DNA from: Xiphias gladius | Lineage: Eukaryota; Chordata; Actinopteri; Istiophoriformes; Xiphiidae | Reading direction: 5' to 3' | Length of the DNA: 64,000 nt | NCBI RefSeq assembly: GCF_016859285.1 | Contig: NC_053416.1 | Span: forward strand, 894,501 to 958,500 | Shown here: positions 1-64,000 of the stretch, in pieces | Layout: each line of letters opens with the position of its first letter | How positions within the stretch are numbered: position 1 is the stretch's first letter | Notes under the pieces: generated by a model | What the model saw: the letters and a program-made list of their open reading frames with translations, nothing else | The model's database searches: none | What the model was told of the DNA's origin: nothing | Made by a program: the position numbers and the translations under genes

Positions 1-690
1 GACCCCCTATTTCACCGCCACACACTCTTTCATGATGGAGTCTTTTGACAGGCAGTTTCCATGCGAAAGGTACTTAGGACAGGTACACATAATGTGTGTG
101 GCAGAGGGAGTGAGATAGGAGGGAACTACAGTATTTTTAGTGGGTGCGTTGGAAAGGGAACAACGCCCAGGAAACAAGTAAAACTAGGAAATAGGTACTG
201 CCAAGCACAGATAAACAAGCCACACAGACTCGTTCACATAAGGGGCAGAGACATGATTCAAATGAAAGCATTTTTATTGAATTACTTAAATAAAGAAACT
301 GGGAGATATGGCTGAAAAAAACAAACATCAGTAGGTGGTTGGAAATGAACAGAGTGAATGCCAGATAAAGCTATAAAAGGGACACATCAGTGCCATACCG
401 ATGCTCATGGTCTTGTCCATTGTGGGTTGGGAATGCCCATTTCTACATGCATATCAGTCCTCTTCACTGCCAAGTCTACATTGGCCAGGTGAGGGTGTAG
501 CTACCTCCCTGACAGACAATGTCCCCAGGGGCTTCTTTTCACCTGCCATCTAGTTTCACAAGGAGGGTGCAATGTGTGGGTGATATAACACTATTCCCAC
601 TAGTTTCATCACCGTCTGTGCAAGTGCACCAGCACCAAACAGTAGGAGTAGCTAGTGAGTAGTGTTGCTGTTGATGTTAACACAGTAACT
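1..690. other. Intergenic, no gene seen
   Basis: Only short open frames without recognisable similarity or codon structure are present. I see no exon, RNA gene or clear repeat in this stretch. Confidence 0.6.
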
Positions 691-975
691 CTCTGTGTTA
701 AATGGTAAGTGACCTCCACCTATATAGTGCTTTTCTAGTCTTATCGACCAATCAAATCGCTTTGCACTACTGCCACATTCACCCATTCGCACACACATTC
801 ATACATCGCATTCACACACTCACAAAAATTAAGGGCACAGCCATCAGGGCCATTTGGGGTTCGGTATCTTGCTCAAGGGCACTTTGACATGTGGACTGGA
901 GGAGCCGTGGATTCAACCACCAACCTTCCGGTTAGAGGACGACCACTGTGTCACCTGAGCCACAGGCGCCCCACG
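690..975 (-). repeat. tRNA-derived SINE
   Basis: Read on the minus strand from about 975, the copy starts with a tRNA-like head: an A-box-like segment around a TGGCTCAGG core and a B-box-like GGTTGAATCC. A body of the kind common in fish genomes follows (a 'cttgagcaaga' core and a CA-rich stretch). A second, shorter copy of the same head lies at 26,143-26,325. Family membership is by recall of fish SINE consensus structure, not by search. Confidence 0.7.
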
Positions 976-2520
976 TGTTAGATATTGTGTTGTTTGTCAA
1001 CTGAGAACAAAGAGGCCCACTATCATCAAGACATTTGCTTTGGTCATCGGTGAGTTTGTAGGCGATTTAAGAGACCTATTATGGTATAGAAGGGTCTGTC
1101 CCTTAATGAGGGAATGTGGGACCTGAAATCATGGATTCTCAGAAAATTTCAGCAGTTCTCAATTTCTTAGTTGCTTTTCTCATCTTTTCTCTTCTTTTAT
1201 CCCGCAACTTTTGAAAGATGACTCAATGTTTTTCTTCGGCTAGCTTGCCATGGAAAAGCTCTTTTGGACAAGATATGTTGAAGTCGTAGGTCCCCTCTGA
1301 CCTATGATTTCTTATGCAAGGAATGGATACTGAGCATGCAAGCATGGGTGAGGTACCTTAGTATCAAGGAATCTTATCTTGTCATTTGATCCACATGAGC
1401 TTGCAGTGACAAGTTGAATTAACATGATTCAGCTGTCTGTCTTCCTGCTGTAGTACAAAACTTGCATGCAGATTTCTAATAAGCTCACAATACGATGCAT
1501 TACATTTTATAGATGTAAAAATGATTGTTTTGCGACTCTTTGTCTGTCAGTGATGGTGCAAAATGACGATGGTTGGTGTCTGAAATCTCAATTTACTGCT
1601 CACTATTGAGTGTCTATCATATGGAAGTAATGAATGAGTGAACAAAGGGATGAATTCAACCATATTGCTTTATTTTCATATTCCTATGAATGTTCGCAGG
1701 CTAATGTTAGCATTTTAACATTGTCACATTTCACATTTTAGCATGCTATCATTTACTGAGGCTAATTACTTGTTGACTAAAAGGACTACCTAAAGGATAA
1801 TTATGATTTCTAACTGCTTAGGGCTTATATTTGTAGTTTTGCTCATCATTCTTATTGTCACGGCACAGGTAGTACTGGCAAAATTATTTGTTGTTATGTC
1901 CAGGGGATTTAATTACGACTAAGACTTACGGCTATACAATCTACCAGCAGGCAACAACATACACTAAATGCACATTGTCCATCCCGGTTCAGAAAAGTTG
2001 CTAACTATTAGTAACATGCAACTGTTCTCTCTTTTCCCTCTACTCTCAGTCTGTTATCTGCCATCGACCAGCTCATTTTAGATAAGACCTGCCCTCCTGA
2101 GGTTCGGCAACCAATCAAAATGACAAATGAAAGCCTCTGACAATCTCAATTACTGAATTTAAAAAAAAAAAACTAGACTAAATTGCATCAGGGACATCCT
2201 TCAGAGACGACCTAGTTTATACACTTCTTGGCCATTTTGTTGGGTATACCTATACTACCTCTTGTAATCCAGTAAACAGCTCTGCCACATCACTAACTTC
2301 TGGCGCTACAGCACCTCAATGATTTGCGACACAGCAGCTCCCTCTCCCTTTTCCTACTTTTGGCTCTTTTTAGCACTGATACATTGGATTGTAGTCTGTC
2401 GTATTTATTCTCTGAATAGGACTAACAGTTATAGGTAGTTTACCTTTTGGCTGGACTGTAACAGCGGGGAAAGCAAAAACGCTAATGTCCATGACCGACT
2501 GATTGAGTGACTGAGTGACA
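976..2520. other. Intergenic, old repeat traces
   Basis: No gene is recognised. About 1,660-1,830 resembles a common fish interspersed repeat (a run with 'gctaatgttagc'). About 2,240-2,290 carries a degraded end of the family that ends TTATTAGGTACACCT, which also occurs near 12,320, 24,690, 33,260, 36,820 and 40,410. A 12-base A run sits near 2,161. Confidence 0.5.
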
Positions 2521-2564
2521 GAATGCTGAGGTTACATCATTGGTTGGCCAGCCAAATGTTGGAG

Positions 2565-3165
2565 TTTCCACTTTGTCTGTTGCTCTTTCAAAATGAATTG
2601 GCGCAAACAGTGTCGCATTTACAGGCAGTGGCGCCATTTTACTGCCTTTGTCACTAATTTACCAGCTTTTTACACCCTTTAGCGACGTTTCCTCAAAAAG
2701 ACACCTAGCAACTGATCTAGAGACTTTATGGACAAACCTTAGCTACTTTCTGTAGAAGAGAGTCGCCAGTATTGTGAGAGTGAGGTCGGACTTTCTGACT
2801 TTTCGTGGGGTGATCATTTTAAAGCTCAATATAGCTGAAATCACAGCACATCTGTTATCTTTAACTTATGTGTATGTTGATTTTGTCAATTTTTTTTTTT
2901 TTTTTTTGTCAGGTTATAAAACCAGGATTTCAGCAGCAGAGCAGCAGCTTGTAAATGATTTGGAAGTGACTGCTGGTTAACATGTCGTCTCAATGGGCTA
3001 CGTTTCAGTCACTGTTTCATCCTTGTTCCGTCGTCTGACAACAGAAACAGAAAAACATGTAAATGAGAACGGCTTCATTGGGAATTCAGCTGCATTAAAT
3101 TACTGTATATGTGAGCACAAAAAGAGTAGGACAGAAGCGAAAAGAGAAGACGTTGTCCACACATT
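2565..3165 (+). repeat. Dispersed ~0.6-kb repeat, copy 1 of 3
   Basis: This copy is the reverse complement of segments at about 11,620-12,285 and 48,780-49,480. All three share a GACGACGGAACAAG core (here as its complement), a 'ggcagtgttgcc'-type end and a GCGACTTT-rich inner part. The GTTGCCAAC-like ends suggest a non-autonomous DNA transposon, but no coding sequence is present and the class is uncertain. This is the most diverged of the three, and it carries a long T run near 2,890. Confidence 0.7.
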
Positions 3166-3464
3166 ATAATGAGTGGTTTATACCAATTGTGATTAAAAAC
3201 AAGGCCACTTCTTTCTGTACATGTTTAGATTTTCTTGTGTTAAAAATATCCCTCTTAATTTTCCCTATACACATTTTTTAGGTTTTAAACCTCAAATACC
3301 TTGAATGATAATTCAGGGGTCACAGTTACATTCATGGTGTCCTGTGGCTCTGAAATTTTACCTGCTTACAAAAAAAACCCAAAAACATTTAGCTAATATT
3401 ATATATATATCCTGTAGGTCATAAGTAGCATGCAGCAAACCCAGATTTTGTTAAAAATGTTTAT
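3166..3464. other. 3' flank of the first receptor gene
   Basis: AT-rich sequence downstream of the minus-strand receptor. No other feature is seen. A short TA run lies near 3,400-3,408. Confidence 0.5.
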
Positions 3465-4460
3465 CTATGAAGTGATAATTATTCTTATTTTTGTCTTCGC
3501 TGGGATGAGTGAGAGAAAAGGCGAACATCTCCGCTGACAGCAGAGATGATTTAATAGGACGGGTCTGATGTTCTGGTCTCGGATGCCATAGATTAGAGCA
3601 CTCAAACATCTTGGGAGGATGATAATACACATATAAAGGACCGTTTGGATGCGTACAATTATTATCCTTTCGAGGACCTTTGAGATAGCTATGAGCAATG
3701 GAGTGTGCACAGTTGAGGAGAGACTGAGGCCCAGCTGCACCAGATGCAGCAGCAGTGTGTTACGAGCCTTACGGGCTGAAGCTCTGTTTGTAGAGGCTGA
3801 TCTGGCTGCTACCATCACACCCATATACGAGCAAGTGATCGCCACACCAGCTGAAACAAACAGAAAACAGGTGAAGGCTTTGTCATAAAGATCAGACATT
3901 GGATCAAGCAACATGCTTTCTTTGCCACAAAAGTCTTTCATCTGCAGGCTCTGCAGGTCTTCAAACGGAAAATTTAACAGTAAAATAGCTTGAATGAGGA
4001 CATTTAGTGAACTGACGGCCCAAACCACAACGATAGCCACCCCTGTGTTTCTGATGGTCATGATGGTAGCGTGCCTCAGCGGGTAACACACAGCTACGTA
4101 TCTCTCCAGAGACATCACCACCAGTGTGAGAGGAGAGATCACAGTTGTGAGATTGGCAAAAAGGGCAAGAACACCACACACAGGATACGTCATCCTTATT
4201 CTACTAGCAGCCAGTAGGTACAATACCTGACTTTGTGCCAGCAGTACAGTGTCTGCAAACAGCAGGTTAAACAGAAAAACATAACGGGAGGTCTCACGAA
4301 ATACCGGTTTACTCCTCAAGGTGAATAACATGGTCCCATTAATCAGGAGGAACACACAGCATGGCACCGTAGACACAGTGGAAAAGAACACTAATCCCAG
4401 TAAACCCTGATACTGCTGTTCAGCAGTGATGTTGGTCAGAGACTGATTTGCACATGACAT
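3465..4460 (-). CDS. Odorant receptor, 131-2-like (OR-1)
   Basis: Intronless seven-helix receptor of 331 residues, predicted to act at the cilia of olfactory neurons through a G protein; the ligand is unknown. N-glycosylation sites sit at N5 and N10. Helix 1 spans about 22-48, helix 2 about 58-84, and helix 3 ends in the ERY motif at 119-121, followed by VAVCYPLRH. The helix 3 and loop 2 cysteines are C95 and C178. Helix 7 (about 270-292) reads into LIYGIRDQNIRP instead of the usual NPxxY. The frame stays open 21 codons further upstream, but I chose the methionine at 4,460 because it gives the same length and N-terminus (MSxxNxS) as the 10,168-11,163 paralog and lies about 255 bp from the shared promoter module. 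The N-terminal half is nearly identical to part of the receptor at 38,220. Family call is by recognition of the fish OR131-2-like pattern. Confidence 0.93.
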   Translation of the reverse strand: MSCANQSLTNITAEQQYQGLLGLVFFSTVSTVPCCVFLLINGTMLFTLRSKPVFRETSRYVFLFNLLFADTVLLAQSQVLYLLAASRIRMTYPVCGVLALFANLTTVISPLTLVVMSLERYVAVCYPLRHATIMTIRNTGVAIVVVWAVSSLNVLIQAILLLNFPFEDLQSLQMKDFCGKESMLLDPMSDLYDKAFTCFLFVSAGVAITCSYMGVMVAARSASTNRASARKARNTLLLHLVQLGLSLSSTVHTPLLIAISKVLERIIIVRIQTVLYMCIIILPRCLSALIYGIRDQNIRPVLLNHLCCQRRCSPFLSLIPAKTKIRIIITS

Positions 4461-4619
4461 TTTAGAGAAGCATTTAATCAACAAAAATATTAACCTCTTG
4501 ATGTAAAGGGAGCACAAAAGCACAGTTAATCCTCAATTTCTGTTCTGGTAACAGTGAAGATCCATTATCTCTGGAGTAGAGATGCCTGGTGAGTTCACAA
4601 GCAAAACCAGGAATTATCT

Positions 4620-4762
4620 GCATACATTTCTCCTGTGCAGACAGTTGGCAGGTTGGAGGCCGTGCCTGTGTCACTGCAGGCAGTGCTGCAGGGTTTGCCG
4701 ACCGTGGCAGAGTATATGAGCTCAGTCTTCACACCCATGTCATGTGACACCATCACATGTAA
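4620..4762 (-). promoter_or_regulatory. Shared receptor upstream module, OR-1
   Basis: On the minus strand the module reads GTGATGGTGTCACATG (CRE/AP-1-like), then GAGCTCATATA (TATA-like, about 4,713-4,723), then a GC-rich stretch with CCCTGCAG, then CTGTCTGCACAGG. The same order occurs before the other receptors at nearly the same distance from the start codon. A promoter role is inferred from this conservation and spacing. Confidence 0.65.
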
Positions 4763-4769
4763 GCACGGG

Positions 4770-6499
4770 TAATGTCTTAGCAAATGGTGATGTGATTCCT
4801 TTACCATTATTTTCAAGTCCGTTGTCCATGCTATAATGTCGTCCAGGAAGAACAAAATTGGATTGCTGTTTATTTTTGAAACAATTTTTCAATCCAAATA
4901 AACGTGGACGTGAAAGCATATTCAATCAAAAATTGTGATGCGGTAGGGTGGTGTGGGCGAAAAAGCAAAGTTGTACCTTTTTCATGATTACCTTTGTTAC
5001 AGACAAGCATGAGTGGTGAGCTAATGAAGCAGGCAATGCTCAGAAACCGAGAACAAAACCTTGTTAGTATGTCAGGCATAAAGGCCCCGGTCACACCAAC
5101 ATTTAAATAGTGAAATTTCTCAGTTGTTAATTTAAATGTAATCACTGCAATCAGTTGGTCCACAAACGTTTTCACGATAAGTTCCAGTAGGGATTTTTAC
5201 AACAAAGATTTTATTGATACTGGGACTGATTACCTGTATCCATACTCATCAGCACTCGTATCAGTAGCTTCCTTAATTTTAATGGGATTCAGATTTATAA
5301 TTAGGCAGACCAGTGCTCAATGTGTCTGTTCATTTCCACTTTTATCACAAGCAGGTAGACCATTAGACCACCACGGCAGCTGCATTTAACATTAATATGT
5401 TTAAATCTTTTATTTACACAGGTGATGTTGTGGACTGTCACCTTGACTTGAGGTCAACTCAGAGCTCTGTTTATTCTGATCATTTATTCTGGGCATCACC
5501 TACTCAAGCCAGGAGGATGGGCTTTTCTTTGGTGTGGGTGGACTAATTCATAAATTACGACATTCAAATAGTGATGGCAGGGTCGACTGCTGAAAGAAGT
5601 TATCGGTATTATGGTTCTGATCGATCAGGAACCAATTCAAGACCAGCCCTCAGTATCCATCCCTAAGTGCAACTTTGGTGAACTTTGACCGGGGAATTTC
5701 TGGTAGTGAACAATAGCCAGCCGTCCAGACAGTGTTGATCTATGAGGGAACAGAGAGCTGGAGAGTCCAAGAAAGAGAAAATCATCGTAGCTTTTCAAAT
5801 GTCAGTGGAGTTGATGGTACAGATACACCTTTTGAAAAAACTCTAAACTTTATGTCCCGTTTATGACCAACTGACAGTTAGCAAGTTCCTTAGCTCGGAG
5901 ACTTTTTTTCCCCTCTTCAGTTAAACTTTTCATTGAATGAAGTGACATACAAACCAAAATACAAAATGCCAGGGGGTAGTGAACAGCACAGTACAGCGAA
6001 AATATAAAGAAGCTCAGGGAGGTTTTGTGCCTAGTAAGCACTAGCTTGTTCCTTGCTGGCTAGTGTTTGAGACCTTTACTCGCCAGCTACAGCAGTTCAC
6101 AAAATAGCAGTCTGAATAGTCATGTCACCAGGTGGATGAGTGTTGCTCTGCCACTTCCTGGTGTGACCAGGCCCTAAGAAGAGCACTGTTTTAATGAACA
6201 GAGAATTTGGACTCAGCAGTTCCAAATGATAGAAAGGGGTTTCTGACAACCCATTCAGCATCAGCTGCAGGTCCTACAAAGGAACTGAGCAAGAAACAAG
6301 TACCTCAACTACTTGACCTCTGCAGAAACCACTTGACCATTGGGTTGCTCATGGCTTGGAAACCATCGCACCCATTCTGCAATGAATGCAGCTTAACCCT
6401 GTCAAGATTGCAGCAGAAAGGCACAACCTGCCTTGTTATTATTCTAGTGTTTTTATTTTCTGCTACTGGGCAAGACAGAAGTATTTTTGTAATTGTATA
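4770..6499. other. Intergenic, repeat-derived traces
   Basis: No gene is recognised. The stretch around 5,195-5,260 and 5,600-5,640, with many GTATC/GATAC-type words, resembles an old fish interspersed repeat. The remaining open frames are short and lack similarity. Confidence 0.45.
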
Positions 6500-7533
<1,034 letters not shown>

Positions 7534-7549
7534 AACATATATACATTAT

Positions 7550-8250
7550 ATATATACTTCAAAAGTTTTCTGAAAACCCAATTTTTCCAGTTGTTACTGA
7601 AATTTACATTGTGTAATGTCCCAGTGTACTGTGAAATTAAAGCACAGAAAAAATAAATAACAGTTTTTTTAAAGCAATCATGGAATCTTTTTGTTGAACT
7701 AAATTTAATCTAAATTTTTGACTCCTTCATCAGCTGAACACACTTGTGATGTTCTCTCTACAATGGGAATCAATTATTGTTCAGTGTGTTCTTCCCGACA
7801 CTGTTGCAGAAGTTCACACAAATGTGTTGTACTTGTAGGTTGCTTTGCTTTCACCTTCTGTCCAGTTCATCCCACACCAGCTCCTTGGGGTTTAGGTCCG
7901 GAGACTGTGCTGGTCTACCATCATGTGAAGCCATCGCCTGGTTCAGTTCTTCTAACGTTCTGGGTCATTATCTTGCTGCAGGATGAAGCCCCTGACCAGC
8001 CAGTGTCCCTCTGTTACTTGTCTTTTTCTTTCCACTCTGGCACCAGTATACCAGTAACTACTTCCTGCAGCACAGTGTTGTCCTAATAATGAATCAGATG
8101 GTGTAGTAACTAAATTTGTTCTGACACTGCCTTTGTGCAGAGGGTATATAAGTCATCAACAAAAGTTGGTGCACCAGTGGGAATAGTTTGCATTACGTCT
8201 TAAGCCCTCATTTACTTCCATTGCTCTAGTAAAGCTGTGAGTGAACAAAT
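7550..8250 (-). mobile_element. Degraded Tc1-like remnant (copy B)
   Basis: On the minus strand this reads as a badly decayed Tc1-type transposase region; the plus strand shows the typical complement, GGTTTAGGTCCGGAGACTG, followed by a 'cttgctgcaggatgaag' segment. The outer end near 7,567-7,615 is repeated in inverse orientation at about 14,200-14,250, so a second end fragment of the same family exists there. No intact reading frame remains. Confidence 0.6.
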
Positions 8251-8429
8251 TTCTTAATCCCTGAAAAAAAGCCTGTTTTCTATGAAATTTACATGGTTTT
8301 CAGTTTTTTTGTGAACACATTTTTTTTTAAATTATTGTTATTTTTTTTTATTAACCTTTGCAGATTACCACTGGCCTTTGTACCATTTAAGGATTCACTG
8401 GACTTGAGCTGCTGAAATTTCAATAAAAA

Positions 8430-9605
8430 CTGGATAAATGGGGGTGTTCTTAAAGTATTTTCACACGGACACAATTTTCGTAAATTTGCCTCTGTACGCC
8501 ACCACAAGGAATTTGAAACGAAACTATCAAGATGTGATTGAAGTGTAGACTTTCAGCTTTAATTCAAGGGGTTTAACAAAAATATGGCATCAACCGTTTA
8601 GGAATTACAGCTATTTTTATAGATAGTCCCCCATTTTCAGAGGCTCCAAAGTAATCGGACAAACCAACATCATTATAAATGTAAGGATTATTTTTAGTGC
8701 TTAGATGACAATCTTTTGCAGTCAATGACTATCTGAAGTCTGGAAACCATGGACGACACTACATGTTGGGTATCCTCTCTTGAGATGCTTCGCCAGGCCT
8801 TCACTGCAGCTGCCCTCAGTTGCTGCTTGTTTGTGGGTCTTTCTGCCCTCAGTTTTGTCTTCAGTAAGTGAAAAGTATGTTCAGCTTGGTTGAGGTCAGG
8901 TGACTGACTTGGCCATTGAAGAATATTCCATCTCTCTGCCTTGAGAAGCTCCTGGGTTGGTTTCGCAGCATGTTTTGGGTCATTATCCATCTGTACTGTG
9001 AAGCACTGCCCTGTCAGTTCTGCAGCATTTGGCTGAATCTGAGCAGATATTTTAGAACAATACACGTTAGAATTCATCCTGCTACTTCTATCAGCAGTTA
9101 TATCATCAATAAACATCAGCGACCCGGTTCCATTGGCAGCCATACATGCCCAGACCATAACGCTGCCTCCACCGTGTCTGAAAGATGATGTGGTGGCTTT
9201 GGATCATGAGCCGTTCTTTTCCTTCTCCACGCTCTTCTCTTCCCATCATTCTGGTGCAAGTTCATCTGGGTTTCATCTGTCCAAAGAATCTGGTCCCAGA
9301 ACTGGGCAGGTTTTTTTAGGGGTTTTCTGGCAAAGTCTAATCTGGTTTTCTGTCCTTGTGTTTTACCAGTCGTTTGCACCTTGTGGTATATCCTCTGTAT
9401 TTACATTCATGAAGGCGTTTCTTGACGATGATATGCCTGCCTCCTTGAGAGTGTTCTTGACCTGGCTAAACCCCTTGAATTAAAGCTGAAAGTTTACGTT
9501 TCAATCACATCATGGTTGCTTCATGTCAAGTCCATCGTGGTGGTATACAGAGGCAAAATTATGAAAGGTGTGTCTCTGTCCAAACACTTACGGACCTAAA
9601 TGTAT
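8430..9605 (-). mobile_element. Tc1-like transposon (copy C), best preserved
   Basis: Long inverted terminal repeats: the segment around 8,531-8,575 (GATGTGATTGAAG ... CTTTAATTCAAGGGG) is mirrored at about 9,467-9,511, and similarity continues outward to about 8,430 and 9,605. The minus strand encodes a Tc1 transposase in two overlapping frames (9,379-9,116, then 9,158-8,694). The catalytic triad is visible: ILWTDET, then MDNDPKH, then WPSQSPDLN with the following E. A frameshift in the 9,116-9,158 overlap breaks the frame, and the N-terminal DNA-binding part is absent, which matches the short length of about 1.18 kb. It could not move on its own. Confidence 0.88.
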
Positions 9606-9719
9606 GTATTTTTATACATATATACATATATATAAAATATACTGTGGTCCATAAATATGAAATTTCGACACAAATTTTCAAACATTACACACAATCCAAT
9701 TCTTTTAAGTCATCATATT

Positions 9720-9815
9720 GCATAATATATATATATATATGTGTATGTATATATATGTGTGTATATATATATATATTGTATATATTGTTATATATATATA
9801 TATATATACATTATG
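9720..9815. repeat. (TA)n-rich microsatellite
   Basis: Alternating TA/TG runs spread over about 95 bp. Simple sequence with no coding content. Confidence 0.9.
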
Positions 9816-10167
9816 TTTGAGTTCTCAAAGCTTATATCTCTTGTAACAGTCACAGTTATGTTCATGGTGTTTTGTGTCCATAGTATCGTTTATCTGGAAA
9901 TTAAAATTAAAAACCAATAAACAAACCAAAACATTCTCACTTGCCCTTTGTGTAACCAATCCATGAAAATGATCTTGGTTTCAGATGTAACAATATTTGG
10001 TCTTGTTTTGACATATCAACATTATTTTGATCTACCTAACATACGTTTTTATGTAGTGTAGATCATAAATAGCATGCAGCAATTGTCCCTTTACAAAAAA
10101 ACTCTACAAACGATACTCCCTCAATTTTAAGTAAATGTTCACCCTTTGCTAAGAAATGTATATTTAT
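9816..10167. other. 3' flank of second receptor
   Basis: AT-rich flank downstream of the minus-strand receptor. The 'cacagttatgttcatggtgt' piece near 9,850 resembles the flank of OR-1 near 3,320, so a short part of the 3' flank was duplicated together with the gene. Nothing else is seen. Confidence 0.5.
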
Positions 10168-11163
10168 TTAAGAAGTGGTAAATATGCTGATTTTAGCCCT
10201 GGCTGTGACAACTGAACGCAAAGGTGAACATTTCCAATGACAGCAGAGATGATATACTAGGATGGGTCTGATGTTCTGGTCTCGGATGCCATAGATTAGA
10301 GCACTCAGACATCTTGGGAGGATGATAATACACATATAAAGGACCGTTTGGATGCGTACAATTATTATCCTGTCGAGGACCTTTGAGATAGCTATGAGCA
10401 ATGGATTGTGCACAGTTGAGGAGAGACTGAGGCCCAGCTGCACCAGATGCAGCAGCAGTGTGTTAAGAGCTTTACGGGCTGAAGCGCTGTTCGTAGAGGC
10501 TGATCTGGCTGCTACCATCACACCAATATACGAGCAAGTGATTGCCACACCAGCTGAAACAAACAGAAAACCAGTAAAGGCTTTGTCATAAAGATCAGAC
10601 ATTGGGCCAAGCAACATGCTGTCTTTGTCACAAAAGTCTTTCATCTGCAGGCTCTGCAGGTCTTCAAACGGAAAATTTAACAGTAAAATAGCTTGAATGA
10701 GGACATTTAGTGAACTGACGGCCCAAACCAAAACGATAGCCACCCCTGTGTTTCTGATGGTCATGATGGTAGCGTGCCTCAGCGGGTAACACACAGCTAC
10801 ATATCTCTCCAGAGACATCACCACCAGTGTGAGAGGAGAGATCACAGTTGTGAGACTGGCAAAAAGGGCAAAAACCCCACACACAGGATACGTCATCCTT
10901 ATTCTACAAACAGCCAGTAGGTACAGTAACTGGCTATGTGCCAGCAGTACAGTGTCTGCAAACAGTAGGTTAAACAGAAAAACATAACGGGAGGTCTCAC
11001 GAAACACCGGTTTACTCCTCAAGGTGAATAACAGGGTCACATTAATGAAGAGAAACACACAGCATGGCACCGTAGACACAGTGGAAAAGAACAATAATCC
11101 CAGTAACCCCTGATACTGCTGTTCTGCAGTGACGTTGGTCTGAGACTCATTTGTGTTGGACAT
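10168..11163 (-). CDS. Odorant receptor, 131-2-like (OR-2)
   Basis: Intronless receptor of 331 residues, same length as OR-1 and colinear with it. N-glycosylation sites are N5 and N10. The ERY motif at 119-121, VAVCYPLRH, cysteines in YPVCG and the loop-2 KDFCDK, and LIYGIRDQNIRP after helix 7 are all present. It differs from OR-1 mainly at the N-terminus, in helix 1-2 (LLFINVTLLF) and at the C-terminal tail, while helices 3-7 are almost the same, although the flanks are mostly different. That pattern suggests coding-region exchange or constraint. It lies in the same orientation as OR-1 with Tc1 elements between, and looks intact. Confidence 0.93.
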   Translation of the reverse strand: MSNTNESQTNVTAEQQYQGLLGLLFFSTVSTVPCCVFLFINVTLLFTLRSKPVFRETSRYVFLFNLLFADTVLLAHSQLLYLLAVCRIRMTYPVCGVFALFASLTTVISPLTLVVMSLERYVAVCYPLRHATIMTIRNTGVAIVLVWAVSSLNVLIQAILLLNFPFEDLQSLQMKDFCDKDSMLLGPMSDLYDKAFTGFLFVSAGVAITCSYIGVMVAARSASTNSASARKALNTLLLHLVQLGLSLSSTVHNPLLIAISKVLDRIIIVRIQTVLYMCIIILPRCLSALIYGIRDQNIRPILVYHLCCHWKCSPLRSVVTARAKISIFTTS

Positions 11164-11329
11164 ATTACAGAAACATTAAATACTTCAAAAACATCAACCT
11201 GTTGATTAAAAATTGGGGCAAAGCGAAATAAATTCTGTCCAGTTTGCAGTCTTAGCAGTGAGAGCATCTCATCTTTAGCGCAGAGACGGGCACTGAGTCC
11301 ACATCCTTGACCCAAATGATCAACGTACT

Positions 11330-11472
11330 TTTTCCCTGTGCAGACAGTTAGCAGGTTAGAGTCTTGTTTCCATGTGGGCAGAGCTGGTCTGCAGGGTCTG
11401 CCTGTCCTCACATACTATAGTGTATATGAGCTCTGCACTCACGCCTACTTCATGTGACATCATCACTTGTCA
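11330..11472 (-). promoter_or_regulatory. Shared receptor upstream module, OR-2
   Basis: The minus strand reads GTGATGATGTCACATG, then a CAGAGCTCATATACAC stretch (TATA-like near 11,421-11,432), then CCCTGCAGACCAGCTCTGCC and CTGTCTGCACAGGG, with the TATA-like site about 260 bp before the start codon. The order and spacing match the other receptors; a promoter role is inferred. Confidence 0.65.
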
Positions 11473-11619
11473 GCACAATCAACAGATGGGTAGGTAGTAA
11501 CGTGTATAGCTGCAAATTTCAAGGCATTTCTGGACGTGTTAACAAGACAATAGTTGATCAATTGTTAGAAAACACTAGGTCAAAACCTAGTATGCGGCTA
11601 GACCACCCTTTATCTTTTC

Positions 11620-12285
11620 GCCTCTGTCCTACTTTCTGTGCTCACATATACAGCAATTTAATCCATCTGAATTCTCAATAAAGCTGTTGTCATTTACGTT
11701 TTTCTGTTTCTGTTGCCAGACGACGGAACAAGGATGAAACAGTGACTGAAACGTGGCCCATTGAGACGACATGTTAACCAGCAGTCACTTCAGAGCCATT
11801 TCCAAGCTGCTGCTCTGCTGCTGAAATCCTGGTTTTATAACCATGACGTTGTCTGACAGAATCACCAGACACATGAGTTAAAGACGACGGCTGAGCTGAG
11901 ATTTCAGGTGTATTTAGCTGTAAAATGATCAGTCAGAGAGAAAGTTAGAAGCTCGTTCACATCTGTGTCGGCTGAGTCAGTTGAATGAGACGCGTAGAGA
12001 CGAGTGTCTGGTGAGGGAAAGACCGACCTCGCGCTCGCGGGTCAACACTGGCGACGCTCTTCTACGGAAAGTGGCTAAGGTTTGTCCAGAAGGTCGGTAG
12101 ATTTGTCGCTTGGTGGTTTTTTGAAGAAAAGTCGTGCAGGGGTGTGAAAAGTTGGTTGATTGGCGACAACGGCGGTAAGTTGGCAACACTGCCTGTAAAC
12201 GCCCCCGATGGCGTCATAGAAAATGTCTGTGCCAGTTCACTTTGAAAGAGCAACGACCAATGGGGGAACTCCTAACTCCTAAAAC
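11620..12285 (-). repeat. Dispersed ~0.65-kb repeat, copy 2 of 3
   Basis: Same family as 2,565-3,165 and 48,780-49,480, here opposite to the first. It carries the GACGACGGAACAAGG core, the CCGACCTCGCGCTCGCGG segment and the GTTGGCAACACTGCC end. It is closer to the copy in the nup98 intron than to copy 1. Confidence 0.75.
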
Positions 12286-14185
12286 TAATATTTTGCCCAT
12301 CCTATTTATATGAATTAAGGTTGACAAAATATTAGGAACACCTCTTAGTATAACCCAGTGCAGTTCAACAGTACCACAAATTACAGCATCGAAAATGACC
12401 ATTAAGGAGGATTTATTACAAGATTGTTGTATTATACTGCATTAGTTTTTTCTAGGTGTACTTTATAAATTGGTAAGTGAGTGTAGATTAATTTAATCAC
12501 TGTATGTCATAGTAATCCTTCCCCTGAACCGGAGAATCAATATTTTTACTGAAGAACTTGACTGAAAAACAGAAAATGGGACTGACATGGATTTAAACAA
12601 AGCGCTCCGGGATGCTTTCGCTTCAAGAGACCATACATAGCGGTTGTACTGCTGTGATGAGCCATTTCCAATTTGCAGAGCTTGGGTCTCTGTTTAAAAT
12701 CCTGCCACACTTTAGATGATCCTGTGCAAGGTTTTGAAGCTACAGCTTTTTTTCCGGGGAACCCATGCTTTGACCCGGTGCAGCCATCTGTGAGACAGTC
12801 CGTTGTCTAATTGATGATGTCGATTCCATGGATGAGTCGCCCCAGACCTAAACGGCTGTCGTATAATATTTGTCTTTTTATGTTTCTCAAGAACCGCAAC
12901 CAAAAACCTGCACAGTTCACAGTGCACCTCCTTGGGTCCTCAGCAATACACACGTGAAGTTTTCGGTCAATTGGATTAGCGGTTGTCAAAAAAATGGAAG
13001 AGCAGACAGAAAGACAGAGATTTTTCCGTTTATTAGTAGGATAAACATTACTTAAATTATAATAACAAAATTATACGTTAAATTAAACCTAACCTTAAAA
13101 TTATACCTTTACTTAATATTATGGTGCTCAGACTCCCGTTTATCACTGTTCAACATATTGCCAAAATTAATTCAACTTATTATATTGGATGTAATCCAAG
13201 GCCTGGAATTAGACTAAGAAGATGTAGAACAAACAAAGTCTGACCAGTCTTTCTTGTGTGAAAAAAGGGTTGTAGCTTCCAACAGCAAATAGATGTCATT
13301 ACTAATAAAAACAGGTCACACTGGTCTACAGACAACGGTCTTCAATCTTGGTGGTTTTTTTAAGATAGTAAGCATGGCATTAGTCACATGACAGGGTTTA
13401 GTCGAGCACTGTTCAGTCACAGTAGCTTGTCCAGCTGCTGATCTACGCAGATGCAACCCAGTGTCACGGCAGTTCATGAAACAGTCACAAATGTAATCAT
13501 TGATTTCGTGAACATGGACCGAAATTTTCCTTCTTTTTCGTGACCCTCCGCACGACTTTCAAACTAATGTTTTTCGGTTTGCAACCCAGTGTCACGGCTT
13601 CACAGTTTGTGAAACAGTAACGTCGACCAATAGAAAGTAGATATTTATGTTTATTTGCAATTGACTAAATACTGAAGTGTGGATGGCCATGAAGGCCCAT
13701 TACCAGCAATCATTTTTTGGTGATTTGCAGAGGAAAAGACGGTTCAAACTAAATTTTGTTGAAAGGTTTTTTTTTTTTTAATAGTACACACTTGTCTCAG
13801 CAGCAATTAAGTGACTGTATTTCATCATGTAGGTGCTATAGTGTAGGTTAAGACCTCCTCCACCATGAAATACACTGTTAAAATGTTGTGGCCCGTCTAC
13901 ATTCAGTTGCCAGTTTACGAGGTAGACTAATATAAAAATAATTCAGTCCTGTGGTAAGTTGGCAACTGGGTGTATGTAACACAGCTGTTCATAAAACTGG
14001 GTTTGTGTTTGCACTTGTCGTGTTGACCTGCAAGTCACCAACAGCATACATGCTGTCCTCTCCACCGTAAATGCTTCTATTGTTAAACCAGTAACTCACC
14101 TAAATAAGCTTTTGCTTTAATGCATACATAATGATCACCCCACGTATTATGCATACATGGGATACATGATCTGCCATTAACTTAA
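12286..14185. other. Intergenic, no gene recognised
   Basis: About 12,323-12,390 resembles an end of the TTAGGWACACCT repeat family. A GCAACCCAGTGTCACGGC word occurs twice, near 13,452 and 13,582, as an imperfect local repeat. A T run lies near 13,768. No exon or RNA gene is seen. Confidence 0.45.
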
Positions 14186-14689
14186 TTGTTTTTCCACACT
14201 GTAAATTTCAGTAACAACTGGAAAAATTGGGTTTTCCTTATTTTGTTTAGAATTTTGCCTTCGTTTGAGAGATGGTCAAGTGTTCCCTTGTATCTTCCAA
14301 CTCTGCTTCACGCACTGTGTGTCAGTTTTGTGTCAGAGTTCAATAAAATGTTCCTTCCATCATCTACCCACATTCCTAGTCAGGGTCAGCCTTTCTCCTC
14401 CCCTTCCTCAGTTATACAACAGTTTGCCAGAATTTCTTTGAAGCCAGACGAATGGGTTTTTCACTGGTCTCCCTAAACTCTTCTCACACCCACATCCGTC
14501 CACATACAGTAAGTGATGGCTTTAAGTGCAGATCCTGTGCAGACAGATCTGACAAATTCATGGCGGTGAAGGTGTCGAAATGTTAGCTAGCATGAGAGGC
14601 TTTGAAGCACTCCCATTTACAACTAATTACATGTACTTTATATTACAGTGTAAAGTATACCTATCTATATGCAGAAGGGAGAATGAACA

Positions 14690-15515
14690 GGCAGTGGAGA
14701 CGAGGGGTTCCTCCCTGTTGCAGCCCAACTTTAGACTCTGTCCTCAAAATCTTATCAAGAGCAGCCTGAAATTGGCAAACAGAGTTTTAGACTTACAACT
14801 TTTAGGTTCAGACATTTAAGATTGCAGTTAGGTTTTCTCTAATTACTATGGAATTGTTTGTGCTTGTTAAACTTTGCCATAATTTGTCTCCACGGAGGTG
14901 CACGTCATCCCTTCTCCAGGACGACTTCTGATTAACACCCACAGGAATCATCAATCATGTCAATATTTACTAAAAGCATGAATTAGTAATGGTTTGAATA
15001 TTTAATGTGTCTAAAATGAGATGTCAGGAGACTAGGTCAACAGGGAGGGATTTCTCCCGGTGACGCCCCTGAGCGCTTCCAGCCGCTGACACACAACACT
15101 GCCATCTGGCAGTCTCTCAGACAGTGGCGGTAGATACACCGCTTCCTGTTCCAGCCCCACTTTAGGCTTGGAGGGCATCTTGGTTTTTCTTTCATTTACA
15201 CAAATGTAAAACATTTACGTGATATGTATTTTAAATATTTAAGATTATATACAGCTGCATGTGACATCATACTTGAGTTCAGACATTCAGGAAACGTTTT
15301 ATAATAGACATTGAAGACTGAAGTTTTCTCTATTTACTTTGGACTTGTTTGTGCTTGTTAAGCTAACTTTGTCTCCACGCTGGCACTCATCATCCCCCCT
15401 CCATTAAGATTTCTGATAAACACCCACAAGAGGCATTAGTTATATCAATATTTACTGAAAACATTAATGAGCAAGGGTTTGAATATTTAATGCGTCTAAA
15501 TGAGTTAGCAGGGGG
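14690..15515. repeat. Local tandem duplication, unit ~0.46 kb
   Basis: Segments at about 14,800-15,030 and 15,265-15,515 align. Both contain TTTGTGCTTGTTAA, a 'gtctccacg' word, an 'aacacccaca' word, 'tcaatattTACT' and TTTGAATATTTAATG in the same order. The preceding parts also match weakly ('cttcctgtt-cagcccnactttag'). No coding content is evident. Its nature beyond a diverged tandem duplication is unknown. Confidence 0.65.
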
Positions 15516-16464
15516 ATTGGGTCCGATGAGTGTTTCAACAAACGAAAAACAACATTTCCATAACAACAATAACATACTTCATTATTCGGAAAGGTTAGCA
15601 GAAGTCCAACTTTTATTGACTTTCATCCAAGGCTAAGGCTTTATATCTTAAATGGCTACTAACAGAAAATGCACAGCTATATTATATAATATATATTTTT
15701 AAAGACTGTAGAGATACAACACATGGCCATCAGATGCCAAATCCAAATTTGGGCAAAGGAACTGAAAGGTAACATGACCTAAAACAAAATTCTTTTTACT
15801 TAATGTTATCAGTAACTCGTAAAGCATTACTCCACCCAGAATCTATCTTTAAGGTGTCCAACACTCACTCCCTGTAGACCTGTAAAAAGTTTGTACTTTG
15901 CTCTTTTGTGGAGGGCAGTGACTGTAGTGTGCTTCGATTCACGGAGAATACCATGGATTCCTAAGGCAGCAACAGAAAAAAGTTTTTTCAAAGTGCTGAT
16001 GGAAACTTCTGCAGATTCTCCATTTTATGATCAATATGTACTTTATATTTGGGTTTGAGTGTAGAGAACTCGTGATTTATTTCAAATTAGGTCTGGATTG
16101 AACCAATCCGTGTCTGAAAGCGATTTCTGAAAGTGCCCAAACATTTGGATCCCTTTTTACAAAACAAAAAAATGCTTCCATTCCTTGTCCGCTCATTGCT
16201 TTGGGCGTGTCCACACTTGCAAGCTAGAGAGAATGTTATTCATTAGCAGCCATAGAACGAACAAACAACCTAAACTAAACAGCCTAAAAATGTATTCAAC
16301 TTTTTGCCAAGCATCACTTCGTTCTTCTTTCTATCGGTAGTCTTGGAGGCCATAGAATTACAAAAGAGGTATCCTGGAAACTAAAAAAAACAATGACGTT
16401 GTCCTACTTCGACATTTATCCACAGCAGGGAAGATTGAACTTCCTGTCCCATCACCACATCCAG
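15516..16464. other. Intergenic, nothing recognised
   Basis: AT-rich sequence with short open frames only. No similarity to a known gene, RNA or repeat family was recognised. Confidence 0.45.
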
Positions 16465-16860
16465 AGCTGCAACAGTTACTTGATTAATCGAATAGTCAAT
16501 CAACAGAAAACTGATAATAGATTATTTGTGTAAGTTATTTTTCAAGCCAAAATGCCAAAACTTTTCTAGGTTTCAGCTTCTCAAATGTGAGGCTTTGCTG
16601 CTTTTCTTTGTCGTATATGATAGTAAATTGAATACCTTCAATGTCTTCACTTGGCCTGTTTTCTACTGCTGGTCAGACAAAACAAGCCAAGTGAAGACAT
16701 CACCTTGGGCTCTTGGGCTCTACGCACTTGTAAATGGCGTTCTTTTTGCAGTTTTTTTAAACATTCATAAACTGGATGGATCCATGAATCAAGAAAATAT
16801 TCTGCAGATTAATTGACAATGAAAACAAAATTTAGTTACAGCGCTAACTGCATCACTATT
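16465..16860. repeat. Fish interspersed repeat with ATTAATCGA ends
   Basis: The copy starts with a 'gagctgcaacagttacttgattaatcga' type end and carries the 'tcaaatgtgaggctttgctgc' type body found again at 17,225-17,545, 46,690-46,985 and about 50,960-51,230. Related sequence sits in each tandem receptor unit. The class is unknown, probably a short DNA-transposon derivative. It contains a near-perfect hairpin at 16,641-16,700. Confidence 0.6.
16641..16700. repeat. Hairpin, 22-bp arms, 16-bp loop
   Basis: The left arm (16,641-16,662) is the reverse complement of the right arm (16,679-16,700) with one mismatch. Other copies of the host repeat have the right arm but unrelated sequence at the left arm, so the left arm was probably made by copying the right arm (template switch). 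Confidence 0.75.
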
Positions 16861-17224
16861 TCGTTGTCATTTTGACCACAAATCACTTCAGAGCCTTGAG
16901 GAACTTATTTGTGTAAATGTTTTTTTTTTCTTGCCAAGCCCTGCGTTCCCACAATACTTTGCAAAGTGACTAGTGTTTCCTGTGTGCTGCTAGCCATGTT
17001 CAATGGCTGTTCGTGGTAAGACCACAGAAAGCTATGGACGGATTTTAATGTGGGTGTATGGTGAACGCCATATGTATTTAAGGTAGTGGTGGCGAGCCCA
17101 CGGATCAAATGGTGATTGTTTCCTTCGGTTGCCACGGCAACTGCAGCGAGCGGAACGGGGAGCTGAATGAAGTCGGGCACAACCTGTACACAGGAGAGGA
17201 GGAAGAGACCTTTTGTCTCGACTG

Positions 17225-17545
17225 TAGAACTGCAACGATTAGCCGAGCGATCGATTAGTCGATCAAAGGACCAATCGGTAATTATTTTGATAATCGATTA
17301 ATCGTGTAAGTAATTTTTCAAGTAAAAATGCCAAATATACTGGTTTTAGGGTCTCAAATGTGAGGATTCATTGCTTTTCTTGGTCTTATACCCCACTTAC
17401 ATTATAGTCAATTAAATATTTTTGGGTTTTAGACTGTAGATAATTGATTATGTGACTTTGTACTCTAGGATACTGTGATCTGCATTTTGCAATTTTCTGA
17501 TGATTGAGCAAATGATTAATTGATGAATTGATAATCATCAATGGA
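17225..17545. repeat. Second copy of ATTAATCGA-end repeat
   Basis: Shows the paired ends 'gcaacgattagccgagcgat' and 'aattgatgaattgataatca', with the 'ggtctcaaatgtgaggattc' type body. Same family as 16,465-16,860. No coding sequence. Confidence 0.6.
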
Positions 17546-19280
17546 TATTGAAAAGTAAGTTTGACCCCTATTCAGCTGTAAACCCTACGGTGTCAGGTGG
17601 CCCCGTTTGTTTGGCCTGATAAACACAGTTGCTGGCCGGGATGCAGGCTTGAGGAGATATGGTGAGTCTTTGCTGCTTCACTGCTCCACCTCTAATACTT
17701 CAGTTCAGCAAAAAATATGCAGCCATGAAGGTAAGAGCACCATTAAGAAGGGACAAAGGATGCTAATCCACTCATAGTTTTGGATTAAGGGCATGACGAC
17801 GAAGGGAGTTGACCCTAGGATGTAATACTTTAAGATATTTTTCTGTCATCATCGTCGTTACTTTATCCACATGCCTTTGTTTTTAAAGTAAACATGTAGT
17901 AACTGCAGGGCAAAAAAACTGGTGTTACATGCAGGCAACTAGTAATTACAGAGCTTGCAACCGTGCAAGTTGAAGAATCCCTCAAATCTAACAAACAGTT
18001 GTGCTCTGCTGAGTGTCATCTTGTAATTACGTTATTTACTGTTGGTAAATTCTGGCAGGCTGACGTGCTGACGTGCTCAGGTAAGTGTATTGTGTCATTT
18101 CCTGTTGCCAGCGTTTGTGTGACTGGTAGCGAGTTTTGCTGCTCTGCCTCGACCCAGTTCATTTTGCTGTTTTCTTCATTACAGCGGCTAATTATCCGCT
18201 GTACATTTAAACCTACATTAAGCAAAATCAGCTCTCTCCTTCTTTTAGCGATTTTCTCGCTACTTCACAGTTGTTTACACGCTTTTCAGACTGGCCAGTT
18301 ACTTTAGCTTAGCAGTTAGCGATAGCTTCTCTCTCTCCTGCTCACTGTCCTGCTCTGTCTTGTTTAGTTAATCCTCTAGAGGAGCTGGTTGAGGCAGAAC
18401 CCCCCCACCACCACCCCCATGATCCAGGTTGTGTTCAAGCTTTCAACCAAGGGAGTTTTTCCTTGCCGCTGTCACCAAGTGTTAGCTCATGGAGGAATGT
18501 TGGGTCTCTGTAAATATAACTACCACCCAACTGCCGCAATGTGTGTCAATGCTTAGAGTCATAACTCAGTCAAATCTCAGCACACAGACAGGATGCACAT
18601 ATTTGTAGATTCAGTGCGACTCACACTGTCCAAGGATATAATTTCTTCGGTGTCCATCACAAATAAAGGTCAATAAATCTGCTTAGTAATCATGGGATAA
18701 AAGATACTCCTTATGACTTCAGAACTTCCCCTGAGCATAATCAGGTTTTCTTTTATATCAAAGTCATTCATTGATAGTTGCCTGTACATACAATTTTACA
18801 TACCAAACAGGAACTGTTAATAGTGAATCTGTTGTCCTTAGTTTTCCAAAATTTAAACAAATACTATATAGGATAAAACAGGGCTCAGATCTTTGCCTAT
18901 AGCTAACTTAGTGAATCTGTCTAACATTATACTTCCTCTTTAACATTTACTGTAACATCTTCCAAAAGACTTTGTAGGGAAAAAACAATTTAAGTATATA
19001 TATATATCTATTGGGTGATTGGGCTTCTTCTTGTCAGTCAACCCTGAAAAACTGCTTAGAGTTGATATTGAATTATGATGTCATTAATATAGTACTTACT
19101 GTATTTCATGTAAAATCAAAACTTGGATGCCTGAGCTTGAGTAAATTAACTGAAAGCCAAAAAAATAAACAAAGTTAGGAATGGAAGCATTAAAATCTGT
19201 GAAAAAATAAGTGTTAAGGAGACGGTGGTAGAGCAATTACATCAGTCATTTCTAATCAGAGGACCAGAAATGCTCTCCTG
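17546..19280. other. Intergenic with one repeat trace
   Basis: About 18,400-18,535 matches a common fish repeat segment (GGGAGTTTTTCCTTGCCGCT and GAATGTTGGGTCTCTGTAAA). The open frame at 17,963-18,307 shows no similarity and is probably chance. Nothing else is recognised. Confidence 0.45.
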
Positions 19281-19284
19281 TGAG

Positions 19285-19375
19285 GCAGACCTGAGGACAG
19301 AGCATATATACCATACGCTTCAGTGGAGAACAGCACCAGACGAGCTCTGCGCTTGTGGAAACAAACATGGTCTGT
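19285..19375 (+). promoter_or_regulatory. Upstream module of OR-3 (partial)
   Basis: Contains GAGGACAGAGCATATATA (TATA-like at 19,303-19,310) and, 30-40 bp on, an ACGAGCTCTGCGC stretch followed by GTGGAAACAAA, as in the other receptors. The CRE/AP-1-like part is not clear here. The TATA-like site is about 235 bp before the start codon. Promoter role is inferred. Confidence 0.55.
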
Positions 19376-19539
19376 AACCTCTAGACTTGATTATTCGGGG
19401 TTCTGCAATTAACTTACTGTTTTTGGTGATGGATGTTTTTTTTTTTAACTTCTTTAGCATGATGAACATGTGTTATGCAGCTAAATAGTACAACTACAGC
19501 AAGCCAAAGGAGCCTTCTTTCTTCACTCATCATTCTGTA

Positions 19540-20496
19540 ATGTCTTTGCTGCAGCCTCAGGCCAACGTCACTGCTGATATGAATTATCAGGCTTCACAGG
19601 AGGTCCTGTTGTTTGGTGTGTTATCCATGGGGTCCAGCTGCTCCTTCCTCTACATTAACAGTGTTTTGCTATTTACCCTGAGGAGTAAGCAGGTGTTCCG
19701 TGAGACATCCCGTTACATCCTGCTGTACAACCTGCTCTTTGTGGATACTGCTCACCTTGTATCAAACCTTCTGCCTTACTTACTGGCGTCTTTACGGATA
19801 AAAATGACATATTACGCATGTGGTGCCCTTCTTCTGTTCTCCGTTTTCACAGGCACAATCTCCCCTCTCACCCTGGGCGTGATGTCACTTGAGAGATATG
19901 TGGCTGTATGCTATCCACTGAGGCATGCAACCATCTTCACTATGAGAAGCACAGGCATGGCGATTGCTCTGGTGTGGGGCTTCAGTTTTATTCAGATCCT
20001 CATTCGATTAATCATGCTGTTATATTTTTTCGCAATCTACCTAAATCTGCATATGAATGACTTTTGCTCTAAAGAAGCCATTTTTTTTGCACCGATTTTT
20101 AATGTTTTTGAAAAAGTGTATTCCACAACTGTCTTTCTGTCAGTGGTTGTAGTAGTCATTGCCTCCTACATTGGTGTAGCCCTCGTAGCCAGGTCTGTCT
20201 CAACAGACAAAGTCTTAGCCAGAAAGGCTCTTCAAACGCTTCTGCTTCACCTGGTCCAGCTAAGCCTGATTCTCACCTCCACCTTGTTCTCCACCATCAT
20301 TGTAGCCATTGCTAGAACAGTGGGGAGATTAGCCCTCATGAGGGTTTACAATGTATGCTTTGTATGCTTGAGTATCCTTCCAAGGTGCCTGAGTGCTCTC
20401 ATCTATGGACTAAGAGATCAATCCATCAGACCGGTCCTCTTGCAAAATCTGTGCTGTTGGTGGAGATGCTCAGTTGTCCTCAACAAGAGCCAGTGA
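19540..20496 (+). CDS. Odorant receptor, 131-2-like, divergent (OR-3)
   Basis: Intronless seven-helix receptor of 318 residues. It keeps the family hallmarks: LFTLRSKQVFRETSRY between helices 1 and 2, a YACG cysteine, SLERYVAVCYPLRHAT after helix 3, KALQTLLLHLVQLSL in helix 6 and LIYGLRDQSIRP after helix 7. One glycosylation site (NVT) lies near residue 9. It differs from all others throughout helices 1, 4, 5 and 6, including a hydrophobic change in helix 5 (FLSVVVVVIASYIGV), and has not been homogenised with them. The start gives an N-terminus of normal length. It sits alone between the minus-strand pair and the plus-strand trio and probably has a different ligand range, which is inference. 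Confidence 0.92.
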   Translation: MSLLQPQANVTADMNYQASQEVLLFGVLSMGSSCSFLYINSVLLFTLRSKQVFRETSRYILLYNLLFVDTAHLVSNLLPYLLASLRIKMTYYACGALLLFSVFTGTISPLTLGVMSLERYVAVCYPLRHATIFTMRSTGMAIALVWGFSFIQILIRLIMLLYFFAIYLNLHMNDFCSKEAIFFAPIFNVFEKVYSTTVFLSVVVVVIASYIGVALVARSVSTDKVLARKALQTLLLHLVQLSLILTSTLFSTIIVAIARTVGRLALMRVYNVCFVCLSILPRCLSALIYGLRDQSIRPVLLQNLCCWWRCSVVLNKSQ

Positions 20497-22010
20497 CACT
20501 TTCAAGTGAATGATTTTTTATGCACACGACAGCTTTCTAAGTTGCGTGGTCAAAATAATTGACAAAACATTTGTTTTCTGAACACAGCGACCCATACTCA
20601 AGGATGTCGCTACATATTCTAGATGACAAGTGTCTTAATTTGTGTTTATGTATGATTTAAAGAAGTTAAAATTGGAAGACCGGAAGTTAAGATTTAATTA
20701 AATATACATTTAATAAACGTCTCTTAACTATTAATAAAATAAATCACTGACTATGTGTATGTGCTGCATAATGTCACAGTACATTACTGATTTCATTCGT
20801 GATCTGTCTTCAGACAGTTATGATCATGACAAGCAAACTATTCTGTCTAGATGAAAAGGGACATATTGCTTCGGAAATATGAAATTTTTATTAAGAAGTA
20901 TGTACAAAATACTATTTTTAAATTGAATAACATATTAACAATGCATGCAGTGATGTAGAAATTAGTCAGAGTTATTTTAAATGAACAGTCCTACACACAG
21001 GGCAATGTTTGCGTTTGGTAACTCATGACATAAAAAACATAGAATAAGCAAATGAAATTACATACAAAGTTCCAGCTGTGTATAAATGTTTACAATAATG
21101 CAACATTCATAACAATGGCGCAGTATATTCATTCATCATTATCATATTAAGTCAGTGAGTCAGTTTTTGATGTGCTATATTTCATACTTTCTTGTTCCAA
21201 AAAGGACATTGTGATGTTACATTTTCTGAGGCACAGACACATTAGTTGACTTGATTTTGATCATGTTCACTTTGCGTATTGAAGAAATGTACTATACATA
21301 TTGTCTAACTGACATCTGAAACCTTATGGGACAATTATGGGAAAAGTAATCTTCTTTATAATGGTCTTTTTATTGTTTCTGCAGTAAATAGTAATGTATC
21401 TCCATTTAGTACACTGATATTGAAATTTAAAAAGTTGTGTGATGCACAATAAAGCTTTAAACCAAACTGCAAATTGCAGAGCAACTAATTTTAATTGATG
21501 AAAATTCAAATTAAACAGCTGTGGATGCAGCCAAGAATTTATGACCTCGCAGATTCTGTACAGACCATATGCACTAACTGCACATGTTTTAACATGTCCA
21601 CCAATCCATAAGGCCAGTCCGGTTTTTTTCAACACAGTTTCTCATTGTACAGCCAGAAGTATATCTCTACTACGTCATTTCTACTGAGGATTCAGCCAGG
21701 AGAGTTTTTTTTTTTTTTAAGACTATCACCTAACATTGTCTATGATGAGAATCAAAATGGATGCAAGAATATTTGAGCAAGCAGAGGATAAGTGGAATGT
21801 AAAGTAGGTTACACAGTAAATGAGCACAAGAGGAAATTATGTGGCTTGTAGTTGCCTTTTTTTATAATTTTCAGAGGTTTAATGAGTTAATTAGGACATA
21901 AAGTACAGTGTTGCACGTATTTGGTTATAACCCAAACAATTCATATTTTGACCTGATGATAGCGCAGGATTAAATGTGAAGGGAATCACAAGTTATTACA
22001 ATTCATCCTG
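20497..22010. other. Intergenic, AT-rich
   Basis: 3' flank of OR-3 and AT-rich sequence. No gene, RNA or clear repeat was recognised. The open frame at 21,324-21,635 on the minus strand shows no similarity. Confidence 0.45.
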
Positions 22011-22250
22011 AGGGAAACAGGGATGTCTGAACCAAATTTCATAGTAATCCATCCAATAGCTGTTGAGTTCTTTCACTCAAAACCACAAATGCCAACCTCA
22101 TGGTGCCACTCGAGGAAAAGTCAGCGTATTAGCAAAGTCATCGGGAAAAGTGTGGGAACCATGAATGAAAACTTTTGTCATGGCCACATGGTTGTCATTG
22201 TCCTTTCGACTGGTTGCATAGCCAAGAAAGGAGGTCTTATGTAAGATGAG
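22010..22250 (+). repeat. Common fish interspersed repeat fragment
   Basis: The AAATTTCATAGTAATCCATC segment, followed by 'caacctcatggtg' and 'gaaaagtcag', is a widespread fish repeat pattern. The class is unknown. The overlapping open frame (22,023-22,244) comes from the repeat and is not a gene. Confidence 0.55.
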
Positions 22251-22970
22251 CCTGTGAGACGCAGTTGCAGAGAGGAGGAAGGAAACAAAAATGAAAGAAA
22301 GTTGGCGTGCTGTGGTATGGTAAGAAACGTTTTGTGTTGAAACAGTGATTAATTAGTAACAACCCTCAGCCCTTAATTATTTTGGTTAACTTTTTGTCTG
22401 CCTTTACACATGGACCTACGTCAAAGAAACTGAAACCCTTGCGAGGTGTGAAACAATGCAGGGCCAGGCTCCCGTCGCCCAGTCAATAGAAGAGACAACA
22501 TGGGAAAAATATCAAACTCATTGGGTTTCCGGTAAGACATGCATCCTTTCGTAGGCACTGGCAACCCAGGCACTCAGTACTTGTTTTGGCCTGTTTGTAG
22601 CTGATAGAGCCTCAAGGATTAGTCGTACTTGATTCCTCTAGACATTACAACAATTCATTTGTCCAATACTACCTTTGCTGTGGGTTCTTTATGGCTCTGT
22701 CTGTATGTGTGGGGTTGTTGTCAAGCAGCAGACTTAATTCAGGACCGATCAGAATCCTCCTTGATTGTACGGCGTGATGGATAGGAATCTAAGCATCGAA
22801 AAAGCTTTAAACTTTTGCTCAGTAGTACATCCATTTCAATAGGAAGTCGCTGGTGGAGAACCAGAGGAATGATCCAACCTTGGAGTACTTGTCAAAAGTT
22901 GCAACTTCTGCTAAACAGGCACAGGAAAATCTTATGGGTTACTTATCATGAAATGAAGTTCTAGTATGTA
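22251..22970. other. Intergenic, nothing recognised
   Basis: No gene or repeat family was recognised with confidence. Confidence 0.4.
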
Positions 22971-22974
22971 TGTA

Positions 22975-24395
22975 GGGACCTGAGGCCTCATTTATAACCG
23001 TTGCTGACACACAAAACAGGGCATGAAAGAGGTGTAGGCCACTTCCCACACAAAGGTTTGGATCTATAAAACCAAACTTGGTGGGAGAATGTGCACACCT
23101 GTATGGATACTCTGACCCATGCGCACAAACATTTGGAGACAGGGGAAATGGGCGTTGCAGATGGTAAAGAGGTGAACTGTGAGACTGAGTGTGAATTGTG
23201 AGAGGCATCATCATTTGTATATAATGATGTCTCTCACATATTTCATCTCACTTCATATCACACGTTACTTATAGATCCACTTTACCATAAACATTCCAAC
23301 CAGCAGTGTTGCTTGTGCTAGTGCTAGCCATAACTATCCCGAAACACACCTTTCAGTCTTAAGAGGATATAAGCCAATTCAAATCTCAAATCAAATCCTG
23401 CGTATTATTTCATCGGCGCTGTCTCACCATTGCATTCCCCATCCCCGGAGCACAGAGGAGAGGGCCAAACTGTATGCCGCTGACACTCGAGGTCAGTTGT
23501 GGAGCACACCGCAGCTGTTGAAATGCTCGGATGATACCAGGATGTGGCAGGGGGCAGGATTCAGTTTGGCTTCTGTCTTTCTCCGATATTAAGTGTGAAT
23601 ATGGAGTCCTTTCCAACTCAATTGCGTTAACTAGGCCAACTGATTAGATTATCATCATTATAGAAATCCAAGATAAAATCAAATAGCATTAAACTATTGC
23701 AGAACAGAGCATCAATAGGTTTAAATAATATCTTCACCAAGTAAGATTTTAGTTTTCATATAGTTTCTGTGTGTAAATTCGCTGCAGTGAACACAGCTGT
23801 GCTCTCAGGTGCAAAGAGTGCACTGGAGGCACGAAGGTGGCTGCCACACACTCGCTTCCTTCTGCAGCCACCTCACCTGACAAAACATACACTGATAATC
23901 AACTGTGACAATGAGAGAAACACCTATATGTTTGATTTTGGAGTTAAATACACTAGTTTATTGTGTTTTTTAATTATTTAGTGTGTGATTTAATCAGCTA
24001 TTTACGTGTCTACAGCGTATAAATGCTTAAAAAATACCAAGAGGTGAGCTTCGTTGTCTCTGTGCCTCTACTGGTGGGTCCATAGTCTGACGGTGTGCAA
24101 CAAAGCATTCAAAGCACCCACCTCCATGTCTGATCACTTTGTTTAATCTCAGAAATTTTATGCATTGTTGCATTATGAGATGCTGCAGCCATCAGCCCTC
24201 GAACTTTGTTTTGTTTGGTAACACTGCCTCCATTCTCCACAGGAACAATCTGTATAACAATATTCATAATATCATTATTTACGGTTAATTGTGGGAGTGT
24301 TATGGTTGGAGCATGAGGCTTTTGTGCGCACATACACTTTTAGTATGGAACCTACACACTTTTTTATAAACAATGCCCCTTCTCTGTGACTCCGT
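22975..24395. mobile_element. Possible DNA transposon remnant
   Basis: The left edge has 'GGCCTCATTTATAACCGTTG' followed by 'acacaaaac', and the right edge shows 'gtgcgcacatacac' and TTTTTTATAAACAATGCCCC. These ends resemble a fish element with complementary 'aggcctcatttat' termini, possibly PIF/Harbinger-like. No transposase could be read inside. The assignment is tentative. Confidence 0.35.
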
Positions 24396-24688
24396 CTAGC
24401 GACTTGCAGTATGAAAGACCTGCTGTCTGGAGCTTCCTTCTCAGAGCAAGCCACTTGTTACTGGAGGGAATGGATGGTGGGGGTCACACTGTGACTTAGG
24501 GACCACTGGACTTATCTCATTGGGATTTCCTTGCATGACTGGACTGTCAGAGCATTTGGTGAGGGTTTTTGGGGCACAGGGAGACAACACCAATCACAGA
24601 CCATTCAGTACCTCAAGATCTCTGTTTGTACCTCCTAAACACTGGACCCTGACTGAGAGGAAGACTGGAGTCCTGCCCTCACCGAGCA

Positions 24689-24945
24689 CTTTATTAGAAA
24701 AAACCATACTAATACTGGGTAGGCCCTCCCTTTGCTCTCAGAACAGCCTCAGTTCTTCGTGGCCTGGATTCCAGAAGATGTTGGAAACATTCCTTTGAGA
24801 TTCTGGTCCATGTTGACATGATTCCATCTCATCATTTCTGCTGATATGTCAGCTGCACATTCATGCTGCTAGTCTTGCGTTCTACCACATCCCACAGGTG
24901 TACTATTGGATTTAGATCTGGTGACTGGGGAGGCCAATGAAGTGA
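24689..24945. repeat. Interspersed repeat with TTATTAG end
   Basis: Begins CTTTATTAG and contains 'actgggtaggccctccc', CTCAGTTCTTCGTGGC, 'agatgttggaaacattcct' and AGATCTGGTGACTGGGGAGG, a pattern repeated in many fish genomes. It ends where the L1 fragment begins. No reading frame. Confidence 0.65.
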
Positions 24946-24949
24946 GCAA

Positions 24950-26640
24950 CTTTAGTCGATGGATAAATACCCTCTGTTCCTCTCCCATGGCATCCATACG
25001 TACCAATAACACTTTTTCTTCTTTCCCCTGCACAGAGGCACTAGTAAGGGCTGCCCTCTCTCCCCTCTCCTGTTTGTGATAGCCACTGAACTTCTGGCCT
25101 CTCCTCACGTGAATCAGAATATCAAGGGGATATCACGAAGTGGCAACAAACAGAAGGTGGCGCAATATGAAGATGATCTCTCGGTTTTTCTATCCAAGGC
25201 CGATTCCTCTATTCCACATACTGTATGCTCTCAACCCTAGAACAGTTTGGGATGATATAGGACTGCTCCCCGACAACAAGGCAGCTCTTCAAGCATCTTT
25301 TATACTGGGCAAACACAGCTGACTCATCTGCAAAGTGGGTTCAAATCGAGGCTACCTCCTGTTATCCAGCCACTTTAATATTTCTCCTATGTTCCTCTCT
25401 TACCCTACTTTGGGGCAGGATAGGCAACAACCGGTTGGTAAGCAGCTGGTTGACGCTTAAAATTTGGGCTCAGTTCTGCCATATACGCTGTCTTAAAAAC
25501 GTGTCCTTACTTTACCAGTTACATCTAAATATTGCATTCTTCTCCTCCATGGTTGATGGTGCTTTGGCCTCTGCTCTCTCTCAACTTTATGCTGAGAAAC
25601 ACTTCACCTCCTTCACTCATCTGAAGAATAAAAAGAAATATTGCTCAGCTGAAGAATAAATATCATCTCCCAACAAAACATCACTTGAGATACCTTCAAG
25701 TCAGACATTCAATACAATCCTGTATTCCCAACTGTCCTCTCAAACCTCCCACTCCCAATAATAGATGATGTCCTTAATTGGGCCGAGATCTCAAGAGGTG
25801 TGATATCAAAGATTTATGGAAGCCTCTTTGAGATCCAAATTCCATCGCTGACTCAATTGAAAGGTGCCTGGAGTGCAGACTTAGGTTAAGAGTTAGATGA
25901 TCACACATGGGGTAGAGCCCTGTACAGGATTTTTTCATCTACCTTCAATGCCAGACACCATTTGATACAGGTCAAAATTGTGCATCGGGTGCATTGGTCT
26001 AAGTGCCAAAATAAACCGCTTCGCAACCGGTGTCCATCCCTCCTGCACTAGATGAAAAACTGCTCTGGCCTCCTTATACCATCAGTTCTGGGCTTGTCCC
26101 AAATTGGCAATATTTTGGGACAGGATATTCAAATGTCTTTTGAATATTTACATTTGCTCATTTGGCAGATAATTTTAGCCAAAGTAATTTACAAGGTACG
26201 CAACTTAGGGATCGGTGTCTTGATCCAGGAAAATTCAGTATGCGGATAGGAGGAGCCGGAGATTGAACCACCAACCCTGGAATCAGTGGACAACCCATTC
26301 TACCACCTGAGGCGCCGCCACCACATATGCCATATATATGGTAAATGGCATTGCTATTTCACTTTCTCCTCGCATGGCTTGCTGGATGTTTTGCCAATTT
26401 GCCAAGTCTCACCTCATGGGTGTCCAGAGAAGGGCAGTGGCCATGGCTACACTCCTTGCTAGAAGAGTTATTCTTGGAAGTCATCTCCCACTCCACCATT
26501 TAGACACTGGGTTAGGCATCTGCCAATGTCTTTTCTCACCTATGGGTAAATGTGACCCAAGTTCTTTGCTGAGAACTAGGATCCTAACAAGAGTTACATT
26601 GGGAGGATAAATTTCAAAATTTCCAACCAAAAAGATTGAA
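24950..26640 (+). mobile_element. L1-type LINE fragment (ORF2 reverse transcriptase to C-terminus)
   Basis: Degraded L1 ORF2 in several frames. Visible pieces are GCPLSPLLFVIATELLA, NIKGISRSGN, QYEDDLSVFLSKADSS (the catalytic YADD box, here YEDD, both aspartates kept), a C-terminal WAEISRG segment and LLARRVILG near 26,450. Stops and frameshifts are numerous, and the 5' half of the element is missing. A SINE sits inside at 26,143-26,325. It is dead and probably old. Confidence 0.8.
26143..26325 (-). repeat. tRNA-derived SINE nested in the L1 fragment
   Basis: On the minus strand the head near 26,320-26,250 has an A-box-like GGTGGTAGAATGG and a B-box-like GGTTCAATCTC. The other end has 'catttgctcatttggcagat'. 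L1 ORF2 similarity resumes after it, so it inserted into the L1 after the latter's arrival. Confidence 0.7.
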
Positions 26641-27030
26641 AGATCGAAAATGAGGAGGCATGTGAATGAGGTTTAGCTTTATTTATTTATTTATTTAATT
26701 ATATTTTTATGTACAAGTGTGTGTGAGCAGGGTGCATGCATGTCTTTATATGTATGTGTATGTATATCTGTAAGCATATAGATATATATACAGCCATGTA
26801 TACATACAGTATTTTTCTACTGTGACCTGCCATCTGGCGATGCTCACATTATCCTCCTCCCTTATTCTCCTGAGATGCTACTGGAAACAGGTACTCATGT
26901 AATTGACAGACTTGTTAATTACCTATGGACCTGAGATGTTGCTTTGTTGTTTATGTTGTTGTTTATGTGTCGAAAAAAATAATGCAAACAATTTTCAAAA
27001 AAAAAGTTTTTACACATGATCTGATCTGCC
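26641..27030. other. AT-rich spacer with simple repeats
   Basis: Contains a TTTATTTA run near 26,680 and a TATG/TATA-rich stretch near 26,750-26,800. No gene. Confidence 0.5.
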
Positions 27031-27160
27031 GACGTGTGATGGTGTCATGTAAACTTTATGTGAGGACAGAGCTCATAAACAATATGGGAGGGTTGGGAAA
27101 CCTTGCAGAACAGTTCTGCCTAGATGGTAACAAGTACAGCATCTAGCCTGCTGTTAGATG
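27031..27160 (+). promoter_or_regulatory. Upstream module of a dead receptor
   Basis: GTGTGATGGTGTCATGTAAA, then GAGGACAGAGCTCATAAAC, then CCTTGCAGAACAGTTCTGCC: the same order as at the live receptors, about 240 bp before the receptor fragment at 27,305. The module has outlived its coding region. Confidence 0.55.
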
Positions 27161-27304
27161 GTGCTTTTTTCCTGTGTAGAAAAAAGAAAATTTATGTTAG
27201 AGTTAAGGAATACAGACTGGACAGGATTCCTTCTGGTTTTGTGCTCCAATTACATTAACAAGACATTTTGGATGTCTTAAGTGTTGCTTTAAAATTTTGA
27301 TATG

Positions 27305-27395
27305 CAAATCAATCTCAGGCGAACATCACTGCTGGACCTAAGTATCAGGGGTTACTAGGATTAGTGTTGTTTACATTCTGTCTACAGTGCCATTT
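27305..27395 (+). pseudogene. Odorant receptor 5' fragment
   Basis: The only receptor sequence left reads as QANITAGPKYQGLLGLVLF and a few further codons, matching the N-terminus and first helix of the OR 131-2-like family. Similarity stops abruptly after 'ctacagtgccat'. The rest is deleted, and unrelated, partly LINE-derived sequence follows. Confidence 0.75.
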
Positions 27396-27529
27396 CAGGC
27401 AAATTCCCAAATAATATAAGGGGACAACGGGGCAGCAGTCCTTGGTGCCATGTGCAAACCATACCAGAACACTGGACACTAATAATAATGCTGAATCCAC
27501 AAACTTCACCTGCAGGATGATTATTGTAC

Positions 27530-28060
27530 AGCACATTTCAACAATATGGCAATTCAAAGTGCTTTGGATATGACATAAATGCATTAAGACAGGTTATAAA
27601 AGAACCAGGAGAAAATATAAAAAGACACATAACTCTAATTCAAGAAGAGTGAAACAAATAGAAGCTAAAAATGAGCTAAAATAAGCTAAAAAGGCATAAG
27701 ATTAGAATGGAAAGTAAAAATTACAGTGCAGTATGAAATACGAATAAATAGTCCTGAATTTAATTTAATAAGAAAAGTCTTAGGAAAAGTCTTAAGCCTT
27801 GACTAAAAACAACTGAGAGCTGGAGCAAACTTCTGTTTGCTGGAAGTTTGTTCACATATGTGGAACGTAAAAACTGATCGCTGCTTCTCCAGGTTTAGTT
27901 TTGACTCTGGGGACAGTAAACATACCTGTCCCAGACCTTTTGAGAGGTCTGGATGGTTCAGAATGTAGCAGCAAATCAAAATGTATATTGGCCCTAAACC
28001 ATTCAGCGCATTATAAATGAACAGTAGAATTTTAAAATAAATTATTTTACCACGCTGGAA
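27530..28060 (-). repeat. LINE-derived repeat fragment
   Basis: Plus-strand sequence such as 'aattcaaagtgctttggat', 'agacctttTGAGAGGTCTGG' and 'cctaaaccattcagcgc' is the complement of a repeat widely seen near the 3' ends of fish LINE-type elements. No frame is preserved; class not certain. Confidence 0.5.
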
Positions 28061-30115
28061 GGCAGTGCTCCTTTGCTATAATGGGACAAAGCAGGTCATC
28101 AATGTAAAATGTAAGGAAGGCTTGCAGAGTTGGGGGGATACCTGGTTAGGCCTGCAAACAATGCCACACAGGGAAAATGTACTAACACCACTGTATTTAT
28201 TCATGTCATCGGAAAATTTAAAGAGGAAGGTGCACCTCATAAAGACTCTTTCTGGGCCAGAATGATTGAACAGACAAGATGATCGTGAATAAGAAATCTT
28301 GGGGAACCTTGAGCAGAAAGTGGTCTATGCTCTTCAGCAGTATCATCCAAGAGATCCTGCCATGTATTGTATTGCTCGGTATTGACCTTCTGGTTCCAGG
28401 AGGAATGATGGTGACCTCATAAAATGGTCACTTTTACGACTCAGTGTCTTCTGGGGATGCAACAATGGGGTCCGAAAGCCAGATTGGTGGGTTCTTTTGT
28501 CAAGGGTGTTGTCATGTAGTAGTTGTTGCCTAAGGAACCAACCTCAGCCCTGACCAGATATGCAAACTGTTGGACCTCTGTCTTTCACCAAATGAAATAC
28601 CTGGGACTCCTCACCAGTCTGTCAAAACTAAAGAAGCCTCTTGGATGAGAGGTGAATCGTCTTCAGGATCTACAACCAAGTCCAATTGCCCTCGATTCAA
28701 CCCTTATTGGATAACCATGACCTGGATGACTGAGAATCTTTACAAACAATAACAATGCTTCAGTTGAAGGATCGATCAAAAGCTACTGTTCAGGGCTTGT
28801 TCAAAGTGCTACTAGAAAAATTTAAACAAGACAATGATTCTTCCTATTGAGGGTTAACCACATTGTACAGAATGAACCAATCCTTCACCATGGGATGATG
28901 TCTATTACTGGTTACTTCCTGCAAAGTTCCGAAGAATTTCTCCAATTTAGCCTTTAGAGTTTAGCTCTGACCGACCGGGTCTCTAAAGAGGTGTATCTTT
29001 GTGTCCAGAAAAGTGAGCATGACAGTCTCGGTGGAGGCTTGAAAGTTTGCTTGCAGTAAAGGAAACAGAAGAAAGTCATTCACTTTGATGTGGACTGTTG
29101 TTGCAGTAGGCTTGCCTTCTAGGTGTCCAGTTACACTCCAGAACTGTGTAAACTTGCCAGAGCTTTTCTTCATACTTGAACAACTGTGATGTACTTGGTC
29201 ATAGTGGAAGAAAATAGCACATCTTCATACCCTATCATTATTTCAAAAGGCATTCAGGCAAATACTGCTGCCTTCACATGGGAATCTTATTAACTGCAAC
29301 ATAACTGAACAGCAAAACTTTAGGTAGTACAAAAATGGAGACGGGGATGGATCTGGACCTTCTGTCCATTAAACCTCCTCTTAGCTGTGACTTCTGCCAA
29401 CAATGTAAAAATGGATGGGTTTTGCTTGTTTGTTTGGGTTTTTTTTAGCAAACCCCTTATATCTGTCCATCACAGAGGACAGGGAGCAATGGAACTGCTT
29501 ACAATGGCCCTTCCAACCAAAAAAAAAATCAGGTATTCATTCACCATGTAGGTTAGCCCTCTACAGGCCTTCTTGCCACTGCAGAGAAGACATGTAGCTA
29601 CGTGTTTCCTGTCCTGTAAAAGCTCTGGCTTGCAACATAAGCCAAATGACCAGACTTGCAATATCTGGGCAGCTGTTTATCTGCAACTGGTTGTGCTCCC
29701 ATATATCAACCCAAATGCTGGCTAATTGTCTGTGTAACACCATCCAGAAGGCATACAAGGAGATGGGCTGCCTGAGGCTAATTTTGTATTATCTCTAGAA
29801 TAATTATGCGATTGCATCTGACATGTCCATCTGTGCTGAACAAGACGATAAATCTGTATGCAATTGCAGTTTGACAACTTTTCAGAACACTACTGAATTT
29901 GGAATCTGGTTCCTGTAGTTTTATTGGACAATATAGACATTCAGGACAGACTGGATGTCCACGCAGCTAAGAGAGGAAATCTTTCTCTAAATTGACATGC
30001 TTGTACTAGGCATGACAGCTAAGTTTAATACAAGCAAAACAACAAATGCAAATAATGCCACAACATGACCAGGGTATTGGGAAATAACGGAAGGGAGATT
30101 ACCTATTCATAAGAT
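28061..30115. other. Intergenic, no gene recognised
   Basis: About 28,580-28,750 ('agaagcctcttggatgagag', 'aaccatgacctggatgactg') matches a phrase common in fish genomes and is a repeat remnant of uncertain class. The remainder, including the open frames near 28,961 and 29,415-29,758, shows no recognisable similarity. Confidence 0.45.
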
Positions 30116-30120
30116 GCTAA

Positions 30121-30232
30121 CCACGTGGAGATGTGATGGTGTCACAGGAAATGTGAAGACCTGAAGACCAGCTCTGCTCACATGGAAATGAGCAAAGCCT
30201 CTAACATGCTGTCAGCACAGGGAAAATGTATT
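30121..30232 (+). promoter_or_regulatory. Upstream module of OR-4, TATA-like part missing
   Basis: GTGATGGTGTCACAGG is followed directly by AAGACCAGCTCTGCTCACAT and GTCAGCACAGGGAAAATG. The AGAGCTCATA segment and the bases after it, present at the other receptors, are absent, as if roughly 40 bp had been deleted. Confidence 0.6.
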
Positions 30233-30383
30233 TACATGATTTTAGATTGTTGCATGTAATTTCAACAGGCATCTCTGCTGATGCTGGATCTTCAATGTTG
30301 TAGGAATACAAGCTGGAAGAAATGTATTGTATGTTAGTGCGCCAATGACATGAAGACTTTAATTTCTTGATTGCTTCTCAAAA

Positions 30384-31343
30384 ATGTTTTATTCAAATGA
30401 GTCCCAGACCAACATCAACGCAGAACAGCAGTATCCAGGGTTACTGGAAAGAGTGTTCTTTTCCACTGTGTCTACGGTGCCATGCTGTGTGTTTCTCTTC
30501 ATTAATGGGACCATGTTATTCACATTGAGGAGTAAACGGGTGTTTTGTGAGACCTCCCGTTACGTTCTTCTGTATAACCTACTGTTTGCAGACACTGTAC
30601 AAATGACACAGACTCAGTTACTGTACCTACTGGCTGCTTGTAGAATAAGGATGACGTATCCTGTGTGTGGTGTTTTTGCCCTTTTTGCCAGTCTCACAAC
30701 TGTGATCTCTCCTCTCACACTGGTGGTGATGTCTCTGGAGAGATACGTAGCTGTGTGTTACCCGCTGAGGCACGCTACCATCATGACCATCAGAAACACA
30801 GGGGTGGCTATCGTTGTAGTTTGGGCCTTCAGTTTACTAAATGTCCTCACTCGAGTTTTCTTGCTTTTAGAATATCCATTTGAAGACCTGGAGAGCCTGC
30901 AGATGACAGACATTTGCTCTGTCATGGCTATGTTGATTAGGCCCTCATCCGATCATTACGACAAAGCCTTTACTGGTTTTCTGTTTGTTTCCTCTAGTTT
31001 GTCGATCATTTCCTCCTATACTGGTGTGATGGTAGCAGCCAGATCAGCCTCTACAGACAAAGCTTCAGCTCGTAAGGCTCTTAACACACTGCTGCTGCAT
31101 CTGGTGCAGCTGGGCCTCAGTCTCACCGCAACCATTTACAACCCAATCCTTAAAGTTCTCTTGAAAATTCTAAAAAGGATCATATTTGTGCGTGTCCACA
31201 TTGTGTTTTATGTATGTATTTTCATCTTCTCCAGATGTCTGAGTTCTCTCATCTATGGGCTCAGAGATCAGACCATCAGACCCGTCCTTTTGTACCATCT
31301 ATGCTGCCGACTGAAACTCTCAGTCCTAAAAACCACAAATTAA
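30384..31343 (+). CDS. Odorant receptor, 131-2-like (OR-4)
   Basis: Intronless receptor of 319 residues: N-glycosylation site at N5, LFTLRSKRVFCETSRY between helices 1 and 2, C95 in YPVCG, SLERYVAVCYPLRHAT, loop-2 TDICSV, LNTLLLHLVQLGL in helix 6, and LIYGLRDQTIRPVLLYHLCC after helix 7. From helix 3 to helix 6 it is nearly the same as OR-5 at the DNA level (three differences in about 410 bp), but its flanks, N-terminus and helix 6-7 loop differ, which points to exchange between copies. A private change makes LIRPSS where OR-5 and OR-6 have LIGPSS. The promoter module before it lacks the TATA-like part, so the gene may be weakly expressed although the reading frame is intact. Confidence 0.92.
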   Translation: MFYSNESQTNINAEQQYPGLLERVFFSTVSTVPCCVFLFINGTMLFTLRSKRVFCETSRYVLLYNLLFADTVQMTQTQLLYLLAACRIRMTYPVCGVFALFASLTTVISPLTLVVMSLERYVAVCYPLRHATIMTIRNTGVAIVVVWAFSLLNVLTRVFLLLEYPFEDLESLQMTDICSVMAMLIRPSSDHYDKAFTGFLFVSSSLSIISSYTGVMVAARSASTDKASARKALNTLLLHLVQLGLSLTATIYNPILKVLLKILKRIIFVRVHIVFYVCIFIFSRCLSSLIYGLRDQTIRPVLLYHLCCRLKLSVLKTTN

Positions 31344-31980
31344 TAAAACTATAAGAAGGGCTGATTTGAAGCTACACAAAATCATAAGAAATTTCAAAAT
31401 AAGATTGCAAAGAAATGTAGGACTTTTGAAAGATTATCAAGTATGTTTTGGAAACTAATATTACAAAATTAATACATCAAGGTAATACATAAGAAAAGCT
31501 GGCAATTTGAGAGTAAAAACACACAATGAGAGGAGGAAGAAGAAGCAAATAGTCCCCTGAGTAATTCAAAAACAAAAAGAAATGAGGCACTAAGTATGTA
31601 AAAGTATCTTTGAGGTCGACAAAACACAATGCCTACATTGGCTTGGTTTAGCAGTTCTCCAAAATATTCCCCTAGTGTCTATGGTGTCGTGGTACTATGT
31701 GCAATTATGAACTATCTTATGCTTTGTTATGGACAATCCATGACTAACACAACAGTCCAGTAATGAAGCACCACATGGGTCCTGATCTGGTGGGCCCGTC
31801 TTCCCAGTCACATCCACCAGTTTTCAACATATATGAGAATAACAGTTTCAGTAACCAGATGTTAGCATGCCAAGGCCTCTTACCGGCTCCACAACCCAGC
31901 TGCCAGCACATTAGACCCTACACCCCTCCTTGAGGGTGGTGAGGATGGACGGGTTGACAGAACACAGGACTTTGACAGGA
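31344..31980. other. 3' flank of OR-4 and spacer
   Basis: No gene recognised. AT-rich flank, then non-repetitive sequence up to the receptor fragment at 31,981. Confidence 0.45.
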
Positions 31981-32138
31981 GACTAAATGTCCTCACTCGA
32001 GTTTTTTTCATCATCTTCCCCAGAAGTCTGAGTTCTCGCATCTATGGGCTCAGAGATCAGACCATCAGACCCGTCCTCTTGTACCATATGTGCTGCCGAC
32101 TGAAACTCTCAGTCGTCCCAGCCAAGGCTGAGGAGTGA
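31981..32138 (+). pseudogene. Internally deleted odorant receptor (3' end)
   Basis: The sequence CTAAATGTCCTCACTCGAG (middle of the receptor, near helix 4) is joined directly to CATCATCTTCCCCAG (helix 7), followed by the normal end through the stop codon and shared 3' flank. The first half of the gene is missing altogether. Its final codons match OR-6 (YHMCC) and not OR-5 (YHLCC). It is the receptor of the first, decayed unit of the tandem duplication. Confidence 0.85.
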
Positions 32139-32759
32139 AGCTTTGTCAAGTTTTTGCGGTGGCCTCCATGAGTCAACATATCTGACTTCAGCAATTGTTT
32201 GAAATTCATTGAAAGAATAAATATTATAATTGTGACAACCAAGAACAAGATGCCAATTTCATTAAATTGCTTTCATTCCACTTCATCCTGAAATGTTGGC
32301 AGCATTTCAGTTGTAACTTCTAACATCTATCGTTGTGGGGCAAATGCAGTTGGGTGGGGCACTTTATTGGATAGCTAACAGTAGAGAGAGATGATAGAAC
32401 TGAAGAGTAAGACTCAGAGAAAGAGGTGGAACAAAGGGTCCTGGACGGATGCAAACTGATGAAGTTGTGGTTCATGGTAAGTGTCTTAACACCTAGGCCA
32501 TCAGGGCACTGGTGATAAGAGCCTGGTGAACACAGGCAGCCCCCTTCACTGGTACATCAGCAGAACCAACCTTTATCTAACCTCACCTAGTGTCCTGACC
32601 TCCCCACACATTAGTCTGTGCTGGTTTGTGTCACATATATTATTTTATTCTTTTTTGTTCTGCTGTGTAACTGCCAGTTAATTATTCTCATTGTCATAGT
32701 AACAGAGACTGCATCCACAATCAGCCCGTATTTGCTACCAAGTTACCTAAGTTACTGTT

Positions 32760-33270
32760 TAAAGGAATGGTTCAACATTTTCGGAAATAGGCTTCTTTGA
32801 CTTCTTTCCAAGAATGAGATGAAAGGATTGATATCGATCAAATGTGTGTCCACTGTATTGCCTTAGCTTGGAGATGGGGTCAGGACCTGGTTAACCGAGC
32901 TTAGCATAAAGAATGGAAGCAGAGGGAAAAAACAGCTAGCCTTACTCTGTTGAAAGTGGACAAATACACCTACCAACACCTCTAAAGCTGGGTGAACACT
33001 AGGACTACAAAACTGAGGATTATTTTCATGATGAATTAATTTTCCGATTATTTTCTCAATTAATCAGTGTGTCTTGAAAAATTTCCGAAAATAGTGGAAA
33101 ATGTTATAAATTCCTAGAGCCTAAGTGTCTTCAAACATCATGTTTTGTCTGACCAAAAACCCAAAGGTTCTCACATCTGAGAAGCTGCAAGCGTAAAATG
33201 TTTGGCATTTTTGCTTAAGAAAACAACCCTTAATTACCAGTCTACCTTCTGTAACCACTTTATTAGGTAC
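32760..33270. repeat. Repeat block within the unit spacer
   Basis: Two adjoining fish repeats: one with AAAGGAATGGTTCAACATTT and CTTAGCATAAAGAATGGAAG, the second related to the ATTAATCGA-end family with 'tgtcttcaaacatcatgttt'. A TTATTAGGTACACCT end follows. The same block recurs at about 36,325-36,835 and 39,910-40,420. Confidence 0.65.
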
Positions 33271-33339
33271 ACCTGTAAAATTTAATGTAATCCGATATTG
33301 AAAGGATGAATATATTTCACAATTTTCAATCTGGATTTT

Positions 33340-33765
33340 GAAGAAACTAAAAAACAGGAACTCTGGAAATCTTACTATCTAATTTTATTGGACTTAAGTG
33401 CAGCCTTTGATATGACTGATTATTCCATTTTAATGGACAGAGGGATGGACTGGGTTTGGCTAGGTGGAACTGCTTTAAATTGGCTTTCATCTTAAGTGTC
33501 ACACAGAGTTTTCAAAGTTGCTACCAATAACTCTCTTGTCATGCGTTTGTATGTGATACCCCTTGTCCATGTTATTTGTCACTTTAACGCTGTGTCCTAC
33601 CATTGTTAAGCTGATGACACCCAGTTCTATGTTTCATTTAGTCCTGAATATAGTAAACAATATTGCTACCATCAAAGACTGGATGGCCTCTTACTCTCCG
33701 CAACTGAATACTGATTTGACTGCAGTTCTGATAATTGGCTGTGATCACATGGAGCACTAACAACT
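33340..33765 (+). mobile_element. LINE reverse-transcriptase remnant (L2/CR1-like)
   Basis: Reads LLDLSAAFDMTDYSILMDR, then after frame changes a TQFYVSF-like box and ATIKDWMASYSPQLNTDLT, the usual order of the fingers, palm and thumb start in L2/CR1-type LINEs. The YADD box is degraded and stops are present. The copy in unit B (about 36,925-37,350) keeps 22 bp around GGGGTCCCACAAAGCTCC that are missing here. Confidence 0.7.
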
Positions 33766-34320
33766 AATTCTAAAACATTCAACAAGAATTTTAATTCTTC
33801 TTAATCAAGGCCTTACCTTCAATCAGAACATTAAAAGTGTTAAGGCTTGTTCTTTGGAAAATCAATAAAATGACAAAAATTAAACCAATGCGAGGTTTAC
33901 TTAATGTCTCACCGACACCTGAAACACCAAATCTGCACCAACCCAGCCCCCTGTGACATTTTAACTCAGGGATGTTTTCGATCTGAACACCCACTTCGTC
34001 TTGTTTGACTGTGTGCCAGCGTTATGTGTAAAAGAAACTGGTGAATGTAGCTACATCGACAGAGGCTCATCAGTTTTAATGGCCAACACAGACATCCAGG
34101 ACACACTGGGCAGTCACTACAGATAGTCCTTCAATGTGATGTAGTTTATTACTGAAGAAAACCAAAATAACAACCAATATAAATAACAACCAAATACCAC
34201 CCAAACTTGAGTGAGTTGGATATGTGCTTTTTGATTATCCACTTTGGAGGACAATATGACATGGACCAGCATGTTTGGTAATGGAAGAGAGATTACGTCA
34301 GCCCTTACTGATTTGGTAAC

Positions 34321-34470
34321 CATGTTGACACGTGATGTGTCATGTGAACAGGTTGGGAGGACAGAGCTCATAATTTGCAAACAGGGACAAGCAAACCCTG
34401 CAGACCAGCTCTGCCCACATACATACAAGGACAGACTCTAACCTGCTATCTACACAGGGAAAATGTATGT
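34321..34470 (+). promoter_or_regulatory. Shared receptor upstream module, OR-5
   Basis: CACGTGATGTGTCATGTGAA, then GAGGACAGAGCTCATAA about 15 bp on, then CCCTGCAGACCAGCTCTGCC, then CTATCTACACAGGGAAAATG. The TATA-like position is about 267 bp before the start codon. A ten-codon upstream frame (MYVDELGFFL) opens at the last ATG. Confidence 0.65.
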
Positions 34471-34632
34471 GGATGAACTTGGGTTTTTCTTATGAAGCCT
34501 CAGGCATCTGTGTTGAAGAGACGTTGGATCTAAACTGTTCTAGGAGGAAAAACTGAAGAAGATTCACTTTGATTTTTTGTTCCAGTGACATCAGCAGCCT
34601 AATATTTTACATGTCTTAAATGCTTCTCTGCA

Positions 34633-35598
34633 ATGTCGTATGCAGCTCAGTTTCACAATAACGTCACTGCTGAACAGCAGTATCAGGGTTTACTGGAAAG
34701 AGTGATTCTTTCCACTGTGTCTACGGTGCCATGCTGTGTGTTTCTTTTCATTAATGTGACCCTGTTATTCACCTTGAGGAGTAAACCGGTGTTTTGTGAG
34801 ACCTCCCGTTATGTTTTTCTGTATAACCTACTGTTTGCAGATACTGCACAGCTGGTACAAAGTCAGGTATTGTACCTACTGGCTGTTTGTAGAATAAGGA
34901 TGACGTATCCTGTGTGTGGTGTTCTTGCCCTGTTTGCCAGTCTCACAACTGTGATCTCTCCTCTCACACTGGTGGTGATGTCTCTGGAGAGATACGTAGC
35001 TGTGTGTTACCCGCTGAGGCACGCTACCATCATGACCATCAGAAACACAGGGGTGGCTATCGTTGTGGTTTGGGCCTTCAGTTTACTAAATGTCCTCACT
35101 CGAGTTTTCTTGCTTTTAGAATATCCATTTGAAGACCTGGAGAGCCTGCAGATGACAGACATTTGCTCTGTCATGGCTATGTTGATTGGGCCCTCATCCG
35201 ATCATTACGACAAAGCCTTTACTGGTTTTCTGTTTGTTTCCTCTAGTTTGTCGATCATTTCCTCCTATACTGGTGTGATGGTAGCAGCCAGATCAGCCTC
35301 TACAGACAAAGCTTCAGCTCGTAAGGCTCTTAACACACTGCTGCTGCATCTGGGGCAGCTGGGCCTCAGTCTCTCCTCAACCATTTACAACCCAATCCTT
35401 AAAGTTCTCTCGAAAATTGTAACGAGGATAGTATTTGTGCGCATCAGTAATTTTTTGTATGTGTGTACCATCATCTTCCCCAGATGTCTGAGTTCTCTCA
35501 TCTATGGGCTCAGAGATCAGACCATCAGACCCGTCCTCTTGTACCATCTGTGCTGCCGACTGAAACTCTCAGTCGTCCCAGCCAAGGCTGAGGAGTGA
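34633..35598 (+). CDS. Odorant receptor, 131-2-like (OR-5)
   Basis: Intronless receptor of 321 residues. One N-glycosylation site at N10, LFTLRSKPVFCETSRY, C95 in YPVCG, ERYVAVCYPLRH, loop-2 TDICSV, LIYGLRDQTIRPVLLYHLCC and an acidic C-terminus (PAKAEE). It carries a private V-to-G change in helix 6 (LLHLGQLGL), which may weaken that helix. It is the receptor of tandem unit A. Compared with OR-6, the flanks and the C-terminal two thirds are nearly identical, while residues about 22-103 differ strongly because OR-6 carries sequence from another locus there. The start is the only methionine that fits the family N-terminus. Confidence 0.93.
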   Translation: MSYAAQFHNNVTAEQQYQGLLERVILSTVSTVPCCVFLFINVTLLFTLRSKPVFCETSRYVFLYNLLFADTAQLVQSQVLYLLAVCRIRMTYPVCGVLALFASLTTVISPLTLVVMSLERYVAVCYPLRHATIMTIRNTGVAIVVVWAFSLLNVLTRVFLLLEYPFEDLESLQMTDICSVMAMLIGPSSDHYDKAFTGFLFVSSSLSIISSYTGVMVAARSASTDKASARKALNTLLLHLGQLGLSLSSTIYNPILKVLSKIVTRIVFVRISNFLYVCTIIFPRCLSSLIYGLRDQTIRPVLLYHLCCRLKLSVVPAKAEE

Positions 35599-36924
35599 AG
35601 CTTTGTCAAGTTTTTGCGGTGGCCTCCATGAGTCAACATATCTGACTTCAGCAATTGAGCAGGAAACAAATAGAAATTACGGCTTTATAATGTTGAGAAC
35701 AACATTGCTCATTTAATTCAACAACATATTTCAGTATTGTTTGAAATTCATTGAAAGAATAAATATTATAATTGTGACAACCAAGAACAAGATGCCAATT
35801 TCATTAAATTGCTTTCATTCCACTTCATCCTGAAATGTTGGCAGCATTTCAGTTGTAACTTCTAACATCTATTGTTGTGGGGCAAATGCAGTTGGGTGGG
35901 GCACTTTATTGGATAGCTAACAGTAGAGAGAGATGATAGAACTGAAGAGTAAGACTCAGAGAAAGAGGTGGAACAAAGGGTCCTGGACGGATGCAAACTG
36001 ATGAAGTTGTGGTTCATGGTAAGTGTCTTAACACCTAGGCCATCAGGGCACTGGTGATAAGAGCCTGGTGAACACAGGCAGCCCCCTTCACTGGTACATC
36101 AGCCTTTGACACCATTTCCCGCATCCAGAACCAACCTTTATCTAACCTCACCTAGTGTCCTGACCTCCCCACACATTAGTCTGTGCTGGTTTGTGTCACA
36201 TATATTATTTTATTCTTTTTTGTTCTGCTGTGTAAATGCCTGTTAATTATTCTCATTGTCATAGTAACAGAGACTGCATCCACAATCAGCCCGTATTTGC
36301 TACCAAGTTACCTAAGTTACTGTTTAAAGGAATGGTTCAACATTTTAGGAAATAGGCTTCTTTGACTTCTTTCCAAGAATGAGATGAAAGGATTGATATC
36401 GATCAAATGTGTGTCCACTGTATTGCCTTAGCTTGGAGATGGGGTCAGGACCTGGTTAACCGAGCTTAGCATAAAGAATGGAAGCAGAGGGAAAAACAGC
36501 TAGCCTTACTCTGTTGAAAGTGGACAAATACACCTACCAACACCTCTAAAGCTGGGTGAACACTAGGACTACAAAACTGAGGATTATTTTCATGATGAAT
36601 TAATTTTCCGATTATTTTCTCAATTAATCAGTGTGTCTTGAAAAATGTCAGAAAATAGTGGAAAATGTTATAAATTCCTAGAGCCTAAGTGTTTTCAAAC
36701 ATCATGTTTTGTCTGACCAAAAACCCAAAGGTTCTCACATCTGAGAAGCTGCAAGCATAAAATGTTTGGCATTTTTGCTTAAGAAAACAACCCTTAATTA
36801 CCAGTCTACCTTCTTTAACCACTTTATTAGGTACACCTGTAAAATTTAATGTAATCCGATATTGAAAGGATGAATATATTTCACAATTTTCAATCTGGAT
36901 TTTGAAGAAACTAAAAAACAGGAA

Positions 36925-37350
36925 CTCTGGAAATCTTACTATCTAATTTTATTGGACTTAAGTGCAGCCTTTGATATGACTGATTATTCCATTTTAATGG
37001 ACAGAGGGATGGACTGGGTTTGGCTAGGTGGAACTGCTTTAAATTGGCTTTCATCTTAAGTGTCACACAGAGTTTTCAAAGTTGCTACCAATAACTCTCT
37101 TGTCATGCGGGGTCCCACAAAGCTCCATTCGGTTTGTATGTGATACCCCTTGTCCATGTTATTTGTCACTTTAACGCTGTGTCCTACCATTGTTAAGCTG
37201 ATGACACCCAGTTCTATGTTTCATTTAGTCCTGAATATAGTAAACAATATTGCTACCATCAAAGACTGGATGGCCTCTTACTCTCCGCAACTGAATACTG
37301 ATTTGACTGCAGTTCTGATAATTGGCTGTGATCACATGGAGCACTAACAA
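36925..37350 (+). mobile_element. LINE reverse-transcriptase remnant, unit B copy
   Basis: Same remnant as at 33,340-33,765, with the GGGGTCCCACAAAGCTCC segment kept. This matches the 'GVPQGS' box position of L2/CR1-type elements. Not functional. Confidence 0.7.
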
Positions 37351-37907
37351 CTAATTCTAAAACATTCAACAAGAATTTTAATTCTTCTTAATCAAGGCCT
37401 TACCTTCAATCAGAACATTAAAAGTGTTAAGGCTTGTTCTTTGGAAAATCAATAAAATGACAAAAATTAAACCAATGCGAGGTTTACTTAATGTCTCACC
37501 GACACCTGAAACACCAAATCTGCACCAACCCAGCCCCCTGTGACATTTTAACTCAGGGATGTTTTCGATCTGAACACCCACTTCGTCTTGTTTGACTGTG
37601 TGCCAGCGTTATGTGAAAAAGAAACTGGTGAATGTAGCTACATTGACAGAGGCTCATCAGTTTTAATGGCCAACACAGACATCCAGGACACACTGGGCAG
37701 TCACTACATATAGTCCTTCAATGTGATGTAGTTTATTACTGAAGAAAACCAAAATAACAACCAATATAAATAACAACCAAATACCACCCAAACTTGAGTG
37801 AGTTGGATATGTGCTTTTTGATTATCCACTTTGGAGGACAATATGACATGGACCAGCATGTTTGGTAATGGAAGAGAGATTACGTCAGCCCTTACTGATT
37901 TGGTAAC

Positions 37908-38057
37908 CATGTTGACACGTGATGTGTCATGTGAACAGGTTGGGAGGACAGAGCTCATAATTTGCAAACAGGGACAAGCAAACCCTGCAGACCAGCTCTG
38001 CCCACATACATACAAGGACAGACTCTAACCTGCTATCTACACAGGGAAAATGTATGT
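37908..38057 (+). promoter_or_regulatory. Shared receptor upstream module, OR-6
   Basis: Same sequence as the OR-5 module, shifted by the unit length of 3,587 bp, with all parts present including the short upstream frame. Confidence 0.65.
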
Positions 38058-38219
38058 GGATGAACTTGGGTTTTTCTTATGAAGCCTCAGGCATCTGTGT
38101 TGAAGAGACGTTGGATCTAAACTGTTCTAGGAGGAAAAACTGAAGAAGATTCACTTTGATTTTTTGTTCCAGTGACATCAGCAGCCTAATATTTTACATG
38201 TCTTAAATGCTTCTCTGCA

Positions 38220-39185
38220 ATGTCGTATGCAGCTCAGTTTCACAATAACGTCACTGCTGAACAGCAGTATCAGGGTTTACTGGGATTAGTGTTCTTTTCC
38301 ACTCTGTCTACGGTGCCATGCTGTGTGTTCCTCCTGATTAATGGGACCATGTTATTCACATTGAGGAGTAAACCGGTATTTCGGGAGACCTCCCGTTATG
38401 TTTTTCTGTTTAACCTGCTGTTTGCAGACACTGTACTGCTGGCACAAAGTCAGGTATTGTACCTACTGGCTGCTAGTAGAATAAGGATGACGTATCCTGT
38501 GTGTGGTGTTCTTGCCCTGTTTGCCAATCTCACAACTGTGATCTCTCCTCTCACACTGGTGGTGATGTCTCTGGAGAGATACGTAGCTGTGTGTTACCCG
38601 CTGAGGCACGCTACCATCATGACCATCAGAAACACAGGGGTGGCTATCGTTGTAGTTTGGGCCTTCAGTTTACTAAATGTCCTCACTCGAGTTTTCTTGC
38701 TTTTAGAATATCCATTTGAAGACCTGGAGAGCCTGCAGATGACAGACATTTGCTCTGTCATGGCTATGTTGATTGGGCCCTCATCCGATCATTACGACAA
38801 AGCCTTTACTGGTTTTCTGTTTGTTTCCTCTAGTTTGTCGATCATTTCCTCCTATACTGGTGTGATGGTAGCAGCCAGATCAGCCTCTACAGACAAAGCT
38901 TCAGCTCGTAAGGCTCTTAACACACTGCTGCTGCATCTGGTGCAGCTGGGCCTCAGTCTCTCCTCAACCATTTACAACCCAATCCTTAAAGTTCTCTCGA
39001 AAATTGTAACGAGGATAGTATTTGTGCGCATCACTAATTTTTTGTATGTGTGTACCATCATCTTCCCCAGATGTCTGAGTTCTCTCATCTATGGGCTCAG
39101 AGATCAGACCATCAGACCCGTCCTCTTGTACCATATGTGCTGCCGACTGAAACTCTCAGTCGTCCCAGCCAAGGCTGAGGAGTGA
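38220..39185 (+). CDS. Odorant receptor, 131-2-like, mosaic (OR-6)
   Basis: Intronless receptor of 321 residues with N10 glycosylation site, C95, ERYVAVCYPLRH at about 119-130 and LIYGLRDQTIRPVLLYHMCC. Residues about 22-103 (helices 1-2 and the start of helix 3) are almost the same as in OR-1, including GLLGLVFFST, LLINGTMLFTLRS, LFNLLFADTVLLAQSQVLYLLAASR and ALFANLTTV, while everything on either side, including flanks, matches OR-5. At DNA level I count about four differences to OR-1 in this segment against about twenty-five to OR-5. The gene is thus a hybrid made by gene conversion, and its odour range may combine both parents, which is inference. Confidence 0.93.
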   Translation: MSYAAQFHNNVTAEQQYQGLLGLVFFSTLSTVPCCVFLLINGTMLFTLRSKPVFRETSRYVFLFNLLFADTVLLAQSQVLYLLAASRIRMTYPVCGVLALFANLTTVISPLTLVVMSLERYVAVCYPLRHATIMTIRNTGVAIVVVWAFSLLNVLTRVFLLLEYPFEDLESLQMTDICSVMAMLIGPSSDHYDKAFTGFLFVSSSLSIISSYTGVMVAARSASTDKASARKALNTLLLHLVQLGLSLSSTIYNPILKVLSKIVTRIVFVRITNFLYVCTIIFPRCLSSLIYGLRDQTIRPVLLYHMCCRLKLSVVPAKAEE

Positions 39186-40447
39186 AGCTTTGTCAAGTTT
39201 TTGCGGTGGCCTCCATGAGTCAACATATCTGACTTCAGCAATTGAGCAGGAAACAAATAGAAATTACGGCTTTATAATGTTGAGAACAACATTGCTCATT
39301 TAATTCAACAACATATTTCAGTATTGTTTGAAATTCATTGAAAGAATAAATATTATAATTGTGACAACCAAGAACAAGATGCCAATTTCATTAAATTGCT
39401 TTCATTCCACTTCATCCTGAAATGTTGGCAGCATTTCAGTTGTAACTTCTAACATCTATTGTTGTGGGGCAAATGCAGTTGGGTGGGGCACTTTATTGGA
39501 TAGCTAACAGTAGTGAGAGATGATAGAACTGAAGAGTAAGACTCAGAGAAAGAGGTGGAACAAAGGGTCCTGGACGGATGCAAACTGATGAATCTGTGGT
39601 TCATGGTAAGTGTCTTAACACCTAGGCCATCAGGGCACTGGTGATAAGAGCCTGGTGAACACAGGCAGCCCCCTTCACTGGTACATCAGCCTTTGACACC
39701 ATTTCCCGCATCCAGAACCAACCTATATCTAACCTCACCTGGTGTCCTGACCTCCCCACACATTAGTCTGTTCTGGTTTGTGTCACATATATTATTTTAT
39801 TCTTTTTTGTTCTGCTGTGTAACTGCCTGTTAATTATTCTCATTGTCGTAGTAACAGAGACTGCATCCACAATCAGCCCGTATTTGCTACCAAGTTACCT
39901 AAGTTACTGTTTAAAGGAATGGTTCAACATTTTAGGAAATAGGCTTCTTTGACTTCTTTCCAAGAATGAGATGAAAGGATTGATATCGATCAAATGTGTG
40001 TCCACTGTATTGCCTTAGCTTGGAGATGGGGTCAGGACCTGGTTAACCGAGCTTAGCATAAAGAATGGAAGCAGAGGGAAAAACAGCTAGCCTTACTCTG
40101 TTGAAAGTGGACAAATACACCTACCAACACCTCTAAAGCTGGGTGAACACTAGGACTACAAAACTGAGGATTATTTTCATGATGAATTAATTTTCCGATT
40201 ATTTTCTCAGTTAATCAGTGTGTCTTGAAAAATGTCAGAAAATAGTGGAAAATGTTATAATTTCCTAGAGCCTAAGTGTCTTCAAACATCTTGTTTTGTC
40301 TGACCAAAAACCCAAAGGCTCTCACATCTGAGAAGCTGCAAGCGTAAAATGTTTGGCTTTTTTGCTTAAGAAAACAACCCTTAATTACCAGTCTACCTTC
40401 TGTAACCACTTTATTAGGTACACCTCTAAAATTTAATGTAATCGGAT
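39186..40447 (+). repeat. Tandem duplication unit C, partial
   Basis: Repeats the spacer downstream of OR-5 and OR-6 (3' flank, repeat block) and stops matching just after the TTATTAGGTACACCT end near 40,447, in the sequence 'taatgtaatcggata'. The LINE remnant, promoter module and receptor of a full unit are missing. Confidence 0.85.
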
Positions 40448-40619
40448 ACATCTGTTCAGCCATAAATTCTCGAGCTACAGAGATAATTATGTTCATTCTT
40501 GATTGACGCTGTCAGAGAGGTATTAATTTAACTATAGATTAATTATTGAGGTTGTAGTTGGAGTGGTGTTGGACTGGACTGCATTATATTGAGACGTGTT
40601 TCAATATTAGCTCGTAAGC

Positions 40620-40840
40620 AGTGTTTTGTAAACTATGCACAACTCATTGCTTGTAGATGTCTCAAAAATTGTTACGAAGAAAGCACTATTGCTCATCCTA
40701 AATGCTTTTTATGTGTGTATTATCATGCTCCTTGTGTTTGAGTGGTCGTATCTATGGGTTCAGAGACCAGACCATCAGGCCCACCCTTGTGCACCATCTA
40801 CGCTAGTGACTGAAACTCTTAGTCGTCTCATCGAAGGACA
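40620..40840 (+). pseudogene. Odorant receptor 3' fragment
   Basis: Reads as a decayed receptor end: SLLVDVSKIVTKKALLLILNAFYVCIIML, then after a frame change IYGFRDQTIRPTLVHHL. This corresponds to the last loop, helix 7 and C-terminal start of the OR 131-2-like family. The first two thirds are missing. It is more diverged than the tandem copies, so it died earlier. Confidence 0.75.
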
Positions 40841-42375
40841 GGTTCTCGCCCTAAGACACATGGAATGAATTAACCTCTATGTCTGTTAAACTCATGCTGT
40901 CCTCAGACTGGTCATCATGTGTCGTCATATCCAGCGTTCATTAAATATTAAGAAAAAAAATGAAAACTTTTTGCTTAAAATGAAAGAGAATAACACTGTT
41001 ATAGTTTAGTCAGTATTTGTTGAAATCTGCTTCTAGAAGCCTGTCAAATTATGATTCTAAATTTAACCAACAAAAAAGTGGTAGTGACAAAGATTCGAAA
41101 AGGATTCATTGAAGTTGTCATTGTTTCACTTTGAATTTAATCCTAAACTGTGTAGTGTAGTTGCAGCTTTTCATATAAATCATTCCAGGGCAAATTTCAA
41201 GGAATATGTAGGGAGATCATACACAGCAAATGCATTGTTTTTTTCATGTTTTAAAATAAGATTAGAGCTAGGTTTGTGGTATAATACTAGAATAAAATAA
41301 AAATATATTATATGATTGACATACATAGCATTTTGTTTTGGTCCTCATATATAGTATCACATGTTTTCTGTCAGTTTAGGCCTGAGTTACACAGAATGGA
41401 TTAATAGCTGGTTTGACGTCCAGACTGCTGGTTTTGTCCCTCACTCATCTGGCGGGAGGAAACAAGGATGTCTACTGACCTCCCCATACACCAATTAATA
41501 CTGTTTTTTTGTCTCTCTGATTTCATATATTCTCCCCACTGTACAACTCTGTGAGACTTGCCTGCGAAAAATGTATGATATAAACAATGTGAAGGTCTGG
41601 TCTACTCTGGCCACTTACCAGTGATCTTGACTGTGACATCAAAAGAAATCTGGGTCCCGTGCATATGAAGCCTCAGTGGGCACTTTCCCTTTTAATTCAT
41701 CCATCTTCACAGGAACTGAATCAACAAGTAAACGCATGCAGCTGTGTTGTGTTCATATCAGATTTAAGAAAGTCTGTACAGCTCGTGATCTCAGCATATT
41801 TCAGCCTCTTTTCTTAACACACTGTAGTTTCTGTATGAAGCTTTCACTGTGAGGTTTGACAACATGAAACGTTATTTCTGTCATATTTTTTAGGTCGTTA
41901 TACCCTGAGCATAAGACAACAAGACAAAGCTGGAAACTATCTTACCTGCCCCTACACTGAGAGAGGGTCACTGTAGCACTGTATAACATATATTTAAAAT
42001 AAAACAAAATCCATGTTATAATCTATTCATTTTTATTGCATTTTTTCATTTATTTAAGCTTTTTGCCAGCACCCAAATCTCTATTACTGCTTTCCTTGGG
42101 ACTCTGCTGTCGTCCTGTGGAGGCTGCAGACGGACGTTTTCTACCTTTGACACATCTCCCCCTGCTTCTTTTCACCCGGCAACCGTGACTTTCCCTGTGT
42201 TGGAGGCTCATTGTAATGTTTTTAAGCTTGGTCTGCTGCCCCCAAGTGGCCAGAAGAAATCAGTGAATGCAGCTGTAATGTTAAAAAAGACACTATTTGA
42301 TTGGACTGCAGCCAGATTTTATTTCCACAGTAACATAACAAACTGAGGGAACTGGAACCAAACACCTCCCCCTTT
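40841..42375. other. Intergenic, no gene recognised
   Basis: AT-rich to mixed sequence. The small piece near 41,450-41,540 ('tgtctactgacctccccata', 'ttgtctctctgatttcatat') weakly echoes the unit spacer near 36,155-36,215. Nothing else was recognised. Confidence 0.45.
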
Positions 42376-42379
42376 GCCT

Positions 42380-42860
42380 GGATCCTGGACTCTTCAAATG
42401 CCAGAACGCAGGTGGTCAGGGTGGGCTGTCGCCTGCAAACCCTACCCAAGGTTGTGTATTTAGCTCCCTGCTATACACCTTGTACATGCATGACTGTGTG
42501 GTCAGGAACGGCTTAAACTCGATTATCAAGTTTGCCGATGACACAGTATTGATGTGGAGGATCACCAGCAATGATGAGAAGACCTGGAGTAGACCTATGG
42601 GTAGACCTTGTACTCTGGTTCTGCGGAAAGAATCCTTACTGGTCCGAGAGCTGCCTTGCTCAGCACCATCGCAGCTGCACTCTGGACTTTTACACCCGAG
42701 GGTGCAGAACCAGAGTGGTTGTAGGATTAGGAAAGATCCTCACCACCCCAGCAATAGATGATTTTAGATTCTACATTCAGGCAAACACCTCATTCCAACA
42801 CAGACTCAGAAAAGTTTCTTCCCTCAGGCCCTCAGGATGGTGACCTCTGTCCTCTGACCT
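42380..42860 (+). mobile_element. LINE remnant (L2/Maui- or Rex1-like)
   Basis: Reads SLLYTLYMHDCVVRN, then IIKFADDTVLMWRITSNDE, the palm region of a fish non-LTR reverse transcriptase with the FADD catalytic box intact. The sequence then jumps to a 3' segment ('ctgcactctggacttttaca', 'cctcaccaccccagcaatag') with the middle missing. It is a truncated dead copy. Confidence 0.7.
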
Positions 42861-43239
42861 CTGTCTATCCTCGGCTTTGTCTAGCACGTTGTCGTCAGTG
42901 AATCCTTTGCATGGCCCTGAACATTGCATCTTTGCACTTGTTTTTAAGTCTAAAAAAACATGCTTGGTCACAGTGACAGACTCTGTCCTCTGTCTGAGTG
43001 GCGGGGGCGAAAAAATATAAAGGGCACCCGATACATTCAGTGGCCCCCCATCAGCAGAGAACAACGATGCATGTTTGGTAAAAAGGCCACATCCCCGACT
43101 AAGATTAACACCTTATAGGGTGATTCAGCATATAAACGAATACATCTGTAGTAAAAACATGGAACTGTTAACATCTTGAGAACTAGCTGTTTTGAGCAGT
43201 CTTGTTGGGGAAATGAGAAGCAAGATTGGTGAAAACAGG

Positions 43240-43445
43240 GAGAATTCTTCTTTTGGCCGTGGGTTTGTAAATGCTGATGACCTCGTTATGGTCAACTGGG
43301 ATGTCCCTCTCGTTGGACAACAGCAGAAGATCTGAGAGCCGTCCTTCCTTACATCTGTTTCTAAGCGGATCAGCTTCAGTTTGGAGAATGATCGCTTGAA
43401 CGATGCAGCTAAGACAAGAGGACAATGCAAAGGCGATGTGGCTGA
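43240..43445 (-). mobile_element. hAT-type transposase C-terminal remnant
   Basis: The minus strand encodes SFSKLKLIR and then, in another frame, LSDLLLLSNERDIPVDHNEVI, which matches the C-terminal dimerisation domain of hAT transposases (a SFSxLKLIK...GLALLSIE pattern). Only this domain remains and it is split over two frames. It could instead come from a host gene derived from hAT, but the broken frame argues for a remnant. Confidence 0.55.
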
Positions 43446-43519
43446 GCAAACTAGTGAGCAGCACTGTACCAAAATCAACTGAATGGAATAGTGTCGGATA
43501 CAACAACTACAATAATCTT

Positions 43520-44455
43520 TCTAGGGTTGATTTATTTTCCTAACGGTCAGCCCTGAGTCCACCAGTGCTTAGTCAATAAATGCCAATTATGTGATGAATC
43601 AGACATTGATTCAAATGCGAATACCAGCAGATTTAATTAGGGAGGGAGAGCATGAGATTTACAGCTTTTCTTTGATATTGTTTCGTCTGTGCATTGTGTT
43701 TGCTGCTTTTCTTAATGTATTTTTGTACCACTTCTGAGTATTTGTTTTGCCTCTTACCAAATGAATAATGTTTTGGATAATAAAAGTTAAAATTGATTTG
43801 ACTAAATTGGTTTTAGTTTCTTTATTAATGTCTGAAGGCAACAGTAGAGTACTTTTTTCTATTCATTTCACATGTTCACTAGCAACATAGATACATTTTT
43901 CAATGTCAAACAACAATAATACTAAGTAAATTTGAGGAATAAATAAAATTAACAAAAAGAAATGTTAAATTGTGATATCTGTATAAAATTATCAAAACAA
44001 TACATAGATAAATAAATCAACTATTTACATTTAAGGAAAGAGTTGAAAAATGTTACTTCATTGATATGAAATTTACCAATTACAATCAAAATATTAACAA
44101 TGAAACACAGAGAAGTAATGTTACATTCATAGGTTATAATATTTTAGGTATCATGGTTACAGAGAGTCTAGTTCTATTGAAAACAGTCATTTATGTCAGT
44201 CCAGAACTGAAATATCAAAAGAAACCCCCAAAAAACATGCAACACTCTGAGTCTGCTTTACAAAATGTGCATTTATCATCAGTGTCAGCAAATATAGAAA
44301 TTCTGTTGTTGTATTGTTAAATGTTAAATGGAGTTTCCCTGACTGTGTCTGAAATGCAGAATTAGTAGCATAAGGTATCGCCACGTCTGAATATACAAAA
44401 GTGACAAGTGAAGACGCAAGAAGTCACAGAACAGTTGATGGAAAGGAAGAAGTGA
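43520..44455. other. AT-rich spacer before nup98
   Basis: Strongly AT-rich with short open frames on both strands. No gene, RNA or clear repeat was recognised. Confidence 0.5.
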
Positions 44456-44459
44456 AAAG

Positions 44460-44683
44460 GAGAAGGAGTAAGCGAGCGGCGGCGGCGGCGTCATGACGTA
44501 GGACGTATGAAAGTGCGTCGTGACGGCGGACAGTTTTCCCTCCTAGCTGACACGAAGCTATCAGACGCTGCCGATGTTTCGCTAAAGACACTTTGTTCGT
44601 TGAAAATTTCGGATTCTGAGGCTTTAACACTGTTGGAGGAAGGCTGATAGAGAAACCGACCACCCAGAACAACGTTGTTAAAG
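44460..44683 (+). promoter_or_regulatory. nup98 promoter and noncoding exon 1
   Basis: GC-rich sequence with a (GGC)n run and TGACGT half-CRE words (near 44,492-44,530), typical of a housekeeping CpG promoter without a TATA box. A splice donor, AAG|GTAAAT, ends the first exon at 44,683. The exact transcription start cannot be read. CpG enrichment continues to about 45,250. The nearest downstream acceptor that leads to the start codon is at 47,026. Confidence 0.65.
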
Positions 44684-45309
44684 GTAAATGTGTGTGAAAG
44701 TACAGGTTATTCTTTGTCCGCCTAGCTGTTGTTTTGCTAACGTTTACGTAGCAACGCTGAGTAGTTAGCGGGAGAGCTAGGTGGCTAACATTAGCTTGAC
44801 GCACATAACTTCTAAACGGTAACTGTCGGTATCAGGGCAAACGTCCGAAATGGGTCTGAGTTTGTGTGGATTTAAAAGCTCACCCTACCCGTTAGTAGGG
44901 AGGGGTTGGCTTGTTGATAGCTCAGGTTATGCTTCGGGGTCGCAGAGCTAACGCGTAGTTAGCTGAAGCGGAAATCACGCTTCGGGTTTGTCGGTGGTGG
45001 TTCTCGGTTTATAACTGGTCTCATCTGGCTCCGGCTCGTCGAGGGACGGGCTCGGCTCCCAACCGGTTTAAACCCACCCCACCTTTAGGTGCCGACGGTA
45101 ACGTTGTGTTTCGGATCGACGGGCGACGCTGACGACACAGCCCGGTTAGCTGGCACGTGGAGCGAGGAGGGTCGGTTGACGTTGCCCCTTGCGGTAACGG
45201 CACAGTTCAGGTCCGAGGACCCGAGCTTCACCTGAAAACGGTGTCGTGCTCAGGTTTCAACTGGCACATTTCCACCGATGCAGTCACAATAATACCGCTG
45301 CATTTGCTT

Positions 45310-45870
45310 ATGTACTGAGGTACTTGTACTTTACTTGAGTATTTACGTTTTACGTTACTATAAACATCTAATTCACTTCACTTCAAAGGCAAATATTGTA
45401 CTTTTTAATGCACAGCTTTTATCTGGCAGCAGTCCTGAAACTCTTATTTTCTTTAGTAAAAGAAAAGTGCATTTAGAATCTTTCAATCTTTCAATGCAGT
45501 TGCCTCATCAACCAGCCTCATCCTTTCTCGTTTCAAGCTTCAGACTTTTCTGCTTTTTAGAGCATTTGGAAACGAGCATCCTGAAAACAGTATTCTTACT
45601 GCACTGACTGCACTTTTTTTATTTTTATTTTTAAAGAAAATAAGGTTTGTAGAATGTAATTATATTCTGTAATGTCTTCATAGAACTGGCAGTTTTGCAG
45701 ATTAAACTGCCAAACAGTTTATAGGGTAGTTAAAATTTGCTCCATCTCAACCAACTACAGCAATAAAACTACTTACGCGGTAAAGCATACAAAGCATTCT
45801 TTTTTCCACATGACGAACAGTTTTTACTTTTGACACTTTAAATACACTTTAGTGAAAATAAGTAAATCCA
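45310..45870. repeat. Common fish repeat in nup98 intron 1
   Basis: Contains GTACTTTACTTGAGTATTTA, 'aggcaaatattgtacttttt', 'ttgcagattaaactg' and 'acttttgacactttaaatac', a well-spread fish interspersed repeat of unknown class. Confidence 0.6.
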
Positions 45871-45929
45871 ACCCCTACAGCAAACAGAAATTAAAAAAGA
45901 GCCTTTCTTCGAAAATCGAACACTAAAAT

Positions 45930-46440
45930 AGTGTGCAAATGTTTGGCCCCCCTTCTACTTCTAAAACACTCAGAACTTCATTAACGCATCAGGCCTTGGT
46001 CGACCCTTGTAGGCAGGTCAGTGATTGTCATTAGGAATTATAATATGATGATAAATTCTGACTCTTCACTCAATGACAATGGGCTTCTCTGAGCAACTGA
46101 CTAAGGACCTGAAAATAATGCTAACAGGTGCTACAAAGCATATTTGATATCTCATCAAAGGTGAGATATCAAAGTGTTTCCAGCTTGAAATTTCAACTGT
46201 CTGAAATGTCATTTCAAAATAGCCCGGAAGGGGAACTGTTGAAGTCAAGACAAGATAAAATTGCTCGTCTGCTGGGTAGAAAGGCAAAGTCAAACCCCAC
46301 ATGACTGCATAGGAGGTGCAGGAAGGTTTGACTGACACAGGTGCATATAACTGTGGAGAGACAGTGTGCATTTGTTGTTTTCGACCAGTAGCAGTACTTG
46401 ACACGCGTGGTCCACCTGAGAAATGTCACTGAAATAGAGA
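45930..46440. repeat. Probable DNA-repeat fragment in nup98 intron 1
   Basis: Starts with GTGTGCAAATGTTTGGCCCC and includes 'gtgattgtcattaggaatta'. A similar 'cccaaacttttgcacgcaga' end occurs near 63,070. This looks like an old DNA-transposon-like repeat; no transposase is readable. Confidence 0.4.
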
Positions 46441-46689
46441 GAGAGGGATTAATTCTACAAATCTAATCAAATTCCTTTACTTGGTGGTAGAGTAGCAGGT
46501 AGTGTTTATCCTTTGGTCCGTCCACAGTGACACCTTCACCGTAAAGACTGGATCCTCTGTTCTAGACAAAAATGCGTTTCCTCAAACCTAAATGCATTCT
46601 TCCGTTACTATCCCTGTTTTTTTTTTTTTTTTTTGTTGCTTGTGAATTGAATTAGATTAATTTTTCTCAAGGCACTGTTTCAATTTTAG

Positions 46690-46985
46690 TTCAGTCTAGA
46701 GCTGCAATGATTAGTTGGTTAATCGATCAGTCAATTGTCAGAAAATGGATCAGCAATGATTTTGATAATTGATTAATCGTTTTAGGCATTTGCCAAGCAA
46801 AAATGTGAAATATTGTCTGGTTTCATTTTCTCAAATGTGATGTTTTTCTTTATCATATTACTGTAAATTGGAAATCTTTAGGTTTTGGGCCGTTGGTCAG
46901 ACAAGACAAGTACATTAAAGACATCACAGTGGGCTTTGAGAAATCTGCAGAATATAAACAGGAGATGTTCCTGTAGGAATGCAGC
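46690..46985. repeat. ATTAATCGA-end repeat in nup98 intron 1
   Basis: Contains GAGCTGCAATGATTAGTTGG and 'ttgattaatcgttttaggca', then 'tctcaaatgtgatgtttttc'. Same family as 16,465-16,860 and 17,225-17,545. Here the part aligned to the 16,641 hairpin arm has the ordinary 'ctttaggttttgggc'. Confidence 0.6.
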
Positions 46986-47026
46986 AATATAAAAACTTTT
47001 GAAGTGGTATTTCTTGTTTACCTTCA

Positions 47027-47141
47027 GGCAGAAGACTTATGCAGTCCTGCTAGCAGGGCAAGATGTTCAACAAGACATTTGGTACTCCCTTCGGTGGAGG
47101 GACAGGTGGATTTGGCAACTCATCGACCTTTGGACAGCAAA
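47027..47141 (+). CDS. nup98: nup98 exon 2 (start codon)
   Basis: The acceptor TTCTTGTTTACCTTCAG ends at 47,026; the start codon is at 47,063. Encodes [18 protein letters not shown] and NSSTFGQQ, matching the vertebrate N-terminus. Donor GTAAGT at 47,142, phase 1. Confidence 0.92.
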
Positions 47142-50100
47142 GTAAGTAGTTTTATTTATTTCTTTAAACTTGCTTTAATTCAAACCCACAGCAGCACCAG
47201 GCCGAGTTGATTCTTACAGATGATCCTTGACACTGGCTCCTGGATATTTAAAGTTTACAGTTAAACAAACACACACAATGTCCAAACTTATTATATTTAC
47301 ACAAAAACGGCTGAAATTATCATTGTGAATAGAACATGGTGATTAGATCTAAATAATATTCCATATTTTTTTTAATTAGTGACGTTATGATTGTATTACT
47401 GACTGAAATGTACAAATTTTGCAGCTTTCAGTAAAATAATTATCTAAATTCCTGTATAATTTCAGGTTTTCTCCCATGAAACTGTTAAACACAGACAAAT
47501 CTCTCTAAATACTGGCGTTGATGATTGTCTGAAAAGTAACTGTACTCAGTAGATATATGGGATTTTTTTTAATGTGAAATGGCAAAATTCAGATTCAGGT
47601 TAAGGTTAATGTTTTATTTCATACAGAGAAGTACGAATCAGAAACAGAATCTCTACAACAAGCGAGAAGTCCAGAGACCTCAACTGTTCATATTGTCATT
47701 AAAAAAGACTTGGAAAAAGGAAATACCATGCACTGATGTGATTTTTAAAGTCATCGGTTAGGGGAATTTTACGTTTACCTTTGACGTAGATTTTAGGTGA
47801 TGTCATTCAGCTCTAATTGTGGTAACCACTATCAGGTTTCTGATATGATGAACAGACTAAACCTCTTGATCCAGTCTCTTGTTGGTTAAGTGCAGTATGA
47901 GAGAGTTTCAGGTGATTTGAAGCATTACTCAGTGTTGTGTCAAACTGTCCTCACATGAACTGTGTATCTGCAGACACAGGTTTTGGGACGACGGGAGGCT
48001 TTGGGACGTCTGCATTTGGGACAGCCAGCAACACAGGAGGGCTGTTTGGTTCCACACAGAATAAACCTGGTTTGTCAGCTCTTGTCTCATTTGCTCTTGT
48101 TTTATTTGTTTGTTCAGTGTCCTGTCTCACCTGCTAAGACGACATCTGTCTGCAAGTCTCTGAATCTGCTCTGCTTTGAGCATTTTTTAAAATTCAGAAA
48201 GTTTAAAAAGTGCTAACTTAAAACTCTTTAGCACTGCGTGGTTTAGGGCAAAATATATTTCTGATCTATGCCTCCATTATGAACTGTACAGACCCCTCAG
48301 GTGGTCTGGGACGGGTCTGCTTACTGTCCAGAGTCCAAACAATCCCTGGATAAGCAGCACTCAGTTTTTATGCTCAAAATATCTGTACAAAAGTCCAGAA
48401 AACATGAGGTTTGCTACAACTGTCCATTCTTTTAAATCAGGACTGAAGACTTTTCTGTTTGCTTGTGCTTGTTCTTAAGTTATAGTGTTCTTTAGTTATA
48501 GTTTTGTCTTTTCTATGTTACTGTGCGTGTCTTTTATATCTTGTCTTAATTCTTTTTATGTCTTACGTAAAATGATTTGAATTGCCTTGTTTTTGAAAGG
48601 TGCTATAAAAACATGACCAGGTCAAAATCTAGTTTATCGCTGGACTGTGAATGGTCCATGTGCGATATTGAGGATCTTGTTAAAAACAGTTGTGGAACCG
48701 CTGTAAACTACTACTTTCAATGGAAAGTAGCTAACGCCTGCCGGAAAAGTCACTAAATGTCGCTGTATTCTTCCTAGAGTCAGCGGGTTTCAGCCCTTTA
48801 TCTGTTCACTTCTCTCCTACGCTTTGTGCTCACACATACAGACATTTAATGCAGCTAACTTCCCAATAAAGCTGTTCTCATTTACATGTTTTTCTGTTTC
48901 TGTTGTCAGACGACGGAACAAGTATGTAACAGTAACTGAAACGTGGCCTATTAAGACGACATGTTAACCAGCAGTCACTTCCAAACCATTTCCAAGCTGC
49001 TGCTCTGTTGCTAAAATCCTGGTTTTATAACCACGACGTCGTCTGACAGAATCACCAGACACATGAGTTAAAGACAACGACTGAGCTGAGATTTCAGGTG
49101 TATTTATCTTTAAAATGATCAGAGAGAAAGTTAGAAGCTCATTCACGTCTGTGTCAGATGCCATGCGGTCAACTGAATGAGACGCACAGAGACGTGTGTC
49201 TGGTGAGGGAAAGACCGACCTTGCGCTCGCGGGTCAACACTGGTGACTCTCTTCTACGGACAGTAGTTAAAGTTTTTCCAAAAAGTTGCTTTATTTGTCA
49301 GTAGTTGCTTTTTAGAGAGAGAGAGGGAAAAAAAGTCACTAGAGGGGTCTAGAAAGTCGGTAAATCTAGCGACAAAGGTGCTAAGTCGGCAACACTGCCT
49401 GTAAACGACCCCTGATAACGCAATAAAAACTGTCTGTGCCAGTTCATTTTGAAAGAGCAACGGCCAATGGGGAAACACCATTGGAACCACACTTACACCA
49501 TTGTTCGACAGGTCGAATAATGGTGTAAGTTCATCACAAACCTAACTCTGGCACTCACTCATTCGGTAGCAGACATCTGGGTATGTAGCGTTGGATTGGG
49601 GTAGGTACAGCTAATAAACAATCTTAAAAAAAGAGAGATTTATTTTTTGAAATGTAGAACATCTAATTAAAGATGTATAAATAAACACTGATCTGCTCCC
49701 GTCACTTTCCTCTAGGTGGTCTGTTTGGGTCCAGTACATTCAGCCAGCCAGCGACTTCCTCCACCAGCACCGGCTTCGGTTTTGGTGCAGCGAGCGGCAC
49801 GTCCACCAGCTTGTTTGGCAACTCCGGAACAGGCACCAGCGGCGGACTCTTCTCGCAGCAGAACAATGCCTTTGGTGCCAACAAACCCACATCTTTTGGA
49901 AGTGAGAACCCTCCCTACTTCAGTGTTTTGTTGTACAATTCAAACCTTTTTATGGGTTTTCCTATTCAATCAGGTTAGATCAATAATGACAACCCGCGTC
50001 TGGACCTTTTTAAAAACAGCCAACTGCCATTAACAAGTTTTTTGTTCAATAGAGAGAAACAAGAACACTTTGGTCCATCACACAAGTGATAAAACAGAGT

Positions 50101-53100
50101 TGAAGATCAGAAACCAAAAAGAATAAAGTACCAAGGATAGGAACTAAGTAATACTAATTTAAAAGGTATGGCCCCGTGGACCTCAGATCAATTTATTTTT
50201 TTAATTGGTTAATACATCCGTCCATTTTCTTCTGCTTATCCTTGTCCAGGTTGTGTTTAATGATTAATTAATGGTATTATTAGGAATTATTGTTATATAC
50301 TGCTGGGAGGTACTGAAACAATCTTGTGATATTCATGCAATTGGTAAATAATTCTAGGCCATATCATCCCTGCTGGTTTTCATTGATGTAATTAGTATTT
50401 TGGCTGGTATCACCCTGAAACTTATTTAAGCTGCATTCTGTGTGTAGTGAATTCAACTTAGTGAACCCTGGACAAACGTTGTGTGAAACAATACCACACA
50501 AATGCATCTTCATGCTTTGAAATATGGCAAATTTCAGCTTCTGCTGACACAAAACATGTTACAGAAATCCAGCTTCCATTTAGTTTCCAAACAGTTCTTT
50601 CCAGTTTTCATTTTCTAAATGCTCTGAAGAAGTTTGACTCCTCTTGTGTCCTCCAGGCTTTGGGACGAGCACGAGCAGCGGCGGGCTGTTCGGGTCAACC
50701 AACACCGCCTCCAACCCTTTCGGTGGAACAAACTCCCTGTTTGGAGGCTCGGGTTTCTCCGCAGCACAGCAGCCAGGGACAACTGTAAAATTCAACGTGA
50801 GTACATTAGGTGCCGCAAATGTGGACACGAAAGAATGCAGATACACGCTTCTTGCTGTAAAGGGAAGTGCATTCTGTACCTGTGCCCCAGTTTATACTGC
50901 ATACCAGCTCTAAACTGGTTTTGAATTTTCTGTTTGTGTTCACACTGGAAATATAAGAAAGTTTAGAGCTACAAAGAATACTCGATTAACAGGAAATCGG
51001 CAACTACTTTGATAATCAAATTGATGTTTTAGTAATTTTTAAAACGATAATGCCAAATTTGCTGCTTCATCTTGTTATGTGGGGATTTGATGCTTTTCTC
51101 GGTCATAGTTAGCTGAATATTGTCACCTTGGACTGTGGGAACTTCTAAAAATATTTTATAGACAAAAATTTGTGGAAAAAAAAGTTTGATTATGAAAAAA
51201 AAAATGTAGTTGCAGCCCTAATAAAGTTTATTGAAAACAGTCGCTACACATCTGAAAAAACAAACTTTTGTGTACTGTTGATGGGCGCAGTCTTCCCACA
51301 ATGCAGTGCTCAGGAATGGAGGAGCTGCTTACAGCTGGGAAACAGCTGCAGGACCTCAGGAAGCAAAAAATACTATGAAAGTTATGGAAAAATCTTTCAC
51401 GTTGTCTTTATGAAATCTTATTGGCAGCTGCAGACTAAAGTTGCAGTTTGATGTCAGATTTTTTTATTCTAAATGATTAAAAAGAGCAGTTGAATTGGTC
51501 GACGTGTGTATATTGTAAAACTTAGACCTTAACGCTCAAGCGTGTTTGTACATTTTACACATTAAGCCTTTCTTTTTTTCCCCCTTCAGCCTCCAACAGG
51601 AAGTGACACCATGGTGAAAGCTGGTGTGACCACAAGCATCAACACCAAGCACCAGTGCATCACAGCCATGAAGGAGTACGAGAACAAATCCCTGGAGGTG
51701 AGTTTGTAGGTCGACGCACAGACCAACATGTCAGCTGCTGCTTTTAGGGATTCACACATCACTGTCTGCCCTGTCAGGGACTCGAAAGGTTTTTGACAAA
51801 TATGTACAGTATCAAACTCTGGAAAGAGAGTTCATTGGCGCAACTCGACGGAAAACTGACCAAATCATGTTGTCAGCTTTGTTTGTTTTCAGATTGTAAT
51901 TTAGCCTTGAATTCATCATTGAGAAATGAGGCATTATTCATATCCACATAGGGTTACATGGACTAATGGATTACAATTTGATGCAAGAATAATGTGTGTG
52001 AAATTGTTTAGCTGTTGTGTTTTTAAATCACATGTATGAGAAGGAAAAGCAAACGGAGGTCAGCGTTTTAGAGACGGTGGATGTGACACATGCTTTAGGA
52101 GGAACAAACATTTAACTTTTTTATCAGACCTCCACAGTCTAGTGAGGTGAAGTGCTGTGTATGAATCAACAAACTTCCAATCCATGATTTCTTGGATTGT
52201 AATCAGAAGAAATATGTAATTCACTAAGAATCTAAAACACATGAAATTGTAAAAGTGGAATTTCAGCCAAGACAAAAATGCAGAGAGCACCCAGCTGGCA
52301 AGAGACCACCGGGTGGACCTGGAGTTCCCCTTTCCACTCAGAATGCAAACATCAGGATTTAGTGGAGAGGACTTAACGTTTAATTAATTTCTTGGAAAGG
52401 AGGCTTGTGAAAAAGCACTGAATTCAGTCTCCTAAAAAAAAAAAGGCCTCAGGAGGCATTAAAAAGTGTTATTAATTTACTTTACGATAGTCTTAATTAA
52501 TTTTTTCTTACCTGCCTTAGGGATTAGTGTTATAGAATGATTGATTGTTTAATCCTTTTTTGTAATCAGTCAGCACCATCAGACCTACGGCACACAGTTG
52601 TCATTACTGCTGCTACAGAAGCTATGGGCAAGTGCCAGTTTTTAGCAATTTTTTAGCATTAATTTAATTAATTGCATCATTACAGAATTTTAAAGTATGT
52701 AAAAAATGCTGGGAAGGACTGAAAAAATGTGATATAATAATAAATACTATAGTTCCAGGCCGTATCGTCCCTACTGGTTTTCCATCATACTTTGGTTGCT
52801 AGGACTGTGAGACATGTATTAATTTACATTCAATGTGGCACAAAAAAGATCTTTAAAAGTCTTAAGTTTCAGTTGTTGTACCTGGAGAAGCTGTTTGGTG
52901 ATGTGCAGGTGAAAAAATGTGTAGCAGTCTGGTAAAACTGGACTCCCATTTTGTTTAAAAGCTGTGGCTTTTTAAGATTGTGGTCTGATTTTTGTTGTTT
53001 TCCTTTCTCATGTGTTTCCTTGCAGGAGTTGAGACTGGAGGACTACCAGGCGGGCAGGAAGGGCCCCACCAACCAGATGGCTGCAGCGACGGGCGGTCTG

Positions 53101-56100
53101 TTTGGTTCAGCCACAGCCACATCCAGCGCCACTACTGGCCTGTTTGGCTCCACAGCCCCCAACACCAGCTTCTCCTTTGGACAGAACAAGAGCACCTTTG
53201 GAGCAAGTAAGTGGTGATGTCAATAGAAACTTTTTTAGAGGTCAGCATCTCCTCATATTGATCTAGAGACGGTTCAAACATCTGAGAAGGACTCTCAACC
53301 TCTCAGATTCTAATGAAATGTCACAGCGTATTGTAGAAATAATATAATTTCTACCCCTAACCCAAAAATGAGAATTGTTAATTACAGCTAGTGAAGCGAC
53401 GTACTGTGTTTGTCCTCTCTCAAGCAGCGGCCGGCGGTTTCGGTACCACCGCAGGCGGGCTGTTCAGTCAGCAGCCCCAGCAACAAGCCGGAAGCCTCTT
53501 CAAGCCATTTGGTCAGACCACCACCACACAGAACACCGGCTTCTCCTTTGGCAACACCAACACTATGGGACAGGCCAACACCAGCACCATGGTGTGAATC
53601 ACTTTTTTTCTCTATGCAGCTTTGCTCACTAGCACGTTGGTGTCTTAAGTATCTACAAGTCTTTGGAAAATCTGCAGAGTATGTAATGAGTTCAAGGCCT
53701 TAAATGACCTTGAATACTTTTAAATCAGTTTTTCAAATGTATTGCAACAGTGTCGAACGCTCATTGATGTTCTTTCTGTGTCACTGTGCAGTTTGAAATG
53801 CAATGAAAAAACAGCAGTAAAGAAAATGTACATGTAAACATAGATGAATTACAACTATATGATATAAAAATCTCAAACGGTACACATCCTCACAGCATAT
53901 GATAAGGTTGCTAATTTCACTAATTGACATAGAAGTAAGGTTTGTCAAGTTTTCCATGTGTCATTCAGCCCCCAGCTGCAGCTAATGATTGATTCTGTTT
54001 GAACTTTTTTTTACATTTTTTACATTTTTCTATGAAAAGACTCTGGTAGTGAAGAACCTACAGAGAATTGTGAGCTGAATCTGCAGCTCCCCTCAGCTTT
54101 ACAGAGTTTTATAATGAGTTTCAGCTCATCGTTCATCTGTCCGGACCACATCGTAACTGTTCTGGTTCAATCTCACCGCTCTCACGGCGTCGTTTTCGGC
54201 CGCAACAGGCAGATGTTTTCAGAGGAACAGCTGTGAAAAGCCACTGTCCGCTACCTGCTCAGCAGCAAACAGCAGACAGACACAGTCAGAGACCAGCTGG
54301 GGAACATAGTGGAGCATTTAGCAGCTAAAGAGCCAGAGGTTTCCCTCAGGAGCTGGTGGAGACAAAAAACAGAAATAAAAGAGGGAGTACTGGACCTAGA
54401 TTAATATTTGAAACAACTGTTTGCTAACAAGTCCAACACGTTAACTTGACAGGTGATGAAATGTCAGTGGTACCCTTGCAGACATAACGCTGGTTCTGTT
54501 CTGTAGATGTCCGGTAATTAAGTTCAGAGGCAGATTTCACAGGTCAACATCCTCTCGAGCTGCAGGCAGTGAAATAAAAAAGGCCTTGTTAGTTTGACTC
54601 TGCAAGATGATATTCTCGAAAAACTCAACAATCCTAAATCAAATCTTTCACGTGGTGCAGAATTAATGCAGCATTTTGTTGCTTCAAATTACAACTGTTT
54701 TTAAAAATCTGAGCGAGGATGTTTCCGTGTATGTTTACACTGCTCCTCTCCTGGTTTTCAGGGTTTGTTTGGGAACACGGCAGCGTCTCAGTCAGGCGGG
54801 TTGTTCGGCGCGGCTCAGACCAGCACTGCCACTGGCTTTGGGACGGGCACCGGGCTGTTCGGCCAAACTAACACAGGGTTTGGAAATGTTGGCACACAGG
54901 TACAAAGTAGACGAGGGACGATTAGAAATGGGAAAAATTTAGGGGTTTCAGTTAGAGGCAATAATGACTTCAGTCAGAACAGAAACTTCTATGCTCAGTG
55001 TCGTGTACAGATTTACTTGTGGAGGATTCATCACAAGTTTATACCCTTTTTTTTGTTTGGGTCATAATCAACTGTTTCTATTAAAATGTGACCATTATTG
55101 TCCAGTTTTGAGTTAATAAATGCAGTTGTTTTAACTTTCTGTGCATTTCTTGAGGAAGCAGATTTCCTCCCCCTTGTATTTGCTGTATTTACATTTTCAC
55201 AGTTTGAGCGTCTGTAATTTGAGTTTACCTCCTTCAGTGGGTGCAGACACTTGAAACAGTCATCATTAGTAATAAATCTGGACAGCTGCTGATAACGTAG
55301 CAATGTATATAGCACTATTTAGGTTTGTTTAGTTTTTATTTGTTTGTTTTTTTGTTTTGCTTTTTTTTACGTTTGCGTCTGAGCAAAGCATTTACGTTAT
55401 GGGTTCACTGCTGGAAACTACATACATGGTGCTGTTGCAGTTAAATGTGTATCAGTGTCAGCCCGAATGTCTTTGAAAAATTATCATTAATCAGATTCAA
55501 CAAAAAAGTTTCAATGTGCATTCATTTGCAAACCAGATTTAATTGTCCACTAACATGAAAGCACTGTAAGAACTCACTGATGCTGTGGTCATTTTCCTTA
55601 CAGGTTGTTAAACTTTTATGTGCACATCATATACTAAGGGGTTAAGCACTATCAGTGTGTAGTTAGAATAAATTGTGACCTTTCATGACCTCATGGTGAC
55701 AAGAGGGAGTCGCTTTCTTACCTACTTTCACAGAAAAAGACGACACATTTTTTAAAAGGAGGAAATACTCAAATTGATTTTAAGCAGCAGATTAATGACA
55801 GGCTGAAGGCAGCTCAGTGTTTTCCCACTAATAGAAAATTATAAGATTGGGAATCGATTTTAATTTTACTGTTTGTGTGTTGTCTTTTACAGCCGAGTTT
55901 ATTCGGTAATAAGACGACCGGGTTCGGCACCACCACCACCAGTGCTCCGTCCTTCGGCACCGGCACTGGGCTCTTTGGCAACAAGCCCGCCCTCACACTG
56001 GGAACTGGAACCAACACCTCCACCTTCGGTAAGTCGGCCAGTGTTCAGAGGGGAGCTGCATGAGGTATTACTGTATGCCACAGCAGAGTTAAAGACTTGT

Positions 56101-59100
56101 TGAGTACCTCTCAAGGTAACCAGGACAGCAGCACCGATTCTTCAGGCAACATTACCATTTAACTTTAAGTCACCAATCAGGTTTCTTGTGTTGGTGCAGG
56201 TTTTGGTGCAAACCCTGCTGGAGGAAGTCTGTTTGGAAACAAGCCGGCCACTGGAGGACTGGGGGCCGGACTGGGAACCAGCTTTGGAACAGGTAACACA
56301 GGAGCTCTGACATCAGGAAGGATTAAACAATGAACGGACAGATAATGATACAGCACAAAAACCAAGATGATAAAAATACTTAATCGGAATCTATATATAA
56401 TTTCCATGACCCCTCCCTGGCAGTAGAACATGATCCACTGTAGAGCTGAAATGATTTGTCAGTCAACAAAAAATTAATCTGCAACCATTGTTGTAAATCT
56501 TTGCTGTTTGTTGGGTTTTGGACTGTTGGTTGGCCAGAACGAGCAGTTTGAACACACCAGGTTGGTCTTCAGGTGGTTAGGGTGAGGGTTGTGTGTTTTT
56601 TGGGGACACGAAGCCCTTATGTAGTTTCCCCAAATCATCATTGCCCAATACTGCCTGGATTGGAAGATCCCTAATTAGTGACAGTTCAATGTCTTTCCAA
56701 CTGCCACGGTAATCTTGGTTACACAGATTCATAAATTTGAGCTGAGCAGAAGTAATCTTTCAAATCAAGTACAGCCATACCTCATTCCTCCTTTGGGAGT
56801 TGTGAAGTTGTAAAGCCAACTCTGGGTTTTATTTTTTCCCCCGTGCCAAATGAACCTGGAAATAATTTTATCCCTCCCAGAGAACTGTTTTGTGGAGATT
56901 TCTACGGGGAGAGCTTGAAACAGTTTTAGAGATTCAGTTCTTTGGATGAGACTCAAGAAAGGGTTGGAGTTCCATCTGATTTTATTTTGGCCAAGAGGGG
57001 ATCATAATAAATCTTTGCCAATGTGAAAATTCTTTGGGTAATAGTACAAAATCCGGACTTCCTGAACATTGTAGTTTGTCTCTCAAATTCAGAAGATAAG
57101 TTGGAAGGGTACAACAGACAGTTTACTGTATAAAATGTAAGAAAATGATGAAAAATGCCCATCGCAATTTCCGAGACCCCAAAGATGATGTTGTCAAGTG
57201 GCTCAAACAACAGTCCAAAACCCAAAGATATCGGTTTACAGCGATTTGTTTTTAAAAAACAAAAAACAAAACAGAAGAGCAGCAAATCCTCACATTTGAA
57301 ATCCTTGAAGAAGCAAATGTTTGGAATTTTTCCTTGATAATGACTTAAATAATTTTAGATTTTAAAAATTGTTGACGATAATTTTTTGACAACCGAGTTT
57401 CCTGTGTCTTCTCAACTAATAACCGGCCCCCATGGTTGATTTGCAAAAGACAAGACACCTGTAGTAGCAGTAACACCTTCAAACAAAAGCGACTGAAGAG
57501 CTGAACTTGTGAAAAATCAGAGGTTTCCATTTGAAACAAAGTGCAGTTGAGGTTAGACTGACGATAATCTGAAGAAGTTGTCCTCACAAATGTATTAATA
57601 CAAAGCTGTGTGCGTTCAGCAGTGGGCACCGGGCAGACGTCTCTCTTTGGGAGTAACCAGAACAAACTGGGCACCACGCTAGGAACGATGGGAACATTCG
57701 GAGGAACTGGATTCAACAGTGGAACCGGCACCCTGGGCTTCGGAGCTGCACAACAACCCGTCGGTGAGACCGACTGTGTGATTGTCTGTCGACTTTATTT
57801 TACTATGTCTATTTTGGATGAAGGTCAGAGTTGATGTATCTTGTTCCTTGTTTTTTTTTTTTAAAACACTGACATACTGCATGTACATTGAAAGCTTTGG
57901 TTACTCCAATTAATCCTCCTGTCCATGCTGACTTCAAAGACACCCCTACATAAAGACATTTTTTTAATGCAATTGATGGTGGACAAAATCCACAGTACTC
58001 CTTCTGTGCAAAAATGCATATCAGAACTCAGCTGAAGCTAATATGAGGCTTGATCAAGTGGCTATCTTCAGGAAACACAGAGAGTTTCATACTAAAAACA
58101 GTGTGAACTTTGGAAGATATAGGCATCACATTAGCTTTGGCTGAATTTTAGAATTTTTGTACAGAACAAGGACTGTGGATTTTGTCCCTTCTCTAACAAT
58201 GGAATAGCATTAGTAAGGGCTCTTTATGGCCTGAATGGACGGGAGGAGCAATTACAGCAACCTGTAATGCTTTTAATATAATAGTCACGTAGGTATTGCT
58301 GTAAGAAGGACTTGAAAAAATTCGTTCTCTAATTTTTGTATGAAACTATTCCTTTTGCTTTCATGCCATCTGCTGCTGTACTAGCTGATAGAAATTTAAA
58401 TGCCAACCGACAAACCGGCCCATATCTAAAACAGTCCCTGTCCTCCCGTCAAACCAAACAGCTTTTCTCTGTCGTATTTTCATTTCGACTGTTGGCATCA
58501 GTGTTTGAGGTACGTTTGACCTCTCTCCTCGGACAGATGGGGCAGTGATCGTACTGACTGTTTTGATATGTTTTTTTCTCCTCCAGCACTCACTGATCCG
58601 AACACAGCAGCCGCGCAGCAGGCCATGCTTCAGCAGCAGCTCAGCGTTTTGGCATATTCACCGTACGGAGACTCACCGCTGTTCAGAAATCCGCTGTCCG
58701 ACCCCAAGAAGAAAGAGGAGGTGAGAGTCTGCTGTTTTTTTTCAGCATGTTTTTGTTGTAATTTGTCTTAAGTTACAGAGCCTACCTTTCTTGTGCTTTT
58801 GTTGACATTGTTGGTATTACAAATACGCAGCACAGATTAGCCAGCAAACCCAATACCCTGTTTTTTGCTCGATCTGTGTCATGGTCAAACTGTAGAGTAC
58901 TTACATAAACCAGCACGCACAGTAATCTGAAAAATAAAACAAATATTCAAACAAAGGTATATGATCCATAGTTGTAGTCATTATCCATTCACAACTTCTC
59001 TTCTTCTGGCAGCGCCTGAAACCAACCAATCCGACGGCCCAGAAGGCTCTGACCACGCCCACCCACTACAAGCTGACCCCTCGACCTGCAACCAGGGTCC

Positions 59101-60001
59101 GCCCCAAGGCTCTGACTTCATCCGCCTCCTCCAAATCGCAGCTCTTCGACGGCCTGGATGATGACGAGCCCTCACTCACCAATGGAGCCTTCATTCCCAG
59201 GTACCCATCAGCCAACACTGCCCGTACTATCTCCATAGTAACACGTGTGAAAATGTGTTTGGGTTTTTTGTTATTGCAGGTGATGGCTACAGGGTATCTG
59301 GAGCTCTTGAAAAACCTTAAAGCACTAAAAAGGCCTAATAATGTATTAATAAGTCTTAAATAATGAGATAATGGGGCCCCTGTGCATAGACGAGTAGGCC
59401 TCCCCACCCCTCCCGTGTAGGAACTCCATACTGAAAGGTCTCTGGTCTTTTTGTCTCTTTACGATAGTTTTGCCTGTCTTTGTAGTCTCTAAACTGAGCT
59501 CTGTGTCTTTTAAACAAGAAATATTAACATTAGCTTCATACAGAGGCTTTGGCCCCACAGGCCTGTTCAGTAATCCATACATGGGTCCAAATCACGCTCA
59601 TGGATGAACTATCTTTCTAGGAATTATTATAATAAAGCTGGGAAGTGCCGACAGAAATCTTTGCCTTATCATTTGTTTTCCATCATTCTTTCTCTGGTAT
59701 GAGCATGAAAAAGGTATTGGATGTCCTCCCTCCCATGTAATATATGTAATATATTAGAAAGGTCTGTAATTTGGCAAACGCTGCCCCTGGATTTCAGTTT
59801 TGTGAGATCATCTGGTAAATCTAACATGATGATTATGTAGCACCTGCTACCTCCTGCAGCAGGTGCTTAACTGAAAAAAAGATTTCAGTGTTTTCAATTA
59901 ATGTTTAATTAAATAAAATCCTACATAGTTGATGTATGACGATGTGGTGCCACACTGCAGTTCACAGGCTGTGAAGTTACTTCCTCTGTAGTGGTAACTG
60001 T

Positions 60002-60038
<37 letters not shown>

Positions 60039-63000
60039 CCACAGGAAGAGTATCAAGAAACTTGTGCTGAAGAACCTGAACAGCAGTCAGTACAGCAGTC
60101 AGACGGAGACCGACGACCTCGCTTCACCATCAGAGTATCCACAGAACGGACACAGGTCTCAACACACACACAAGCAGAGACGCACGGATACACACTGTTG
60201 CCTGAATATTAGGTCCACCAAGCCAAAACAAATTCAGACTGATAAGTTTTTCTGGTTTAGTCCACTTAAACCACGCCAAGCCGTGAACACATTTCTGCTG
60301 CAGCCCCAAAGCAAGTTGTGTCTCGCACTAAACTGAAGGCTCAACACAGGTTTAGCTGCTATGCTTCATTTAGCTGACATTCTACAGGTGTATGGAATAA
60401 TCTGAATTTTTAAAATCTGCATAGCAGTGACAGCCGGTTGTGCAGGTCTTTTGTTCTGTCTCAAAAATGACAATTAAGTCTTATTTCATTTTGCTGTCCT
60501 GAATCGTCCCTAAGCTTGAGATTTTATTTAATTATCCATTTTATTTTAAGTTATTTTTTGGGTCATCTACTTATTTATTTATTTATTTGACAGACCAGGA
60601 AATGTGGGTAAAGAGATTAGGGGAATGATGTTGAATTGGTTCAACCGGCGACACGTTGCTCAGGGCATTTACCCCCGTTTTGTTCGCACCATAGCCACTT
60701 GGGTATCGGGTCCCCCGAGATTTGATTTGGTTTTATTCATTACCACATTGTCCACCGTTAAGCTGTGTTAAGTTCCTGCTAATGCAATAGAATATTTCCT
60801 GCCGCTGTTCCACATTAAAAGCTTTCCACTTAAACCATTCTAGCAGGATTCCATGCAGTGTTTTTATGGCCAGTTTAGTAGAGCTTTCCTTAGCGTGGCT
60901 TCAATAAAAACAGGTCTACACAAGAGACAGACGTATTTTGGGCCATTTGTTCAGCAGATCTGTTTAAATATTACAGGGAGGAATCGTAGACAGAACAGAA
61001 ACGGCTACAGTGAGCTGTTAGATGAAGAGCTGCAGCTCTACAGTGGCACAGCCCCAGCATGTCCCTAATGCCATTTATATGGCCACACTATGCTGTCATG
61101 TGGAAAAAAAGTTGCACCTGTGTGAACACGGCGCAAATGATGCGTGAATGTTTGCTCAACGCTCCCAGCACTATTAAAAGCTGCCTAATACAACAATCTT
61201 ACAATTAATCCTACCTTCATGAAAGTTCTATTGTCCAGCTTTTGTTCATACAAGTGTTTCTAATAATAAAACTAGACTAAATGTTAGAAACCGCTCTCAG
61301 CATAGTGTAGTAAGATTCAACGGTAGGACAAACTACAGCAAATGACCCTATTGCTGACCCAGCACCCCTCTAAAATGAAGGGAGGAGTTATTTCTGGGGT
61401 GAACCGGAGTGCATTTTAAACCAGTAGTTTTGTTACCTGTAGAAGTAGTTGTATATTAAGTAAAACACTGTGGACGTTTTTAATAATGTCACAATAATCT
61501 CCTCTTGTTCTTCTGTCTTCAGCCTTGTGGAGGAGGAGGTGGTGCTGAGGGAGCTGGCAGGCCCCAGCAGCCGTGTAGACGACGACCCTGAGGTCACCCA
61601 GTTCTACGTCAACCCCATCGCCAAGCCGATCCCGCAGGGCCGCACCCAGACCAGCCTGCAGGACACCATCGGTGACCTAAACATGCACAAACCAGCGAGG
61701 AACAGCCTGGAGGTCAGCAGCTTTGAGGTTTACTCAAATCTGATCTGGGCCCTTTTCTTCATGTGTTACAATGTTGGATCCCAAAGCATGTAGCCTGTGT
61801 CAGTTCGATAAACAGAGGAAGCATTTGCCTGGAGGATAGTGTGACAGTGGGAGCTTTGACATCCACATTAATATTCTGTTAATCTGAGATAATCAAATAT
61901 TTTGTTGATACAAACACAGATGAGTCTGTATCGTCATCTAAACAAACCTGTAGGTGCTGAGGTCGGATTTTCACACACAAAGATCAGAAGTCAGAGGCAT
62001 GAAAATAACACAGACACAGCAGGAATAGTCCAGTAGCTCAAACTGAGAAACTGTGACAGATCTGAGCAGCAGGACTGAAGTTTGAAGTATCAGGTTGAAT
62101 CATACAGTCTGTCTCTTTCATAGGTACAGTATCAGAATGAGAAAAGATAGATGCGTGTGTTCAGTGTTTTTGATGGTCAGATTGTATTAGTATTATGTTG
62201 TTATTGTTCCCTGTGCGTGTATGAACTCAGATCTTGAGTTTTTTTTCTGCCGTCAGCTGAGCAGTGATGACGTGTCGGCATCTCTGGGGGAGGAGTCTCT
62301 GCAGGAGGAGAGGGAGGAGGAGCAGCAGGAGACCCGACAGTCTCCTCACCCAGCGGGTCAGATACAAACCCTTTCACACTGTGTTCAACCCCTGCAGGAT
62401 CCTTTTACACCAAACCTGTTAACCTGTAATATTCCTGCGTTACGCTCCTAACACAAGTCCCAGGAACGGACCGGGAATGGAACCCTGATCGTGAGGTGTT
62501 CCTTGGACACAGAACGACCCTTTTTAAAAATTACAGCTCCATGCATTAGAAGTTTGATCTCCACAGCTGCAGCCCTTAAATCAGTGATTTACGTCCACCA
62601 GAGAGCCCTCTGGTTCACTGTCAGTTATGTCAAGTTGAATCATTAAGCTCCCCTTTGTAATGTACCGCCAATGTGTGATAGCTCACTGAGCTGCCGGTTT
62701 CCTTAGGAGAGAGTGCTGTCAACCAGCCAGGCGGCGTTAGCTTGAGTCCAGGCGCAAACTATACGACAGGACAGTTTGTATAAGATGAGTTTTCAAGAGC
62801 AGAACAAAGGCAGAATGGTCACGGAGCTTCGGTTCAATACATTTTTATTTATCCCGGCCAGAGCAATCGTATACCGCAGCTCTCCACCCAGATCAACAAA
62901 CGCACACATGAAACAGTTCGTCAGTGGCCAAACCTTTGCACATACCAGTTACTGTTCAATTTTTTTTGCATTAACATTTGAAGACAGGCTCAGTTTTAAT

Positions 63001-63814
63001 GTATGTTCACTTCAGGTGTAGTAATTCCCTTTTTTCATTAAAAAAATTAACAGAATATATTATTGGGTGCCCAAACTTTTGCACGCAGATGTATAGGAGA
63101 TGAGGTTTAAAAAAAACAACAACAAAAAAACACTCACAAACCTGCTGTGAGAGAGAGAACCAGATGTGTCAGACTACCTGTTTCATTGCTAAGTTTAGTG
63201 AGTCGTGCTGAATTTACAGAGGTGGAAAGCCAAACTGCTACAGGCAACAGGCCCCTGCAACACTTAATGTAAAATTTCTCTTTGTCCAACCAGTACGCTA
63301 CGGCTCTTCCTTTTATTTTAAACTGTTATCAGACAACTTTTATGCTTCCAACGTGTAACGTGAGCGGCCCCTTGTCAAAACACAGTCAAGCATGTGCCTA
63401 ACTTTAAGTTTTAAAGTCAGTCTTGCCTAGAAAATGTTCTTTAAAATTGTTGTTTCAACACAGTTTGAGCATTTTCCCATGATGACCATTTTCCAGATAA
63501 AACCACAGTTTTCAGATTCGATTGAAATGCATGAATCACTCTAAATTGCTTTTGTGGGGATTTTTGTCCTCCCCACACACATTCATCGTAATACATTTAA
63601 ATTGGCCTCACTTGACAATAATATTTAGAGGATGTAATTGGCAGCAAATCCTCCAGTGGTTCCAGAATGAATGGATCAGATTCTGTTTTCTGTCTCTCAG
63701 GCATCGTCCTGAACCGTGTTGGTTATTACACCATCCCCTCGATGGAGGATCTGGCTGAGATGGTGGACGAAAACGGAGAGTGTGTGGTGGAAAACTTCAC
63801 CGTTGGCAGGAAAG
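47063..63814 (+). CDS. nup98: Nuclear pore protein Nup98 (Nup98-Nup96 precursor), 5' part
   Basis: FG nucleoporin that lines the nuclear pore and takes part in transport and mRNA export with Rae1. Seventeen coding exons in unbroken phase encode 768 codons so far: 47063-47141, 47974-48069, 49716-49901, 50657-50796, 51590-51697, 53026-53206, 53425-53591, 54762-54899, 55893-56028, 56200-56292, 57620-57763, 58587-58720, 59013-59200, 60045-60155, 61523-61712, 62257-62356, 63701-63814. The N-terminus [18 protein letters not shown] and many GLFG/SLFG repeats identify it. The GLEBS segment (Rae1 binding) lies at about residues 160-210. A second FG block follows to about 489, then the linker and, from about 731, the start of the autoproteolytic domain. 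The HFS cleavage site and the Nup96 part lie beyond the window. All introns are GT-AG. Confidence 0.93.
47974..48069 (+). CDS. nup98: nup98 exon 3
   Basis: Residues about 27-58, [16 protein letters not shown] to [10 protein letters not shown], first GLFG repeat. Acceptor TATCTGCAG, donor G|GTTTGT, which is weak at position +3 and +4. Phase 1 on both sides. Confidence 0.9.
48390..48620. repeat. LINE 3'-end-like repeat in nup98 intron 3
   Basis: Contains 'ttaaatcaggactgaagact', TTGAATTGCCTTGTTTTTGA and 'aaggtgctataaaaacat', the common 3' tail of fish LINE-type elements. Non-coding fragment. Confidence 0.55.
48780..49480 (-). repeat. Dispersed ~0.7-kb repeat, copy 3 of 3, in nup98 intron 3
   Basis: Same family as 2,565-3,165 and 11,620-12,285, orientation as in the second. 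Core GACGACGGAACAAG near 48,911 and end 'gtcggcaacactgcctgtaa' near 49,385. It also holds a GAGA run near 49,313. No coding content. Confidence 0.75.
49716..49901 (+). CDS. nup98: nup98 exon 4
   Basis: Residues about 59-120: [46 protein letters not shown], closely parallel to the human order. Acceptor TTTCCTCTAG, donor A|GTGAGA. Phase 1 on both sides. Confidence 0.92.
50657..50796 (+). CDS. nup98: nup98 exon 5
   Basis: Residues about 121-167: [20 protein letters not shown], then [21 protein letters not shown], leading into the GLEBS segment. Acceptor GTCCTCCAG, donor AAC|GTGAGT. Enters in phase 1, leaves in phase 0. Confidence 0.92.
51590..51697 (+). CDS. nup98: nup98 exon 6 (GLEBS core)
   Basis: Exactly 36 codons, phase 0 to 0: [20 protein letters not shown] then [16 protein letters not shown]. 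This is the core of the GLEBS motif that binds Rae1, almost the same as in human. Acceptor with a long T/C tract ending CAG at 51,589, donor GAG|GTGAGT. Confidence 0.94.
53026..53206 (+). CDS. nup98: nup98 exon 7
   Basis: Residues about 204-263: [17 protein letters not shown] ends the GLEBS segment, followed by [19 protein letters not shown] and [13 protein letters not shown]. Acceptor TTCCTTGCAG, donor CAA|GTAAGT. Leaves in phase 1. Confidence 0.93.
53425..53591 (+). CDS. nup98: nup98 exon 8 (NAGNAG acceptor)
   Basis: Residues about 264-319: [50 protein letters not shown]. The acceptor is a tandem CAAGCAG, so the exon can start at 53,425 or 53,428, adding or dropping one alanine without a frame change. 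Donor ATG|GTGTGA is weak. Phase 0 at the end. Confidence 0.9.
54762..54899 (+). CDS. nup98: nup98 exon 9
   Basis: Exactly 46 codons, phase 0 to 0: [20 protein letters not shown], then [20 protein letters not shown]. Matches the human GLFG run ending TNTGFGAVG. Acceptor CTGGTTTTCAG, donor CAG|GTACAA. Confidence 0.93.
55893..56028 (+). CDS. nup98: nup98 exon 10
   Basis: Residues about 366-410: [40 protein letters not shown]. Acceptor TGTCTTTTACAG, donor G|GTAAGT. Leaves in phase 1. Confidence 0.92.
56200..56292 (+). CDS. nup98: nup98 exon 11
   Basis: Residues about 411-441: [31 protein letters not shown]. Only 171 bp after exon 10. Acceptor TTGGTGCAG with a poor pyrimidine tract, donor G|GTAACA. 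Phase 1 on both sides, so skipping would keep the frame. Confidence 0.9.
56600..56960 (-). mobile_element. L1-type LINE fragment in nup98 intron 11
   Basis: Minus strand encodes [31 protein letters not shown] and TPKGGMRYG, the typical C-terminal part of L1 ORF2. It lies antisense to nup98 and is short and broken. Confidence 0.7.
57620..57763 (+). CDS. nup98: nup98 exon 12 (NAGNAG acceptor)
   Basis: Residues about 442-489: [20 protein letters not shown], then [11 protein letters not shown]. The acceptor is a tandem CAGCAG, so the exon can start at 57,620 or 57,623, changing A-V-G to V-G. The human order (TALGAGQ) favours the first site. The upstream pyrimidine tract is weak. Donor G|GTGAGA, phase 1. 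Confidence 0.9.
58587..58720 (+). CDS. nup98: nup98 exon 13
   Basis: Residues about 490-534: [42 protein letters not shown]. End of the FG region and start of the linker. Acceptor TTCTCCTCCAG, donor GAG|GTGAGA. Phase 0 at the end. Confidence 0.93.
59013..59200 (+). CDS. nup98: nup98 exon 14
   Basis: Residues about 535-596: [53 protein letters not shown]. Basic stretch plus acidic segment as in human. Acceptor TTCTTCTGGCAG, donor AG|GTACCC. Leaves in phase 2. Confidence 0.93.
60004..60035 (+). repeat. (GT)16 tract next to a splice acceptor
   Basis: Sixteen GT units end nine bases before the exon 15 start (the spacer is TATCCACAG). The tract stands where a pyrimidine tract would be expected. 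Confidence 0.9.
60045..60155 (+). CDS. nup98: nup98 exon 15
   Basis: Residues about 597-633: [34 protein letters not shown], matching the human KKLVLKNLN...SPSEYPENG block. Phase 2 on both sides. The next exon found is 1.37 kb away, and the human segment after NGER (FSFLSKPV) has no counterpart here, so a small exon may be missed or absent. Confidence 0.88.
60156..61522 (+). other. nup98 intron 15, no exon seen
   Basis: I searched for a phase-2 exon encoding an FSFLSKP-like segment and saw none. A TTTATTTA run lies near 60,570. The open frame at 60,853-61,068 shows no similarity. Confidence 0.5.
61523..61712 (+). CDS. nup98: nup98 exon 16
   Basis: Residues about 634-697: [36 protein letters not shown], then [17 protein letters not shown]. 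Human has [17 protein letters not shown] here, so the fish protein has an extra stretch of about 20 residues between SLV and QFY. An alternative in-frame donor 15 bp on is possible. Acceptor CTGTCTTCAG, donor GAG|GTCAGC. Confidence 0.9.
62257..62356 (+). CDS. nup98: nup98 exon 17
   Basis: Residues about 698-730: [20 protein letters not shown], then [12 protein letters not shown]. Strongly acidic, aligned with human SSEETSFHDESLQDDREE. Acceptor TTTTCTGCCGTCAG, donor G|GTCAGA, phase 1. Confidence 0.9.
62357..63700 (+). other. nup98 intron 17
   Basis: About 62,800-63,095 includes repeat-like sequence ending 'cccaaacttttgcacgcaga', related to the end near 45,935. No other gene or exon was seen. 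Confidence 0.5.
63701..63814 (+). CDS. nup98: nup98 exon 18 (start of autoproteolytic domain)
   Basis: Residues about 731-768: [36 protein letters not shown]. First part of the autoproteolytic Nucleoporin2-type fold, whose self-cleavage separates Nup98 from Nup96. Acceptor TTCTGTCTCTCAG, donor AAAG|GTAATG, phase 1. The following exons lie outside the window. Confidence 0.93.
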
Positions 63815-64000
63815 GTAATGTTACCACTCATTTGCATCTCATTCCTCAGCAGCTGCATTTCAAGCTGACATCAATTTAAATGATTTTTACACTTTGAAAA
63901 TGTCAGTTACCGACTCATCTGCAGTAGAAAAACACGAGCTCATTAAAGATCCAGCCCGGCCAGCGGTTTTTAAATACGTAGGATTTTTCTGGAGAGACTG

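Follow-up and report, generated by a model that had tools for sequence, protein, structure and literature searches.

Introduction

Conversion between paralogous odorant receptor genes is treated in a review as a source of mosaic receptors (PMC1995454), and the same review cites Sharon et al. (1999) for conversion within a primate olfactory receptor cluster. Among fish chemoreceptors, gene conversion was found with GENECONV in the channel catfish OlfC genes (PMC6588630), homoeologous recombination was described for the V1r1-V1r2 cluster of an allotetraploid teleost lineage (PMC5704247), and the possibility of conversion between OR families of teleosts has been considered (PMC1325023). Outside receptor families, interlocus gene conversion is described for human segmental duplications (PMC3790853; PMC4467073).

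Here we analyze a receptor cluster of Xiphias gladius in which one gene, OR-6, is a mosaic of two others, and we show that this mosaic structure is statistically significant. The data come from a single assembly of one individual.

The receptor cluster and its tandem arrays

The window, the whole 64,000-nucleotide stretch of DNA analyzed, is taken from a contig of 28.3 Mb (positions 894,501-958,500), part of an assembly that totals 691 Mb. Six receptor genes with intact frames lie in it: OR-1 and OR-2 are read from the minus strand, and OR-3 to OR-6 from the plus strand. OR-1, OR-2, OR-4, OR-5 and OR-6 exceed the Pfam cut-off for both 7tm_4 and 7tm_1, and OR-3 matches 7tm_1, with 7tm_4 not listed; with their intact frames and above-cut-off domains, these are vertebrate-type olfactory receptors of the rhodopsin-like GPCR class and candidate members of the teleost OR-131-type subfamily. 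The genes and the array that matter here are:

38220..39185, plus strand: OR-6, odorant receptor gene and probable recipient, 321 aa in a single open frame (Pfam 7tm_1 8.9e-20, 7tm_4 2.5e-11)
34633..35598, plus strand: OR-5, tandem twin of OR-6, apparently unconverted
3465..4460, minus strand: OR-1, best-fitting donor gene, 331 aa counted from the ATG, one of the units of a ~5.2-kb tandem array extending left beyond the window
10168..11163, minus strand: OR-2, related copy with a poorer donor fit (17/192 differences)
30384..31343, plus strand: OR-4, related copy with a poorer donor fit (24/192 differences)
32010..40448, plus strand: direct tandem array with a unit length of ~3.55-3.59 kb (receptor 3' remnant and spacer, OR-5 and spacer, OR-6 and partial spacer)

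The OR-1 and OR-6 loci lie 34 kb apart in inverted orientation, and the arms of an inverted repeat, I1, fall at 3928-4477 and 38203-38752. Three further receptor copies are found left of the window, at contig positions 892,752-893,738 (ORu1), 887,553-888,515 (ORu2) and near 883,200-884,173 (ORu3); ORu2, ORu1 and OR-1 are units of the second, 5.2-kb tandem array (98.2% over 6,203 aligned positions).

Fragments also occur in the cluster. The first unit of the OR-5/OR-6 array has kept no more of its receptor than the 3' end, which lies within a remnant at 31920-32135 (130 bp, 98% to the OR-6 3' end), and another receptor 3' remnant is found beyond the last unit, at 40632-40842. A short match to residues 3-27 of three receptors at 27301-27375 (60-71% identity) is possibly a decayed 5' end, and an open frame with a DDE_3 transposase domain (1e-10) between OR-1 and OR-2 (8694-9158, minus strand) is a probable transposon remnant.

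A patch of differences between tandem twins

The tandem units that carry OR-5 and OR-6 differ at 45 sites over 3,585 aligned bases, and 26 of these sites sit within the 244 bp from 38,284 to 38,527. When the differences were shuffled 20,000 times, the fullest 244-bp window held 14, against the 26 observed. Within this stretch OR-6 differs from OR-1 at four positions (38,304, 38,360, 38,384 and 38,519) and from OR-5 at 26, which agrees with an initial annotation that had counted, by eye, about four and about 25. The accompanying statement that this stretch alone departs from OR-5 is nearly correct, except that 19 differences (0.57%) are spread over the other 3,341 aligned bases, four of them in coding sequence (38,654, 38,941, 39,034 and 39,135).

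OR-5 sequence resumes on either side of the patch, as had been claimed. No OR-5/OR-6 substitution is present from 37,710 to 38,283, and the 220 bp upstream of the start codon are identical in the two genes; over the corresponding upstream sequence OR-1 and OR-6 are ~30% different (70/215 or 62/213, by alignment). The following intervals can be distinguished:

38251..38283, plus strand: left-breakpoint interval, 33 bp
38284..38475, plus strand: minimal tract predicted to be converted, with the OR-1 base at 22/22 sites where OR-1 and OR-5 differ (3/192 differences to OR-1, 25/192 to OR-5)
38476..38527, plus strand: doubtful right end, with 38,519 OR-5-like and 38,527 OR-1-like (S103N, position 3.33; model posterior 0.76-0.88 for 38,527 coming from OR-1)
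38528..38663, plus strand: 136 bp without any OR-1/OR-5 difference, a possible site of the right breakpoint and perhaps a pairing anchor
4205..4396, minus strand: putative OR-1 donor segment corresponding to 38,284-38,475, beginning at 4,153 if 38,527 is included (coordinates by subtraction)

The initial annotation had placed the edges near 38,283 and 38,527. The left one is well defined: the last OR-5-like informative site (38,250) is followed by the first OR-1-like site at 38,284. On the right the edge is softer than had been stated: uninterrupted OR-1-like sites end at 38,475, and past 38,527 the next OR-1/OR-5 difference is 38,664. With no OR-1/OR-5 difference in 38,528-38,663 and conflicting states at 38,519 and 38,527, the right breakpoint is confined only to 38,476-38,663, up to 188 bp. 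A two-source copying model run under six settings gave posteriors of copying from OR-1 of 0.76-0.88 at 38,527 and 0.37-0.75 at 38,519; if 38,527 was copied from OR-1, the tract could end anywhere up to 38,663. From these sites the tract length is put between a minimum of 192 bp (38,284-38,475) and a maximum of about 413 bp (38,251-38,663).

Significance of the mosaic

In a 3SEQ-type test of OR-6 as a mosaic of an OR-5 background and an OR-1 donor, the statistic was 22 and the permutation maximum 6 (0/5,000). This five-gene run used 5,000 permutations over 60 ordered trios, of which 17 stood at 0/5,000. Among eight genes (OR-1, OR-2, OR-4, OR-5, OR-6, ORu1, ORu2 and ORu3) no other of the 336 ordered trios deviated as far as OR-6/OR-5/OR-1 (0/2,000 permutations); 90 of the 336 stood at 0/2,000, and the trios are not independent. 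When the five window genes were put through a GENECONV-type run test, an OR-1/OR-6 run emerged at 38,399-38,511 (global 0/5,000), together with OR-4/OR-6 and OR-4/OR-5 runs farther 3' (0 and 1/5,000). All of these permutation results come from a family with many exchanges, in which events are not treated as independent.

Trees give the same partition. Inside the tract OR-1 and OR-6 pair with support 97 (38,284-38,475) or 100 (extended to 38,527), and outside it OR-5 and OR-6 pair with support 100 (38,000-38,283) and 93 (38,664-39,155). The initial annotation had predicted significant breakpoints and OR-1 as the nearest relative inside the stretch only; both predictions are borne out by the 3SEQ-type and GENECONV-type tests and by these trees. 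OR-6 combines a donor-like stretch, recipient-like flanks on both sides and significant breakpoints, the features by which ectopic (interlocus) gene conversion is recognized.

Donor and direction of transfer

Donor candidates were sought by whole-genome DNA searches in which only the best candidates were scored, so the counts are lower bounds: at least nine and at least ten matches were obtained, and all matches listed lie on the contig of the window. Over the 192 positions of 38,284-38,475, OR-6 shows 3 differences to OR-1, 11 each to ORu1 and ORu2, 17 to OR-2, 24 to OR-4, 25 to OR-5 and 42 to ORu3. None of the eight full-length close copies fits OR-6 better than OR-1, and OR-1 ranks first as donor among all copies recovered from the genome (3/192, next 11/192). 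At tract sites where OR-1 differs from either of its tandem sisters, OR-6 sides with OR-1 at eight and with a sister at none; ORu1 and ORu2 were rejected as donors on this ground and on their 11/192 differences. Among the eight genes, the OR-1/OR-2 states at 38,284-38,287 are joined to the OR-1-array states at 38,330-38,378 only in OR-1 and OR-6.

The direction of transfer can be read from five sites (38,330, 38,334, 38,336, 38,378 and 38,475) at which OR-1, ORu1 and ORu2 share states that are absent in OR-2, OR-4, OR-5 and ORu3; in the distant OR-3 only the base at 38,330 agrees, the other four states being absent. In our reading these states arose within the OR-1 array and passed from it to OR-6, and on such site patterns, from one assembly, the role of OR-6 as the recipient appears well supported. 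OR-1 agrees with its tandem sisters at the five sites, as a donor left unchanged by a non-reciprocal transfer would; against strict non-reciprocity, four sites at 38,447-38,457 are common to OR-1, OR-5 and OR-6 and absent in the sisters. The reverse transfer, from OR-6 to OR-1, was rejected because both sisters carry OR-1's states at the five tract sites, and by itself it would leave OR-5 and OR-6 alike.

Silent codons (38,328, 38,376 and 38,415) were transferred along with 15 replaced residues. GC-biased conversion was also considered and set aside, as there is no clear bias among the 26 changes (12 to G/C vs 7 to A/T).

Consequences for the receptor protein

The OR-5 and OR-6 proteins differ at 19 residues, and 16 of these fall within residues 22-103, which span TM1, loop 1, TM2 and residue 3.33; 15 of the 16 match the OR-1 residue, the exception being V29L. 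With helix numbering taken from the sequence anchors C3.25 (residue 95) and R3.50 (residue 120), the changed positions are 1.31-1.64, 2.44-2.66 and 3.33. OR-6 is best described, from its sequence, as an OR-1-like TM1-loop 1-TM2 segment placed on the upstream region, N-terminus and TM4-TM7 of an OR-5-like gene, and its residue 3.33 is probably OR-1-derived too. The proposal that helices 1 and 2 had been moved holds for TM1, loop 1 and TM2, to which one TM3 residue should probably be added.

Residue 103 (3.33, S103N), whose membership in the tract is the least certain among the changed sites, aligns with the TM3 histidine of the consensus OR51. We take 3.33 to be a ligand-pocket position, with the TM3 histidine presumably contacting ligand in OR51E2. 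The ligand or odour response of OR-6 may be altered by these changes. OR-5 as a near-identical twin, OR-1 as donor and OR-6 as chimaera constitute a compact natural experiment, and the OR-5/OR-6 pair, only 19 residues apart, would allow direct measurement of the roles of TM1-TM2 and residue 3.33 in the odorant response.

Exchange across the cluster

Patterns of divergence along the cluster indicate that the OR-6 conversion is not isolated; it is one of several exchanges, an unusually clean case of an ordinary kind. The upstream regions of the five window genes are 33-43% different pairwise in one alignment and 29-40% in another (OR-5/OR-6 excepted, which are identical), and the 3' coding part is 23% different across strands, ~5% within a strand and 0.6% for OR-5/OR-6. 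Between these regions, at 38,528-38,663, the ten pairs of window genes differ at 0-3 of 136 bases, a figure that rises to at most 4 when ORu1 and ORu2 are added, with ORu3 standing apart at 8-11. Silent divergence across strands falls in the same steps, from ~0.5 in the 3' part through 0.09-0.18 over the tract region (where OR-1/OR-6 stand at 0.05) to 0-0.06 in the middle, and for the six cross-strand pairs the dip in the middle is significant (Fisher P 1.2e-6 to 2.6e-4). Given this stepwise silent divergence, whole-gene trees, orthology calls and dN/dS values obtained in the cluster mix histories.

Purifying selection as the sole cause of the flat middle block was rejected, since silent divergence to OR-3 shows no dip there: the values are 1.0-1.1 for the middle against 1.0-1.3 for the 3' part, and the two of five pairs that were tested gave Fisher P values of 0.56 and 1.0. 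The OR-3 tract region is more diverged (2.0-3.2, with one pair beyond correction), so partial silent constraint may act on the middle block. The simplest reading of these data would be repeated conversion of coding sequence between the two arrays, with upstream regions kept apart.

The TM3-TM4 block (38528-38663 and its counterparts in OR-1, OR-2, OR-4 and OR-5) is near-identical even at silent sites, and OR-3 does not share this identity; family-wide homogenisation of the block is probable on this pattern. We also entertain, tentatively and with more doubt than conviction, the idea that this near-invariant block serves as a recombination anchor, such that receptors on opposite strands repeatedly exchange their N-terminal half (TM1-TM3) and each retains its upstream region and C-terminal half. 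If true, the anchor reading would amount to germ-line module swapping, in which new receptors are made without moving their regulation.

Other edges are visible among these genes. Four states at 38447-38457 in OR-6 (4223-4233 in OR-1) are common to OR-1, OR-5 and OR-6 and absent in ORu1/ORu2 and OR-2, which probably reflects a separate, shorter transfer between the arrays in either direction. In 60-bp windows OR-4 is near-identical to OR-5/OR-6 from ~38,530 to 38,940 and abruptly divergent at ~38,980-39,070, a further mosaic edge. As far as the site corresponding to 38,287, the 5' end of OR-1 departs from its tandem sisters (array at contig positions 887,601-899,006; window 1-4506), and OR-1 itself looks chimaeric.

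Proposed event and alternative explanations

Ectopic conversion of OR-6 by OR-1, the event named in the initial annotation, has withstood both the whole-genome donor search and the check on direction, and it is very probably the correct as well as the simplest account of the mosaic. The event would have followed, or roughly coincided with, the tandem duplication that produced OR-5 and OR-6. A break in or near OR-6 may have been repaired from the inverted OR-1 locus 34 kb away, with the partners perhaps pairing through the 136-bp OR-1/OR-5-identical block that adjoins the tract. Repair by a non-crossover route would then have replaced OR-6 sequence with an OR-1 segment of at least 192 and at most about 413 bp, leaving an intact chimaeric receptor.

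Divergence within the tract (3/192 between OR-1 and OR-6) is not significantly different from that of the tandem units (19/3,341; P 0.11), and the three differences are a slight excess over the 1.1 expected from unit divergence (P ~0.10). These values suggest that the conversion is about the same age as the tandem duplication or younger. Evidence that runs counter to a simple tract includes 38,519, which is OR-5-like within the wider tract. The OR-6 bases at 38,304 (shared with ORu3), 38,360 and 38,654 (both shared with OR-4) occur in another copy, so later mutation is not the sole reading of the OR-6/OR-1 differences.

The same three differences in 192 bp bear on whether the true donor was another allele of OR-1, which would overlap with an origin at the OR-1 locus, or a near-copy since lost or unassembled. 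Such a donor is unlikely: the scored candidates were only the best ones, which makes the search counts lower bounds, but the searches returned at least nine and at least ten genome matches, those listed all being on the window's contig, and no full-length close copy among the eight beats OR-1. It is considerably less probable that OR-5 is the changed copy, with an OR-1-like ancestor of both twins and a later overwriting of OR-5 by another gene. Age permits it, as tract divergence is not below unit divergence and conversion could have preceded the duplication, and OR-5 tested on an OR-6 background is itself significant at 0/5,000 with OR-2 (38,304-38,417) or OR-4 (38,284-38,437) as donor; these signals are nonetheless weaker (statistic 10 each, vs 22 for OR-6/OR-1), two events would be required, and among the copies found there is no close donor for the whole stretch, the nearest to OR-5 being OR-2 at 18/192.

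Near-identical tandem units are error-prone in assembly and only one assembly was used, so OR-1 reads or sequence might have been misplaced in OR-6. We judge this highly improbable, since three OR-6 bases in 38,284-38,475 are not found in OR-1, the OR-6 frame remains open and the window lies within a 28.3-Mb contig. The concentration of 16 of the 19 amino-acid differences in residues 22-103 could also suggest convergent selection on TM1-TM2 of OR-1 and OR-6, but this is inconsistent with silent sites that match OR-1 as well, with the OR-1 base at all 22 OR-1/OR-5-differing sites of 38,284-38,475, and with the return of OR-5 sequence on both sides, and we give it almost no credence.

Comparison with known systems

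None of the titles and abstract openings listed in the literature searches reports, for fish OR genes in inverted orientation, a conversion tract resolved in this way. The human segmental duplications (PMC3790853; PMC4467073) resemble this locus in the short, unidirectional transfer between paralogues and differ in organism and sequence class. In the V1r1-V1r2 cluster duplicated fish chemoreceptor genes likewise recombine, but the partners are homoeologous clusters of a polyploid and the receptor family is another one (PMC5704247). The catfish OlfC report also concerns fish chemoreceptor paralogues, the same class of test and concerted evolution, although it surveys a subfamily of a different receptor family rather than resolving one tract (PMC6588630).

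In the primate OR cluster, according to the review, conversion between paralogues produces mosaics, as in OR-6, and conversion of whole coding regions homogenises the genes (PMC1995454). The present locus differs from that description in that the partners are inverted and come from two tandem arrays, and in that a single tract can be assigned a donor, an unconverted twin and a direction. Conversion as a maker of mosaic receptors is thus already known, and the resolved OR-6 tract is a new instance of it.
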